Of a stretch of 59,245 nucleotides of DNA, positions 1-59,245 are shown one piece after another. Position 1 is the stretch's first letter. Each line of letters opens with the position of its first letter. The translations under genes and the position numbers were made by a program. A model generated the notes under the pieces. It saw only the letters and a list, made by a program, of their open reading frames with translations. It made no database searches and was not told where the DNA came from. The DNA comes from an uncultured Pelagibacteraceae bacterium (GTDB lineage Bacteria > Pseudomonadota > Alphaproteobacteria > Pelagibacterales > Pelagibacteraceae), in assembly GCA_902561075.1 (NCBI GenBank), contig CACEOC010000005.1:1-59245 (forward strand), read 5' to 3'.

Positions 1-729
1 TTATTTTTTTTGACATATTAATATTTGCACTTTTATCTATATAGGTATGACATACTCCTTCTAAGTGCCCAATGACTGGTATATTTGAAAACATTTGAAC
101 TGTTTTAACAAGATTTTTTCCTCCCCTTGGGATTATAACATCAATAAAATTTTTCATTTTTGAAAGCATAAACTTCACAACACTTCTATTTCTGTTTTTA
201 ATAAATTGAACAAAATTTTTATTAATTTTGTATTTGTTAAGTGATTGTCTGAACAGATTAGATACAATTAAATTACTATAATAGGCCTCAGTTCCACCTT
301 TTAAAATTACACTGTTCCCAGATTTAAAGCACAGGCAGGATATATCAGAGGTAACGTTTGGTCTGCTTTCATATATAACACCAATAACACCTATAGGAAT
401 TGTTACTCTTTTTATTTTTAATCCGTTTGGAACTTTCCACTGACTTAATATGTTGTTTACTGGATCTTTTAATTTAGAAATTTTATTAACAGATGAAATA
501 ATCTGCTTAATTTTATCTTCATTCAGTTCCAATCTTTTTATAATGTTTTCTCTCAACCCTTTTTTAACTGCCTTCGATATATCTTTTTTATTCTCAATTA
601 GAATTTTTGATATATTTTTTTTGAGTAAATGTGAGAATTCAATTAAAACTTTATTCTTTGTTTTTTCGTCAATTGAGTCTTTAAATGCTTTTTGTGCATT
701 TAAACCTAATTTTAATAATTCACTTTTCA

Positions 730-730
<1 letters not shown>
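1..730 (-). CDS. proA: Gamma-glutamyl phosphate reductase (ProA), partial
   Basis: ProA reduces gamma-glutamyl phosphate to glutamate-5-semialdehyde with NADPH, the second step of proline synthesis in the cytoplasm. Reading the minus strand from the ATG at 728-730 gives about 243 residues before the window edge. The family is usually about 415-420 residues, so only the N-terminal part is visible. Family hallmarks seen are YESRPNVT (about 120-127), the Gly-rich VIIPRGGKNLVK (about 198-209) and HLEGVCHTYID (about 222-232). The catalytic Cys, which lies further downstream in this family, falls outside the window. The start overlaps the proB stop (ATGA), so translation is probably coupled to proB. 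Confidence 0.95.
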
Positions 731-2830
<2,100 letters not shown>

Positions 2831-3085
2831 TTAATTGGGCTTTACTGAAACAAATGTTCTATCAGACTTGCTTTTTTTGAAGACAACTTTACCTTTTATA
2901 ATTGAAAAAATTGAATGGTCCTTTCCCATTTTAACATTGTCACCAGGAAAAATTTTTGTTCCTCTTTGTCTAATAATTATATTACCTGGCAGAACAAATT
3001 GGCCACCATATTTTTTAACACCAAGTCGCCTTCCTGCGCTATCTCTTCCATTTCTCGACGATCCACCTGCTTTTTTTGTTGCCAT
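2831..3085 (-). CDS. rpmA: 50S ribosomal protein L27
   Basis: Component of the large subunit whose N terminus reaches towards the peptidyl transferase centre. The 84-residue length is normal. It begins [16 protein letters not shown] and contains GVKKYGGQ and the IIRQRGTK segment typical of L27. It lies 2 bases after rplU and 21 bases before obgE. Confidence 0.98.
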
Positions 3086-3087
3086 AA

Positions 3088-3495
3088 TTACTTAATATTA
3101 TTTTTTTCTTCAGTTATTTTGTCTTTAACTTTCTTTGGTTTTATTTGTTTTTCTGCCTCAGACAAAACTTCCCCACTTTTGGAAATTATTTTGTTTATCC
3201 TGATCATAGAAAATTTTTGTCTATGACCATTTTTTCTTCTTGAATTTTTTCTTCTTCTTTTTTTAAAAATAAGTACAGTTTTATTTTTTGAGTTTTTTAT
3301 TAGATCAGCCTCGACTTTTGCTCCGTCCAAAATTGGACTTCCGATTTCAATAGATTTGTTATCACCATATGCAAGTATTTCTTTAAACTCTAACTTGGTT
3401 CCAGCTTTAGCATTTTCAAGAAGCTCTACTTTCAAAATTTCTCCAGCTTTAACTTTATATTGTTTCCCACCTGTTTTTATAACTGCAAATGACAT
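3088..3495 (-). CDS. rplU: 50S ribosomal protein L21 with extended C-terminal tail
   Basis: Large-subunit protein that binds 23S rRNA. The start at the ATG at 3493-3495 ([15 protein letters not shown]) is chosen over an in-frame upstream ATG at 3522, because L21 proteins begin at this motif. The core holds [15 protein letters not shown], the conserved basic segment near the usual C terminus. After that, a tail of about 30 Lys/Glu-rich residues extends the protein to about 135 residues, against roughly 100-105 for the minimal family. It heads the rplU-rpmA-obgE-proB-proA group, with only a short leader before the convergent gloB stop. Confidence 0.97.
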
Positions 3496-3558
3496 TTGAA
3501 TTTTTAAATTTATAGACAGCAATATAGTCTTAGCTAATCTTTAGTCAAGATTAATAAC

Positions 3559-4278
3559 CTAAAAATTGTCCTTTAATTCTCTTAATTTTGAGAAAGAATT
3601 CAAATCTTTACATCTTAAAAAAATGTTACAGTCTAATTCATCCTTAAGATTAGTCGGTGTCGTCGATAAATTATTTTTTAATTTTTCCAAGATTTTGGGA
3701 ATTTTAACTTTTAGTTTTTTATTATTTGAGTCATGATAAATACAAAATTTTGAGTTCTGAAAAGTATATTCATGACCAAAATATATCAAAGTATCTTGAG
3801 AAAAATTTTTTATTAATCTAAGAGATTCAAACATTTGATTATACGATCCTTCAAAAATTCTTCCACAACCCAAAGAAAAAAGTGTGTCACCAGTGAACAA
3901 TAAATTTTGATTATGAAAATGAAATATTACATGCCCCAATGTATGACCTGGCGTATGATAAGTTGTAAACTCAAAACCTTTGTTTTGAAATTGCTCTTTA
4001 TCTTTTAAAAAAATATCGATACCTGGAATATTATTCTTATCGTTAATAAATCCTAAAACTTTACAATCAAACATTTTTTTTAATTCCAAATTTCCTCCGA
4101 CGTGATCATGATGATGGTGTGTATTGAGTATGTATTTTAAATTGATTTTTTCTTGCTTAACTATATTAATTATTGGTTTTGCTTCACTAGGGTCAATTAC
4201 ACAAGCATAATTATTTTCTTCATTTAAAACTATATAAGAAAAATTATCATTAAGACACTTTACTGTTATTACTTTCAT
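3559..4278 (-). CDS. gloB: Hydroxyacylglutathione hydrolase (glyoxalase II)
   Basis: Metallo-beta-lactamase-fold thioesterase that hydrolyses S-lactoylglutathione to lactate and glutathione, the last step of methylglyoxal detoxification. The 239 residues carry the metal-binding motif THHHHDHVGGN (about 53-63), HTPGHTLGH and FTGDTLFSLGCGR, then a C-terminal glyoxalase II region with YFGHEYT. It starts 1 base after the metW stop on the same strand, so it probably belongs to the metX-metW transcript. Other members of this fold exist, but the motif spacing and C-terminal region fit GloB. Confidence 0.92.
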   Translation of the reverse strand: MKVITVKCLNDNFSYIVLNEENNYACVIDPSEAKPIINIVKQEKINLKYILNTHHHHDHVGGNLELKKMFDCKVLGFINDKNNIPGIDIFLKDKEQFQNKGFEFTTYHTPGHTLGHVIFHFHNQNLLFTGDTLFSLGCGRIFEGSYNQMFESLRLIKNFSQDTLIYFGHEYTFQNSKFCIYHDSNNKKLKVKIPKILEKLKNNLSTTPTNLKDELDCNIFLRCKDLNSFSKLRELKDNF

Positions 4279-4279
4279 T

Positions 4280-4876
4280 TTATTTTTCTATTTCAAATAT
4301 ACCTAGTTCTGCAGATAAGTTTTTAAAGTTTAAATTTCCTTTAGTAATGTAAGATACTTTTTTTCCACTTAAAGAAATCGAATTTGTTAATTTTAACTCT
4401 CTTTCATTACAAAATGTTACAAAATCTTTTATTGTACACATGTGTAAATTAGGCGTGTTATACCATTCATTAGGTAGATTTTCAGTTACAGGCATTGTAC
4501 CTTTAAATAATAAATCCATTCTGACCTTCCAATGTCCGAAATTTGGAATAGTTACAATTGCTTTTTTTCCTACTCTGAGTAACTCATATAATACTTGTTC
4601 TGGATTTAAAAAAGCCTGAAGGGTTTGACTTAAGATTACATAATTGAAAGATTTATTTGGGAATTGACCGAGATCTAATTCTGCATTTCCCTCAATCACT
4701 GTTAAGCCTTTTTCAATACAAGCTTGAACATTTTTTTTTGATATTTCTAGACCTCTAATATTATTTGAAATACTATCTAAAATATATTTCATAAGTTCGC
4801 CATTTCCGCATCCTACATCTAAAATTTTTGAATTTTTTTCTATTAATGACGAAATTATCTTGAATTCCTGTTTCAT
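4280..4876 (-). CDS. metW: MetW, methionine biosynthesis methyltransferase-like protein
   Basis: A 198-residue class I methyltransferase-fold protein with the SAM-binding motif ILDVGCGNGELM (about 19-30). MetW genes sit with metX in many proteobacteria, and in some systems MetW is needed for full homoserine acyltransferase activity. Here metW overlaps the 3' end of metX by 4 bases, which supports the assignment. The middle NFGHWKVRMDLLFKG segment and the PNEWYNTPNLHMCT region are typical of the family. It acts in the cytoplasm and its own methyl acceptor is not known. Confidence 0.93.
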   Translation of the reverse strand: MKQEFKIISSLIEKNSKILDVGCGNGELMKYILDSISNNIRGLEISKKNVQACIEKGLTVIEGNAELDLGQFPNKSFNYVILSQTLQAFLNPEQVLYELLRVGKKAIVTIPNFGHWKVRMDLLFKGTMPVTENLPNEWYNTPNLHMCTIKDFVTFCNERELKLTNSISLSGKKVSYITKGNLNFKNLSAELGIFEIEK

Positions 4877-5994
4877 AAATATTTTTTATACGAATTATTT
4901 AAAAAATTCTTAACTGCATTTAAAAAATCAGGAACGTCCAACAGAAAAGAGTCATGACCTTTATCAGATGTTATCTCAATAAATCCGACATCTGCACCTA
5001 TAGCATTTAAAGCAATAACTATCTCTCTATTTTCTGTTGTTGGGTAGAGCCAATCTGAAGTGAAAGATACTACAAAAAATTTAGTTTTACTCTCTTTAAA
5101 AGCATCTGAAAGATTACCATTAAATTGCTTTGTTAAATCAAAGTAGTCCATTGCTCGTGTTATATATAAGTAGCTATTTGCATCGAACCTATCAACAAAA
5201 ACTGATCCCTGATATCTTAAATAACTTTCGATTTGAAAATCAGCATCAAAACCAAATTTTATTTTATCTCTTTCTTGAAGTTTTCTACCAAATTTTTCTT
5301 CTAATCCTTTTTTTGATAAGTACGTTATGTGAGCTGCCATTCTTGCTACTGCTAGTCCTTTTGATGGAGATTTTTCAGTATCTAAATAATTACCTTTATT
5401 CCATTCACTATCTGCCATTATTGCTTGTCTTCCAAGTTCATTTAATGCAATGTTTTGAGCTGAGTGACTTGCCGTACAAGCAATGGGTATCGCTACCTCA
5501 GCTTTATTCGGAAAGTTAGAAATAAATTGAAGAACCTGCATACCACCCATTGAACCACCTATAACAGCAAATAGTTTTTTTATTTTAAAATAGTCTAATA
5601 AAAAATTTTGAGCATTTACCATGTCATTAATTGTAATGACTGGAAAATTAGATCCGTAAGGTTTATTTGTAGATGGATCAATACTAGAGGGCCCAAATGA
5701 TCCCATGCATCCACCAATTACATTAGCACTAATTACGAAAAACTTATTTGTATCTATAGCTTTACTTGGTCCAAGAGCATAACTCCACCAACCCTCCTTA
5801 TTTGTAATTGGGTTTTTTCCACATGGAAACTGGTCACCTGTCAAAGCATGAAATATTAAAATTCCGTTAGTTTTTTCATTATTCAATTTCCCATATGTTT
5901 CGTATGCTATTGGAAAATTTGAAATTTCCTTACCACAATCTAATTTTAATACATCTTTTACTATATACTTTTTTAAACTATCAATTTTATTCAT
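4873..5994 (-). CDS. metX: Homoserine O-acyltransferase MetX
   Basis: Alpha/beta-hydrolase-fold acyltransferase that activates homoserine, the committed step of methionine synthesis. The acyl donor (acetyl- or succinyl-CoA) cannot be settled from sequence reading alone. The 373 residues include HALTGD, GGCMGSFGPSS, the nucleophile elbow GGSMGGMQ (Ser about 148) and the C-terminal GHDSFLLD with the catalytic His. It leads a metX-metW-gloB unit on the minus strand. A SAM-II-like aptamer ends about 29 bases before its ATG, so expression should fall when SAM is high. Confidence 0.95.
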   Translation of the reverse strand: MNKIDSLKKYIVKDVLKLDCGKEISNFPIAYETYGKLNNEKTNGILIFHALTGDQFPCGKNPITNKEGWWSYALGPSKAIDTNKFFVISANVIGGCMGSFGPSSIDPSTNKPYGSNFPVITINDMVNAQNFLLDYFKIKKLFAVIGGSMGGMQVLQFISNFPNKAEVAIPIACTASHSAQNIALNELGRQAIMADSEWNKGNYLDTEKSPSKGLAVARMAAHITYLSKKGLEEKFGRKLQERDKIKFGFDADFQIESYLRYQGSVFVDRFDANSYLYITRAMDYFDLTKQFNGNLSDAFKESKTKFFVVSFTSDWLYPTTENREIVIALNAIGADVGFIEITSDKGHDSFLLDVPDFLNAVKNFLNNSYKKYL

Positions 5995-6023
5995 AACTTT
6001 TAGTGAATTGAGAGGAAAAAAAA

Positions 6024-6074
6024 CTTATTTAGCGGTTTTTTTATAGCGCTCGCAATTCAGTTAAATCAGCGCAA
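6024..6074 (-). promoter_or_regulatory. SAM-II riboswitch aptamer upstream of metX
   Basis: Reading the minus strand, this stretch has the conserved pieces of the SAM-II (metA-type) aptamer in the right order. These are a 5' stem strand GCGCT (6072-6068), the loop TGATTTAAC, the segment ATTGC, the 3' stem strand AGCGC (6050-6046), an A-rich linker (TATAAAAAAACC), and the 3' pseudoknot segment GCTAAATAAG. SAM-II elements are known in alphaproteobacteria upstream of methionine genes, where SAM binding lowers expression. The 3' end is followed at once by eight U residues (6023-6016), then about 20 bases to the metX ATG. The match was made from memory of the consensus, not with a covariance model. 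Confidence 0.88.
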
Positions 6075-6078
6075 ATAA

Positions 6079-6107
6079 TGTTTACAATATAGATTTTTAT
6101 ATGTCAA
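6079..6107 (-). promoter_or_regulatory. Candidate promoter for the metX transcript
   Basis: On the minus strand a TTGACA box (6107-6102) is followed after 17 bases by TAAACA (6084-6079). Transcription would then start at about the first base of the SAM-II aptamer. The -35 match is perfect and the -10 match is weak, so this is a plausible but unproven assignment in very AT-rich DNA. Confidence 0.4.
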
Positions 6108-6182
6108 ATTTTTAAGAGAATATTACTTATTTAATTTAAATAAATTATAATTTAACTATATATATCAAAAATACTTAAAGTT

Positions 6183-7274
6183 ATGAAATTAACCAAATTT
6201 AAAAAACTAAATTTTCAATCCTATAAGCCAGGGAAATATGAAATACCCTCGTTAAAAAAAACAAAAAAAATAATTAAACTTTCTGCAAATGAATCGGCAT
6301 TGGGAGTCAGTTCAAAAGTAAAAAAAATTTTAAGAAATAAAATAAGTACCTCTAAATACCCAGACTATACGTCCAAGCTATTAAGAAAACAAATTTCAAA
6401 TAAATTTAAATGCAATGCTAATAAAGTAATTTGTGGATCTGGATCAGATGAGATTATACAAATGTTGTGTCAGTTATTTCTAAATAAAGGTGATGAAGTT
6501 GTAGTGCCTGAATTTAGTTTTTTAATGTATAGAATTTATGCATCCATTTCAGGAGCAAAAGTTGTTTTTTCAAAAGAGAATAATTTTAAGATTTCAATAG
6601 ATAACATTATAAAAAAGGTTAATAAAAAAACTAAAATTGTTTTTTTAGCAAACCCAAATAATCCGACAGGAACTTATTTAGACAGAAATGAATTAACTAG
6701 TCTTAGAAAAAGATTAAGAAAAGATATTTTGTTAGTAATAGACGATGCTTATTATGAGTATATGAGAGATAAGAAATACGCTTCTGGATTAAAGATTTTT
6801 AAAAATTATAAAAATGTCTTTATTTTAAGAACATTTTCAAAAATATATGGACTAGCAGCGTTAAGAATTGGATGGGGATATGGAGACAAAAAAATTATTG
6901 ATGCTTTAAATTTAATTAAACCACCTTTTAATGTTAATGAAATTGCACAGATATGTGCCATAGAGGCGTTAAAAGATAATAAATTTATAAATAAATCCAT
7001 AAAACACAATTTATATTGGAGTAAAAAAATAAAAAAAATGTTAGAAAGATTTAATATTTACACTAATAAAATTAGTGCTAATTTCCTTCTATTAAATTTT
7101 AATCGTTGCAAATTATCAGCAAACTTTACTGAAAAAAAATTAGAAAAAAAAGGTATTATACTTAGAGAAATGAGAACCTATGGAATTGATAATCACTTAA
7201 GATTGACAATTGGTAATACTGTCGAGAATAAATTATTTCTAGGGGCAATTGAAGGAATTTTTAAAAATGTTTAA
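6183..7274 (+). CDS. hisC: Histidinol-phosphate aminotransferase
   Basis: PLP-dependent class II aminotransferase that converts imidazole-acetol phosphate and glutamate to histidinol phosphate; many also transaminate aromatic amino-acid precursors. The 363 residues show LSANESALG near the N terminus, CGSGSDEI, the FLANPNNPTGTY motif, IDDAYYEY, and the PLP-lysine segment RTFSKIYGLAALRIGW. It lies apart from other his genes and overlaps tyrA by 8 bases. This suggests a role in tyrosine/phenylalanine synthesis as well as, or instead of, histidine synthesis. Confidence 0.92.
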   Translation: MKLTKFKKLNFQSYKPGKYEIPSLKKTKKIIKLSANESALGVSSKVKKILRNKISTSKYPDYTSKLLRKQISNKFKCNANKVICGSGSDEIIQMLCQLFLNKGDEVVVPEFSFLMYRIYASISGAKVVFSKENNFKISIDNIIKKVNKKTKIVFLANPNNPTGTYLDRNELTSLRKRLRKDILLVIDDAYYEYMRDKKYASGLKIFKNYKNVFILRTFSKIYGLAALRIGWGYGDKKIIDALNLIKPPFNVNEIAQICAIEALKDNKFINKSIKHNLYWSKKIKKMLERFNIYTNKISANFLLLNFNRCKLSANFTEKKLEKKGIILREMRTYGIDNHLRLTIGNTVENKLFLGAIEGIFKNV

Positions 7275-8148
7275 GAATACTTTAATTATTGGATGTGGAT
7301 TGATTGGATCTTCAATTTTAAGAAGTTCAATAAAAAACAAAATATCAAAAAATTTTTATGTTTTTGAGAAATCAAAAAAAAATAAACAAATTATAAAAAA
7401 AATAAATTCAAAAATTATATTTGTATCTAACCTAAACAAAGATATAGATAAAATGAATTTTATAATTATCTGCACTCCAATGAGTGAATATAAATTTATA
7501 ATTCCAAAAATAAATAAATTAAAATCAGAAAATTATGTTGTCACAGAGGTAGGGTCTACCAAACGTAATTTAATTAATTTAATTAAAAATAAAAATTTTG
7601 TTTTAAGTCACCCTATTGCTGGATCTGAGGTAAGCGGTCCTAAGTTTAGCGATCAAGATTTATTTAACAATAAATGGTGTATAATTATCAACAAAGGCAA
7701 AAGAAATAAAATTAATTTAGTAAAGAAATTTTGGCGTAAAATTGGGTCTAAAGTAATTTTAATGGATGCAAAAAATCACGATAAAATATTTGCAATAACA
7801 AGCCATCTTCCACATTTAATAGCTTATAATTTAATTAAAACTGCTCAGGATTTCCAAAAAAATGAAAAAAAGAATTTAATTAAATATAGTGCTGGCGGCC
7901 TCAGGGATTTTTCAAGAACGGCTGCATCCAATGAAATTATGTGGAGAGATATATTCTTTAATAACAAGGATAACATGATTAAATCAATAGATAAGTTTAT
8001 TAAAAATCTTAATTTGATGAAAAAAAATATCAAATTAGAAAAAGATAAAGAGCTAAAAAAAATTTTAATTAACTCTAAAAAAGTTCGTAAACAAATAATA
8101 ACTTTAAAACAAGATGTTTCTAAACCAAACTTTGGAAGGAATATCTAA
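7267..8148 (+). CDS. tyrA: Prephenate/arogenate dehydrogenase
   Basis: NAD(P)-dependent oxidative decarboxylase of tyrosine synthesis. The ATG at 7267 (MFKNTLIIGCGLIGSS) is preferred over the upstream TTG at 7249, because AAGGA (7252-7256) sits at a suitable distance and the Rossmann motif then starts near the N terminus, as usual. Later motifs are CTPMSEY, the HPIAGSEVSG signature, and SHLPHLIAY, as in cyclohexadienyl dehydrogenases. The protein has 293 residues. It is coupled to hisC upstream, and its stop overlaps the stop of the opposing NlpC/P60 gene by 4 bases. Confidence 0.93.
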   Translation: MFKNTLIIGCGLIGSSILRSSIKNKISKNFYVFEKSKKNKQIIKKINSKIIFVSNLNKDIDKMNFIIICTPMSEYKFIIPKINKLKSENYVVTEVGSTKRNLINLIKNKNFVLSHPIAGSEVSGPKFSDQDLFNNKWCIIINKGKRNKINLVKKFWRKIGSKVILMDAKNHDKIFAITSHLPHLIAYNLIKTAQDFQKNEKKNLIKYSAGGLRDFSRTAASNEIMWRDIFFNNKDNMIKSIDKFIKNLNLMKKNIKLEKDKELKKILINSKKVRKQIITLKQDVSKPNFGRNI

Positions 8149-8891
8149 ATTGGAAAAATTTTTTTTATTTTTAATCCTGCAGTATCTCTAATAATTTTTA
8201 TAGTTTTATCTATTGGCATAATAACCACTTTTTTTGCGGGACCATAGGCATGTATAAGTTTCATATTATTTATACACAAAGCCACGTGCCCTTTCCAATA
8301 AATCAGATCTCCAGATTTATAATTAATTTTACTTGAAAGACCTTTTTTAAATTTGATTTGATCTACAGTATCTCTTGGATAAAATTTATTGTTGAATTTA
8401 AAATAAATTTGAATTAGTGCTGAACAATCAATCCCTCTAAATGTTTTACCACCCCATATATATTTACAGTTCTTAAACAAGCTGAATATTTTCAAATAGT
8501 TTTTTGTTTTTATTTTCTTTTTTACTACTGAGTTTTTTTTTATCCATTTATTTTTTTCAAATCTAAAAAAATTTTTTTTTGAACCAATAACATTTATCTC
8601 ACTTGAAAAAGATAGAAATTGTTTTGTTTTTTCAGAATTTTTGGGTTTTTTATATATATTTGCTTTAAGTATTTTTACTTTGTAATTTGGCTTAAAATTT
8701 TTGGGAAAATTATTTATTTTAATATATCCTTTATAATTATCATATAATGTTCTTATTTTAAAATAACCATTATTTTTTGATAAAATTTTAAACTTTTCAC
8801 CGTATAAAATTTGAGAGCTAATCTTAGAAATTTTTTTTGGTTTTTCTAAAATACTACAAAAAGGTTTATTAAAGTAATAACTATTTCTCAC
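8145..8891 (-). CDS. NlpC/P60 peptidase with SH3-like domains, probably cytoplasmic
   Basis: Predicted cysteine endopeptidase that cleaves the gamma-D-glutamyl-diamino acid bond in peptidoglycan peptides, similar in layout to YkfC-type enzymes. The 248 residues hold two SH3-like segments (about 1-120) and an NlpC/P60 domain with the nucleophile in WGGKTFRGIDCSA (Cys about 156), DLIYWKGHVAL (His about 202) and LIHAYG (His about 214). There is no signal peptide, so it probably acts inside the cell on imported muropeptides. It starts at a GTG that overlaps the ampG end by 11 bases. That coupling to a muropeptide permease supports a recycling role. Confidence 0.88.
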   Translation of the reverse strand: MRNSYYFNKPFCSILEKPKKISKISSQILYGEKFKILSKNNGYFKIRTLYDNYKGYIKINNFPKNFKPNYKVKILKANIYKKPKNSEKTKQFLSFSSEINVIGSKKNFFRFEKNKWIKKNSVVKKKIKTKNYLKIFSLFKNCKYIWGGKTFRGIDCSALIQIYFKFNNKFYPRDTVDQIKFKKGLSSKINYKSGDLIYWKGHVALCINNMKLIHAYGPAKKVVIMPIDKTIKIIRDTAGLKIKKIFPI

Positions 8892-10251
8892 TGATCTTAA
8901 TTTTTTTTCTTATATACCATAAGCAAATTAAAGATGGTAACACCATTAATGATGTTAATATAAAAAAAATACCCCAATTTCCATCTAACCAATCAACTAG
9001 CGCACCGGATGATGAGGCTAACATGGTTCTACCTGCAGTACCGATGGATGCTAATAAAGCATACTGTGTAGCAGTATATGTTCTATCAACTAATAAAGAT
9101 ATAAAAGCTACAAAAGCTACAGTTGCAAAAGCAGCAGTTAAATCGTCTGCAATAACAGCAATTGCAAAAAGTAATTCTGATTTACCAACCCAATAAAGTA
9201 TTGAAAATAAAAAATTTGTTAAAGCCATCAAAATACCTGCAATAAACATAGTTTTTAAGGTACCCACTCTCATTGCAAGAATTCCACCAATTAAAGTAAA
9301 AATAACAGTTGTAATCCATCCCAAAGTTTTGGAATAAATTGCTATTTGGCTTTTTGAAAACCCTATTTCTTTATAAAAAACTATGGACATTCTACCCAGA
9401 AATGCCTCTCCTATTTTAAAAAGAAATACAAATCCTAAAATTCCAATAGCAATATTAAAACCATTTTTTTTAAAAAAACTAATAACTGGCCCACCTACAG
9501 TTTCCGAAATCCAAGCAATTACTTTTGCGTGCAAACCTGTTGAACCAATTTTATCCTGAATAGCCCTCTGACTTTTTTTTTGTTGATCTGCTCTTTTGAA
9601 ATCTTCTTCCTCATTGATAAAAAGAAGTCCAATATTCATTAAAACTACTAATAAAATTAATAATAAAAATGTAATTTGCCAATAATTTTCAAAACCTAAA
9701 TTTTGCAGGGTTTCAGCAGAAAATAAGGAGATTACCCCACCTAATTTATAACCACTCCACCAACCAACAACCGCCATTGCAGCACCCGCAGCCATGGATT
9801 TGGTCTCTTTTTCCCCAACCTGTTCAATTCTAAGTGCATCGACAGTTATATCTTGAGTAGATGATGCAATTGCTATGATTAATCCAACAAATATTACTAA
9901 TGTTAAGTTTTTACTTGGCTCCATAAGACTCCATAATGCAAGTGATATTAATATTATTAATTGCATTAAAATAATCCAACTACGCCTATGTCCAAATTTT
10001 TTTGTTAATATTGGGATTCTTATTTTATCTATTAATGGTGCCCAAAGATAATTAAAGGCGTAGACTGCAAATATTAAACCGGCCCAACCAATCGTTGATC
10101 TGCTCAGCCCTTCCTCTTTTAACCAAAGTGACAAACTACTACCAATAATCACCCAAGGAAAACCACTAATAGCTCCTAATAGAAGTATCTTTAGCATTCT
10201 TATGTCATAGTAATAATTAAATATTCCCTCTGATTTTTTTTTAAAAAGCAT
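8881..10251 (-). CDS. ampG: AmpG-type muropeptide permease (MFS)
   Basis: Inner-membrane major-facilitator permease that imports anhydro-muropeptides or related cell-wall fragments for recycling. The 456 residues are mostly hydrophobic, with about 12-14 membrane segments. The N-terminal GAISGFPWVIIGSSLSLWL and the YLWAPLIDKIRIPIL loop are typical of AmpG. An ASSTQDITVDALRIE segment on the fourth to fifth helices is also an AmpG hallmark. It is followed by an overlapping NlpC/P60 peptidase gene and preceded without any gap by trkH. Substrate is inferred from family and neighbour. Confidence 0.88.
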   Translation of the reverse strand: MLFKKKSEGIFNYYYDIRMLKILLLGAISGFPWVIIGSSLSLWLKEEGLSRSTIGWAGLIFAVYAFNYLWAPLIDKIRIPILTKKFGHRRSWIILMQLIILISLALWSLMEPSKNLTLVIFVGLIIAIASSTQDITVDALRIEQVGEKETKSMAAGAAMAVVGWWSGYKLGGVISLFSAETLQNLGFENYWQITFLLLILLVVLMNIGLLFINEEEDFKRADQQKKSQRAIQDKIGSTGLHAKVIAWISETVGGPVISFFKKNGFNIAIGILGFVFLFKIGEAFLGRMSIVFYKEIGFSKSQIAIYSKTLGWITTVIFTLIGGILAMRVGTLKTMFIAGILMALTNFLFSILYWVGKSELLFAIAVIADDLTAAFATVAFVAFISLLVDRTYTATQYALLASIGTAGRTMLASSSGALVDWLDGNWGIFFILTSLMVLPSLICLWYIRKKIKISEK

Positions 10252-11700
10252 TTAATATTTTCTCCAGAAAGAGGGCAAGAACAGCACTAAAATTGCGAAT
10301 AATTCTAGTCTGCCTAAAATCATTGTCAAACTTAATATCCATTTAGAATAATCTGATAAACTTGAAAAATTACCATTAGGACCTATTAAATCCCCTAATC
10401 CAGGACCTACATTTGAAATAGAAGTTGCTGCGGCAGAAATTGATGTAACAAAATCAAGACCTGTTAATGATAATAAAGCAGTCGATATGAAAAAAATTAA
10501 GATATATAAATAAATAAATGTAATTACTGAAGACATAAATTTTTCATCAATATTTTGTTTTTCATATTTTGTATTGAAAATTCCATGAGGGAAAATAATC
10601 TTTTTAATCTGATTTGAAAAAAATTGATATAGTATTTGAACTCTAAAAATTTTTATTCCACAGGTTGTAGATCCTGCACAGCCTCCAATAAACATAAGAA
10701 TTAGAAAAAAAAGTAAAGGGAAGTTTCCCCAGTTGCTAAAGTTTTCAGTCACATACCCAGTTCCTGTTAAAATTGAAATTACATTAAAAGAGACAGACAT
10801 TAAGCTTATATCTGTAAAACTTCTATTAACTATCGCAAGGTAAAAGAATAAAATGGCAATTGAGAATAAAATTATTTTAAAAAAAGATTTTATTTGAGTA
10901 TCAGAAAATAATATATTTCTATCTCCATTTATAAATTTCAAATACACTAAAAACGGTATGCTACCAGACAAAATAAAAATTATTGATGTTAGTTCAATAT
11001 AAAAATTATTAAAATAACCGATTGACTCATTATAATTTGAAAATCCTCCAGTTGCTATTGTTGTCATGGCATGAGTAAAACTGTCAAAAAAACTCATTCC
11101 ACATAATTTATAAATAATTGAGCAAGTGAATGTTAATGATAAATAAATATAAATTAATCTAATAGAAATTTCCTTTGTTTTGGGTAATATTTTTTCATTT
11201 TTATCATTAGATGATATTTTAAATAATTGCATACCTCCTACGTTCATTATCGGCATTAAAGTAATTGCCATAACAATTATTCCTATCCCTCCTAACCATT
11301 GAAGCATTGCTCTCCAAAACAAAATACCCTTTGGTGTATCGTTTAAATTATTAATTATCGTTGACCCTGTAGTAGTAATTCCCGACATACTTTCAAAAAA
11401 AGCATCGGTTACAGATAAATTAATGTCAGAAAAGATAAATGGCAACGAACCAAAAATTGCTATGCTCAACCATGATAAAGCAGTTAATACAAAAGCTTGC
11501 TGAATATTTATTTTTTTATCATGATCGAGATTTGAAAGGTAAAAGAGCATACCAAAAATTATTGATATAATGCCCGATCCAATAAAGCCTGAATCGGTCT
11601 CATCATATAATATTTGTATTAAAATAGGAATTATCATGGATAAACCCAAAATAATTTGAAGCAAACCCAGCGTAAAAAAAACTGTTTTATAATTGGACAT
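10252..11700 (-). CDS. trkH: Trk/Ktr potassium uptake protein TrkH
   Basis: Integral membrane subunit of a Trk-type K+ transporter. The 482 residues contain the four pore-loop repeats of the family, seen as GITTTGST, ATGGFSNY, LTGTGYVTE and an SISNVGPGLGDL segment. They also contain AMLQWLGGIGIIVMAI and STCGIKI. The cytoplasmic partner TrkA is not in this window. Its stop abuts the ampG start, so the two are probably co-transcribed, although no functional link is evident. Confidence 0.93.
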   Translation of the reverse strand: MSNYKTVFFTLGLLQIILGLSMIIPILIQILYDETDSGFIGSGIISIIFGMLFYLSNLDHDKKINIQQAFVLTALSWLSIAIFGSLPFIFSDINLSVTDAFFESMSGITTTGSTIINNLNDTPKGILFWRAMLQWLGGIGIIVMAITLMPIMNVGGMQLFKISSNDKNEKILPKTKEISIRLIYIYLSLTFTCSIIYKLCGMSFFDSFTHAMTTIATGGFSNYNESIGYFNNFYIELTSIIFILSGSIPFLVYLKFINGDRNILFSDTQIKSFFKIILFSIAILFFYLAIVNRSFTDISLMSVSFNVISILTGTGYVTENFSNWGNFPLLFFLILMFIGGCAGSTTCGIKIFRVQILYQFFSNQIKKIIFPHGIFNTKYEKQNIDEKFMSSVITFIYLYILIFFISTALLSLTGLDFVTSISAAATSISNVGPGLGDLIGPNGNFSSLSDYSKWILSLTMILGRLELFAILVLFLPSFWRKY

Positions 11701-11787
11701 TTTGAATGAACATTATTTTATGGTAAATAAATTTCAACTCTATTAGAAAAAAATATAATAGTGTTTACAAGGAAAATTAGATTAATT

Positions 11788-13356
11788 GTGCTAGAAAAAG
11801 AAACAATCGAGAAAACAAACGCTTGGCCATTCGTTGAGGCGAAAAAAATTTTAAGAGAGAGAAAAAAATTTATAGACAAAAAAGGTAAAATTATACTTCA
11901 AACAGGTTATGGACCAAGCGGACTTCCACATATAGGGACATTTGGAGAAGTGGCGAGAACTTCAATGATAGTTAACGCATTAAACCACTTAACAGAACTA
12001 CCCAAAGAGATCATAACTTTTTCAGATGATATGGATGGTTTACGAAAGGTCCCTGAAAATGTACCCAATCAAGATATATTAATAAAAAATTTAAATAAGC
12101 CACTAACTCAAGTTCCTGATCCTTTTGGAAAGTTCAATAGTTTTGGGGAACATAATAATGAAATGCTAAAATCTTTCCTAAATAATTTTAAATTTAAGTA
12201 TACTTTTAAAAGTTCTACAGAGCTTTATAGAAACGGATTTTTTAATGAAACGTTGAAAATTATTTTAGATAATTTTGACAAAATAATGGATATTATTTTA
12301 CCAACATTAGGAAAGGAAAGACAAAAAACCTACTCTCCTTTTTTACCGATTTGTCCTGAAACAGGAAAAGTTTTAGAAATTCCTGTTAAAGAAATTAATA
12401 AGAAAAATAATAAAATTATTTTCGAAAATAACGGAAAAAATCTCGAGACGAATATTTTAGATGGTAATTGTAAATTGCAGTGGAAGGTAGATTGGGCAAT
12501 GCGATGGTATGCACTAGATGTGGATTTTGAAATGTATGGAAAAGATCTAATTGAGAGTGCAATCTTATCTTCGAAAATTATAAAGACTTTAGGTAAAAAT
12601 AATCCATCAGGTTTTGCTTATGAATTATTTTTAGATGAAAAAGGTGAAAAAATCTCAAAATCAAAAGGGAATGGTATTACAATTGACGAGTGGTTAAAAT
12701 ATGCTTCACCAGAAAGTTTATCTCTTTTTATGTACCAAAACCCGAAAAGGGCAAAAAAACTATATAACGAGATAGTATCAAAAGCTGTAGATGAATATCT
12801 AAGTTATACTGAAAAGGGAAAAACTCAAAATCAGTCGCAACTTTTGTTAAATCCATTATGGCATGTTCATAATGGTGAGATACCAAAAGAAGAAATTATA
12901 ATGAGTTTTTCAATGTTATTAAATTTAGTTGAAACTAGTAATGCATCCTCGAAAGATGTCCTTTGGAAGTTTGTTAAGAAATATAAACCAAACATCAACC
13001 AAGATGATTTCCCAGAATTTGATAAGTTAGTTGGTTACGCGATTAAATATTTTGATGAGGTAGTAAAAAAAACTAAAAATTACAAAAAACCAAATGAGGA
13101 AGAAAAAAAAGCACTTTATGAGCTCATTAAAATTCTTGAAAAATGTGATGAGAAAATGAACCCAGAGGAAATTCAAACTTGCATTTATACTGCTGGAAAA
13201 GAAAATGGATATAAAGAAAATTTAAGAGACTGGTTTAAGTTAATTTATCAAGTAGTATTTGGTGATGAAAATGGTCCTAGAATGGGTTTCTTTATAAGCT
13301 TTTTTGGTTTAAAGGAAACAATTCAATTAATAAAAAATAAATTACAAAATGTTTAA
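11788..13356 (+). CDS. lysS: Lysyl-tRNA synthetase, class I
   Basis: Charges tRNA-Lys with lysine. This is the class I (archaeal-type, LysK) enzyme common in alphaproteobacteria, not the class II form. Signatures are the HIGH-type motif GPSGLPHIGTFGE and the KMSKS-type EKISKSKGNG. Frame is open from a GTG at 11761, but the GTG at 11788 (then LEKETIEKTNAWPF) is preferred, since AAGGA at about 11769 precedes it and the upstream nine residues look like leader. This gives 522 residues, close to the family length. It overlaps pyrD by 8 bases. Confidence 0.93.
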   Translation: MLEKETIEKTNAWPFVEAKKILRERKKFIDKKGKIILQTGYGPSGLPHIGTFGEVARTSMIVNALNHLTELPKEIITFSDDMDGLRKVPENVPNQDILIKNLNKPLTQVPDPFGKFNSFGEHNNEMLKSFLNNFKFKYTFKSSTELYRNGFFNETLKIILDNFDKIMDIILPTLGKERQKTYSPFLPICPETGKVLEIPVKEINKKNNKIIFENNGKNLETNILDGNCKLQWKVDWAMRWYALDVDFEMYGKDLIESAILSSKIIKTLGKNNPSGFAYELFLDEKGEKISKSKGNGITIDEWLKYASPESLSLFMYQNPKRAKKLYNEIVSKAVDEYLSYTEKGKTQNQSQLLLNPLWHVHNGEIPKEEIIMSFSMLLNLVETSNASSKDVLWKFVKKYKPNINQDDFPEFDKLVGYAIKYFDEVVKKTKNYKKPNEEEKKALYELIKILEKCDEKMNPEEIQTCIYTAGKENGYKENLRDWFKLIYQVVFGDENGPRMGFFISFFGLKETIQLIKNKLQNV

Positions 13357-14395
13357 TATTCTAAGACCTTTAATATTTAAATTTAATCCAGAGATCGCAC
13401 ATTCTTTGGCAATAAAAGCCCTAAAAATTGGAAATATACATCCATTAAATAATAAAAAATATCCATTATTAGAACAATCCTTGTTTAATAAAAAAATTTA
13501 CTCACCAATTGGTGTTGCGGCTGGTTTTGATAAGAATGCTGAAGTTTATAACTCCCTATTTAACTTAGGATTTGGATTTGTTGAGGTCGGCACAGTAACT
13601 CCAAAACCACAATATGGAAACCCAAAACCAAGAGTTTTTAGACTTGAGGAAGATGAAGCTCTAATAAATAGATTGGGTTTTAATAATAAGGGATCCGAAA
13701 ATGTGAGTTCAAGGGTTAAAAAAAATAAACCAAGAGGACTGCTTGGGATAAATATAGGACCAAATAAAGATTCTATAAATAGAGTAGAGGATTATATAGT
13801 TTGTTTTAAAAAATTTTGTAATCTTGCAGATTATATAACAATCAATATTTCATCGCCAAATACTGATAATTTAAGAGATTTTCATGAAAAAGGAGAATTA
13901 GGTAATTTAATAAAGACTATTAATAAAGAAAAAAATAATAATAATAGCAATATACCAATTGCAGTTAAAATTTCTCCAGATCTGACATTTGGTCAAATTG
14001 AAAGTGTATCGGAAATTTTAATTGAAAATAATGTTGAAATAGCAATTATTTCTAATTCAACAGATAAAAACAGAGATACACTTAAAAATATTAACAAGCT
14101 TGAAAAAGGTGGTTTATCAGGCAAGCCAATTGAAAAAATTTCAAACAATATAATTAATAGATTTTATAAATTAATTGGAAAAAAAATAATTATAATTGGA
14201 GTTGGTGGAGTTGACTCTGCACATGGAGTCTATGAAAAAATGACGAGCGGGGCAACAATAGTCCAACTTTATACTGGGATGGTTTACAAAGGCCCTAAAA
14301 TTGCTTCAATAATAAATGATGAATTAGTTAAAATTCTTGAAAAGGATGGAATTAAAAATATAAGAGAAATCATTGGATCAAAAAAATCATCTTGA
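13349..14395 (+). CDS. pyrD: Dihydroorotate dehydrogenase (quinone), class 2
   Basis: Membrane-associated flavoprotein that oxidises dihydroorotate to orotate with quinone as acceptor, the fourth step of pyrimidine synthesis. The 348 residues include the class 2 N-terminal amphipathic region (LRPLIFKFNPEIAHSLAI), GVAAGFDKNAEV, and the active-site NISSPNTDNLRD region with the catalytic Ser. Further on are the FMN-binding GLSGKP and IIGVGGVDSA segments. It overlaps lysS by 8 bases on the same strand. Confidence 0.96.
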   Translation: MFNILRPLIFKFNPEIAHSLAIKALKIGNIHPLNNKKYPLLEQSLFNKKIYSPIGVAAGFDKNAEVYNSLFNLGFGFVEVGTVTPKPQYGNPKPRVFRLEEDEALINRLGFNNKGSENVSSRVKKNKPRGLLGINIGPNKDSINRVEDYIVCFKKFCNLADYITINISSPNTDNLRDFHEKGELGNLIKTINKEKNNNNSNIPIAVKISPDLTFGQIESVSEILIENNVEIAIISNSTDKNRDTLKNINKLEKGGLSGKPIEKISNNIINRFYKLIGKKIIIIGVGGVDSAHGVYEKMTSGATIVQLYTGMVYKGPKIASIINDELVKILEKDGIKNIREIIGSKKSS

Positions 14396-14428
14396 CGACG
14401 GGTCATCTAAATTCTATACAAGCAACTT

Positions 14429-14710
14429 ATGTCGAAAAAATGCGAATTAACTGGAAAAATTCCTCTGAAGGGTCATAATGTTAGTCATGCTAACAATAAA
14501 ACTAAAAGGAAGTTTGAACCGAATTTAAAAAAAGTAAAATTTAAGAGTGATATTTTAAAAAGAAATTTAAGATTAACAGTTTCCAACGCAGGCGTGAGAT
14601 CAGTTGATAAAAAAGGTGGATTTGATGAATTTCTTAAATCTGCAAAATCGAAGTATTTATCTTTAAGATTGAAAAAATTAAAAAAATCTCTCACGAGTAA
14701 AACTCTATAG
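14429..14710 (+). CDS. rpmB: 50S ribosomal protein L28
   Basis: Large-subunit ribosomal protein of 93 residues. It begins MSKKCELTGK and continues GHNVSHANNKTKRKF, the standard L28 N-terminal signature, with the RLTVSNAGVRSVDKKGG segment later. It lies 33 bases after pyrD. Its TAG overlaps the GTG start of the next gene by one base. Confidence 0.97.
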   Translation: MSKKCELTGKIPLKGHNVSHANNKTKRKFEPNLKKVKFKSDILKRNLRLTVSNAGVRSVDKKGGFDEFLKSAKSKYLSLRLKKLKKSLTSKTL

Positions 14711-15258
14711 TGAACAAAGTATTTTTATCATTGTCAGTTTCAATGGGGCTTATTGTTTTAGCCTCAAATTTTTTAGTTCAGTTCCCAATAAAATATTATG
14801 GACTTGAAGAAATTCTTACATATGGAGCTTTTAGTTATCCTATAGCTTTTTTAATTACTGATTTGGCAAATAGATCATATGGCAAAATAGCTGCAAGAAA
14901 AATAGTTTATATAGGTTTTGCATTTGGAGTAGGATTTACTCTTTTATTTTCAACAAATTTTGCAGATTTAATTTCAGTTAGGATTGCTTTTGGTTCTGGT
15001 ATAGCCTTTTTAGTTGCCCAACTTCTTGATGTCCAAGTTTTTGATAAGCTTAGAAAAAAAAGCTGGTTTATTGCTCCACTGGGGTCGTCTTTAGTTGGTT
15101 CAACTGTTGATACATTTTTATTCTTTTCAATTTCATTTTATGCGACTGGAGTTCCGTGGTTAACTTTATCTCTTGGTGATTTAGCGGTTAAAATTTTTGT
15201 TGCGCTTGTTATGTTGATACCTTTTAGACTTTTATTAGGTACCTTGAAACCAATATAA
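14710..15258 (+). CDS. YhhQ/VUT-family queuosine precursor transporter
   Basis: Inner-membrane protein of 182 residues with about five to six hydrophobic segments and the family motif SYPIAFLITDLANRSYG. YhhQ proteins take up 7-cyano-7-deazaguanine or related queuosine precursors. Many alphaproteobacterial members lie in the VUT branch, for which function is inferred. It starts at a GTG overlapping the rpmB stop by one base and ends 2 bases before the convergent aguA stop. Confidence 0.82.
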   Translation: MNKVFLSLSVSMGLIVLASNFLVQFPIKYYGLEEILTYGAFSYPIAFLITDLANRSYGKIAARKIVYIGFAFGVGFTLLFSTNFADLISVRIAFGSGIAFLVAQLLDVQVFDKLRKKSWFIAPLGSSLVGSTVDTFLFFSISFYATGVPWLTLSLGDLAVKIFVALVMLIPFRLLLGTLKPI

Positions 15259-15260
15259 AA

Positions 15261-16331
15261 CTAAACATTAGGCTCCTGTTGTGTCATGCAATGTATTGCA
15301 CCGAAACCCCAAATTAATTTTCTACAGTCAATACCAATGATTTTTCTAGTTTTAAAGAATTTCTTAAAAATACCGATTACTTTATCATCATTAGCATCGT
15401 TAAATAATGGTAATAAAATAATTTTGTTACAAATAAGAAAATTCAAATAGCTAGCTGGAACTCTAACTTTTTCTATAAAAATTGGTCTAGGCATTGGAAT
15501 TTTGATTATATTAAAATTTTTTCCATTTAAATTTTTTGCTTTTTTTAAAATGTTAAAATTTTGTTTTAAAATATTGTGATTTACATCTTTTTTATCATTT
15601 TCGATTGCAGTCATTATGGTATTTGAATCTACAAATCTGCTTATATCATCTATATGTCCATGAGTATCATCTCCTTTGATACCTTTTTTTAACCAAATAT
15701 AATTTTTAACATTTAAATATTCTGATAAAATTTTCTCATACATTTCTCTATTGACTCCAATATTACGCTGCTGAATTTTACTTAATAAACATTCTTCTGT
15801 TAACATAATTGATCCCTTTCCATTCACATCGATGGCACCTCCCTCTAAAATAAATCTTATCTTTTTATTTCCGATTTTAATTTTAGGGTCGATTTTTTTA
15901 ATTTTTGTAACTCGTGAAATTATATTGTTAACAGAATTATCTTTTTTAAAATTTTTGTATTTTGACCAACCATTAAATTTGAAATTAATTAAAACTTTTT
16001 TTTTTGCTTTTTTATTTATTAAATAAATTGGACCAAAATCTCTTATCCAAATTCTATTAGATGGTATTTTAAAGAATTTTATATTTTTAATATTAGCACT
16101 AAAACTTTCAAGATATTTTTTTAATTTTAAAACCTCTTCATCAATTTTTATAATTAAATTAACTTTTTGCTTTTCTGATATAGGGGCTATAATTTTTGCA
16201 ACTGTTTGAGGTATGTATTCAAATAAACCTGGCCAATCTCTCTTATTATAGGGCCAAGTTATCCATATAGAGTCTTGCTTTTCCCATTCAGCTGGCATCC
16301 TGAAACCAAACTTAGATAAACCATTAATCAT
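15261..16331 (-). CDS. aguA: Agmatine deiminase
   Basis: Hydrolyses agmatine to N-carbamoylputrescine and ammonia. It belongs to the peptidyl-arginine-deiminase-type guanidine-modifying fold. The 356 residues start with GFRMPAEWEKQDSIWITWP, typical of AguA. They carry IWIRDFGPI, GGAIDVNG, a DDTHGHIDD segment with the catalytic His, and the nucleophile Cys at about 348 in GFGAIHCMTQQEP. It overlaps aguB by 8 bases and is the last gene of a four-gene polyamine operon. Confidence 0.94.
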   Translation of the reverse strand: MINGLSKFGFRMPAEWEKQDSIWITWPYNKRDWPGLFEYIPQTVAKIIAPISEKQKVNLIIKIDEEVLKLKKYLESFSANIKNIKFFKIPSNRIWIRDFGPIYLINKKAKKKVLINFKFNGWSKYKNFKKDNSVNNIISRVTKIKKIDPKIKIGNKKIRFILEGGAIDVNGKGSIMLTEECLLSKIQQRNIGVNREMYEKILSEYLNVKNYIWLKKGIKGDDTHGHIDDISRFVDSNTIMTAIENDKKDVNHNILKQNFNILKKAKNLNGKNFNIIKIPMPRPIFIEKVRVPASYLNFLICNKIILLPLFNDANDDKVIGIFKKFFKTRKIIGIDCRKLIWGFGAIHCMTQQEPNV

Positions 16332-17205
16332 TTTTAGAGTTTCTGATCAAACTTTTGTATGCATCGATACGTCTATCCCTTAGGAATGGCCAATGTTGTC
16401 TTGCACTGTCTACTTTTTTAAAATCAATGTCACAAACCAATACACCTTCTTCTTTTGATTTTAATTTAGCTATAATTTTGCCATTTGGATCAATGACTAA
16501 TGAATGGCCCCAAAATTCTATTTTTCTATTGCCTTTCTTTTCATATCCAACTCTATTAACTGCAACAACAAATATTCCATTCGCAATTGCATGAGATTTT
16601 TGAATTGTTATCCACGAGTCTAGTTGAGTTTTTCCGTATTTCTTTTTTTCTTTAGGATGCCATCCAATGGCTGTTGGAAAAAATATTATTTCAGATCCTT
16701 TTAATGCTGTAAGTCTTGCAGCCTCAGGAAACCATTGGTCCCAACATATCAATGTTCCAATTTCGCCGTATCTCGTTTTTGTATTTTTAAAACCAAGATC
16801 TCCTGGTGTAAAATAAAATTTTTCGTAATAACCTGGATCGTCAGGAATATGCATTTTTCTATATTTAGATATTATTTTACCCTTATCATTAATGATTATA
16901 CATGTATTGTAATACTGGCCAGCAATTTTTTTTTCGAATAATGATATTATAAGTATTATATTTAATTCTTTTGTTAATTTACAAAAAAGGTTAGTTATTG
17001 CGCCTGGTATTTTTTCAGCATATTTAAAATTTGAGTGATTTTCAGTTTTACAAAAATATTCAAATAAAAATAATTCAGACGTGCATACAATTTTAGCACC
17101 TTTTTTAGCTGCATATCTTATTTTATTAACTGCTTTTTTAATATTTAAGTCTTTATTTTTATGAATTTTAAGCTGTAGAAGTCCAACTTTAGTTTTTAAT
17201 TCCAT
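16324..17205 (-). CDS. aguB: N-carbamoylputrescine amidase
   Basis: Nitrilase-superfamily amidase that converts N-carbamoylputrescine to putrescine, CO2 and ammonia. The start at 17205 (MELKTKVGLLQ) is chosen over an upstream in-frame start at 17280, because the longer version would overlap the preceding gene by 74 bases and add residues foreign to the family. With this start the catalytic triad is Glu44 (TSELF), Lys117 (YRKMH) and Cys154 (LICWDQWFPEA). The 293-residue length is typical. It sits 1 base after the deoxyhypusine-synthase homologue and overlaps aguA, completing the agmatine-to-putrescine pair. Confidence 0.94.
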   Translation of the reverse strand: MELKTKVGLLQLKIHKNKDLNIKKAVNKIRYAAKKGAKIVCTSELFLFEYFCKTENHSNFKYAEKIPGAITNLFCKLTKELNIILIISLFEKKIAGQYYNTCIIINDKGKIISKYRKMHIPDDPGYYEKFYFTPGDLGFKNTKTRYGEIGTLICWDQWFPEAARLTALKGSEIIFFPTAIGWHPKEKKKYGKTQLDSWITIQKSHAIANGIFVVAVNRVGYEKKGNRKIEFWGHSLVIDPNGKIIAKLKSKEEGVLVCDIDFKKVDSARQHWPFLRDRRIDAYKSLIRNSKND

Positions 17206-17206
17206 T

Positions 17207-18250
17207 TTATAAAAATATTTTTGAGAATTTTTTTCTTGCTCTTTTTTTCCACTCCCCATTATGGTAAGCGTCGCTAGCAATTAATGGCAACACACTAGTT
17301 GCTTCTGCAAAGACCATTTGTTCTTTAATTGTATCTACTTTTCCCCATGAACTCGCTTCTTTCAAAGTAGAGCTGCTGCAAGCTCCATCTCTCGAGTCTG
17401 CTACTGTTATCTGTATTGCGTATTTATGCATCCCAACTTCTTTACCTAACAACTCAGCACATATAACAGTGTCCTGAACAAAATTTTTTGGTACACCACC
17501 ACCAATCATTAGTAATCCAGATTCTTTTGAATTTATTTTAATTTCCGTAAGTTCTCGAAATTCTCTTATTGAGTCAATTGTTATATGTTTTTTTGGATTT
17601 TTTTCTTGGTGCATAACTAAACCAAATCCAGCGCTAGAATCAGTGAATGCAGGGCAAAATATTGGAACATTATTGTCGTATGCAGTTTCAATTAAAGAGT
17701 TTTTTTTCTTAGCGTTTAATTTTAAATATTTACCAATTTCATAAATAAATTCTCTTGATGTGTAGCTTCTCGGACTTAAATTGTCAGCAATTTCACAAAT
17801 TTTTTTATCACAAAGTTGTAATTCATCTTCATCAATATAAGTATCATAAATTCTATCTATATAATTTTTTCTTAATTCGTTGTCATCTTGAAATTGTGAT
17901 CCTTGATAATGTTTAAAACCTAAAGCCTCAAAAAAATCCATATCAATAATTGAGGCACCAGTAGCTACAATTGCATCAACCATGTTATATTTGACTAAAT
18001 CTCTATAAATATTCATACATCCAGCAGCTGAAGTTGAACCTGCTAATGTTAAAAAAATGGTGCAATCTTTATCTCTCAACATTTCATTATAAATATCAGA
18101 GGCGTTTCCCGTTTCTCTCGAGGAAAAGGACATTTTTTTCATTGATGAAATAATTTCTCTAGCATCAAAGGAAGTGATATCAATATGTTCTACAGGATTT
18201 TTTAAAAAATCTTTTTTACTATTGTGACCTAAATTTTTTTTATCAGACAT
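17207..18250 (-). CDS. Deoxyhypusine-synthase homologue, possible homospermidine-forming enzyme (SpeY-like)
   Basis: The 347 residues match the deoxyhypusine synthase fold. Seen are CTIFLTLAGSTSAAGC (about 63-78), HNMVD-like YNMVDAIVATGAS (about 88-100), the NAD-binding MIGGGVPKN (about 248-256), and SSWGKV (about 300-305). The Lys of the last motif (Lys304) aligns with the catalytic Lys of the WGK motif in eukaryotic enzymes. Bacteria lack eIF5A, so the natural substrate must differ. A DHS homologue in cyanobacteria (SpeY) is needed to make homospermidine. Its place between a diamine-forming decarboxylase and AguB supports a polyamine role, but the product is inference. Start abuts the decarboxylase stop. 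Confidence 0.85.
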   Translation of the reverse strand: MSDKKNLGHNSKKDFLKNPVEHIDITSFDAREIISSMKKMSFSSRETGNASDIYNEMLRDKDCTIFLTLAGSTSAAGCMNIYRDLVKYNMVDAIVATGASIIDMDFFEALGFKHYQGSQFQDDNELRKNYIDRIYDTYIDEDELQLCDKKICEIADNLSPRSYTSREFIYEIGKYLKLNAKKKNSLIETAYDNNVPIFCPAFTDSSAGFGLVMHQEKNPKKHITIDSIREFRELTEIKINSKESGLLMIGGGVPKNFVQDTVICAELLGKEVGMHKYAIQITVADSRDGACSSSTLKEASSWGKVDTIKEQMVFAEATSVLPLIASDAYHNGEWKKRARKKFSKIFL

Positions 18251-19429
18251 CTAAGCAACAAGAAATTCGCCTTTTTTTTCTTTGTCGTACATCGTCATTA
18301 TAGGACTATCTTCAACTTCATATATTTGGTCTGAGTAAAAACCGTTAAATTCGGTTCTAAATGTAAGACCATAAGCACCTAGTTGACCTAATTCTATATA
18401 ATCACCCTCTTTTACGTTGTTAGGTAACAAGAAAGGACCTTTCATATAATCTAAACTATCACAAGTTGGACCGTAAAAATCAAATGCTGTCATTTTTTTT
18501 GAGATAATTCTATTTTGAGTAATAAGTTTAGATGGATAAACAATATTTGGAACACCAGCATCAAAAAGAGTTCCATACGTACCATCGTTAATAAACAATT
18601 TTTGTTTTTTTCTTAATATAACCCTAACAATGGTTGATCCACTTTCGGCTACTATTGCTCTTCCAGGCTCACAAATTACTTCAGGCATTTTATCAAACTT
18701 TAATTTATTCAATCCTGATTTGATTTCATTAAAATAGTTTAACATTGGCTGAGAAATTAAGTCTGGATATATAGTAGGAAAACCACCTCCAACATTTATA
18801 TAATCTGGTATGATTTTAGTTTTTTTAATTATTTTACCTATTTCCTCAATACCTTTTGTATAAGAAATCGGATGCATACATTGAGAGCCAACATGAAAAC
18901 TAATTCCTATTTTTTTTGAATATTGCTTAGTTAGCCTCAATAAACCTGTAGCTTCAGAAGTAATTACACCAAATTTTTTTGACAAGTCTATTTCGGCATG
19001 TTCATTTGAAACTGAAACTCTTACAAATAACTCTAAATCTTTTGCATAGTTTGTTGTCTCAATTATCTTTATTAGTTCATCTTTTGAGTCAAGTGCAAAT
19101 GTTTTAATGCCATATTTAAAATAAGCTTCTTTAATGTTCTCTCTGCTTTTGACTGTATGCATGTAAGAACATTTTGCGTATTTATTTAGTTTTTTAATTG
19201 TTTCAATTTCCTTTATTGATGCAACATCAAATTGATTTATCCCACTTTCAATTATAGTTTTTAGAACTTCTTCGTTTGGATTAGTTTTTACTGCGTAAAG
19301 AATTTTACCTGGGAATTTTTTTTGAAAGAACTTAGAAGCATTAAATATTGGTTGCTTCCTTATGCAATAAACTGGGTCATTTGGTTTCAGTTGATTTATT
19401 AAATCTTCAACTGATTTAAATTTTTTCAT
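18251..19429 (-). CDS. Fold-type III ornithine/lysine decarboxylase
   Basis: PLP enzyme of the alanine-racemase-fold decarboxylase group, predicted to make putrescine from ornithine (or cadaverine from lysine). The 392 residues include the PLP lysine in YAVKTNP (Lys48), FHVGSQC (His179), GGGFP, CEPGRAIVA, NDGTYG (Asp282) and the active-site GPTCDSLD (Cys323, Asp324). Asp282 corresponds to the ODC residue that binds the substrate amino group, which argues against an arginine-specific form. AGGAGC five bases before the ATG is a good ribosome-binding site. It is the first gene of the polyamine operon. Confidence 0.9.
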   Translation of the reverse strand: MKKFKSVEDLINQLKPNDPVYCIRKQPIFNASKFFQKKFPGKILYAVKTNPNEEVLKTIIESGINQFDVASIKEIETIKKLNKYAKCSYMHTVKSRENIKEAYFKYGIKTFALDSKDELIKIIETTNYAKDLELFVRVSVSNEHAEIDLSKKFGVITSEATGLLRLTKQYSKKIGISFHVGSQCMHPISYTKGIEEIGKIIKKTKIIPDYINVGGGFPTIYPDLISQPMLNYFNEIKSGLNKLKFDKMPEVICEPGRAIVAESGSTIVRVILRKKQKLFINDGTYGTLFDAGVPNIVYPSKLITQNRIISKKMTAFDFYGPTCDSLDYMKGPFLLPNNVKEGDYIELGQLGAYGLTFRTEFNGFYSDQIYEVEDSPIMTMYDKEKKGEFLVA

Positions 19430-19574
19430 ATTAGCTCCTAAAAAAAAATCTAATAAAAAAAATCTACATATCTACTATGCAAATTTATATAAATTGCTGA
19501 ATTATGGGATATTTGTAGTAATGTAAAGCAAATAATGCCATTGAAATTATGTTTTTCATAACTATATAGATTCA

Positions 19575-20138
19575 ATGAATACAACTGAGACCATAAAAAA
19601 AATTACTGATTTTAGCGATAAATCGTTACTTTTAGTAGATGATGATAATCCTTTTAGAGAAAGGCTTGCAAGAGCCATGGAAAAGAAGGGCTTTGAAGTA
19701 ATACAAGCAGAGGGGGTAAAAAAAGGTATAGATGCTGTTAAATTAAAAAAACCAGCTTTTGCAGTAGTTGATTTAAGACTAAATGATGGAAATGGTTTAG
19801 AGGTGGTAAAAGAAATTCAAAATTCCAATGAGAATAGTCGAATAGTAATGTTGACTGGGTATGGTAATATTCCAACAGCTGTTTCTGCAATTAAACAGGG
19901 GGCAATTGATTACATGTCTAAACCTGCAGATGCCGATGATGTCGAAAAAGCACTTTTAGCAGATCCAAATAAGAAAGCTGATCCCCCTGAAAATCCAATG
20001 TCAGCTGATAGAGTAAAATGGGAACATATACATAGAGTTTTTGAGCTTTGTAATAGAAACGTATCAGAGACAGCTAGAAGACTTAAAATGCACCGAAGAA
20101 CCTTACAAAGAATTCTTTCAAAGAGATCCCCTAGATAG
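19575..20138 (+). CDS. regA: RegA/ActR/PrrA-family response regulator
   Basis: Global redox-responsive regulator of the RegB/RegA type, found across alphaproteobacteria. The 187 residues have an N-terminal receiver domain with acidic cluster VDDD (about 21-24) and phospho-acceptor Asp66 (VVDLRLND). The C-terminal Fis-like helix-turn-helix is very conserved in this family (NVSETARRLKMHRRTLQRIL). The partner histidine kinase RegB is not nearby. It is divergent from the polyamine operon across 145 bases, and its 3' end overlaps bioY on the opposite strand by 8 bases. Confidence 0.93.
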   Translation: MNTTETIKKITDFSDKSLLLVDDDNPFRERLARAMEKKGFEVIQAEGVKKGIDAVKLKKPAFAVVDLRLNDGNGLEVVKEIQNSNENSRIVMLTGYGNIPTAVSAIKQGAIDYMSKPADADDVEKALLADPNKKADPPENPMSADRVKWEHIHRVFELCNRNVSETARRLKMHRRTLQRILSKRSPR

Positions 20139-20682
20139 TTCTTCTTAATTTAACAAGTTGTTTTGTAATAACCGTTAATAATAAAATTTTAGTAACTTCA
20201 GCTAGGAGAAATGGTTTAGCTCCAATATCAAATATTGGTTTGTCCCATCCTAAAAGAAAACCTAACCATGCCATTCCAAGAATATAAATTACTGATACAA
20301 CTAAAATTAATTTTAAGAAAATAATTAAAATGTTTGATTTATAATTAATTTTACCCGCTAAAAATGATGCAAATATAAAACCTATTAAATAGCCCATTGT
20401 AGGTCCTGTAAAATAAATAATACCTGAACCTTTTTCTGGACTGTTTGAAAATACAGGTATACCCAATATTCCTTCAGCCAAATATAAAATTACTGACATT
20501 GTTCCAACTTTCGGTCCGAGAGAAATACCCAAAAGCAATACAACAAAAGTTTGCATTGTCATAGGAACAGGGTAAAATGGTATCTTTATTTTAGCTGAAA
20601 TAGTTAAGAGTAAAGATCCTATCAAAACATATATAGTCTGCTTAATTAGTTTTTGTGATAACGTTTTTTTAACTATTTCCAT
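20131..20682 (-). CDS. bioY: BioY-type biotin transporter
   Basis: Membrane S-component of a biotin uptake system; some BioY proteins work without a dedicated ATPase. The 183 residues have about five to six hydrophobic segments, the PFYPVPMTMQTFVVLLLG motif, and GPTMGYLIGFI. The last is characteristic of BioY. It lies 20 bases after an ABC ATPase gene on the same strand, so the two are likely co-transcribed. That ATPase is not of the BioM type, so a direct partnership is uncertain. Confidence 0.93.
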   Translation of the reverse strand: MEIVKKTLSQKLIKQTIYVLIGSLLLTISAKIKIPFYPVPMTMQTFVVLLLGISLGPKVGTMSVILYLAEGILGIPVFSNSPEKGSGIIYFTGPTMGYLIGFIFASFLAGKINYKSNILIIFLKLILVVSVIYILGMAWLGFLLGWDKPIFDIGAKPFLLAEVTKILLLTVITKQLVKLRRTI

Positions 20683-20702
20683 ATTTTCAACATAACAAAA
20701 AA

Positions 20703-21632
20703 TTAGTTATTTGTTAACGATATAAATACATCCTCAAGATCTCCATCATCAGTTGATATATCAAGAATATTTATACTTTTACTTGTTAAAAACTCAATAA
20801 TTTCATTCATAGTTAATTTATTTTTATCGTATGAAACTACTAATTCATTACTCTCACTTTTAAGAATAGACAAAGATTTTAAAGTAATTCTATCAAAAGA
20901 ATTATTATTTGAAAGTTTGAATCTCACTTTTTTAATATTTATCTTATTTAGGAGATTTTGGGTGCTATCTAGGGCAACTAATTTACCCTTATTTAATATA
21001 CCAATTCTATCACACATTTCTTCGGCTTCATTTAAGTAATGTGTGGTTAAAATTATTGTTACCCCATTTTTATTCAACAATTTGACATTTTCCCATAGTT
21101 GTTGTCTTAATTCTACATCAACACCTGCGGTTGGTTCATCTAAAATCACTATGGGTGGTTGGTGCACAAGTGCTTTAGCAATCATTAAACGTCTTTTCAT
21201 TCCACCTGATAAACCTCTTGCGTAGCTATTAGACTGATTATCTAAAGAAACTATTTTTAATATTGTATCAGTTATCCTATCCTTTTTTTTAACACCATAC
21301 ATTCCAGCTTGTAACTCTAAAAGCTTTCTTGGGCTAAAGAATGGATCTAAATTTACTTCTTGTGGCACAATTCCAATAGAAGCTCTTACTTGTCTTGGAT
21401 TTTTATCAATATCAAATCCCCAAACATTGATTTGCCCGGATGTTTTTAACACGGTTCCGGCCAAAATATTTATGAAAGTGCTTTTCCCAGCTCCATTGGG
21501 TCCTAATAATCCAAAAATCTCACCTTGTTTCACTTCTAAGTTTAAATTTTCGATAGCTTTAACTGTTTGTGAATTATTTTTTTTATAATTTTTCTTTAGA
21601 TTTTTGACAGTTAATACATTTTTTTTATCCAT
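20703..21632 (-). CDS. ABC transporter ATP-binding protein (ABC-2/drug-export type), orphan
   Basis: The 309 residues form an ABC ATPase with Walker A GPNGAGKST, Q-loop GIVPQEV, signature LSGGMKRR, Walker B VILDEPTAGVD and the H-loop TTHYL. They are followed by a C-terminal extension of about 85 residues, as in CcmA/YadG-type exporters. Such ATPases pair with an ABC-2 permease, but none is present here. Downstream at 20 bases is bioY. Substrate unknown. Confidence 0.85.
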   Translation of the reverse strand: MDKKNVLTVKNLKKNYKKNNSQTVKAIENLNLEVKQGEIFGLLGPNGAGKSTFINILAGTVLKTSGQINVWGFDIDKNPRQVRASIGIVPQEVNLDPFFSPRKLLELQAGMYGVKKKDRITDTILKIVSLDNQSNSYARGLSGGMKRRLMIAKALVHQPPIVILDEPTAGVDVELRQQLWENVKLLNKNGVTIILTTHYLNEAEEMCDRIGILNKGKLVALDSTQNLLNKINIKKVRFKLSNNNSFDRITLKSLSILKSESNELVVSYDKNKLTMNEIIEFLTSKSINILDISTDDGDLEDVFISLTNN

Positions 21633-21680
21633 AGAAATTACATTTATAAAATTGAGATAAATTAAGATAACATAAATCTA

Positions 21681-24452
21681 ATGTCTAAAATAAAAAAAAA
21701 TGACCACTATTATTTAATTGATGGATCTGGATATATCTTTAGGGCTTATTATGCTTTACCACCCCTATCTAGAAAAAGTGATGGATTACCCACTGGTGCG
21801 GTTAATGGGTTTTGTAACATGCTTTTTAAGTTATTAGAGGATTCAAAATCTGAGCATAATAATGAGAAACCTACGCATTTTGCAGTAATTTTTGACTCTG
21901 CAAGAAAAAATTTTAGAAATGAAATTTATTCAGATTACAAAGCAAACAGAGCAGATGCACCAGATGATTTAATACCTCAGTTTGATTACATTCGAAAATC
22001 TGTGTTAGCGTTTAATTTGCCCTCTATTGAATTACTAAATTATGAAGCAGATGATTTAATTGCAACCTACGTAGAATATATTTTAAAAGCTGGCGCAAAA
22101 GTTACAATAGTCTCATCCGATAAAGACCTCATGCAGCTTTATAAAAAAAATGTAAGAATTTATGATCCTATGAAAAGTAAATTTATCAATAATGATGATG
22201 TTATAAAAAAATTTGGAGTAAATCCAGACAAGGTTATAGATGTTCAAGCGCTTGCAGGAGATAGTAGTGATAATGTGCCTGGTGTTCCAGGAATTGGTGT
22301 AAAAACTGCTGCAGAATTAATTTCAAATTACGGCAGCATTGAAAACTTATTTAATAACTTAGAAAAAATTAAACAAAATAAAAGAAGAGAAACTCTTATA
22401 GAGAATAAGGATAAAGCTATCATTAGTAAAAAATTAGTAACGTTAAAAAAAGATGTTCCAATTAAAGTAGAGCCTTCTGACTTCTTAATTAAAAAAATTG
22501 ATAAGGAAAAACTTTATACTTTCTTAAGAGATATGGAATTTAACAGATTATTAAGTTCAGTTATTTCTGCTTATGGTGAAATAGATTTCAATGAAAAAAA
22601 TATCAAAAAAGAAAATACAGAAAAAAAAAATATTGATTTTAAAAAATATAAACTAATTAAAAATATAAATGACATTATAGAATACTTAAAAGAAGCAGAG
22701 GAAACAGGTGAAATATGTATTGATACTGAAACTAACTCATTAAATCCACATTTAGCAAAGCTAGTTGGCATATCGTTATCTACGAAGATTGGAAAAGCTT
22801 GCTATATACCTTTGAATCATAAAGATCACCAAAATTTAAATGAAAAAGAAATATTGAAAATTTTAAAACCTATTTTGGAAGATGTAAGCATAAAAAAAAT
22901 TGGTCAAAACATTAAATTTGATTTTATAATTCTTTATCATAGAGGGATTAGTATGAACTCAATGGAGGACACTATGTTAATGTCATATGTGTTAGATGCT
23001 GGAAAAAATAGACATAATATGGATACACTTTCCCAAATTCACTTAGAGCACAAACCAATAAGTTATAAGGAAATTGTAGGCGTTGGCAAAAAGCAAATAA
23101 GTTTTGACGAGGTTGAAATAAACAAGGCTAAGGATTATGCAGCTGAAGACGCAGATATAACCTATCGATTATTCAAAAAATTTTTTAAAAATTTAAAAGC
23201 AGAAAAATTAACGAATATTTATGAAATTTTCGAAAAACCGTTAATTAAAATTTTGTCTTTGATGGAAATCGAGGGGATAAAAATTAATGAAGGTTTCTTA
23301 AAAAAGCTTTCCGAGAAATTTCAAAATAAAATCGATAAATTGGAAAAGGATATCTTTAAAATTTCTAAAAAAAATTTCAAAATTGGATCTACCAAACAAC
23401 TTGGTGAAATAATGTATAACGAACTAAAGATTTCTACTCTTAAAAAAACTAAAAAAGGTAGTTTTGCAACTAGCGCTTCAGTTCTTGAAGACTTAGCTTT
23501 TAAAGGACATTTACTTCCAAAATATGTGCTTGAATGGAGACAATTATCAAAACTCAAGAACACTTATTCTGATACATTACCAGAACATATAAATCCTAAA
23601 ACAAATAGAGTGCATACGTCATTTTTATTGGCTGCCACCTCTACAGGTAGGTTAGCTTCTAGTGATCCAAATTTACAAAACATTCCTATTAAAACTAGTG
23701 ATGGAAATGATATTAGAAAAGCTTTTGTGGCTGAAAAAAATAAAAGTCTTATCTCAGCTGATTATAATCAAATTGAAATGAGAATACTTTCAGATTTAGC
23801 AGATGTAAAAGAATTAAAAAAAGCATTTAAAAATGATGAAGATATTCATTCATTAACAGCTAGTCAGGTGTTTAACACAGATATAAAAAAAGTAAATTCT
23901 GATATGCGCAGAAAAGCAAAAGCAATTAATTTTGGAATTATTTATGGGATTTCACAATATGGACTTGCAAAACAAATTGGAGTCTCGACAACAGAGGCTA
24001 CTGAATTCTTAAACTCTTATTTTCTAAAATTTCCAGAAATAAAAGAATACATGTCATCAACCATAAAGTTTTGTCGTAAAAGTGGATATGTTAATAATAT
24101 TTTTGGTAGAAGAACTCATATTACTGGTATAAATGACAAAAATTTTAACATTCGAAATTTTCAAGAAAGAGCAGCAATAAATGCACCAATTCAAGGATCA
24201 GCGTCTGAAATTATGAGAATGGCAATGATAAGAATTTCAGAAAAATTAAAAGATAATAAAATTTATGATACAAAAATGATTTTACAAATACATGATGAGT
24301 TAATATTTGAGGCACCAAGCAAAGATACTGCAAAAATAAGTAAAATAATAAAAAAAGAAATGACCAGTGTTCAAAATAGTGAGTTACATTCTTTTACTAT
24401 ACCATTATCAGTAGATATAAATGTAGGTGATAATTGGGGGGTATTACATTAG
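21681..24452 (+). CDS. polA: DNA polymerase I
   Basis: Repair and Okazaki-fragment-processing polymerase. The 923 residues hold all three domains. The 5' nuclease/FEN domain spans about 1-290, with DGSGYIFRAYYA, ADDLIAT and GDSSDNVPGVPGIGVKTA. The 3'-5' exonuclease domain (about 315-500) retains the ICIDTETNSL metal-binding residues, so proofreading is probably intact. The polymerase domain has motif A LISADYNQIEMR, motif B RRKAKAINFGIIYG and motif C QIHDELIFE. It is divergent from the ABC ATPase gene across 48 bases. Confidence 0.98.
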   Translation: MSKIKKNDHYYLIDGSGYIFRAYYALPPLSRKSDGLPTGAVNGFCNMLFKLLEDSKSEHNNEKPTHFAVIFDSARKNFRNEIYSDYKANRADAPDDLIPQFDYIRKSVLAFNLPSIELLNYEADDLIATYVEYILKAGAKVTIVSSDKDLMQLYKKNVRIYDPMKSKFINNDDVIKKFGVNPDKVIDVQALAGDSSDNVPGVPGIGVKTAAELISNYGSIENLFNNLEKIKQNKRRETLIENKDKAIISKKLVTLKKDVPIKVEPSDFLIKKIDKEKLYTFLRDMEFNRLLSSVISAYGEIDFNEKNIKKENTEKKNIDFKKYKLIKNINDIIEYLKEAEETGEICIDTETNSLNPHLAKLVGISLSTKIGKACYIPLNHKDHQNLNEKEILKILKPILEDVSIKKIGQNIKFDFIILYHRGISMNSMEDTMLMSYVLDAGKNRHNMDTLSQIHLEHKPISYKEIVGVGKKQISFDEVEINKAKDYAAEDADITYRLFKKFFKNLKAEKLTNIYEIFEKPLIKILSLMEIEGIKINEGFLKKLSEKFQNKIDKLEKDIFKISKKNFKIGSTKQLGEIMYNELKISTLKKTKKGSFATSASVLEDLAFKGHLLPKYVLEWRQLSKLKNTYSDTLPEHINPKTNRVHTSFLLAATSTGRLASSDPNLQNIPIKTSDGNDIRKAFVAEKNKSLISADYNQIEMRILSDLADVKELKKAFKNDEDIHSLTASQVFNTDIKKVNSDMRRKAKAINFGIIYGISQYGLAKQIGVSTTEATEFLNSYFLKFPEIKEYMSSTIKFCRKSGYVNNIFGRRTHITGINDKNFNIRNFQERAAINAPIQGSASEIMRMAMIRISEKLKDNKIYDTKMILQIHDELIFEAPSKDTAKISKIIKKEMTSVQNSELHSFTIPLSVDINVGDNWGVLH

Positions 24453-24517
24453 ATATATAATAAAATATTTGTTAAGTATTGCCCTAATTAGAACAATTTA
24501 GTATTTTTAATTATCTT

Positions 24518-25216
24518 ATGACGGGAACCATAGCATTAGTAGATGATGATAGAAATATATTAACTAGTATTAGTATCGCGCTTGAAAAAGAGGGCTTCAA
24601 AGTACAAACTTATCTTGATGGCGAAAGTGCACTCATCGGATTGTCTAGGACACCACCAGATTTAGCGATTATTGATATCAAAATGCCTAAAATGGATGGA
24701 GAAGAATTGCTTAAAAAATTAAGAAAAAAAACAACAATGCCAGTAATATTTTTGACCTCAAAGGACGATGAGGTTGACGAACTTTTGGGATTAAAATTAG
24801 GTGCTGATGACTTTGTAAAAAAATCTGGTGGCTTTTCAATTAAAGTCTTAATTGAAAGGATAAGAGTTCAGTTAAGAAAAAAGGACAATAATATAGAGGA
24901 TACAAAAAATATTATTTCCCACGGAAAACTTAAATTAGATCCAGCCCAGCTAGAGTGTGAATGGAATGGAAAGCAGTTACCAGATAAACTTACGACTACT
25001 GAATTTCTAATAGTAAAGGAGTTAGCTAAAAGACCTGGCATAATTAAAGAAAGAGCACAATTAATGGATATAGCTTATAGAGAAGATACTGATATAGAGG
25101 ATAGAACTATTGATAGCCACGTTAAAAGAATAAGAAAGAAGTTTAAAAAAGTTGATAATACTTTTTCGGCGATAGAAACAAGATATGGAAGTGGTTATCG
25201 TTGGAATGTAAATTAA
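24518..25216 (+). CDS. chvI: ChvI-type two-component response regulator
   Basis: OmpR/PhoB-class transcription factor of the ChvG/ChvI system, which in other alphaproteobacteria controls envelope and acid-stress genes. The 232 residues have a receiver domain with LVDDDRN (about 7-13) and phospho-acceptor Asp53 (AIIDIKMPKMDG). A winged-helix output domain follows from about 130, ending in RTIDSHVKRIRKKF and ETRYGSGYRW. Its TAA overlaps the ATG of the sensor kinase by one base (TAATG), so the pair is translationally coupled. Confidence 0.93.
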   Translation: MTGTIALVDDDRNILTSISIALEKEGFKVQTYLDGESALIGLSRTPPDLAIIDIKMPKMDGEELLKKLRKKTTMPVIFLTSKDDEVDELLGLKLGADDFVKKSGGFSIKVLIERIRVQLRKKDNNIEDTKNIISHGKLKLDPAQLECEWNGKQLPDKLTTTEFLIVKELAKRPGIIKERAQLMDIAYREDTDIEDRTIDSHVKRIRKKFKKVDNTFSAIETRYGSGYRWNVN

Positions 25217-26754
25217 TGATTAATAAAATATTAAAAAATCTCTCCATTCTCAAAAAATTTTTATTCATTAATTTTCTTATTTTTTTAATAATTAGTATTC
25301 TCACTGTAATATATGTTCGTAGCATTCAACCTAGTCTTATTAAGAATAAATCCACAAATCATTTCAAAATTATTGATAACACCGTTGGTCATTTAAAAAG
25401 ATTGAATATTGATTTCAATCGATCGGATATAAGAAATTTTTTTCTTTCAACAAAATTTTTATTTCAGACAATTGATAGAGCCATAATATTTGATAATAAT
25501 TTTGATGTTGTTTCTGATACAAATAGTCTTGATCTAGATCCGAGATCATTTTCCAATACTATTGAGGTTATAGAAATGAATAATATAGATGATAAAAAAA
25601 ATATTTTAGCTGACGGAGAATCTTCACAAGAGGTTATAAATAATAATTTTCTTTCAAAAGAACTAGAACAATATTCAAAATCAAAAAATCTAGGAAAACA
25701 TTTTACTTTTACGAATGAAATTCTAGATGAATTTACAGTAATAAGTATAAAAAATATTTCTATTGGTAATAAAAACTTAGGTTTTATTGCAGTGCTAGAA
25801 AATGCTAACGATATTCAAATTGCAATCAAAGAGAGAAAAAACTTTGTTATCAGAACTGCATTAATAATTGTAGTAGTAATATTTATATTCTCTTATGTTC
25901 TAAATAGATATTTTTTAAAGCCAATTATGAATTTGGTTTATTACACTCAGTTAATTAAGGAAAAAAGTAATGAACAAACTAATATTGAATTATATAAAAA
26001 TAGAAATGACGAGATTGGATATTTATCAAAATCTATGGAAGAAATGACAACACAACTTCAAAAAAGAATAAATACTGCCGAAAATTTTTCTAAAGATTTA
26101 GTTCATGAAATAAGAAATCCCTTAGCCTCTCTTAAAAGTGCGTCTGAAATTATTTCTGAGTCTGAAAATAAAGAACAAAGAAATAAATTAATAAAAATTG
26201 TTTCCCATGATGTTGAAAGAATAGAGAGATTAATTACAGATTATTCACAAATGTTAAAAGATGAAGTTGCAATTTCATCCGAAAAAATGATTAAAATTGA
26301 TTTAGAAAATATTCTTAATTCTGTGGTCGATGATTTTAATAGTATTTACAATACCAAAAGAGGAATAAAAGTTAATTTGAGAACTAATGGATCAAAAAAT
26401 TATGAAATCTATGGAATTGAAAACAGAATTGAGCAGATTGTTGCAAATTTATTGGATAATTCCGTTTCATTTAGTCAAGATAATCAAAAAATAAATATTT
26501 ACTTGAGTAAAGACAAAAATAATAAGATTAAATTAAATGTTGTAGATAATGGAACGGGATTTAAAGAAAATGAAACAAACAAAATATTTAACAGGTTTTA
26601 TAGTAACAGACCCGACAAGTTTGGCGAACATTCGGGTTTAGGACTGAATATTGTTAAGAATCTTGTGGAGTTACACAACGGAACAATTAGCGCACGAAAT
26701 AATGAAAATAAAGGGGCTAATATAGAGATTATTTTCCCAGAAGCTAATTCTTAA
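25216..26754 (+). CDS. chvG: ChvG-type sensor histidine kinase
   Basis: Membrane histidine kinase partner of ChvI. The start at 25216 (MINKILKN) is used rather than an upstream TTG at 25201, because it overlaps the chvI stop in the common TAATG form. The 512 residues comprise a transmembrane helix (about 15-34), a periplasmic region of about 170 residues, a second helix (about 213-231) and a HAMP segment. The H-box is KDLVHEIRNPLASLKSA (His297), followed by N and G boxes with ANLLDNSVSFS and GLGLNIVKNLVELHNG. It lies directly upstream of ahcY. Confidence 0.93.
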   Translation: MINKILKNLSILKKFLFINFLIFLIISILTVIYVRSIQPSLIKNKSTNHFKIIDNTVGHLKRLNIDFNRSDIRNFFLSTKFLFQTIDRAIIFDNNFDVVSDTNSLDLDPRSFSNTIEVIEMNNIDDKKNILADGESSQEVINNNFLSKELEQYSKSKNLGKHFTFTNEILDEFTVISIKNISIGNKNLGFIAVLENANDIQIAIKERKNFVIRTALIIVVVIFIFSYVLNRYFLKPIMNLVYYTQLIKEKSNEQTNIELYKNRNDEIGYLSKSMEEMTTQLQKRINTAENFSKDLVHEIRNPLASLKSASEIISESENKEQRNKLIKIVSHDVERIERLITDYSQMLKDEVAISSEKMIKIDLENILNSVVDDFNSIYNTKRGIKVNLRTNGSKNYEIYGIENRIEQIVANLLDNSVSFSQDNQKINIYLSKDKNNKIKLNVVDNGTGFKENETNKIFNRFYSNRPDKFGEHSGLGLNIVKNLVELHNGTISARNNENKGANIEIIFPEANS

Positions 26755-26792
26755 GTTGATTATATTATGGAAAGTTGTTAAAAGCCTCGCTC

Positions 26793-28079
26793 ATGGAAGA
26801 TTTTAAAGTAAAAGACATTACTCAAGCTGATTTCGGTAGAAAAGAAATTTCACTAGCCGAAACCGAAATGCCTGGATTAATGGCATTAAGAAAAGAATAT
26901 AAAGGAAAAAAACCTCTAAAAGGTGCAAGGATAGTTGGATGTCTTCATATGACAATACAGACTGCTGTACTAATAGAAACTTTAGTTGAATTAGGAGCTG
27001 AAGTTAGATGGTCGTCTTGCAATATATTTTCTACTCAGGATCACGCGGCTGCTGCAATAGCAAAAGTGGGTATTCCTGTATTTGCATGGAAAGGTGAGAC
27101 TGAAGAGGAATATTGGTGGTGTGTAAGACAAACAATAGAGGGAAAAAAAGATTGGAAGCCCAATATGATCTTGGATGATGGTGGTGACCTTACAGCTTTA
27201 ATGCATAAAGATTATAAAGAATTAATGAAAGATATAAAGGGTTTATCAGAAGAAACAACAACTGGTGTTTTAGCATTAAAAAAAATGGAACAAGATGGAA
27301 CACTTTTAGTTCCAGCAATTAACGTGAATGATTCTGTTACGAAATCTAAATTTGATAATTTATATGGTTGCAGAGAAAGTTTAGTTGACGGAATTAAACG
27401 CGCAACTGATGTTATGATGTCTGGTAAAGTAGCTATAGTCGCAGGTTTCGGTGATGTAGGGAAAGGTAGTGCTGCATCTTTAAGGCAATCTGGTGCAAGA
27501 GTAATGGTTACGGAAACAGATCCTATTTGCGCGCTTCAAGCAGCTATGGAAGGTTATGAGGTTGTGACCATGGATGATATGATAAGTCAAGCTGATATCG
27601 TAGTAACTGCAACTGGAAATAAAGATATAGTCACTGCAGATCATATGAGAGAAATGAAAGATAGAGCCATATTATGTAATATTGGACATTTCGATAATGA
27701 GATACAAGTCGAAGCCCTTAAAAATTATAAATGGGATGAAATAAAACCTCAAGTCCATGAAATAACTTTACCAAGTGAGAAACGTATAATCCTTCTTGCT
27801 GAAGGAAGACTTGTTAATCTTGGTTGTGCAACAGGACATCCAAGTTTTGTGATGAGTGCATCATTTACAAACCAAGTCACAGCTCAAATAGAACTATGGA
27901 ATAATTCAGAAAAGTATGAAAAAAAAGTTTATGTCTTACCAAAACACTTAGATGAAAAAGTAGCAATGCTTCATTTAGAAAAAGTAGGAGCTAAATTAAC
28001 AAAACTTTCTAAGGATCAAGCTGACTACATAAGTGTAAAACAAGAGGGGCCTTATAAACCCGATGCATATCGGTACTAA
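26793..28079 (+). CDS. ahcY: Adenosylhomocysteinase
   Basis: Cytoplasmic NAD-dependent enzyme that hydrolyses S-adenosylhomocysteine to homocysteine and adenosine, relieving product inhibition of methyltransferases. The start at the ATG at 26793 (MEDFKVKDI) is preferred over the TTG at 26775. The 428 residues show [35 protein letters not shown], the NAD-binding [11 protein letters not shown], and the C-terminal Lys-Tyr pair near PYKPDAYRY. No SAH riboswitch fits in the 38-base gap upstream. It overlaps tsaE by 17 bases. Confidence 0.97.
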
Positions 28080-28536
28080 TTCAAAAAAATTAGATATTTC
28101 ATCAGAAAAAAAAACACGCGCATTAGCAAAAAGGCTTAGCAATTTTTTTAAAAGAGGAGATCTTGTATTTTTATTTGGAGAAATAGGTACAGGAAAAACT
28201 ACTTTTGTAAAAAATTTTATAAATAATTTACAAAAAAAAAACCAAGAAAATATTACGGAAGTTCCAAGTCCAACATTCAATATATTAAACGAATATAAAA
28301 TAAAAAATTTGGATATTTATCACTATGATCTTTATAGGGTAAAAGATAAGCAGGAATTACAGAATTTAGGCCAAATAAATGAAAACAGTAATGCATTAGT
28401 ATTTGTTGAATGGCCAGAATTATTAAAAAAAAATATTTTAAACTATATAGGTTTACATTTTGAGTACGAGGACAATTTAAATAAAAGATCACTAATAATT
28501 CACTCAAAAAATAAGAAATTAATTGATGGAATTTAA
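28063..28536 (+). CDS. tsaE: tRNA threonylcarbamoyladenosine biosynthesis protein TsaE
   Basis: ATPase of the TsaBDE complex that makes the t6A modification at position 37 of ANN-decoding tRNAs. The 157 residues have the P-loop [13 protein letters not shown] (about 40-52) and the [11 protein letters not shown] and HYDLYRV segments that define TsaE. It is followed by amgK with an 11-base overlap and murU, a neighbour order common in alphaproteobacteria. Confidence 0.95.
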
Positions 28537-29458
28537 ACAATTAGAAAAGTTATCTGGTGATGCTTCTTTCAGAAAGTTTTATAGGCATAAAAAAAATAAA
28601 TCTATAATTGTTTACTGCAAAAAAGAAAAATTTAAAAATTTGATTATTTATGAAGCAGTAAATAGATTTCTTAAAAATAACAATATTAATACACCTAAGC
28701 TAATAAGCGAAAATTATAAAAAAAATTTTATAGAAATTGAAGATCTAGGTAATTTAACAGGATTAAAAAAATATAAAAGTTTTAAAATTAATAATTATAA
28801 AAAGTTATTTAAAATTTTGAAAAAAATTCAAAATATTAAATCAAAAAAAATAAAGACTTTTTTGAAAAAAATATACAAGATACCAATATATTCAGATAAA
28901 TTATTATTAGATGAGGCAAAATTATTTTCTAGTTGGTATTTACCTACCAAAATAAAAAAAAATGAATCAAAAGTTTTAAATGAATTAAATAAAATTTTAA
29001 AAAAAGTAATTAGAAAATTAATGATTAAAAAAAGAGTATTAGTTCATAGAGATTTTCATATATCGAATATAATGCTTAATCATAAAAAAATATATCTAAT
29101 TGATACCCAAGATCTAATTTATGGAAATCCAGCTTATGATGTTGCGTCTCTTATAGATGATGTAAGATTTAAAATAAGTTTAAAAAATAGAGAGATTCTT
29201 TATAAAAATTTTATTTTGAATGAGAAAAAAAATTTTTCAAGTAAACTTAGAAACGATTTTGAAATACTTTCTACCTTAAGAAATTTAAAAATTATAGGAA
29301 TTTTTACAAGACTTTCAAAAAGAGATAAAAAATATTCATATGTGAAGATGATTCCTTATGCTTGGCAAATGATTGAAGAAAGGCTTACTCAGAATAGTAA
29401 TCTTTATGAATTAAAATCTTTTTTTGACAGATATTTTCCTAAAAATTTAAGAATTTGA
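28526..29458 (+). CDS. amgK: AmgK-like sugar kinase (aminoglycoside-phosphotransferase fold)
   Basis: Predicted anomeric kinase for N-acetylmuramate or N-acetylglucosamine in cell-wall recycling. The 310 residues from the ATG at 28526 show a kinase-like fold with VLVHRDFHISNIM (catalytic Asp176, Asn181) and IDTQDLIYGNPAYDVASL (metal-binding Asp193). The ATG is chosen over a TTG one codon earlier. Its position directly before a MurU-like nucleotidyltransferase is the diagnostic context, since AmgK and MurU act in sequence to make UDP-MurNAc. Sequence alone would only say phosphotransferase family. Confidence 0.82.
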   Translation: MEFKQLEKLSGDASFRKFYRHKKNKSIIVYCKKEKFKNLIIYEAVNRFLKNNNINTPKLISENYKKNFIEIEDLGNLTGLKKYKSFKINNYKKLFKILKKIQNIKSKKIKTFLKKIYKIPIYSDKLLLDEAKLFSSWYLPTKIKKNESKVLNELNKILKKVIRKLMIKKRVLVHRDFHISNIMLNHKKIYLIDTQDLIYGNPAYDVASLIDDVRFKISLKNREILYKNFILNEKKNFSSKLRNDFEILSTLRNLKIIGIFTRLSKRDKKYSYVKMIPYAWQMIEERLTQNSNLYELKSFFDRYFPKNLRI

Positions 29459-29460
29459 AA

Positions 29461-30153
29461 ATGGAGATGAATACTGCTTTAATATTATGTGCTGGTTATG
29501 GTAAAAGATTAAGACCAATAACACTATCGAAACCGAAACCTTTAATTAATATTAAAAATAAAAGCTTACTACTTAGAGCTATTGAATTAGTTAATACTAT
29601 AGGTATAAAAAAAGTAAAAATTAATACTTATTATAAGTCTGATATATTAGAGACTTTCGTTAAAAATTCTCAATACAGAGACATTATAGAAATCATAAAT
29701 GATGGCAATGAAATTCTTGATACCGGTGGCGGTATTATGAATATGATTAAGGATTGTGATGATGAAAATTTTTTGATTATGAATCCTGATACGATTTGGG
29801 ATAATAGCTATAAACAGATAATAAATGAAATGATTAATCATTATCAGGACTACAGATTAGATAATCTGCTTCTTGTTGTTAACAAAGTTCACAGTTTCGA
29901 TAAAACTCTAAAAGGTGATTTTGCTTTAAAGAATTCTAAACTAACTAAAGAGAATAATAATCAGTATATATATACTGGGCTACAGATAATAAATAAAAAT
30001 TTATTTAACGATATAAAAGAAAAAAAATTTTCAATGAATACTATTTGGGAAAATGAAATCAAAAAAAATAATTTAAATGGTTTTGAAAGCAAAAATCAAT
30101 TTTTACATTTAACAGATCTCAGAATATATGAACAAATTATCAAAAAATTATGA
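29461..30153 (+). CDS. murU: MurU-like nucleotidyltransferase
   Basis: Predicted N-acetylmuramate-1-phosphate uridylyltransferase, making UDP-MurNAc from recycled MurNAc and bypassing fosfomycin-sensitive MurA. About 231 residues with the NTP-transferase signature ALILCAGYGKRLRPIT, KPLINI, DTGGGIMNM and NPDTIWDN. The start is the ATG at 29461; a second ATG at 29467 is equally close to the motif. It follows amgK by 2 bases. A glucose-1-phosphate or mannose-1-phosphate transferase is the alternative reading without context. Confidence 0.82.
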   Translation: MEMNTALILCAGYGKRLRPITLSKPKPLINIKNKSLLLRAIELVNTIGIKKVKINTYYKSDILETFVKNSQYRDIIEIINDGNEILDTGGGIMNMIKDCDDENFLIMNPDTIWDNSYKQIINEMINHYQDYRLDNLLLVVNKVHSFDKTLKGDFALKNSKLTKENNNQYIYTGLQIINKNLFNDIKEKKFSMNTIWENEIKKNNLNGFESKNQFLHLTDLRIYEQIIKKL

Positions 30154-30850
30154 GATTTTTTGATCTTTCTTTGTCTAAATAATTTGCAGATATAATTTTT
30201 CCATTTTCAAATTTTAAAATTAAAGGATTCCCAGTTGGAATTTCCAATTTTGAAATATCTTTATTGTCCAGATTAAATAGAAATTTACATAAAGCTCTTA
30301 TAGAATTACCGTGCGCGGAAATAAGTACATTATTTTTTATATTCTCCTTAATATAAGTTTTGTAATATGGTATTACTCTATTATAGGTATCTTTAAGGGA
30401 CTCAGTATCTGGAATTAAATTTTTTGGGATGTCCTTATAAATTATGTTGTTCAGAGGATGGTATGGGCTGTTCCTGTCTAACTTTTCGGGAGGGATGTCC
30501 CAAGATCTTCTCAATTGATGAACCTTTTCTTCGCTTAGTTTTTTTTTCATTTCATCCTTGTTTAGTCCAGTCAAATTACCGTAGTGCCTCTCATTAAGCT
30601 CCCAAGCTTTAACTACTTGATTATTCTCAACATTAATCTCTTTTAAAATTATATTTAAAGTCTCATTTGCTCTTTTTAAATATGAAGTATAAAACATACC
30701 AAAATCAATTTTCAAATTTTTGATTAATTTTCCAGCTTTAGATGCCTCTTCTCGTCCGTTTTTAGATAATTCAACATCTACCCAACCAGTAAACCTATTT
30801 TCTAGGTTCCACACACTTTGTCCATGTCTTACTAATATTAAATGACTCAT
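30140..30850 (-). CDS. gpmA: 2,3-bisphosphoglycerate-dependent phosphoglycerate mutase
   Basis: Glycolytic and gluconeogenic enzyme interconverting 3- and 2-phosphoglycerate. The 236 residues carry the catalytic LVRHGQSVWNLENRFTGW near the N terminus, ELNERHYGNLTG, and the second His in LISAHGNSIRAL. The insertion with RRSWDIPPEK is typical of the GpmA form rather than cofactor-independent GpmI. Its 3' end overlaps that of murU by 14 bases on the opposite strand. Confidence 0.96.
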   Translation of the reverse strand: MSHLILVRHGQSVWNLENRFTGWVDVELSKNGREEASKAGKLIKNLKIDFGMFYTSYLKRANETLNIILKEINVENNQVVKAWELNERHYGNLTGLNKDEMKKKLSEEKVHQLRRSWDIPPEKLDRNSPYHPLNNIIYKDIPKNLIPDTESLKDTYNRVIPYYKTYIKENIKNNVLISAHGNSIRALCKFLFNLDNKDISKLEIPTGNPLILKFENGKIISANYLDKERSKNLIIF

Positions 30851-30882
30851 GTTATATAGTAATTTATAAATAAAATATTTGC

Positions 30883-31248
30883 ATGTTAAAGAATTTATTT
30901 CATATTTTTAACTTTATTTTAATAACTTTATATTTGTATCCAGGAAGTATATTTGGATATATTTTTTACAGGAATTTTGATAAACAACCACAACTTACAC
31001 CAGATCTATTTAGTATTTCTTCAAACCATGTATACACATTTTTATTTTTATCAACAATAGGCTTACTAAGTTTTAAAAATTTAAGAAAAATAACAATATA
31101 TTTAATTTCAATTTCAATTATTTTAGAACTATTTCATTTAATAATACCCAATAGATCATTTCAATTTGGTGATTTATTTGGTAATCTTATCGGAGTTATT
31201 TTACCTATAACATTTTTAGTAATTTATAACTATTGGAGAAAAAAATGA
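30883..31248 (+). CDS. VanZ-like membrane protein
   Basis: Small inner-membrane protein of 121 residues with about four hydrophobic segments. The C-terminal part reads ELFHLIIPNRSFQFGDLFGNLIGV, which matches the VanZ-like pattern of a conserved Glu, Arg, Asp and Asn on the last helices. The family's biochemical role is not established outside glycopeptide resistance. It overlaps the DUF1476 gene by 4 bases (ATGA). Confidence 0.7.
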   Translation: MLKNLFHIFNFILITLYLYPGSIFGYIFYRNFDKQPQLTPDLFSISSNHVYTFLFLSTIGLLSFKNLRKITIYLISISIILELFHLIIPNRSFQFGDLFGNLIGVILPITFLVIYNYWRKK

Positions 31249-31553
31249 GTTCATTTGAAGATAGAAAAAAAAGTTTTGAAAAAAAATTTGCACATGACGA
31301 GGAACTTAAATTTAAAGTTGATTCAAAAAGAAATAAATATTTAGGTGAATGGGTTTCTCAAAAGCTTGGATACGATCAAGAAAAGACAAAGGAATATATT
31401 CAATCAGTTATAAAGGCTGATTTTCAAGAGGCAGGTGATGAGGATGTTTTTAGAAAAATAAAGGAAGACTTAAAAGATCATAACATCGATGATAATGATA
31501 TAAGATTAAAAATGGAAGAGCTTAATGAAAAAGCTAAGTCAGATTTTATGTAG
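31245..31553 (+). CDS. DUF1476 protein, F1-ATPase zeta-type inhibitor
   Basis: Small helical protein of 102 residues in the alphaproteobacterial DUF1476 family. In Paracoccus its homologue, the zeta subunit, inhibits the F1Fo-ATPase. The start at the ATG at 31245 (MSSFEDRKKSFEKKFAHDEE) is chosen because that motif is the family N terminus and it forms an ATGA overlap with the upstream gene. The later GDEDVFRKIKEDL segment also fits. The 3' end overlaps the nuclease gene by 29 bases. Confidence 0.9.
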   Translation: MSSFEDRKKSFEKKFAHDEELKFKVDSKRNKYLGEWVSQKLGYDQEKTKEYIQSVIKADFQEAGDEDVFRKIKEDLKDHNIDDNDIRLKMEELNEKAKSDFM

Positions 31554-32034
31554 TATTTCGTTTTTTTTAGTCTTATTTGATACTCCAGTTTTTGGCCAGA
31601 ATGAATTTATAGGTAATGTAAAAGTAATTGATGGAGATACAATTATTTTAAATAAAATTACAATTCGTTTCAGTGGAATTGATGCACCAGAAAGTTTTTT
31701 TAAAGGCAAATCTCAAGTTTGTAACTCATTAATTAATGACAAAAAATTTTTTTGTGGAAAGTTAGCAAAAAAAAAATTAAATGAAAAAGTGAAGAATAAA
31801 ATTGTAACTTGTTTACCAGAATATTTGGATCGATATAAAAGAGTAATTGCTGAATGTTTTGTCAATGGTGAGAGTTTATCATCGTACATGGTCAAGAGTG
31901 GATTTGCATTCGATTACGTAAAATATTCTAAAGGAAAATTTGAAAATGATCAAAATTTTGCAAAAGAGAATAAGCTGGGACTTTGGAATTCTAAATTTGA
32001 TTATCCATGGGTATGGAGAAAACTAAATAAATAA
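31525..32034 (+). CDS. Secreted thermonuclease-like (SNase) protein
   Basis: The 169 residues begin with a hydrophobic signal peptide (about 1-24, ending near VFGQ) followed by a staphylococcal-nuclease fold. Recognisable elements are VIDGDTIIL, the IRFSGIDAPES active-site segment with Arg, and a YLDRYKRVIAECFVNG stretch. It is probably exported to the periplasm or outside, where it could degrade nucleic acid for nutrient gain. Catalysis is inferred. The start lies 29 bases inside the end of the DUF1476 gene, an unusually long same-strand overlap. Confidence 0.82.
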   Translation: MKKLSQILCSISFFLVLFDTPVFGQNEFIGNVKVIDGDTIILNKITIRFSGIDAPESFFKGKSQVCNSLINDKKFFCGKLAKKKLNEKVKNKIVTCLPEYLDRYKRVIAECFVNGESLSSYMVKSGFAFDYVKYSKGKFENDQNFAKENKLGLWNSKFDYPWVWRKLNK

Positions 32035-32048
32035 ATTATAAGTGTGGA

Positions 32049-32648
32049 GTGATTCTTTCAAAAAAAATCATTATATTATTTTTATTAATACTTATTTCAG
32101 GGTGTTCATCTGTTCCTAAAAATACTGCAGATGGCTGTTCTATTTTTTCAGAAAGATACCTCTGGTATAAACATGCAAAAAAAACTGAGAAAAAATGGGG
32201 AACTCCAATTTATGTACAATTAGCGATCATAAAAATGGAATCAGACTTTGATTGGCTTGCTAAACCTGAAAGATATAAATTATTTAAGGTAATACCATAT
32301 AAAAGACCATCTTCTTCATTTGGTTATTCTCAAGCTGTTAGAGGAACTTGGAAACAATATAAAGAAGAAACTGGAAATAAATATGCATTGAGATATAGAT
32401 TTAAAGATAGCGTTGATTTTATTGGATGGTACACAGATAAAACTGAAAAATTATTAAAAATTTCTAAAAAAGATGCATTTAAGCAGTATATAGCTTATCA
32501 CGAAGGTTGGGGTGCTTATAAAAATTATAAAAAAAAAGAAAAAGTTATTTTATATGCGAAAAAAGTACAACGACAGTCAAATAAATATAAAAAACAACTA
32601 GATGCATGTAAAAACTCTTTAACTACAAGAAAGTATATTATTTTTTAA
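32049..32648 (+). CDS. Lipoprotein with lytic-transglycosylase-like (SLT) domain
   Basis: The 199 residues begin at a GTG with a lipoprotein signal peptide whose lipobox is LISGC (Cys about 19). The body resembles the lysozyme-like SLT fold: AIIKMESDFDWLAKP contains the likely catalytic Glu, SFGYSQA is the equivalent of the GxxQ motif, and YHEGWGAY closes the domain. It would be anchored in a membrane facing the periplasm and cleave peptidoglycan glycan strands. Its stop shares bases with the opposing RND pump gene (TTAA). Confidence 0.78.
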   Translation: MILSKKIIILFLLILISGCSSVPKNTADGCSIFSERYLWYKHAKKTEKKWGTPIYVQLAIIKMESDFDWLAKPERYKLFKVIPYKRPSSSFGYSQAVRGTWKQYKEETGNKYALRYRFKDSVDFIGWYTDKTEKLLKISKKDAFKQYIAYHEGWGAYKNYKKKEKVILYAKKVQRQSNKYKKQLDACKNSLTTRKYIIF

Positions 32649-35600
32649 CGAAGTTGCTTTTTTAACTCATTATCAATAGCATCAATTCTTTTTGTATTCT
32701 TTGCTAATGCAAGATACATGCTAGGAGTTACATACAAAGTGAAAAAAGTGGATATAAGCATCCCCCCAAGTATAGTGCATCCTACAGCTAACCTCGATCC
32801 TTCTCCAGCTCCAGGCCCAATATTTCCAATAACCAATGGTATCATTGCTATCATGGTGCTTAGTGTAGTCATTAAAATTGGTCTAAATCTTAAGTAACAC
32901 GCTTCTTTTAAGGCTGACTCTATATTTTTTCCTGTTACTCTCAATTGATTTGCATAGTCAACTATTAGGATGCTATTTTTCGTAGATATACCAATCAATA
33001 TAATCAATGCTATTTGTGAGAAAACATTTATTGAACTGTTTAAAAATAGTATAAAAACTAGACCTCCAAATACTGCTAATGGAACAGTTAAAATAATAAT
33101 AAATGGATGAATAAAAGAATTAAAAGTAGCAGCCATAACTAAATACGCAGTTAGTAGAGAAAGTACAAAAATAATATACAACTCGTTACTAGTTTCTTTT
33201 AATTCCTCAGATTTTCCTTTCCAAGTAATTTGTTTGTCAGGTGCGATATCGGACATAGTTTTTTCTAAAAATTTGATTGCCTGGTCCAGAGTATAATTTT
33301 CACTTAAATCTGCAGAGATTGTTACAGCTCTCTGTCTGTTATATCTTGATAATTTATTCGCAGAACCTTCTTCTTTGTATTCAACTAGATTAGCAATAGA
33401 AATTAGTTCACCAGAGTTTTCTGACCTTACAAATATTTTGCTCAGACTTTGTTGGTTTTTTCTGTCGTCTTTATATTGTTGCAAAATAATTGGATATTCT
33501 TTTCCTAATTTATTAAATTTGGTTACAACTTTACCTCCATAAAGAGTTTCTAATGTTTCACCAATTGTTTTTATTGAGATACCTAAATCTTTTGCTTTAT
33601 TTTTATTTATTAATAGTTTTATCTCTGGCCTATTTCTAGAGTAGTCTGACTCTATTCTTGAAAAGTTTGGATTTTTCCTGATCGATCTTATAACTTTCTT
33701 TTGTGTTTCTTCTAGATCTTCATAGGTATTACCATAAATCACCATTTGAACAGGTTTATTATAATTAGATGTTCTGATTGATTGTGGAGAAATTGGAAAA
33801 GCTAATGTTTGAGGAACAGTAACGATTTTTCCAATTGCTTGTCTCATTACCGTTTGAGAGTTATCTTTTCTATTTTTCCAATTATCAAGTAAAGATATTA
33901 TTAAAAAACTATTATCTGCTCCAAACCCAGGAACAATCATTAAAAATTTTTTGTATGGACTATTTTCAGAATTCAAAAGGGGAATTAATCTTTTTTCCAC
34001 ATCCTCTGCTCTTTTTTGAGTATAATCAAACGAACTACCTTCATCAGTAAAGCCAATCACAAGATATGCCCCTCTGTCTTCTAAAGGCAATAATTCTTTT
34101 TTTGTATAATTATACAAAATTGTAGATCCAATTATTATAAATACGATAAAGCCAATTATTATATTTTTACGGTACATCCAATATTGTAAAGTCTCTTTAT
34201 AAAAATTTAAAAAACCTAAAAAAAATTTATTGAAATTTGTTACTAATGAATTTGTTTTCTTTTTATTATCTAAAAATTTACTACCTAACATTGGGGATAA
34301 TGTTAATGCTACAAAAGACGATACTACAATCGCAAAAGTAAGTGCAATCGCTGTTTCTTTAAACAAAGTTCCAGCGATACCTTCTATAAATATTAGAGGT
34401 AAAAATACTGCAACTAGAATTAAAGTCGTAGCTATAATAGCAAAGGTTATTTGCTTTGATCCTTTGAATGCAGCCACCAAAGGTGTTTCGCCTTGTTCAA
34501 TTCTTCTATAAATAGCATCGGTCATAATTACGGAGTCGTCAGTAATAATGCCAATTGCTAAAATGAAACTTAATAGAACAAAAATATTTATTGATAAATC
34601 AAATATATAAATTCCTAAAAAAGTTGCTATTAAACTTACAGGTAGAGCAATTGCAGGTACTATAACTGCTTTTAAGTTTCCTAAAAATAAATATATAATA
34701 ACTACTACTAAAACGAATGCTATTAATAAGGTTTTATATACTTCGTTAATTGCAACACTTATGTATGTTGCTCTATTGAAAGCTACCTCTAATTTTAATC
34801 CATCTGGCAGATTAGGTTTTATTTGCTCAATTTTCCTCTTTATATCTTTTGATAGTTCCACAGTTGATGCTCCACTACGCGCATAAATTCCGATACCAAC
34901 TGAGTTATAATTTAATGCATTTTTACTCTGAGATCTGAAAAATGCTTTTTCTGATACCGGTCCAAACTCAATCTCAGCAACATCAGATAACCTAATAACA
35001 TTATTTTTTATTTTTTTTATAGGAAGTTGTTTAAGTTTATTTATGTCGTCATAAGATTTATCAATATTAAGAGTTAAGTCTTTATTATCTGCCTCAAGCG
35101 ATCCTGCAGGTAATCTCACATTTTCTTTATTTAAAGCTAATTCTACTTCGTGTGTTGTTAGGTTAAAAGCGGCTAATCTGATTGGATCTATCCATACTCT
35201 AACACTTAACTCTCTCAAGCCTCCTGTTCTTATTCTTCCAACATTTTTAACACTTGAGAATTGGTCTATTAAATATCTCTCTACATAATCTCCCAACTCA
35301 AGGTCACTCCAAGTAGGGGAGGACAACGACAACCACATAGTTGTAGTAAAACCTGCTGCTTGTTTTAAAATTCTAGGTGGATCTGATTCAGAGGGTAGTC
35401 TTTCAATTACTCTAGCCACCCTTTCTCTAATATCATTTGCTGCATTATCTAAATCTATATTTGTATCAAATTCAATATTGATCTTACTTTTTCCATTTTC
35501 TGAAGATGAATCTATATTTTTAATTCCTTCAGCCCCACCAATTACCTCCTCAAGAACCTGAGTAACTTCCTCATCTATAATCTGAGATGAAGCAGAAGCA

Positions 35601-35755
35601 TATTCGACGTTAACTTGAACGACTGGCGGTTGAAGACCTGAAGGAAGCTCTCTCACTGGCAATTTCCAAAAAACAAAGGAACCAAATAAAACTAAAATTA
35701 AAGACAAAACCCAAGAGAAAGCAGGACGTTTTATACTTAATTCTGTTAATATCAT
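32645..35755 (-). CDS. RND-family efflux transporter, inner-membrane pump
   Basis: Large proton-driven pump of the HAE1 (AcrB/MexB-like) group. The 1036 residues have the expected layout of one helix, a large periplasmic loop, a helix bundle, a second periplasmic loop and a last bundle. Motifs are FSWVLSLILVLFGSFVFWKLPVRELP at the N terminus (first part only quoted here), GIITDDSVIMTDAIYR with the proton-relay acidic residues, and GISTKNSILIVDYANQLR. It overlaps the adaptor gene by one base. No TolC-type outer-membrane gene is nearby. Substrate unknown. Confidence 0.92.
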   Translation of the reverse strand: MILTELSIKRPAFSWVLSLILVLFGSFVFWKLPVRELPSGLQPPVVQVNVEYASASSQIIDEEVTQVLEEVIGGAEGIKNIDSSSENGKSKINIEFDTNIDLDNAANDIRERVARVIERLPSESDPPRILKQAAGFTTTMWLSLSSPTWSDLELGDYVERYLIDQFSSVKNVGRIRTGGLRELSVRVWIDPIRLAAFNLTTHEVELALNKENVRLPAGSLEADNKDLTLNIDKSYDDINKLKQLPIKKIKNNVIRLSDVAEIEFGPVSEKAFFRSQSKNALNYNSVGIGIYARSGASTVELSKDIKRKIEQIKPNLPDGLKLEVAFNRATYISVAINEVYKTLLIAFVLVVVIIYLFLGNLKAVIVPAIALPVSLIATFLGIYIFDLSINIFVLLSFILAIGIITDDSVIMTDAIYRRIEQGETPLVAAFKGSKQITFAIIATTLILVAVFLPLIFIEGIAGTLFKETAIALTFAIVVSSFVALTLSPMLGSKFLDNKKKTNSLVTNFNKFFLGFLNFYKETLQYWMYRKNIIIGFIVFIIIGSTILYNYTKKELLPLEDRGAYLVIGFTDEGSSFDYTQKRAEDVEKRLIPLLNSENSPYKKFLMIVPGFGADNSFLIISLLDNWKNRKDNSQTVMRQAIGKIVTVPQTLAFPISPQSIRTSNYNKPVQMVIYGNTYEDLEETQKKVIRSIRKNPNFSRIESDYSRNRPEIKLLINKNKAKDLGISIKTIGETLETLYGGKVVTKFNKLGKEYPIILQQYKDDRKNQQSLSKIFVRSENSGELISIANLVEYKEEGSANKLSRYNRQRAVTISADLSENYTLDQAIKFLEKTMSDIAPDKQITWKGKSEELKETSNELYIIFVLSLLTAYLVMAATFNSFIHPFIIILTVPLAVFGGLVFILFLNSSINVFSQIALIILIGISTKNSILIVDYANQLRVTGKNIESALKEACYLRFRPILMTTLSTMIAMIPLVIGNIGPGAGEGSRLAVGCTILGGMLISTFFTLYVTPSMYLALAKNTKRIDAIDNELKKQLR

Positions 35756-36624
35756 TATTTACTTAGAGGTTTAATTTTACTATTAGGTCTCACTTTTTTT
35801 AAACCCTCAGCAACAATTATATCGCCAGAATTTAATCCAGATATAACTTCAACATTTCCATCGTCTCTCAAACCTATTTTAATTTCCAATCTGCTAGCTA
35901 TATTATCTTTTGAAACTTTGTATACATAAGCTTTATTTCCCTCTAGAATTATACTTGTATCAGGAATACTTAAAGAATTTCTTTTATTAAAACCAAGAGT
36001 TACCTCTAATAAAGATCCAGGTATTAGCTCGTAATTAGGGTTATCAATTTTTACTCGAGTGAGCACACTCCTTGTTTCTGCATTAACTCTACTAGCTACA
36101 CCTTCAACTTCCCCAATGAAAATTTTATCTTTGATACCAGAAAATTTAGCTTTCACCACTAAACCCTTTTTTAAAACTGTTGCAAAGTTCTCAGGTATCT
36201 TTAAATCTGCGTAAATTTCTGAACTATCATCTAAAGTTAAAATAATAGAATTCTCAGATCCAAGCACATCCTCTGTAATTCCTCTAAAACCTAGTATACC
36301 GTCGAATGGAGCAATAATATTTCTGTCCTTCAATTTTACTATTATATCTCCTTTTTCGACAAAATCTTTAAGTTCTAAATCTGATAAAAGATTTTTTCTT
36401 TTAACTCTAAAAGTTTGGGTTCTTTTGGCAATCGCTGTTCCAAAACTTTCAATATTATCCGAAAACTCATTTTTAAAAACCTCAGAGACGATTATGGATG
36501 GGGGAGGTCTTTTGCTAAATTTTTTTTTAAAATGATTGCCTACTAAAGTTCTTCCAACAATTACCATAGTAATTATTAAAAAAAAAATTGTTATTATTAA
36601 TGAAATTTTAGTTGTTTTTTTCAT
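35755..36624 (-). CDS. RND periplasmic adaptor (MFP) lacking the alpha-helical hairpin
   Basis: The 289 residues start with one membrane anchor (about 7-27) and then show membrane-fusion-protein features. The two half-lipoyl motifs are DFVEKGDIIVKLKD (about 87-100) and IIAPFDGILGFRG (about 103-115). In ordinary adaptors these flank a coiled hairpin of tens of residues. Here they are separated by only two residues, so the hairpin that contacts TolC is missing. The beta-barrel (KIPENFATVLKKG) and membrane-proximal parts are present. A hairpin-less adaptor, BesA of Borrelia, is known. The gene overlaps sseA by 4 bases and the pump gene by 1. Confidence 0.9.
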   Translation of the reverse strand: MKKTTKISLIITIFFLIITMVIVGRTLVGNHFKKKFSKRPPPSIIVSEVFKNEFSDNIESFGTAIAKRTQTFRVKRKNLLSDLELKDFVEKGDIIVKLKDRNIIAPFDGILGFRGITEDVLGSENSIILTLDDSSEIYADLKIPENFATVLKKGLVVKAKFSGIKDKIFIGEVEGVASRVNAETRSVLTRVKIDNPNYELIPGSLLEVTLGFNKRNSLSIPDTSIILEGNKAYVYKVSKDNIASRLEIKIGLRDDGNVEVISGLNSGDIIVAEGLKKVRPNSKIKPLSK

Positions 36625-37442
36625 TTATTAATTCTTCCATATTCAGCCCACGAACCGTCGTATATTGTTGGCTTATAATTATTATTTATTAGAGAATATG
36701 CAAGCGCTAAAACACATGAAGTAACACCTGAACCACAAGAAAAAACTATATTATCTTTATCACTACCTTTTATAATTCCATCAAATATTACTTTTAGCTG
36801 TTCTAAACTTTTAAAAGTTTTATCCTTATTAATAACTTCTTTAAACGGTAGACATATAGAATTTTTTATGGACCCTGATCTAAGACCCTGCCTAGGTTCT
36901 GCAATCCTACCCTCAAACCGATCTATACTTCTCGCATCGACTAACTTAAATATTTTTTCTTCTATATTATCATTTATCTCATCTAAATTTTTTACCATTT
37001 CCTTATTTTCAATCGCACTATATTTTGTTTTAACTAAATCTGTTTTTATATTCGTTGTGACAAGTTTTTCTTTCTTCCACTTTTCTAGGCCACCATTCAA
37101 TATATAAACTAATTCTTTGTTATGCCCAAAATATAAAAATGAATACCACAACCTACATGAACTAATTAAATCAGAATTATCATATATTATTATTTTATCA
37201 TCGTTAGATATACCTAATGAAGAAACTGTCTCCTCCCATTGCTTTTTACTCGGAAGCATATGAGGTAAATCTGAATTTTGATCAGAATTTTTATCAATAT
37301 CAAAATATATAGCATTCGGTATATGCTCTGAATTATATTCTTCTAGACTATTTCTTTTTTCATTTGGTAAATGCCAACTACAATCTACAATTTTGACATT
37401 CTCTCTATTATTAAATAACCACTTTGTTGAAACCAAAGACAT
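36621..37442 (-). CDS. sseA: 3-mercaptopyruvate/thiosulfate sulfurtransferase
   Basis: Two-domain rhodanese of 273 residues that transfers sulfur from mercaptopyruvate (or thiosulfate) to a thiol acceptor. The N-terminal inactive domain spans about 1-130 with WHLPNEKR and HIPNAIYFDID. The C-terminal domain has KLVDARSIDRFEG and the catalytic loop SCGSGVTSC (Cys236). The CGSGV loop is the mercaptopyruvate type. It begins 5 bases after msrA and runs into the adaptor gene with a 4-base overlap, so redox/sulfur genes and the pump share a transcript. Confidence 0.92.
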   Translation of the reverse strand: MSLVSTKWLFNNRENVKIVDCSWHLPNEKRNSLEEYNSEHIPNAIYFDIDKNSDQNSDLPHMLPSKKQWEETVSSLGISNDDKIIIYDNSDLISSCRLWYSFLYFGHNKELVYILNGGLEKWKKEKLVTTNIKTDLVKTKYSAIENKEMVKNLDEINDNIEEKIFKLVDARSIDRFEGRIAEPRQGLRSGSIKNSICLPFKEVINKDKTFKSLEQLKVIFDGIIKGSDKDNIVFSCGSGVTSCVLALAYSLINNNYKPTIYDGSWAEYGRINK

Positions 37443-37447
37443 TAGAT

Positions 37448-37888
37448 TTATCTTTCTAAATATTTTTGATGATATTCCTCAGCTTTACAATAATTTTTAT
37501 TTTTGGAAATATTTGTTACTATTTTTCCGTTATATTTAGCATTATTTTTGTTTAAAACTTTTTGAGCAATTTCTTTCTGATTTTCATCAGTATAAAAAAT
37601 TTCACTTCTATATTGAGTTCCAATGTCATATCCTTGTTGATTTAAAGTTGTTGGATCGTGTATCTCAAAAAAAAAGTCTAAGATTTGTTCGTAGGTAATT
37701 ACCTTGTTATCAAACTCTATCTTAACTACCTCAGCATGATTTGTTTTTCCAGTACATACTTCTTTATACGATGTTTTAGAATTGTCTCCACCACAGTATC
37801 CAACTTCGGTTTTTAAAACACCATTTAGTTTACTAAACTTAATTTCGGGACTCCAAAAACAACCTGCTGCTAATATTGCTATTTCCAT
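37448..37888 (-). CDS. msrA: Peptide methionine sulfoxide reductase MsrA
   Basis: Reduces methionine-S-sulfoxide in proteins and free form. The compact 146-residue protein has the catalytic Cys in AAGCFWSPE (about residue 10), VGYCGGDN, the YKEVCTGKTNHAEVV region, FFEIHDPTT and QYRSEIFY. It lacks the longer termini of larger MsrA proteins. First gene of the msrA-sseA-adaptor-pump group and divergent from the EamA transporter across 34 bases. Confidence 0.95.
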   Translation of the reverse strand: MEIAILAAGCFWSPEIKFSKLNGVLKTEVGYCGGDNSKTSYKEVCTGKTNHAEVVKIEFDNKVITYEQILDFFFEIHDPTTLNQQGYDIGTQYRSEIFYTDENQKEIAQKVLNKNNAKYNGKIVTNISKNKNYCKAEEYHQKYLER

Positions 37889-37922
37889 TGATATAAAACC
37901 TTAATTAACTTAAATTAGTTAT

Positions 37923-38804
37923 ATGTTATCTAAAAATCAATTAGGCTTTTTGTACATGTTTTTATCAGTTTGTGCATTTTCTTTAATGGATTTGGTAGTT
38001 AAATGGTCAAATGGGTATCCTTTAGGACAAGTTTTGTTCTTCAGAGGTTTTGTTGGAGCATTAATATATTTCTTAATTATACCAAGAGAAAGAATATCAA
38101 ATTTTTATTATACAAAAAGACCAGGATTACACTTTTTGAGATGTTTTTTTGGTTTAATAGCTTTACTTTCAATTTTTACAGCTTTAAGAAATTTACCTTT
38201 AGCTACAGTTGTGAGTATTTCATTTGCTGCCCCTATATTTACAACTATTTTTTCAATTTTTTTTTTAAGCGAAAAAGTTGGAATTTACAGATGGTTGGCT
38301 GTTTTAATCGGGTTTTTAGGAATAATTATAATAGCCGAACCAGGTTTAAAAGATCTAAATATATACTATATTTACCCAATTATATTCTGCCTAGGGATGG
38401 CTTATGTAGCTATTTCAATTAGACAATTATCCAAAACAGAGCCTGTGTGGTTAATTTCACTATATTTTTCAATTGCTATAACAATCATAAGTTTGACTAC
38501 AATTCCAAGCGGGTGGGTTATGCCAAGCTTAGTGGATTTTATTATTTTATCTCTGTTAGGTATTTTTGGTGGAGTAGCAAACTTGTGGTTAAGTCAATCA
38601 TATAAATTTTCTGAGGTATCTTTGGTAACACCATTAAAATATTTAGCTTTAGTATTTGCTATTATATTTGGGTATTTTATTTGGGACGAGATACCGACAT
38701 TAAAGACTATTTCGGGTGCATTTTTGGTAATATTATCCTCTGTAATTATATTTAGAAGAGAGATTCAATTAAATAAACAGGTTTCGGTTCCTCGACATGA
38801 CTAA
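37923..38804 (+). CDS. EamA/DMT-family transporter
   Basis: Inner-membrane drug/metabolite-type transporter of 293 residues with about ten hydrophobic helices in two EamA repeats. Each repeat ends in the usual pattern: LATVVSISFAAPIFTTIFSI (about 90-109) in the first, and SLVTPLKYLALVFAIIFGY in the second. The gene overlaps the AlkA-like gene by 8 bases. Substrate cannot be read from the sequence; amino acids or other metabolites are typical. Confidence 0.88.
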   Translation: MLSKNQLGFLYMFLSVCAFSLMDLVVKWSNGYPLGQVLFFRGFVGALIYFLIIPRERISNFYYTKRPGLHFLRCFFGLIALLSIFTALRNLPLATVVSISFAAPIFTTIFSIFFLSEKVGIYRWLAVLIGFLGIIIIAEPGLKDLNIYYIYPIIFCLGMAYVAISIRQLSKTEPVWLISLYFSIAITIISLTTIPSGWVMPSLVDFIILSLLGIFGGVANLWLSQSYKFSEVSLVTPLKYLALVFAIIFGYFIWDEIPTLKTISGAFLVILSSVIIFRREIQLNKQVSVPRHD

Positions 38805-39423
38805 TACTCCAATTTATTGGAATAAAGCAAAAAATCATTTGTCAAAAAAAGATAAAGTGATGAAAATTTTAATTAAGAGATATAATGATACCACTCTTAG
38901 TACTCGTAAAGATATTTTTTATTCTTTATGTAAAAGTATAATTGGGCAACAAATTAGTGTTGCAGCCGCGGATTCAGTTTTTAAAAAATTTAGCAATTCT
39001 TGTAAAGGTAAAATTACACCTAAAAGTGTTAGAAAACTTGGATTGATTAAATTAAAAAAATGTGGGTTAAGTAGACAAAAAGCTAAAGGTATTAAAGAAT
39101 TGTCAGAAAAATTTATTAGTAAATCATTTAATCCTAAATTAATAAAAAAAATGAATGATGAAGAAGCTATTCAGTATTTATCAACACTTAGACAAATCGG
39201 AAGATGGTCAGCTGAAATGATTTTATTATTCACATTTAATAGATCAAACATCTGGCCTGTGCAAGATATAGGTTTATTAAGAGCAATTTCAAATAATTAT
39301 AAAAAAAAATACTTACCACCTCAAAGATTTGTTAGTCATCTAAAAAGTAAATTTACTCCGTATTGTTCGGTAGCAACGTGGTATTTATGGAGGTCTATAG
39401 ATGACGAGCCAATACAATACTAA
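38797..39423 (+). CDS. AlkA-like DNA-3-methyladenine glycosylase (HhH-GPD)
   Basis: Base-excision repair glycosylase of 208 residues. It has SIIGQQISVAAADSVF (about 48-63), a helix-hairpin-helix with LRQIGRWSAEMI (about 131-142), and the catalytic Asp157 in WPVQDIGLLRA. No Fe-S cysteine cluster is present, which separates it from Nth/MutY. It probably removes alkylated purines. Its TAA overlaps the opposing DUF1330 stop by 4 bases. Confidence 0.88.
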   Translation: MTNTPIYWNKAKNHLSKKDKVMKILIKRYNDTTLSTRKDIFYSLCKSIIGQQISVAAADSVFKKFSNSCKGKITPKSVRKLGLIKLKKCGLSRQKAKGIKELSEKFISKSFNPKLIKKMNDEEAIQYLSTLRQIGRWSAEMILLFTFNRSNIWPVQDIGLLRAISNNYKKKYLPPQRFVSHLKSKFTPYCSVATWYLWRSIDDEPIQY

Positions 39424-39707
39424 GGTCCCTCTACAATTTGAAAATCTCTAACAACTGTTCCTTTTAAAAAAGAGTGTGCTTTCTGATACTCCTTTGAATA
39501 ATAATAATTCTTAGCTTCTTCGAAAGAGGGAAATTCTATTACAACTGTTCTTGGTGAATCATTACCCTCAATTGTTAATTTTTTTCCACCCCTAACAATT
39601 ATTTTGCCCTTGTATTTTTCGATAGCTGGAATTGCACTTTCAGCATACTTTTTTAGTAATTTTTCGTCTCCTATACTTTTGTATATACAAACTACATAGC
39701 CTTTCAT
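39420..39707 (-). CDS. DUF1330 family protein
   Basis: The 95 residues fit the small ferredoxin-like DUF1330 family, seen as KYAESAIPAIEKYKGKIIVRGG in the N-terminal half (first part quoted) and VVIEFPSFEEAKNYY in the C-terminal half. No catalytic role is established for the family. It follows the GT17 gene without a gap on the same strand. Confidence 0.85.
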   Translation of the reverse strand: MKGYVVCIYKSIGDEKLLKKYAESAIPAIEKYKGKIIVRGGKKLTIEGNDSPRTVVIEFPSFEEAKNYYYSKEYQKAHSFLKGTVVRDFQIVEGP

Positions 39708-40598
39708 TTAATCAATCCAACTTTTAAAAATTTCTATATTATTCTGAATATATATAGGCAATTTATTTATTGCAAATTTTTCTAACTTTTTTCCTGTTCC
39801 AACTTTATTAACTGTTTTATCAACAGATAAATCGTATATGGCTTGTTTATTTTTAATTATATCTTCAATTTCTTTTACACTTAGGGATGCCAAATCGAAT
39901 TCCCTATGATGAAGGTATGACCTTAGTTTATGTTCAATCTCTTTTGCTGATTTAATATTAGAAAAATGCCAGCCTCCATCTTGTATTAATTTTACACTGG
40001 AATATTTTGTATTTGAAAAAAAAATATCAATTCTAAAAAAAGGGTATCTTCTATCTTTAATATTCCTAAGCCATTGAGGTGATTTTAAATTTTTGAACTT
40101 GCACACTTTAGTGCCTGTCCATTTAAAGTTTGGAATAGTCAAATTAAATTTGTAATAAAACATATCTTGTTTAAATAAAATAATTTTTTCTTTTATACTT
40201 TTAAAATCTATTTGGTTTAATTTTGGTATTTCATCAACATCTGAAATCATTATTATATCGTCTTGATCTGCATTGGATAATCCCTTGTAAATAAAATTCC
40301 TTTGGCCATTTTCCCTAAACTGTGCATTATTAATATACTTAATACTTTTTATAGTTTCATTGTCATTGATTTTCACTTCTTGTATTTGTTCTGGCTCAAT
40401 ATCAAAAATAATATAAATAATTTTATGTTCAAATTTTTTAAATTTTTGTTTGTCAAATTTTAAAGCCCTTTTTTCACCTTTATGATTAAAGGTAGATTCT
40501 ACTATTACAAAATAGTCAACGAAGTCATTGAGAACATTTAATCTTAAATCGAGAATTATCTCCTCGTCAAAATACATAAAACAATCAAAAATTTTCAT
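39708..40598 (-). CDS. Glycosyltransferase family 17 protein
   Basis: The 296 residues resemble GT17, named for the eukaryotic enzyme that adds bisecting N-acetylglucosamine. Features are MKIFDCFMYFDEEIILDLRLN at the start (first part), DYFVIVESTFNHKG (about 28-41), the DVD metal-binding triplet at 120-122 in IMISDVDEIP, and GGWHFSN. It has no signal peptide. The likely role is in surface polysaccharide or lipid-linked glycan synthesis, with donor and acceptor unknown. DUF1330 follows directly. Confidence 0.87.
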   Translation of the reverse strand: MKIFDCFMYFDEEIILDLRLNVLNDFVDYFVIVESTFNHKGEKRALKFDKQKFKKFEHKIIYIIFDIEPEQIQEVKINDNETIKSIKYINNAQFRENGQRNFIYKGLSNADQDDIIMISDVDEIPKLNQIDFKSIKEKIILFKQDMFYYKFNLTIPNFKWTGTKVCKFKNLKSPQWLRNIKDRRYPFFRIDIFFSNTKYSSVKLIQDGGWHFSNIKSAKEIEHKLRSYLHHREFDLASLSVKEIEDIIKNKQAIYDLSVDKTVNKVGTGKKLEKFAINKLPIYIQNNIEIFKSWID

Positions 40599-40639
40599 AA
40601 ATATATTTAAATACTTTAAATACTATATTAAAATCTTTT

Positions 40640-41164
40640 ATGGAAAAAAAATTAATAATATCTTTTGACGAATATCTGGATACCGTTGAAAAATTATCAA
40701 TAGAAATCAACAAAAAATACGAACCTACAGTTTTAGTTGGTATTATGAGAGGAGCTGCGCCAATAATCGATATCTTATCAAGAATTTTTAAATTGCCTAC
40801 AGCATATGTTGTTATTCAGAGTTATTCTGGAGCAGGAGTAGAAAATCATCAAGGTGAATTAATTTTTTCAAGGGATATAAGTTCAATTGCAAATGAAAAA
40901 GATTTCAAGAAAATTCTCCTTGTTGATGATCTATCTGATACAGGATTAACATTAAATAAAAGTATTGAATGGCTAAAAAATTATAATCCTATAAAAAACT
41001 ATATTAAGGAAATTAAAACTGCATGTTTATGGAAAAAAAAATCCTCAAAATTTATACCCGATTTTTGTCCAATTAAACTAAAAGATGACCCTTGGATTGT
41101 TCAACCCACTGAACATTACGAAGATATTAATATAAAAAAAATTATTGAGAAACAGAAAGGCTAG
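40640..41164 (+). CDS. Purine phosphoribosyltransferase
   Basis: The 174 residues form a type I phosphoribosyltransferase fold with GIMRGAAPI and the PRPP-binding ILLVDDLSDTGLTL (about 94-107). The length and C-terminal DPWIVQPTEHYED segment suit hypoxanthine/guanine/xanthine phosphoribosyltransferases. It converges on an AzgA-type purine permease whose stop lies 29 bases away, which supports purine salvage. The exact base is not settled. The stop codon lies inside the terminator hairpin at 41157-41181. Confidence 0.83.
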   Translation: MEKKLIISFDEYLDTVEKLSIEINKKYEPTVLVGIMRGAAPIIDILSRIFKLPTAYVVIQSYSGAGVENHQGELIFSRDISSIANEKDFKKILLVDDLSDTGLTLNKSIEWLKNYNPIKNYIKEIKTACLWKKKSSKFIPDFCPIKLKDDPWIVQPTEHYEDINIKKIIEKQKG

Positions 41165-41181
41165 AAAAAATATCTAGCCTT
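41157..41181. terminator. Bidirectional hairpin between phosphoribosyltransferase and purine permease
   Basis: A perfect 9-base inverted repeat AAGGCTAGA (41157-41165) and TCTAGCCTT (41173-41181) with a 7-base loop lies between two convergent stops. The plus-strand stop codon (41162-41164) is part of the stem. The U-tracts on both sides are poor, so termination efficiency is uncertain. Confidence 0.6.
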
Positions 41182-41193
41182 CCTATTAAATAA

Positions 41194-42483
41194 TTAACCG
41201 ACCACGAAACTGACTACGCTAAGTGCTGCAACTATCCATATTGCAGGACTTGTTTCATTAAATTTTCCAGTAAAAATTTTTATAAGTGCGTAAGACACAA
41301 ATGCAAGGGCAATACCATTTGAAATAGAATATGTAAAAGGCATTGCTATCATTGCAAGCACTGCTGGAGCACTTTCAGCAATATCATCCCACTCAATATC
41401 TGTAATGTTTCTTACAAATAAAGTTGCAATATAAATCAATGCTGCACCATCTATTTCTTTCGGTAAAGATGTTGCAAGAGGGCTGAAAAATAAACATGCA
41501 AGAAAGAGAACACCTATTACTAGTGATGTCATACCTGTCCTTCCACCTGCTTTTACTCCAGCAGCACTCTCAACGTAAGTCGTAACAGTTGAGGTGCCTA
41601 GCATTGATCCTGCAACTGTTGATACACTGTCCGACAACATTGCTTTTTCAATATCTTTTATTTTTCCATCCTTACCAATTTTGCCTGAAACATTAGCAAC
41701 GCTAGTTAACGTTCCTGCGGTATCGAAAAAATCTATAAAAAATAGAGTAAAAATAACCGTCACCATTGATGCACTTAACGCAGCGCCTAAATCAAAAGTC
41801 ATCAAGTGAGTCATAGGCGGTGGCGCGGATACTACACCATTAAATTTTCCAACTCCGGTCAGCCATGCAATAGCACTAAACGCAATGATACCAATTATAA
41901 TGTTACCTTTAATTTTAAACTTCTCCATAACTATCATTGAAATGAATGCACCAGCCCCCAATAATAACAATGGATTTGATAAATCCCCAAGCTGGACTAA
42001 TGTAACAGGATTGTCTGCTGTTAATCCCATAATTTCAAAACCGATAATAGCTAAAAACAATCCAATTCCAGCACCAATACCCAGTTTTAAACTTTTAGGA
42101 ATAGAATTTATTAGCCAAGCTCTTATAGGTGTAAGAGATATGATTAAAAACACTACACCTGCAACTAACACTGCACCAAGTGCCTCTGCAGGAGTGTATT
42201 CCATTCCAAGACATACACCATATGCTACAAAAGCATTTATACCCATACCAGGGGCCAAACCTACAGGCCAAGTTTTTGCATAAAATGCAGCAATAAAACA
42301 GGCTATAGCAGTAGCTAATGCAGTGGCCGTAAACACGCCACCGAAATCAAAACCTCCATCAGCCAGTATCACTGGGTTTAGAAACATTATGTAAGCCATT
42401 GTTAAAAAAGTAGAAACACCAGCTACAACTTCTGTTCTAAAATCAGTTTTATATTTTTTATAATTAAAATAGTTTTCTAACAT
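41194..42483 (-). CDS. AzgA/PbuG-type purine permease (NCS2)
   Basis: Inner-membrane hypoxanthine/guanine/adenine transporter of 429 residues with about 12-14 helices. Motifs are EVVAGVSTFLTMAYIMFLNP near the N terminus (first part), GLAPGMGINAFVAY, SLKLGIGAGIGLFLAIIG and FFDTAGTLTSVA, all typical of the AzgA branch. TTGGAGG six bases before the ATG is a strong ribosome-binding site. It faces a purine phosphoribosyltransferase. The 166-base region upstream shows no purine riboswitch. Confidence 0.93.
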   Translation of the reverse strand: MLENYFNYKKYKTDFRTEVVAGVSTFLTMAYIMFLNPVILADGGFDFGGVFTATALATAIACFIAAFYAKTWPVGLAPGMGINAFVAYGVCLGMEYTPAEALGAVLVAGVVFLIISLTPIRAWLINSIPKSLKLGIGAGIGLFLAIIGFEIMGLTADNPVTLVQLGDLSNPLLLLGAGAFISMIVMEKFKIKGNIIIGIIAFSAIAWLTGVGKFNGVVSAPPPMTHLMTFDLGAALSASMVTVIFTLFFIDFFDTAGTLTSVANVSGKIGKDGKIKDIEKAMLSDSVSTVAGSMLGTSTVTTYVESAAGVKAGGRTGMTSLVIGVLFLACLFFSPLATSLPKEIDGAALIYIATLFVRNITDIEWDDIAESAPAVLAMIAMPFTYSISNGIALAFVSYALIKIFTGKFNETSPAIWIVAALSVVSFVVG

Positions 42484-42649
42484 TGAACCTCCAAAAAAAT
42501 CAAAATAAACGATTCTTTTTCAAAAATCTTATGTTTAATAAGGATATGTGTTATGAATGTTATTAAAGGAACTTTTTTTTCAACTAAAAAGTTAATTTAA
42601 AGCATTTAAGTGTTTAAATTTTTGACACAATTAAATGTTTTAAACATGT

Positions 42650-42952
42650 ATGAAATTTAAAATAATAATTATAGGGATATTATCAATAATTTTTTTAAAC
42701 AGTTGTCAGACTATAAAAAATAAATCTGATGAGGTTGCAGAGAGAGAAAATGAAAAATTTGGCCAGTTTGTTGGAAAACAAGTTTCTGAAATAAAATCTG
42801 AATTAGGGGTTCCTACAGACGATTATATTGATGAGCTGGGTAATGAAACTTTAGTTTTTAAAACTAAAAAATATGGGATACCTTGTGAAAGAAAGTTTAC
42901 AATTAACACCAATGGAACAATAATTGGTTTTTCCTCAAGTGGATGTATTTAA
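42650..42952 (+). CDS. Small putative lipoprotein
   Basis: The 100 residues begin with a lipoprotein signal peptide (about 1-19) whose lipobox is LNSC. The mature part is charged, followed by LGVPTDDYIDELGNETLVF and two later cysteines (YGIPCERKF, SSGCI) that could form a disulfide. The layout loosely resembles small BamE/SmpA-like outer-membrane lipoproteins, but I do not recognise a family. A strong hairpin follows the stop at once. Confidence 0.75.
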   Translation: MKFKIIIIGILSIIFLNSCQTIKNKSDEVAERENEKFGQFVGKQVSEIKSELGVPTDDYIDELGNETLVFKTKKYGIPCERKFTINTNGTIIGFSSSGCI

Positions 42953-42954
42953 TA

Positions 42955-42978
42955 CTTGTGGGGAATAGTCCCCACAAG
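42955..42978. terminator. Hairpin after the small lipoprotein gene
   Basis: A perfect 10-base inverted repeat CTTGTGGGGA (42955-42964) and TCCCCACAAG (42969-42978) with a 4-base loop follows the lipoprotein stop by 2 bases. It lies 13 bases before the end of the opposing hsp20 gene. G+C-rich for this genome. The flanking T-run is short, so it is called from the stem strength and place. Confidence 0.7.
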
Positions 42979-42990
42979 CAAGTTTAATAC

Positions 42991-43437
42991 TTATTTTATC
43001 TCAATAAGTTTTTTCTTCTTATGCTCAGGTACAATTCTTTCACAAGCAATTCTCAAAAGACCATCTTTTAATTCTGCCCCATTTACTTTTACATCATCTG
43101 CAATAGTAAATGATCTAGCAAATTGTCTTTGAGAAATACCTTTATGAATAATTTCACCATTTACATCTTTATTCTCAGATTTATCAACTTGTTTTGTTCT
43201 TACAGTTAACAAATTATCTTCGAATTCAACTTCAACATCATTTTTATTAAAACCAGCAAGAGCAACTTCTATTGAATAGTTATCCTTTCCAGTTTTTCTG
43301 ATATTGTATGGTGGATAGTTTGATTGCATGCTCAAACCGCCATTACCCAGCATATTTTCAAATTGATCAAACATATCGTCAAAACCAATTGAAAAAGGTC
43401 TTAGTGAGTTAAATATAGATAGATCCTTACTTGTCAT
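42991..43437 (-). CDS. Hsp20/alpha-crystallin small heat-shock protein
   Basis: ATP-independent holdase chaperone. The ATG at 43437 (MTSKDLSIFNSLRPFSIGFDD) is preferred over an upstream in-frame start at 43458, since AAAGGAGGA sits seven bases before it. The 148 residues show YPPYNIRKTGKDNYSIEVALAGF (first part), the VEVEFEDNLLTVR segment and an IbpA-like C-terminal end. A candidate sigma-32-type promoter lies upstream at 43496-43524. Confidence 0.95.
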   Translation of the reverse strand: MTSKDLSIFNSLRPFSIGFDDMFDQFENMLGNGGLSMQSNYPPYNIRKTGKDNYSIEVALAGFNKNDVEVEFEDNLLTVRTKQVDKSENKDVNGEIIHKGISQRQFARSFTIADDVKVNGAELKDGLLRIACERIVPEHKKKKLIEIK

Positions 43438-43495
43438 GTTATCCTCCTTTGTTAGCAAGGTTATTTATGAAGTCCCATTAGGCAACTTCCATATT

Positions 43496-43524
43496 TATTT
43501 AGGAATTAATTTCAATTTTTCAAT
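43496..43524 (-). promoter_or_regulatory. Candidate heat-shock (RpoH) promoter of hsp20
   Basis: On the minus strand ATTGAAA (43524-43518) and CTAAATA (43502-43496) are separated by 15 bases. This resembles the stronger candidate before groES and the alphaproteobacterial RpoH pattern of a TTGAAA-type -35 with a C/T-A-rich -10. In such AT-rich DNA this could occur by chance; the gene being a heat-shock gene raises its credibility. Confidence 0.4.
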
Positions 43525-43533
43525 AGACTAATT

Positions 43534-45609
43534 CTAAATTTTTTTTGACACTTTTAAAGCAAAAGCATAATCTAATGCTATTTCCTCTATAGCACCATCC
43601 CTTCCAGACTTTCCTCCATGTCCGGCATTCATCTCTGTTTTAAGTAGTAGTAAATTGTTGTCAGTTTTATATTCTCTAAGTTTTGCTGTGAATTTTAGAG
43701 GCTCGTCAAAAAGCACTCTATTATCACTCAGGCTGGTTGTTATGAACATATGAGGATAATCCATTTTTTTAATATTGTTGTACGGAGCATAAGAATAAAT
43801 ATATTCAAAATGCTCTTTATTATCCTTAGCATTACCAAATTCATCAAATTCACCTACAGTTAATGGTAACGAATGATCTAAATTAGTTGTAAGTGAGTCT
43901 ACAAATGGGACTGCAAGTATCATCGCTAAAAATAACTCTGGTTTTTGATTTACAGCTGCTCCCATAAGCAATCCACCTGCAGAGCCTCCAAATCCAATGA
44001 TTTTTTTTTTAGAGGTGTAGTTTTTGCTTATTAAGTATTCTGCAGAAGCTAAGTAATCTTCAAAGGTATTTTTTTTATTTAAAAGCTTTCCTTCTTTCCA
44101 CCATTTCATTCCTTTTTCCATACCACCTCTTATATGTGCGGTAGCCCATATAATATCTCTATTTATTAAACTAAACTTAGTTGAAGAAAATGATGGTGAC
44201 ATTGAATTCCCATATGAACCGTAACCATATAATAACAAATTTGCCGTGCCATCGATTTTAGTTTTTTTATGTCTGGTAAGAGTTATCGGTACTACTCTTC
44301 CATCGTGAGACTTACACTCTAATCGTTCTACTATATAATCACCCGGTGTATGACCCGAGGGTATCTCTTGTTCTTTGACTAATTTTCTTTCTTTTGATTT
44401 GAGATTGTAAAGATATGTCCTTGATTGAGTTTTAGGAGATGAATAACTTAAATATATATTATCAGTATTCCTATCTTTTTGTATTAAAGAAATACCTGGG
44501 TCTATGACAATTTCGTCTGTAAATGTAATTTCCTCCTCTTTCCCATTAAGTTCATTTTTTACGAATACTTTCGCAAGTGCGTTTGAAACTTCAGACCTTA
44601 AAGTCCAATTTTTAAGAAAAGTAAGTCCCCCAATTAAAACTTCCTCTTGTGCAGCTATATATGGTTTCCAATTTTGAGTTATTAAATCATCACAATAATC
44701 TATTTTAAAATCTTCAGCATTTTCATTTGTATGTAAATAGAAATTATTGTTCCACGAATTTGTAGAATAAATTATTCCTCTTTCTCTCTTTTTTATAATT
44801 TTAGGTTTAGGAATTTCCTCATTAACTCCAAAGTAAAATTGTTCTGAGGTATTATGATCTGAAGTTGTAATTATAAAATACTTTTCATCAGAAGTTAAAC
44901 CTATACCTACTGTGAACGCCTCACTTTGCTCTTCAAATATTAATATATCATTTGATATAGATGTACCTATTTTATGTCGGAATATTTTTCTAGGTCTATG
45001 AAATTTATCTAATTTAGAATAAAAAATATATTTGTCATCTAAACTAAATGTAATGTTTCCTGATGTATCTTCTATTTTTTCTGAGATGAGCTCATTAGTT
45101 TTTATATTTCTAAGATAAATTGAAAAATATTCGGATCCTTTAAGATCAAGAGAATATCCCAATATTTGATCATTGTAACTAACTTCTAAATCTCCAACAC
45201 CAAAATATTCGGTATTTAATTTTTTTTTTTCTTTATCTCCATTCCAATATTCCTCAATTTCATTAGTTCCATTTTTTTTTCTTAGCTTAATAGAGTAATT
45301 TCCCTCCTCAGTAGTTTTAGTCCAATATTCATAGTTTGTATCCTTAAAGGGTATAGACTCGTCATTTAATTTGATTCTACCTTTTATTTCATCAAATAGT
45401 TCTTTTTGTATTTTTTTGGTATCTTTCAGATGATAATCTGTAAAAGCATTTTCTTCCTCTAAATACTTTTTGACCTCAGGATCAAGTTTTGAGCTATCTT
45501 TAAGCACATCTAAGATATTTGATTGGTGAACCCAACTATAATCATCTTGCCAATCTATGTTGTGACAAGTTTTAATTTCGGTTTTTTTTTTAAGTTGTGG
45601 TACTTTCAT
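43534..45609 (-). CDS. ptrB: S9 family prolyl oligopeptidase (oligopeptidase B-like)
   Basis: Cytoplasmic serine peptidase of 691 residues with an N-terminal beta-propeller (about 60-400) and an alpha/beta-hydrolase domain (about 400-691). The catalytic Ser is in GFGGSAGGLL, and the His in NAGHGGKSGR near the C terminus. YGSYGNSMSPSFS and RGGMEKGMKWWKEGK are typical of oligopeptidase B, which cleaves short peptides after basic residues. It has no signal peptide. Its ATG lies only 16 bases from the ATG of the divergent J-domain gene. Confidence 0.92.
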   Translation of the reverse strand: MKVPQLKKKTEIKTCHNIDWQDDYSWVHQSNILDVLKDSSKLDPEVKKYLEEENAFTDYHLKDTKKIQKELFDEIKGRIKLNDESIPFKDTNYEYWTKTTEEGNYSIKLRKKNGTNEIEEYWNGDKEKKKLNTEYFGVGDLEVSYNDQILGYSLDLKGSEYFSIYLRNIKTNELISEKIEDTSGNITFSLDDKYIFYSKLDKFHRPRKIFRHKIGTSISNDILIFEEQSEAFTVGIGLTSDEKYFIITTSDHNTSEQFYFGVNEEIPKPKIIKKRERGIIYSTNSWNNNFYLHTNENAEDFKIDYCDDLITQNWKPYIAAQEEVLIGGLTFLKNWTLRSEVSNALAKVFVKNELNGKEEEITFTDEIVIDPGISLIQKDRNTDNIYLSYSSPKTQSRTYLYNLKSKERKLVKEQEIPSGHTPGDYIVERLECKSHDGRVVPITLTRHKKTKIDGTANLLLYGYGSYGNSMSPSFSSTKFSLINRDIIWATAHIRGGMEKGMKWWKEGKLLNKKNTFEDYLASAEYLISKNYTSKKKIIGFGGSAGGLLMGAAVNQKPELFLAMILAVPFVDSLTTNLDHSLPLTVGEFDEFGNAKDNKEHFEYIYSYAPYNNIKKMDYPHMFITTSLSDNRVLFDEPLKFTAKLREYKTDNNLLLLKTEMNAGHGGKSGRDGAIEEIALDYAFALKVSKKI

Positions 45610-45625
45610 ATAAAAAATCTATTAT

Positions 45626-46135
45626 ATGAATATTTTTATAATAACACTTGTTATTTTTGTCATAATTTACCTTTTTCTTAATTGGTTTGCGAAGAGTTCA
45701 ACAAAAAAAGTTGCTAAAACAATTAGATCTGCTGTAATAGTTATATCAATTTTATTAGCTCTTCTTATGGCTTTTGCTGGAAGATATATTTTTTCATTGC
45801 CATTTTTAATGATGGTTTTGCCATTAATAAAAACAAAAGCAGGTTTAACATTATTACAACTACTTAGAATATGGGGTCTTTTAAGAGTTCTTAAAAATTA
45901 CGGTAGGTTTAATTTTGGCAATATTAATCAAAATAATAACAGTCAGTCTATTTCATTGGAGGAGGCTTATAAGATCCTAAATTTAAACCCAAAAAAAAAA
46001 TATTCTAAAGATGAAGTGTTGAAATCATACAAAAAAATAATGAAAAAAATTCATCCAGATGTAAGTCCAGAACTCTCAAGATTAGCATCAATTGTAAACG
46101 AAGCAAAAGAGACAGTAATCAAAAATATAGTTTAG
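45626..46135 (+). CDS. Membrane-anchored J-domain protein
   Basis: The 169 residues carry two to three hydrophobic segments at the N terminus (about 3-18 and 34-68), then a C-terminal J-domain (about 112-169) with the HPD motif in KKIHPDVSP. Such proteins, common in alphaproteobacteria, probably recruit DnaK to the membrane. The TAG shares bases with the opposing GT9 stop (TTAG). Confidence 0.87.
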   Translation: MNIFIITLVIFVIIYLFLNWFAKSSTKKVAKTIRSAVIVISILLALLMAFAGRYIFSLPFLMMVLPLIKTKAGLTLLQLLRIWGLLRVLKNYGRFNFGNINQNNNSQSISLEEAYKILNLNPKKKYSKDEVLKSYKKIMKKIHPDVSPELSRLASIVNEAKETVIKNIV

Positions 46136-47091
46136 TTTAAAAGTTCTATATATTTTTTAAAAACTTTTTCAGGATTAATTTTATTTTTACCTAATGTATT
46201 GTGAGACACAGTTTTGTATCCGTCTGGTATTATTGGGTGCATGTTAGGACTATAATCTCCATAGACTAAAGGGGTATCTGCCATCATAACAATAGTAGGA
46301 ATTTCAAGCGCTGCAGATAAATGGCTAAAACTCGAGTCATTACAAATTGAAATATCACAATTTTTAATTATCGGCAAAATATCAACTATATTTAAATTAT
46401 CTAATGGAATACATTTTTCTTTAAATTTAGAATTCATTATTTCTTTAAGAATAATTTGTTCGTCGATGTCTTTTCCGGTAGCTAAAAAAAATTTTGCTGC
46501 ATTAGTATCACAAATTAATTCCATAAATTTAATTATTATATTTGGAGGAATTCTTTTTGTTGGACCAGATCCACCTATTCCAAGTAAAATATTTTTAAAA
46601 TTATGATCAATATTATATTTTACCTTTGCGTTTGATATTGATTTGTTATCAATATTAATTATTGGTTTACTTTCAACATTAATTCCAAGTTCTTTATTTA
46701 AAAATCTTTGAGCAGTAATAATGATATGTTGTTTGTTTTTTTTAAAAAGTGGATATTGATAAATTTTTTTAATACCAGAAAGGTTCGAAATTAAATTGAA
46801 CCTAAGTGAAGAATTAAATATAAATACTTTATCAAATTTATAATTTCTTAGACTGAAAATTAAATCAATCGATCCTTTAAATCCATCATGCTTACCTTTT
46901 TGTTTATCTCTTTCTAAAAAAATTATTTCTTTAATAAACTTATTATTTTTTAATATTTGATCTGCTTTAGTATTTTTTTTTAACAAACATGATACTGGTA
47001 CTCCAAATTTTTTTGATATAGCCTCAACAAAAGGTAAAAAAATTATCATATCCCCAATGCCAATTCGATTTTGAATAATCAATATTTTCAT
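46132..47091 (-). CDS. Glycosyltransferase family 9 (heptosyltransferase-like)
   Basis: Cytoplasmic GT-B enzyme of 319 residues, related to the heptosyltransferases of lipopolysaccharide core synthesis. The N-terminal IIQNRIGIGDMIIFLPF, the central LLGIGGSGPTKRIPP and the C-terminal CNDSSFSHLSAALEIPTI are diagnostic of GT9. Donor and acceptor sugars are unknown. It is divergent from the DapA-like gene across 47 bases. Confidence 0.87.
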   Translation of the reverse strand: MKILIIQNRIGIGDMIIFLPFVEAISKKFGVPVSCLLKKNTKADQILKNNKFIKEIIFLERDKQKGKHDGFKGSIDLIFSLRNYKFDKVFIFNSSLRFNLISNLSGIKKIYQYPLFKKNKQHIIITAQRFLNKELGINVESKPIINIDNKSISNAKVKYNIDHNFKNILLGIGGSGPTKRIPPNIIIKFMELICDTNAAKFFLATGKDIDEQIILKEIMNSKFKEKCIPLDNLNIVDILPIIKNCDISICNDSSFSHLSAALEIPTIVMMADTPLVYGDYSPNMHPIIPDGYKTVSHNTLGKNKINPEKVFKKYIELLN

Positions 47092-47138
47092 ATTTTTAAT
47101 AAACTTTACTTAAATATTTTTTTATATAAATTTTATAA

Positions 47139-48011
47139 ATGAACAAAATTCAAGGCATTTATGCGGCCTCATTATCAGTTTTTAATGAGGATTTATCCTT
47201 AAATTTAGATAAGACGTTAAAGCATGCTGATTTTTTAATAAATAATGGGTGTCATGGTGTAGTTTTATTAGGTAGCACTGGACAATCACAATTAGTTTCA
47301 TTATCAGAAAAAATAAAGTTAATAAATTATTTACCAAAAAGCCGAAATCACAAAAAATTCATAATTGGAACAGGTGTAAACTCATTAGGCGACACAATAA
47401 ATTTAATAAATATTTCAATGTCACTTAATTTTAATTATTTTTTAATTATGCCCCCTGCATATTATAAATATTCTGACAAGGATGTTATTAAATATTTTAC
47501 TAAAATTATAGAGAATACAAAAGACTGTAAAATTATTCTTTACAATTATGAAAAACTTAGTGGATACAAATTTAGTTTAGATTGCATAAAATACCTTAAA
47601 AAAAATTTTCCACATCAAATTATAGGAATAAAAGATAGTACTTACAATATTTACAAAGACTATAAAGATAATAATTTGTCTATATTTTTAGGCTCAGAAG
47701 AAAAATTATATGAAGGCTTAAAAATTGGATGTAATGGTATAATAAGCGCAACTTGCAATGTAACATCAATACTTGCCAGAAAAGTATATGACGATTTCAA
47801 AAATAATATTGATCAGTCTAAAAATGAAAAACTATGTAATGTCAGAAAAGTATTTGAAAAATTTAATTTAATCTCAAGTTTACATTCATATATGTCTATA
47901 TATGATCCTATTTTTAAAAATGTTCTACCTGTAATAGATTTATTATCAAAAAGTGAAGAAAAAAAATTATTTGAAGATTTAGAAAATTTGGATTTTAATA
48001 TAAAATATTAA
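47139..48011 (+). CDS. DapA/NanA-superfamily aldolase, specificity unknown
   Basis: Class I TIM-barrel lyase of 290 residues in the dihydrodipicolinate synthase / N-acetylneuraminate lyase superfamily. The Schiff-base Lys is Lys165 in IGIKDST, with catalytic Tyr135 in ILYNY. The GTTGE loop of true DapA reads GSTGQ here, and the Arg that follows the YNVP segment in DapA is missing (YNYEKLSG). It is thus unlikely to be the lysine-pathway enzyme and more likely acts on a sugar acid or hydroxy-oxo acid. It lies beside a GT9 gene and 5 bases before cfa. Confidence 0.8.
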   Translation: MNKIQGIYAASLSVFNEDLSLNLDKTLKHADFLINNGCHGVVLLGSTGQSQLVSLSEKIKLINYLPKSRNHKKFIIGTGVNSLGDTINLINISMSLNFNYFLIMPPAYYKYSDKDVIKYFTKIIENTKDCKIILYNYEKLSGYKFSLDCIKYLKKNFPHQIIGIKDSTYNIYKDYKDNNLSIFLGSEEKLYEGLKIGCNGIISATCNVTSILARKVYDDFKNNIDQSKNEKLCNVRKVFEKFNLISSLHSYMSIYDPIFKNVLPVIDLLSKSEEKKLFEDLENLDFNIKY

Positions 48012-48016
48012 AATTT

Positions 48017-49207
48017 ATGAGAGGATTAACCAAATTTTGTGAGGGACTCTTTAAAGATGATGGATTTATATTAGTTGATGCGAATAAAAAAGAATATGTA
48101 ATTGGTAAGCCTATCAAAAATCCACCAATTAAACTAAAATTGTTAAACAAAAAACTTCATTATCAGTTACTTTTGTTACCGGACTTGTATCTTGGCGAAG
48201 CTTATGCAGATGGATCTGCTGTCATAGAAAATGGATCATTAACAGATTTTTTAGAAATTGCTATGAAAAATATAGGCAGAGGTCCAACTAGTAAATACGC
48301 AACCATTATAAAAAATATTTTAGGTGCTTACGAATATATTACAAATTTTAATTTTGCAAAAAAGTCTAAATCTAATGTTGCTCATCACTATGATATTTCA
48401 GAAAAACTGTATGATTTATTTTTGGACAAGAATAGACAGTATTCTTGTGCATATTTTAAAAATGATAATGAAACCCTTGAGGATGCTCAGAAAAACAAAA
48501 TGAACCATATAATAAAAAAACTAAACTTAAAAAAAAATCAGAGAGTATTAGATATAGGATCAGGCTGGGGCACGTTGGCTCTCGAAATAGCAAAACAAAG
48601 TGAGTGTGAAGTACTTGGTATTACTTTGTCTGAAAATCAATTAGAATACAGCCAAAAAAAAGCTAAAGAACTAAATCTAGAAAATCAAGTTAGATTCCAA
48701 TTGATTGATTATAGGCAATTAAATGAAAAATTTGATCGGGTAGTTAGCGTAGGTATGCTGGAGCATGTAGGTAAAAAATTTTATAATAGATATTTTAAAT
48801 CTGTTTCCAAATTTTTAAATGAGGATGGAGTAGCTTTAATTCATACAATAGGATCTGTAATGACACCGAGAGATCCTCATCCATGGATATCGAAATATAT
48901 ATTTCCGGGTGGATATACACCTAGTTTAAGTGAGTTGGCAAGACCTATAGAAAATTCTAATTTGGTTATTGCTGATATGGAAGTATTAAGAATGCATTAC
49001 TCACATACTTTAAGAAATTGGAAGGAAAGATTTTTGGGTAAGAAAGAAGAAGTATTAGAAATGTTTGATGAGAGGTTTTTTAGAATGTGGGAATTTTATC
49101 TAGCAGGATGTGAAATGGCATTCAAATGGGGAGATCAGGTTGTATTTCAATTCCAATTAAGTAAAAAATTATTATCAACACCAAATACAAGAGACTATAT
49201 TTATTAA
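48017..49207 (+). CDS. cfa: Cyclopropane-fatty-acyl-phospholipid synthase
   Basis: SAM-dependent enzyme that adds a methylene bridge to unsaturated acyl chains of membrane phospholipids. The 396 residues show the N-terminal lipid-binding part with GEAYADGSAVIENGSLTDF (first part), NVAHHYDISEKLYDLFLD and the QYSCAYF segment. The SAM-binding motif is RVLDIGSGWGTLALEIA, followed by MLEHVG and SHTLRNWKERF. It follows the DapA-like gene and precedes the Lys-rich protein by 28 bases. Confidence 0.93.
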   Translation: MRGLTKFCEGLFKDDGFILVDANKKEYVIGKPIKNPPIKLKLLNKKLHYQLLLLPDLYLGEAYADGSAVIENGSLTDFLEIAMKNIGRGPTSKYATIIKNILGAYEYITNFNFAKKSKSNVAHHYDISEKLYDLFLDKNRQYSCAYFKNDNETLEDAQKNKMNHIIKKLNLKKNQRVLDIGSGWGTLALEIAKQSECEVLGITLSENQLEYSQKKAKELNLENQVRFQLIDYRQLNEKFDRVVSVGMLEHVGKKFYNRYFKSVSKFLNEDGVALIHTIGSVMTPRDPHPWISKYIFPGGYTPSLSELARPIENSNLVIADMEVLRMHYSHTLRNWKERFLGKKEEVLEMFDERFFRMWEFYLAGCEMAFKWGDQVVFQFQLSKKLLSTPNTRDYIY

Positions 49208-49235
49208 TTAATTATCGATAAATCATAAAAAGCTG

Positions 49236-50417
49236 ATGAAAAAAAAAAAAATTTTAAAGATAAAATCCAAAAAAAAAACTAAAAAAACGAATGTATACAA
49301 TAAAATTAAAATTTTAAAAAAAACAAAAAAGAAAAAGAAAAAAATTAGAAAATTTAAAAAAACAAAAAGAGATAATAAAAAAATTAATTTAAATACAAAT
49401 CGTTCGAAAACATCAAAAACTCTACTAAATTTAATTAGAATACAAAATAAAATAAAAGAAAATTTTTCATTTAGAATAACTTTTGATATTTTTAAATTAG
49501 ATAAATTAATTCAATCTTTTTTTCAAAAAGTAGACGATAAAATTTCTGAATATAAATCAATCAAAGCTGACGAAGCTAGAAGAATTAAAATAGAAAATAT
49601 TGAAAAAGAAAAAGAAAGAAAAGACAGAGAAGAGATTGAAAAAAAAGAATTCGAAGAAAAAATATTAAAGGAGAAATTAAAGCAAATAAAAGAAGAAGAA
49701 AAATTAGAAAGAGAAAGAAATAAAGATATCAAATTGTTTCTAAGAAAGGAACAAGCTCTTTTAAGAAAAGAACAAGCAGAAAGACAGAAGAGATTTTTAC
49801 AGGAAATCAAATTAGAGCGACAGATTGAGAAGTTTAGAATTAGAGAAATTAAAGAATTAGAAAAACTAGAGAGAATATCATTAAAAGAACAAAGAGAAGA
49901 TTATGAGGGATTACAAGACAGAATTGAGAAGTTAAAAGAGAAATACAGACAACTAAGAGATCAAAAAATCAGAAAAAGAGTAGAGGCTCTTGGTGTTAAA
50001 ACATCAGAAACAGATGATCGAGAAACTCTTCTTAGAAAAGAAAGAGAATATTCTGAAGCTAGGCAGAAAATAGAATTATCGCTTGAAAGTTTTTATAGAA
50101 GTGCAACAAGCTTAGTTTTTCAATTAAACAAGAGACACGTCACAAGACATATGTCAATATTTAGATGTATTGACAGAAGATTTGAGACTGGAGAAATTTT
50201 CATTAAATGGGATGAGTCAAGTGATGAGGAGTGGTTAATATTAATTTATATTAAAGATAATGCTCCAGATAAAGGTATTGTAATTGAAGACAAAACAAAT
50301 CCAGAAAAAAATTTGTCTCATGAATTTAAGTCAAACGAGATATTTAAGGCCTCCGATACTATGGTTGACTCACTTACTCAACTGTTATCGAGGGAGAGAT
50401 CAAAAAAAAATAACTAA
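49236..50417 (+). CDS. Lys-rich coiled-coil protein of unknown function
   Basis: I do not recognise this 393-residue protein. The first 60 residues are very rich in lysine. Residues about 100-260 are almost pure charged helix (repeated EKE, KEE, REQ patterns) and should form a long coiled coil. The last 110 or so residues look globular: YRSATSLVFQLNKRHVTRH, FRCIDRRFETGEIFIKWDES and VDSLTQLLSRE. There is no signal peptide, so it is probably cytoplasmic and could bind nucleic acid or a membrane surface. The start codon is followed by 13 consecutive A bases (49239-49251). It ends 1 base before the convergent scfR stop. Confidence 0.75.
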   Translation: MKKKKILKIKSKKKTKKTNVYNKIKILKKTKKKKKKIRKFKKTKRDNKKINLNTNRSKTSKTLLNLIRIQNKIKENFSFRITFDIFKLDKLIQSFFQKVDDKISEYKSIKADEARRIKIENIEKEKERKDREEIEKKEFEEKILKEKLKQIKEEEKLERERNKDIKLFLRKEQALLRKEQAERQKRFLQEIKLERQIEKFRIREIKELEKLERISLKEQREDYEGLQDRIEKLKEKYRQLRDQKIRKRVEALGVKTSETDDRETLLRKEREYSEARQKIELSLESFYRSATSLVFQLNKRHVTRHMSIFRCIDRRFETGEIFIKWDESSDEEWLILIYIKDNAPDKGIVIEDKTNPEKNLSHEFKSNEIFKASDTMVDSLTQLLSRERSKKNN

Positions 50418-50418
50418 T

Positions 50419-51843
50419 TTATTCAGTAACATAGACAGAAACACCGCGATTATTAATGTCTACATCAAATTTTTTATGCAATGGAGGAAAGGCCCTTTGA
50501 GAACAATCTAATCTGTCACAAGTTCTACAAGACACACCTATTGGTATTTCTGTTTTTTTATCGTTTAGATCTAAGTTTTCCGTATATACAAAGTCTTTAG
50601 CGTATTTAGCCTGACAACCTAATCCAATAGATAGAATACTTTTCTTTTTCCCATATCTTCCTACTCCTTTCTCAACTGTTCTTGCTATACAAACATATTT
50701 TTCACCATTACTCATTTTACTCACAGCAGCTTGTATAACTCCTGGTCTTGAAAAAGCAGAATAAACATTCCAACGCGGACATGCTCCGCCATATCTTGGG
50801 ATTTCGATTCCTGATAAAGAAAAACGTTTAGATATATTTCCTGCAACATCCACTCTCAAAAAATGAAATGGTATTCCTGGAAGTTTCGGATCTTGTAAAC
50901 AAGTAACTCTGTGAGCTATTTGTTCAAAAGTACACGCAAAAGTATTTTGTAATAACTCTAGATCATATTTTTGTTTTATACACTCTTTATGAAATAATTT
51001 ATATGGCATCAAAATTGCAGCACCACAATAATTTAATAGAGCTACTTTTGTGAGTTTTTTTGATTCCTCAGATGGAAATTTAAATTGTGATAAATATTTT
51101 TCTATTATAGTCATAGCGCCTTCTTGTGCAATTTGTGCTGATGCGTATAATTTTTTTGTTTCTAACGCAACATAATCACTTAAATGTAATTCTTTTTGAC
51201 TTTTAAGATATTTTTTTGAAAAAGGCTTGTCATCCTCAGGTAACAAATCTATTACTTTTACACCATACTCTGTTTTGAGAAAATCACATAAAGCCATATA
51301 GGTTGCTCTGTTATTAATTTGAATTCTGTTAAATATTTCTTCAGCAAACTTCTCTAAATTTGCAAAATAATTTTTATTTTCTTGTAGAAAATCTGATACA
51401 ACTTCTCCTGGAAATGATGCTTTCCTTCCATCTATAATTTTGCCCGAAATATTTTCTACCTTGCTAACAATTTCTTGTCCTTTTTGTTTATAATTATCTC
51501 CTAATTTTATTAAAGCACGAGCAATTTTAGGATTAGTATTAACTAGGTCATTAACTTCTGGACCTAAAATATCTAAATCTTCAAATAGTTCATCTCCCAA
51601 TAATTCAGATAGATTGCTAATAAGGCTTAATTCTGATTTATTTGTTAAATCTGACAATTCTATTTTTAACTCTTCACAAACTTTTAAAAGTAGATCGCCA
51701 TCAATTTTTCTTTTTCCATTCTCAATTAGATTTAAATAACTAGGTGATATCCCTAATCGATCAGATAATTTATTTGCTTGAATGCCTAGCTGTCTCCTAA
51801 AAGCCTTTATTTTTGGACCAATTTTTAAATCAATTTGACTCAT
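50419..51843 (-). CDS. ScfR/RamB-type regulator (XRE HTH + ImmA/IrrE-like + Cys-rich C terminus)
   Basis: Transcription factor of 474 residues. It has an N-terminal helix-turn-helix (about 10-65, with SDRLGISPSYLNLIENGKR), a central ImmA/IrrE-like domain with FEQIAHRVTCLQ, and a C-terminal domain ending in CRTCDRLDCSQRAFPP. This layout is that of the short-chain fatty acyl / RamB regulators that control acetate and glyoxylate metabolism. Here it is divergent from the isocitrate lyase gene, the classic RamB target. Seven TTTGTAAA-like sites lie directly upstream of its own start, consistent with autoregulation. Confidence 0.88.
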   Translation of the reverse strand: MSQIDLKIGPKIKAFRRQLGIQANKLSDRLGISPSYLNLIENGKRKIDGDLLLKVCEELKIELSDLTNKSELSLISNLSELLGDELFEDLDILGPEVNDLVNTNPKIARALIKLGDNYKQKGQEIVSKVENISGKIIDGRKASFPGEVVSDFLQENKNYFANLEKFAEEIFNRIQINNRATYMALCDFLKTEYGVKVIDLLPEDDKPFSKKYLKSQKELHLSDYVALETKKLYASAQIAQEGAMTIIEKYLSQFKFPSEESKKLTKVALLNYCGAAILMPYKLFHKECIKQKYDLELLQNTFACTFEQIAHRVTCLQDPKLPGIPFHFLRVDVAGNISKRFSLSGIEIPRYGGACPRWNVYSAFSRPGVIQAAVSKMSNGEKYVCIARTVEKGVGRYGKKKSILSIGLGCQAKYAKDFVYTENLDLNDKKTEIPIGVSCRTCDRLDCSQRAFPPLHKKFDVDINNRGVSVYVTE

Positions 51844-51852
51844 TATTTACTA

Positions 51853-51956
51853 TTTGTAAATTTTGTAAATATAAATTTACAATTAATTTTATTATTTTAC
51901 AAGGTTTTTAAATATTTTTATGGCTTTTGTAAATATTGTAAATTATAAAGTTTACA
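51853..51956. promoter_or_regulatory. Operator-like array of TTTGTAAA sites between scfR-type gene and aceA
   Basis: Seven copies or near-copies of TTTGTAAA / TTTACAA occur in 104 bases. Forward copies are at 51853-51860, 51862-51869, 51926-51933 and 51935-51942 (ATTGTAAA). Inverse copies are at 51876-51882, 51896-51902 and 51951-51956. Both forward pairs are spaced by exactly 9 bases and each is followed by an inverse copy. RamB of Corynebacterium is reported to bind a related TTTGCAAA-type element. These are likely binding sites of the divergent regulator, acting on its own gene and on aceA. Confidence 0.65.
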
Positions 51957-52120
51957 TGAACAACGAAATCAGTAAAAAAACTCAAGAAAATCAGGCACAA
52001 AATAGCCACCAAGACACTAACGATAAAAGAAATAAGTCAGGAATTTATTTGAGGGACGATCACTGCGATTGGGGTTCTAGTGGTATGAATGAGTTTACTA
52101 ACGAGTATAACTCTAACTAA
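51956..52120 (+). CDS. Small ORF upstream of isocitrate lyase, unrecognised
   Basis: A 54-codon ORF (MNNEISKKTQENQAQ at the start) ends 48 bases before aceA. The frame is open from an ATG at 51920, but that start lies among the operator repeats and would add 12 residues. The product is hydrophilic with a single Cys in YLRDDHCDWGSSGM. Twenty-two of its 54 codons end in G or C, against 9 of the first 54 codons of aceA, which is unusual here. It could encode a small protein or mark a structured leader RNA. No convincing ribosome-binding site precedes it. Confidence 0.4.
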   Translation: MNNEISKKTQENQAQNSHQDTNDKRNKSGIYLRDDHCDWGSSGMNEFTNEYNSN

Positions 52121-52168
52121 TCGAAACATATCACTTTCTAAATTAAACATTTAAATTGAGGGGTTTAA

Positions 52169-53446
52169 ATGAGTTCTGAAAAAAAAGTTTCATATGATTT
52201 AAAAAGGTTTGCAGGTATTAAAAGAGATTATACACCGGAAGAAGTTGAACGATTGAGAGGTTCAATAAAAATTCAATATTCAATGTGTGAACAACAATCC
52301 AAAAAACTATGGAATTTGTTAAATACAGAGCCATATGTCAATACATTAGGTTCTTTATCCGGAAATCATTCTGTTCAACATGCTAAAGCTGGATTAAAAG
52401 CAATTTATGTAAGCGGATGGCAGGTAGCTGCAGATGCTAACACAGCTGGAGAAATGTACCCAGATCAATCTTTATATCCTTTTGATAGTGCACCAAAACT
52501 TGTTGATAGCATTAACAATGCGTTAGTAAGAGCTGATCAAATTCAACATATGGAAATAAAAGATGGAGATATGAACTCAAAAGATAGAACAGATTATATG
52601 CTACCAATAATTGCCGACGGAGAAGCTGGATTTGGTGGTCCTTTAAATGTGTTTGAGTTGACAAAAAAATTTATTAAAGCAGGAGCTGCAGGTGTGCATT
52701 TTGAAGATCAATTAGCTAGTGAAAAAAAATGCGGACATATGGGAGGAAAAGTTTTAGTACCAACAGGGACTGCAGTAAGAAATTTAAAAGCGGCAAGATT
52801 AGCTGCAGATATAGCTGATGTACCTCTTATAATATTAGCTAGAACCGATGCAAATGCTGCAAAATTAATTACAAATGATCATGACGAAAATGATAAACCT
52901 TTTTTAACAGGAGAAAGATCACCAGAGGGTTTTTATTATGTAAAAGCAGGAATAGATCAAGCTATTTCTAGAGGAATAGCTTACGCGCCTTATGCGGATT
53001 TAATTTGGTGTGAAACAGCAACTCCTAACTTAGAGGAGGCAAAAAAATTTGCAGATGCTGTGCATGCAAAATTTCCTGGTAAATTATTAGCTTACAATTG
53101 TTCACCCTCTTTTAATTGGAAAAAACATTTATCAGACGATGAAATTGCAACTTTTCAAAAAAAAATTGGAGAGATGGGATACAAATTTCAATTTATAACT
53201 TTAGCAGGATTTCACACTCAAAATATTGCAATATTTGAACTTGCGGAGAAATATAAAAAAGATGGTATGGCCGCATATTCTAAAATTCAACAACAAGAGT
53301 TTGATAGAGAAAAAGATGGATATACAAGTGTAAAACACCAAAGAGAAGTTGGAACTTCATACTTTGATGCTGTGTCAAACACTATAAGTGGTGGAAAAAG
53401 CTCAACTACAGCCATGGAAGGTTCTACAGAATCTGAGCAGTTTTAA
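52169..53446 (+). CDS. aceA: Isocitrate lyase
   Basis: Splits isocitrate to glyoxylate and succinate, the first step of the glyoxylate shunt. The 425 residues have the catalytic [10 protein letters not shown] (Cys188), [18 protein letters not shown], and the ARTDANAA and NCSPSFNW segments. GAGGGG seven bases before the ATG serves as a ribosome-binding site. It is preceded by a small ORF and an operator array of the divergent ScfR/RamB-type regulator. Its TAA shares bases with the opposing stop (TTAA). Confidence 0.97.
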
Positions 53447-54168
53447 TTAGTCTTTAGCTTTTGAATTTGATCCCAAGCTGAATTTATTGATCTCATTGTT
53501 TTTTTACTTTCTTCAATTACCTCATTTGGAACTCCTTTGCTTAATAGCAAATCTGGATGATGTTCTTTAGACAATTTTAAATATCTCTTTCTTATAGTTT
53601 GTAAGTCATCATTAGGACTACTCTCCAGTACCATATAAGGGTTCTGTTTGTCAGAAGATTTTCTACTTTCTTTGATGCTTAGATATTGAGATTGAGTTAA
53701 CCCAAAAATATAAGCTATATTTTCAATCATTTTCTCTTCCTCATCACTTACGTGTCCATCAGATTCTGCTATATAAAATAAAACATTAATTACCTCCTCT
53801 AAAACGTTGAGATTTCCTTTATAAAATTGCGCGATTTGCTGAGCATATGGCTCATAATCGGTGCTCTCTTGTTTGGCCTTATTAAATACCTTGCCCACTT
53901 CATCTAATTCATTCTCCGGTATTTTTAATTTATCTTTAACCGCAATTAATTCTTCGCGGCTTACTTGACCATCGGCTTTACTTAATTTTGCAGACAAAAT
54001 AATTAATGATAATGCAAAAATCCTTTGACTCTGGCCTATATCTCTAAACCCACCTCTTGCTCTTGCCCTCGAAATTTTTCCACCTAAAATTGAACCTAAA
54101 AGCATTCCAATTGGTCCACCTAAAGAAAGACCTATCATACCACCGATTAAACTGCCCCAGATAGACAT
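53443..54168 (-). CDS. TerB/DnaJ-domain protein (DjlA-like)
   Basis: The 241 residues have a Gly-rich hydrophobic N-terminal segment ([19 protein letters not shown]), a TerB-like acidic helical domain (about 45-165), and a C-terminal J-domain (about 173-238) with HPD in KEHHPDLL. This is the layout of DjlA, a membrane-associated J-protein that stimulates DnaK. Its start is 30 bases from the divergent 99-residue membrane gene. Confidence 0.9.
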
Positions 54169-54198
54169 ATTCTAAAATTTTAATATAATTTATATTTT

Positions 54199-54498
54199 AT
54201 GACCACAACTATTTTGACTTTATTAATATTATACGGTGTATATAGATGGTCCATATCTTGGATAGAATATTATAGCAAATTAGACTCTAGACTGGGTTCT
54301 TCAGTATGGAGGTATAGTTACGATTATCATGTCCCTGGAGAGAGAGACACTACTTTAGATGATGATGAAAAATTAGTTATATTAAGGAGAAAAAGAAATA
54401 GAGCTGTAACATTTATGTATTTTATTTTTTTTTTAACTTTTATAATTTTTATGTCTTTTATTAATCAGCTTTTACTAAGAATTCTTAATATTCAATAA
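54199..54498 (+). CDS. Small membrane protein of unknown function
   Basis: The 99 residues have two hydrophobic helices (about 3-20 and 73-95) separated by a polar loop with RLGSSVWRYSYDYHVPGERDTTLD (first part), in which the DYHVPGERD stretch stands out. I do not recognise a family. Its 3' end overlaps the opposing DUF6134-like gene by 7 bases. Confidence 0.65.
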   Translation: MTTTILTLLILYGVYRWSISWIEYYSKLDSRLGSSVWRYSYDYHVPGERDTTLDDDEKLVILRRKRNRAVTFMYFIFFLTFIIFMSFINQLLLRILNIQ

Positions 54499-55238
54499 TC
54501 GATTACATATTTTTTAATTATGTATTCCCACTGTCCTAATCTATTATAAGAAACTTTTAATATTAAATTTTCTTTTTTGCTGTACCAAATGTCAAAATTT
54601 AGTTTTTTTTCCTCTGGTGTATTTGGGTTTTTAGATAAAATTTTATAATGTTCCGACTTATATATTTTATTATTAATATTTATATTTTTCTCACCAATAA
54701 ATTTAACGACCTGATCTTTAATGCTTCCCGATAAAGGACTAATTTGAGTGTCTGCCTCTAATATATCGTGGTTCCACCAGTTACCTACAATACTAGATAT
54801 TTCTGCCTTTCCTTTATATGAAGATCCATTAATTTTAAATCCATCTTTTTTATCTGTGACTTCTAAATTAACATATTTTTTTTTGTCATTCTGTTGAGTT
54901 TCGGATTTGAAAGAAATTAGTTTATTTTTAAAATATTTTTCTACACCTTTGCTTTTAATTGAGAAAATTTTTACTCCCAATAGTTGGACATCAAATTTTG
55001 TCTCATTTTTTACCTCTAAAAATTGATTTTCATATTTGAAAAAATAATTACTAAATCCAATTGCTTTACCATCTCTAAATACATCCATTTCTATAACTTT
55101 ATAATTTTTGTAATCTTGTGGGTGTGAATTCCCTCTTTCTGTATAAAAAAATAGAAATAAAATTATAAAGAAATATTTAATATATCTGATACTGTAAATT
55201 ATATAATAATTCATAAATAAAATATTAAAAATATACAA
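54492..55238 (-). CDS. DUF6134-like exported protein
   Basis: The 248 residues begin with a hydrophobic segment (about 16-33) ending near a small-residue site, consistent with a signal peptide. The rest is mostly beta-rich, with YKGKAEISSIVGNWWNHDIL, SGSIKDQV and FDIWYSKKENLILKVSYNRLG. This fits the DUF6134/DUF3108-like periplasmic proteins. A shorter start at 55214 is possible and would still keep the signal segment. Function unknown. Confidence 0.7.
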   Translation of the reverse strand: MYIFNILFMNYYIIYSIRYIKYFFIILFLFFYTERGNSHPQDYKNYKVIEMDVFRDGKAIGFSNYFFKYENQFLEVKNETKFDVQLLGVKIFSIKSKGVEKYFKNKLISFKSETQQNDKKKYVNLEVTDKKDGFKINGSSYKGKAEISSIVGNWWNHDILEADTQISPLSGSIKDQVVKFIGEKNININNKIYKSEHYKILSKNPNTPEEKKLNFDIWYSKKENLILKVSYNRLGQWEYIIKKYVIDY

Positions 55239-55245
55239 ATTAAAA

Positions 55246-55899
55246 ATGTTTTTAACTATAAAAAATATTCCAAAAACTTCTTGGAGTTCAAAAGACCCTT
55301 TAAATTTAAAGCCTAGATTTAGTACTTTTTTCTTTTTATGTTTTGGATTAACACTTTTTGGAATTGGAGAGGGATTACTTCTAGTTTCTTATACAGGTGC
55401 ATCACCCTGGAGTGTTCTGGCTCAAGGAATTTCGAATTATGTCGATTTTTCTATTGGCACGATTACTTTTTTTATAAGCGTTTTTGTAATTTTTTTGTGG
55501 ATATTTTTAAATCAAAAACCAGGAATGGGAACTATTTTAAATGCAATTATTATTGCAGCAATGATCGATGTTTGCTTAAAATATGTTTCAACACCTGACA
55601 GTTTCGAATCAAAAATCATACTTGCAATATTTGCTGTTTTTATAACTGGATTAGGAAGTGGAATATATTTAATTGCAAATTTAGGGCCTGGACCAAGAGA
55701 TGGATTAATGACAGGGCTTCAGAGAAAAACTAATCTTCCTATAGCATCTGTACGTGCTTTTTTGGAAATATCTGTAGTTTCAATTGGTTGGTATCTTGGT
55801 GGTACAGTTGGAATTGGAACTCTATTATTTGCTTTTGGAATTGGTCCTTGTGTGGCTTTTGGATTGTACATTGTTGAAAAAATTTCTAGTAAAAAGTGA
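55246..55899 (+). CDS. YczE/YitT-like membrane protein
   Basis: Inner-membrane protein of 217 residues with about five to six helices. The motifs TGASPWSVLAQGIS and ANLGPGPRDGLMTGLQRKT belong to the YczE/YyaS/YitT group. It begins 7 bases from the longer start of the divergent gene. Function unknown; members have been linked to regulation of peptide synthesis and to transport. Confidence 0.82.
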   Translation: MFLTIKNIPKTSWSSKDPLNLKPRFSTFFFLCFGLTLFGIGEGLLLVSYTGASPWSVLAQGISNYVDFSIGTITFFISVFVIFLWIFLNQKPGMGTILNAIIIAAMIDVCLKYVSTPDSFESKIILAIFAVFITGLGSGIYLIANLGPGPRDGLMTGLQRKTNLPIASVRAFLEISVVSIGWYLGGTVGIGTLLFAFGIGPCVAFGLYIVEKISSKK

Positions 55900-55933
55900 T
55901 AAATACAACTTTGTAAATTTGTTATATTTAGTT

Positions 55934-55993
55934 ATGTGGTTTGTTAGAATTAGACTACATAAATTTGTTAGACTGACACTTCATCCACCATGA
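55934..55993 (+). other. 19-codon ORF ending inside a terminator hairpin
   Basis: In the 243-base gap between the YczE-like gene and groEL, an ATG opens a 19-codon frame rich in Arg, His, Phe and Val. It holds an imperfect internal repeat (FVRIRLHK / FVRLTLHP). Its TGA lies in the 3' arm of the hairpin at 55977-55997. It could be a small peptide, part of a small RNA, or chance. No ribosome-binding site is evident. The rest of the gap shows only AT-rich DNA and two terminators. Confidence 0.25.
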
Positions 55994-56012
55994 GGTGAGA
56001 GCCTTTTTTTTA
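55977..56012 (+). terminator. Intrinsic terminator downstream of the YczE-like gene
   Basis: Inverted repeat CACTTCAT (55977-55984) and ATGAGGTG (55990-55997), eight pairs with one G-T, loop of five, followed six bases later by a run of eight T. It lies about 80 bases after the YczE-like stop. Confidence 0.5.
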
Positions 56013-56084
56013 ATTTCTTAAACTTTCTTCAAACAAAATTTTAAAAATTTCACTACCCCCTCATTAAAAATAATTTTTGTCTAG

Positions 56085-56118
56085 AGAAAAAAAAAGGGCA
56101 GTAAAAACTGCCCTTTTT
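56085..56118 (-). terminator. Intrinsic terminator of the groES-groEL operon
   Basis: On the minus strand a 7-base G+C-rich stem (GGGCAGT / ACTGCCC at 56096-56102 and 56107-56113) is extended by five A-T pairs to 12, with a 4-base loop. A long U-run follows (complement of the A-run at 56086-56095). It begins 24 bases after the groEL stop. The flanking A and T runs would let it work in both directions. Confidence 0.9.
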
Positions 56119-56142
56119 GAATTTTTTTAAGATTAATGGGGA

Positions 56143-57804
<1,662 letters not shown>

Positions 57805-57821
57805 TTAACTCCTTTATTAAA

Positions 57822-58115
57822 TTATTTACCAGATGAAATACCCATAATATCCGACTCTTTCATTATGCTGTATTCCTTTCCATCAATTTTTACTTCTGTT
57901 CCGGACCACTTACCAAAAAGAACTTTATCACCAACTTTTACATCCATTGGAATAATTTTTCCGTCCTCTGTTTTCGCTCCACCACCTACAGCTACAACTT
58001 TACCCTCTTGAGGTTTTTCTTGTGCCGTGTCTGGAATTATAATTCCTCCAGCAGTTTTCTCACTGCTATCTAATACTTCAATGAGCACTCTATCGTGCAA
58101 AGGTTTAAACTTCAT
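57822..58115 (-). CDS. groS: Co-chaperonin GroES (Cpn10)
   Basis: Lid of the GroEL chamber. The start at 58115 ([14 protein letters not shown]) is chosen over an in-frame ATG at 58193. AAAGGAG sits six bases before it, and the upstream 26 residues cover the promoter region. The 97 residues include [22 protein letters not shown] and the [14 protein letters not shown] segment. A heat-shock-type promoter lies 25 bases upstream. Confidence 0.98.
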
Positions 58116-58139
58116 AAAAACTCCTTTAAATATTGAACT

Positions 58140-58169
58140 CATATAGATACAAGGAACGATTATTTCAAG
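58140..58169 (-). promoter_or_regulatory. Candidate heat-shock (RpoH) promoter of groES-groEL
   Basis: On the minus strand CTTGAAA (58169-58163) and CTATATG (58146-58140) are separated by 16 bases, close to the alphaproteobacterial sigma-32 consensus. It is placed 25 bases before the groES ATG. No CIRCE inverted repeat is seen, so control is probably by RpoH alone. Confidence 0.65.
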
Positions 58170-58237
58170 ATAATCTCGCAAATTTAAAATCACTAAAAAA
58201 CCAAGAAATATTGGTTTTTTTAAGTTATATCTGAATT

Positions 58238-59047
58238 ATGACTATTAATTTAGATAAAAAGGGTTTCAGATCCATATCAAATGATTATGAGCTTTTTTTT
58301 ATAGATATTTGGGGAGTCTTACATAATGGTGTTAGCTTACATCAAGATGCAGTTAGAGTTTTAGATAATTTAAAAAAGCAAGATAAAAATTATGTTTTGT
58401 TAACAAATGCCCCAAGACCAAACAAGACTGTAATTAAATTTTTAATAAAAATGGGATTATCATCAGAACATTGTGAGAAGGTATATACTTCTGGTGAAGC
58501 AGCCTTAACTCAACTAAATAATTTTTATAAAAAATCTAAATTTTATCACATCGGACCACCTAGAGACTTTGATCTTTTCAAATCCTTTGAAAAGAATAAA
58601 GTTGATAATATAGACGAATGTACTTTTTTGTTATGCACTGGGTTATTTGATGATTATTTGAATGATCTTATTTATTATAAAAATTTACTTAAAAATAAAA
58701 ACAATCTTAAAATGATATGTACTAACCCAGATTTAGTTGTAGATAGAGGAGAAAAAAGAGAATATTGCGCTGGAACAATTGCAAGTATATTCGAAGAGAT
58801 TGGTGGAGAAGTCGAATATTTTGGTAAACCTTATCCTCTTGTTTACACACTCTCGGCTAAAGTAGAAAATAAAAAAATATTATGTATAGGAGATAATTTG
58901 AATACAGATATAAAAGGTGCAAATAATCAAAATTTTAGTTCACTTTTTATTTCAAGTGGCATTCATAAAAATGAAAATAATTTTGATGAGCTATTTAAAA
59001 AATATGGTTTAAGCGTTAACTATTTCCAATCTTCTTTGAAATGGTAA
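58238..59047 (+). CDS. TIGR01459-type HAD-IIA hydrolase
   Basis: HAD-superfamily phosphatase of the NagD-like IIA subclass, 269 residues. The nucleophile motif is FFIDIWGVLHNG (about 21-32), motif II is VLLTNAPRPN (about 53-62), and the C-terminal metal site is CIGDNLNTDIKGANN. This alphaproteobacterial family often stands directly before ribF, as it does here (4-base gap), which hints at a role in flavin or nucleotide metabolism. The substrate is unknown. Confidence 0.88.
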   Translation: MTINLDKKGFRSISNDYELFFIDIWGVLHNGVSLHQDAVRVLDNLKKQDKNYVLLTNAPRPNKTVIKFLIKMGLSSEHCEKVYTSGEAALTQLNNFYKKSKFYHIGPPRDFDLFKSFEKNKVDNIDECTFLLCTGLFDDYLNDLIYYKNLLKNKNNLKMICTNPDLVVDRGEKREYCAGTIASIFEEIGGEVEYFGKPYPLVYTLSAKVENKKILCIGDNLNTDIKGANNQNFSSLFISSGIHKNENNFDELFKKYGLSVNYFQSSLKW

Positions 59048-59051
59048 GAAA

Positions 59052-59245
59052 ATGAAAATATATAAAAATTTTAATATTGGAAAAAAATTTCACAACTCAA
59101 TTATATTAATTGGTAATTTTGATGGTTTACATGTTGGACATCAAAAATTATTCAAAATTGCAAAAATATTTAAATTTAAAAAAAAGATAAAAATCGGTGT
59201 CATTACTTTTGATCCCATACCCAAAATGTATTTTAATAAAAACTT
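59052..59245 (+). CDS. ribF: Riboflavin kinase / FAD synthetase (RibF), partial N terminus
   Basis: Only the first 64 or so residues are in the window. They include the nucleotidyltransferase motif GNFDGLHVGHQKL and VITFDPIP, which mark the FAD synthetase domain of bifunctional RibF. The riboflavin kinase domain would lie beyond the window. It begins 4 bases after the HAD gene stop. Confidence 0.93.
   Translation, partial: MKIYKNFNIGKKFHNSIILIGNFDGLHVGHQKLFKIAKIFKFKKKIKIGVITFDPIPKMYFNKN

Follow-up and report, generated by a model that had tools for sequence, protein, structure and literature searches.

A SAR11 microprotein encoded beside the isocitrate lyase gene shares its conserved core with viral proteins

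In the window, a 59,245-nt stretch of a contig from an uncultured Pelagibacteraceae bacterium (CACEOC010000005.1), a small open reading frame (ORF) lies between a divergently transcribed regulator gene and aceA, which encodes isocitrate lyase (Table 1). The first ATG of this frame in the ORF list is at 51920, and the conserved start is that at 51956; the extent of the small ORF and its 48-base distance to aceA, both given in an initial annotation of the same DNA, are borne out on the sequence. SAR11 is a dominant marine heterotroph, and the glyoxylate shunt bears on whether carbon is respired or kept. AceK, the usual regulator of this branch point, was found in none of 61 genomes of the genus (0/61, with a positive E. 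coli control).

Table 1. Features of the regulator–aceA region, in window coordinates
Feature	Position	Strand	Evidence or remark
Divergent ScfR/RamB-type regulator	50419..51843	-	PF09856, HTH_3, IrrE-like domain; divergent upstream in 136/138 loci
Operator-like direct repeat TTTGTAAATATTGTAAAT	51926..51943 (second copy 51853-51870)	+	Repeat search; putative operator
TATAAA, -10-like	51944..51949	+	Six more bases, then A of ATG; predicted leaderless start
Small ORF, 54 aa + TAA, MNNEISKKTQENQAQNSHQDTNDKRNKSGIYLRDDHCDWGSSGMNEFTNEYNSN	51956..52120	+	Frame kept in SAR11; dN/dS 0.10-0.11; aceA ≤450 bases downstream in 137/138 loci
mRNA 5′ end	51957..51973	+	Predicted pairing with core 52062-52078; 11/13 pairs in window
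Conserved core, 19 codons, GIYLRDDHCDWGSSGMNEF	52040..52096	+	Near-fixed in 81 loci; third bases vary; in 12 viral contigs
Spacer between small ORF and aceA, with SD-like GAGGGG before the aceA ATG	52121..52168	+	Gap survey of 137 loci
aceA, isocitrate lyase	52169..53446	+	NF011645, 725.8 bits (cut-off 562)

The small protein is present in 67 of 101 genomes of the genus (one match, in G081, being weak and containing an internal stop), in 49 of 147 genomes drawn from the family (the weakest, G187, at E = 0.17) and, by profile search, in 111 of 198 genomes drawn from the order, a count from which two weak hits (G136 and G664) among the 113 profile matches at E ≤ 1 are excluded. aceA is found in 113 of the order-draw genomes, and all 111 with the small protein have it. 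Of the two aceA genomes lacking the small protein, the contig of G675 ends inside the gene and retains a remnant of the tail (IKSLDDNN-stop), and in G105 a different small ORF occupies the same slot. A class draw of 386 genomes yielded four SAR11 genomes at E ≤ 1e-6 and 23 other matches at E 0.054 to 1, which we judge to be chance; at 25 loci of weak class-draw matches, a DWG-type string occurs at six, within frames 104 to 562 codons long, and is absent from 19. From a phylum draw of 378 genomes came two SAR11 genomes and one 8-residue match at E 0.012, likewise judged to be chance.

The ORF that fills the slot in G105 (L200, contig 1, 75817-76050) is an unrelated frame of ~78 aa, beginning MTHREKHNIESNCVSYNDD, between regulator and aceA. 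It has matches in 8 of the 147 family genomes at E ≤ 0.01, five of them belonging to one genus (g5); the match in G104 is weak and that in G139 has an internal stop. A relative of this ORF in G109 (L202, 270721-270852) comes after the motif protein.

We compared 138 loci with distinct small-ORF DNA, 81 of which came from similarity searches of genomes and 57 from a scan of genome contigs with a core pattern, which returned the best 80 of 524 relatives. Regulator, small ORF and aceA occur together in 135 of the 138, and at the three loci missing a partner the contig continues on that side for 125, 237 and 149 bases. The gap between the small ORF and aceA ranges from -5 to 203 nt in 137 loci and is 38-57 nt in 104, while an SD-like motif precedes aceA in 111/135. 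Among 31 genomes chosen for the absence of a strong small-ORF match, the regulator was matched in three, two of these matches being partial; the regulator thus tends to vanish along with aceA, so co-occurrence cannot tell aceA from the regulator as the partner of the small protein.

The small protein has ~50 residues and is built of a variable N-terminus rich in Asn, Lys and Gln and a near-invariant 19-residue core. The D, D, W, G and G of the core (DxxDWGxxG) are identical in all 81 loci fetched by similarity; 75 of these have the His-Cys pair (HC), and in all 75 the string RDDHCDWGSSG is intact. The core pattern was also present in 90/90 rechecked loci of the genome search. Among sequences of the genus type the core is identical in 132/132, a count that is partly circular because HCDWG was the criterion for the genus type and a core pattern had retrieved 57 of the 138 loci. 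Third bases within the core nevertheless vary (Tyr codon TAT in 72 and TAC in 60; last Gly codon GGA, GGT, GGG and GGC in 74, 41, 10 and 7). By the NG86 method, dN/dS is 0.022 in the core, 0.136 in the N-terminus, 0.217 in the tail and 0.108 over all (83 sequences, 221 pairs >80% identical); with the similarity-fetched loci alone, the corresponding values are 0.037, 0.097, 0.315 and 0.103 (49 sequences, 135 pairs). The initial annotation had offered a small protein and a structured RNA as options, naming the synonymous/non-synonymous ratio across SAR11 as a check and the loss of both protein frame and RNA structure in relatives as grounds for giving them up. The overall ratio of 0.10-0.11 and the conservation of frame, core and location across SAR11 strongly support the first option. 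Together with the near-fixed core, this ratio is what would be expected of a conserved small protein of the enzyme-regulator class.

In other SAR11 genera, the core takes forms such as GLYVREDDQDWGSAG, and at six loci that are not of the genus type (L055, L056, L058, L061, L203 and L204) Asp-Gln or Asn-Gln replaces His-Cys, as in the phages described below. A metal or redox role of the His-Cys pair was dropped, since Asp/Asn-Gln stands there in other SAR11 genera and in phages.

Database searches with the small protein of the window gave no match at E ≤ 1 in Pfam or NCBIfam, the CP12 and IF7 families included, and no family in PHROGs (0), while a search of the PDB with the core gave four matches that we judge to be chance. 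A short ORF with no family match might be functionless and have arisen by chance, but conservation, dN/dS and co-occurrence with aceA refute this reading, and we give it practically no weight. Judged by these comparisons, the 54-codon ORF is a protein-coding gene in its own right in SAR11, flanked by aceA and the gene of a divergent ScfR/RamB-type regulator.

The regulator belongs to the ScfR/RamB family, scoring 200.5 bits against PF09856 (cut-off 24) and 48.5 bits against HTH_3 and having an IrrE-like domain; its score against the RamB equivalog of NCBIfam (NF038139) is 374.2 bits, below the cut-off of 700. The TTTGTAAATATTGTAAAT repeat resembles ScfR/RamB boxes (TTTGCAAA), and we take it to be a putative operator. 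Directly behind this repeat and TATAAA comes the ATG of the small ORF, with six bases between TATAAA and ATG. An operator and TATA pattern is found upstream in 130/138 loci and stands at equal spacing to the ATG in 125/138, the starts having been chosen with the aid of the operator; when the nearest ATG upstream of the core is taken instead, the spacing is equal in 122/138. An SD-like motif precedes the small ORF in only 12/138 loci. The usual gap between a -10 box and the start would put the start of transcription at the A of the ATG, and the constant distance of operator and TATA pattern to the ATG thus predicts that the mRNA of the small ORF is leaderless. A link between the glyoxylate shunt and a signal, suggested in the initial annotation, is plausible through the ScfR/RamB-type regulator. 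The Paracoccus RamB of the same family activates glyoxylate genes and binds CoA esters, according to the available part of the report (PMC10370305).

The regulator might also be the partner of the peptide, which would then feed back on its own promoter and serve phages as a switch for the host operon. Regulator, small gene and aceA are mostly gained and lost together, and the small gene is the first in its unit, in keeping with such a role. However, a ligand-type domain is already present in the regulator itself, its Paracoccus relative responds to CoA esters in the same partial source (PMC10370305), and no result here connects the peptide with the regulator; we consider a regulator partner quite unlikely.

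The codon usage of the small ORF had also been singled out at the outset, with 22 of its 54 codons ending in G or C versus 9 of the first 54 in aceA, and our recount gives the same figures. None of 291 blocks of 54 codons from the 49 ORFs of at least 150 codons in the window reaches 22 (mean 9.9, sd 3.0), and relative to the same amino acids encoded with the codon usage of the window, the small ORF has z = 3.6. The bias is genuine and common to orthologues: across 57 related loci, which are not independent, the mean z is 2.05 (range -0.62 to 3.62). The share of NNY codons ending in C is 0.40 in the 138 small ORFs, compared with 0.18 in the long ORFs of the window and 0.19, 0.21 and 0.20 in the ribosomal-protein clusters of three genomes. 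Within the small ORFs, it is 0.47 in the N-terminal region, 0.25 in the core and 0.55 in the tail. High expression was rejected as the source of the bias, as the ribosomal-protein clusters reach only 0.19-0.21.

As an example of RNA structure that might underlie this bias, a hairpin between ATCACT and AGTGGT had been proposed. AGTGGT does lie at 52079-52084, while ATCACT sits at 52059-52064 instead of the 52049-52054 first given. The hairpin itself is rejected, since its outer pair forms in 15/61 sequences and both sides change in just 2/366 cells. Its positions are paired in 77.9% versus 76.4% in shuffled controls (reached by 0/500 shuffles, with the covariation score reached by 4/500), a small excess that can be explained by the relatedness of the sequences. 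RNAalifold predicted five pairs in the ORF, none with a compensatory change, and four folds in the window were near chance relative to shuffles (z of -0.35, -0.16, -0.69 and -0.96). Rfam gave 0 matches at gathering scores in the window, that is, no known structured RNA or riboswitch. Neither a conserved RNA structure nor a fixed spacing to the next gene, by which leader-peptide attenuation would be recognized, was observed.

A different pairing, between the 5′ end of the message and the core, has moderate support as a second constraint on the ORF. For 66 small ORFs <90% alike, compared position by position without alignment, the mRNAs are predicted to be more stable than their own synonymous-codon permutations (mean z -1.06, with 52% below -1), the controls giving a mean z of -0.13 (36 aceA starts) and -0.11 (120 blocks from the window). 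This gain in stability comes largely from bases 2-18 of the message pairing with the core, for which the mean probability is ~0.25 versus ~0.02 in permutations (n = 66) and exceeds 0.3 in 20/66 sequences; the full pairing is found in 11/66 rows and is not kept in the six non-genus rows. The share of C at codons 2, 3 and 5 is 0.86, 0.80 and 0.78, with a partner that is mostly G, and at codon 6, where the partner is mostly A, it is 0.18 (132 sequences). A Fisher test of third base versus partner in 60 thinned sequences, whose rows are related, gives p = 3e-10. Both sides of the duplex are on average 1.6-2.3 kcal/mol better than synonymous replacements, and the duplex energy beats all 2000 swaps with n = 60 and all but 3 of 2000 with n = 32, while 108 and 123 of 2000 partner swaps do as well in pair score. 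No clear compensatory changes are seen among the compared small ORFs, and codons 7, 8 and 9 have raised C (0.65, 0.59 and 0.44) with no pairing partner. The pairing would not account for the codon bias of the tail. Of the structured-RNA option, then, the named hairpin fell, and what stands at moderate support is this other pairing.

Near the end of the ORF, we also observe a hairpin (TTCACT...AGTGAA; e.g., in L012, L016 and L031) that is commoner than in permutations. It differs between sequences, and we do not claim it as a conserved element.

These RNA results bear on another possibility, in which the ORF serves as a leader peptide or as a cis-acting RNA and regulates aceA by way of translation or attenuation. 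The ORF is upstream of aceA on the same strand, its RNA is more structured than synonymous controls and would pair its 5′ end with the core, and another small ORF fills the slot in G105. Nevertheless, the constraint on the protein far exceeds that on the RNA, the spacer to aceA ranges from -5 to 203 nt, Rfam has no match and the window folds are near chance, aceA mostly has an SD-like site of its own (111/135), and in phages the core is found apart from aceA. On balance, we regard a leader function as unlikely.

The phage copies of the 19-residue core are carried by 12 IMG/VR viral contigs, where it scores 41-48 bits against a profile to which several of these phage cores themselves belong; as controls, other frames of the viral loci score ≤14 bits and one bacterial 8-residue match (L319) scores 18.7. 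Six of the viral cores are located within the first ~25 residues of a protein of the AdoMet-decarboxylase family (PF02675, AdoMet_dc, matched in 6/6), and the other six are in separate small frames. Four of the latter encode one identical protein, perhaps of a single virus, and the start of the small frame at L311 is ambiguous. Among the 80 SpeD loci listed, the core is present in these six and absent from the other 74. The two SpeD-type carriers tested match phrog_3125, and neighbours of the viral cores match SNF2/helicase, HSP20 and PD-(D/E)XK proteins, with a small terminase below its cut-off. aceA was not recognized in the stretches of viral contig that were read. Relatives of the core-bearing SpeD occur in cultured pelagiphages, such as HTVC103P and HTVC109P. 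No core was found in the four cultured pelagiphage stretches scanned; the window protein had no match in cultured phages, nor a composite query in cultured phages and plasmids, and a phage small ORF used as query gave three Mycobacterium phage matches at E 9-10 that we judge to be chance. We infer that the 12 contigs are SAR11 phages. As both they and the six SAR11 loci outside the genus type have Asp-Gln or Asn-Gln in place of His-Cys, their sequences hint that such genera are the hosts. In a model of the phage SpeD, the enzyme domain is well built (block pLDDT 78-91), whereas residues 1-29, which bear the motif, form a tail of low confidence (35-42); with the tail in only 4/38 alignment rows, this indication is weak.

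Further likenesses involve other parts of the phage enzyme. The C-terminal part (~residues 157-214) of the phage SpeD-like protein at L199 2992-3645 resembles separate small SAR11 frames, mostly of 67-92 aa, as well as phrog_32989. In G627 and G638 (L286 and L287), which belong to another family of the order, SpeD shares 52% and 50% identity with the enzyme domain of the phage protein, and the similarity starts at phage residue 30, behind the motif tail. One pelagiphage SpeD, that of HTVC201P, has been shown to be an arginine decarboxylase (PMC9992855, from the portion available).

The core is evidently portable, being internal in the SAR11 protein, N-terminal on the phage SpeD and part of other small phage ORFs. 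It could thus be a general SAR11 tag or degron delivering its carrier to a protease, an adaptor or another hub, and a function of this generality would enable a phage decarboxylase to wear it. More SAR11 carriers would then be expected, whereas one strong match is listed per positive genome, with few weak seconds, and a general tag appears distinctly improbable to us.

The reading we favour, tentatively and with somewhat less than even confidence, is that the peptide binds a glyoxylate-branch protein (isocitrate lyase being the most likely one) and tunes this branch, that its core was copied by phages, and that it is co-made from a transcript starting at its ATG, with a weaker RNA layer. We read the protein as a binding peptide, given its short fixed core in an otherwise loose chain, its almost all-or-none association with aceA and its copies in phages; the genetic linkage makes isocitrate lyase the most likely partner. 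The divergent ScfR/RamB-type regulator would control a promoter whose transcript begins at the ATG of the small gene, so that peptide and isocitrate lyase would be made together. The core, presumably without a fold of its own, would dock on its glyoxylate-branch partner and adjust the activity or assembly of that protein. Phages, probably of SAR11, would carry the core in small proteins or as the tail of an AdoMet-decarboxylase-family protein, and it would either interfere with the host partner or bring the phage enzyme to it; a connection between the SpeD tail and the glyoxylate shunt is not obvious. In the RNA layer, the 5′ end of the message, including the start codon, would pair with codons of the core; some of the unusual codon usage near the beginning of the gene would then follow from this pairing. 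An AlphaFold model of a read-through of the small ORF and aceA was set aside as too poor (mean pLDDT 39); since no model of isocitrate lyase itself emerged from it, it decides nothing on docking. The fuller version of the favoured reading, a SAR11 peptide switch in place of AceK, with a leaderless message that folds back on its start codon and a 19-residue docking code captured by SAR11 phages, by itself or as the tail of a polyamine-type enzyme, to redirect carbon during infection, seems to us unlikely.

In HTCC1062, aceA is SAR11_1240 and a transcription regulator is SAR11_1242 in the accessible text of PMC2864753, so that the small gene is probably the annotated SAR11_1241. The open-access literature searched names SAR11_1241 nowhere, although it may be in print elsewhere, and contains no account of a SAR11 isocitrate lyase with a small protein, its function or a phage link; a term search of the main text of PMC2704228 found no mention of aceA. 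Our assessment is of a genuine, SAR11-specific microprotein: its functional class has precedents elsewhere, its connection to phages was not expected, and it may also have an RNA layer. This suggests a so far undescribed protein switch, of which viruses may be copiers, and a conserved peptide at the isocitrate lyase gene that phages also carry offers a concrete small target.

Several known systems share parts of this arrangement. The glycine riboswitch and structured RNAs of Ca. Pelagibacter ubique are likewise cases of post-transcriptional control of SAR11 carbon genes, as far as the available sections of PMC2864753 describe them, but the window has no Rfam match. In pelagiphages, AdoMetDC/SpeD homologues resemble the core-bearing phage proteins, all six of which match PF02675 and have relatives in cultured pelagiphages, whereas the core is absent from the four cultured pelagiphage stretches scanned. 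In Paracoccus denitrificans, RamB/ScfR is also a regulator divergent to glyoxylate genes, with paired binding boxes and with AceK absent too, but there the regulator faces the malate synthase gene and then icl, instead of a small gene and aceA as in SAR11 (PMC10370305, in the part available). A functional parallel in kind is cyanobacterial: CP12, IF7/IF17 and AcnSP are likewise small proteins, of 44-149 aa, whose binding to central enzymes controls, or is proposed to control, enzyme activity, according to the accessible text of PMC7760959. They differ in belonging to another lineage and in having no sequence relation that we could find to the SAR11 protein (no Pfam match), for which enzyme binding is a proposal. 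Cyanophages reportedly carry CP12. If the favoured reading is true, the cyanobacterial principle of small regulators would extend to SAR11 and its viruses.
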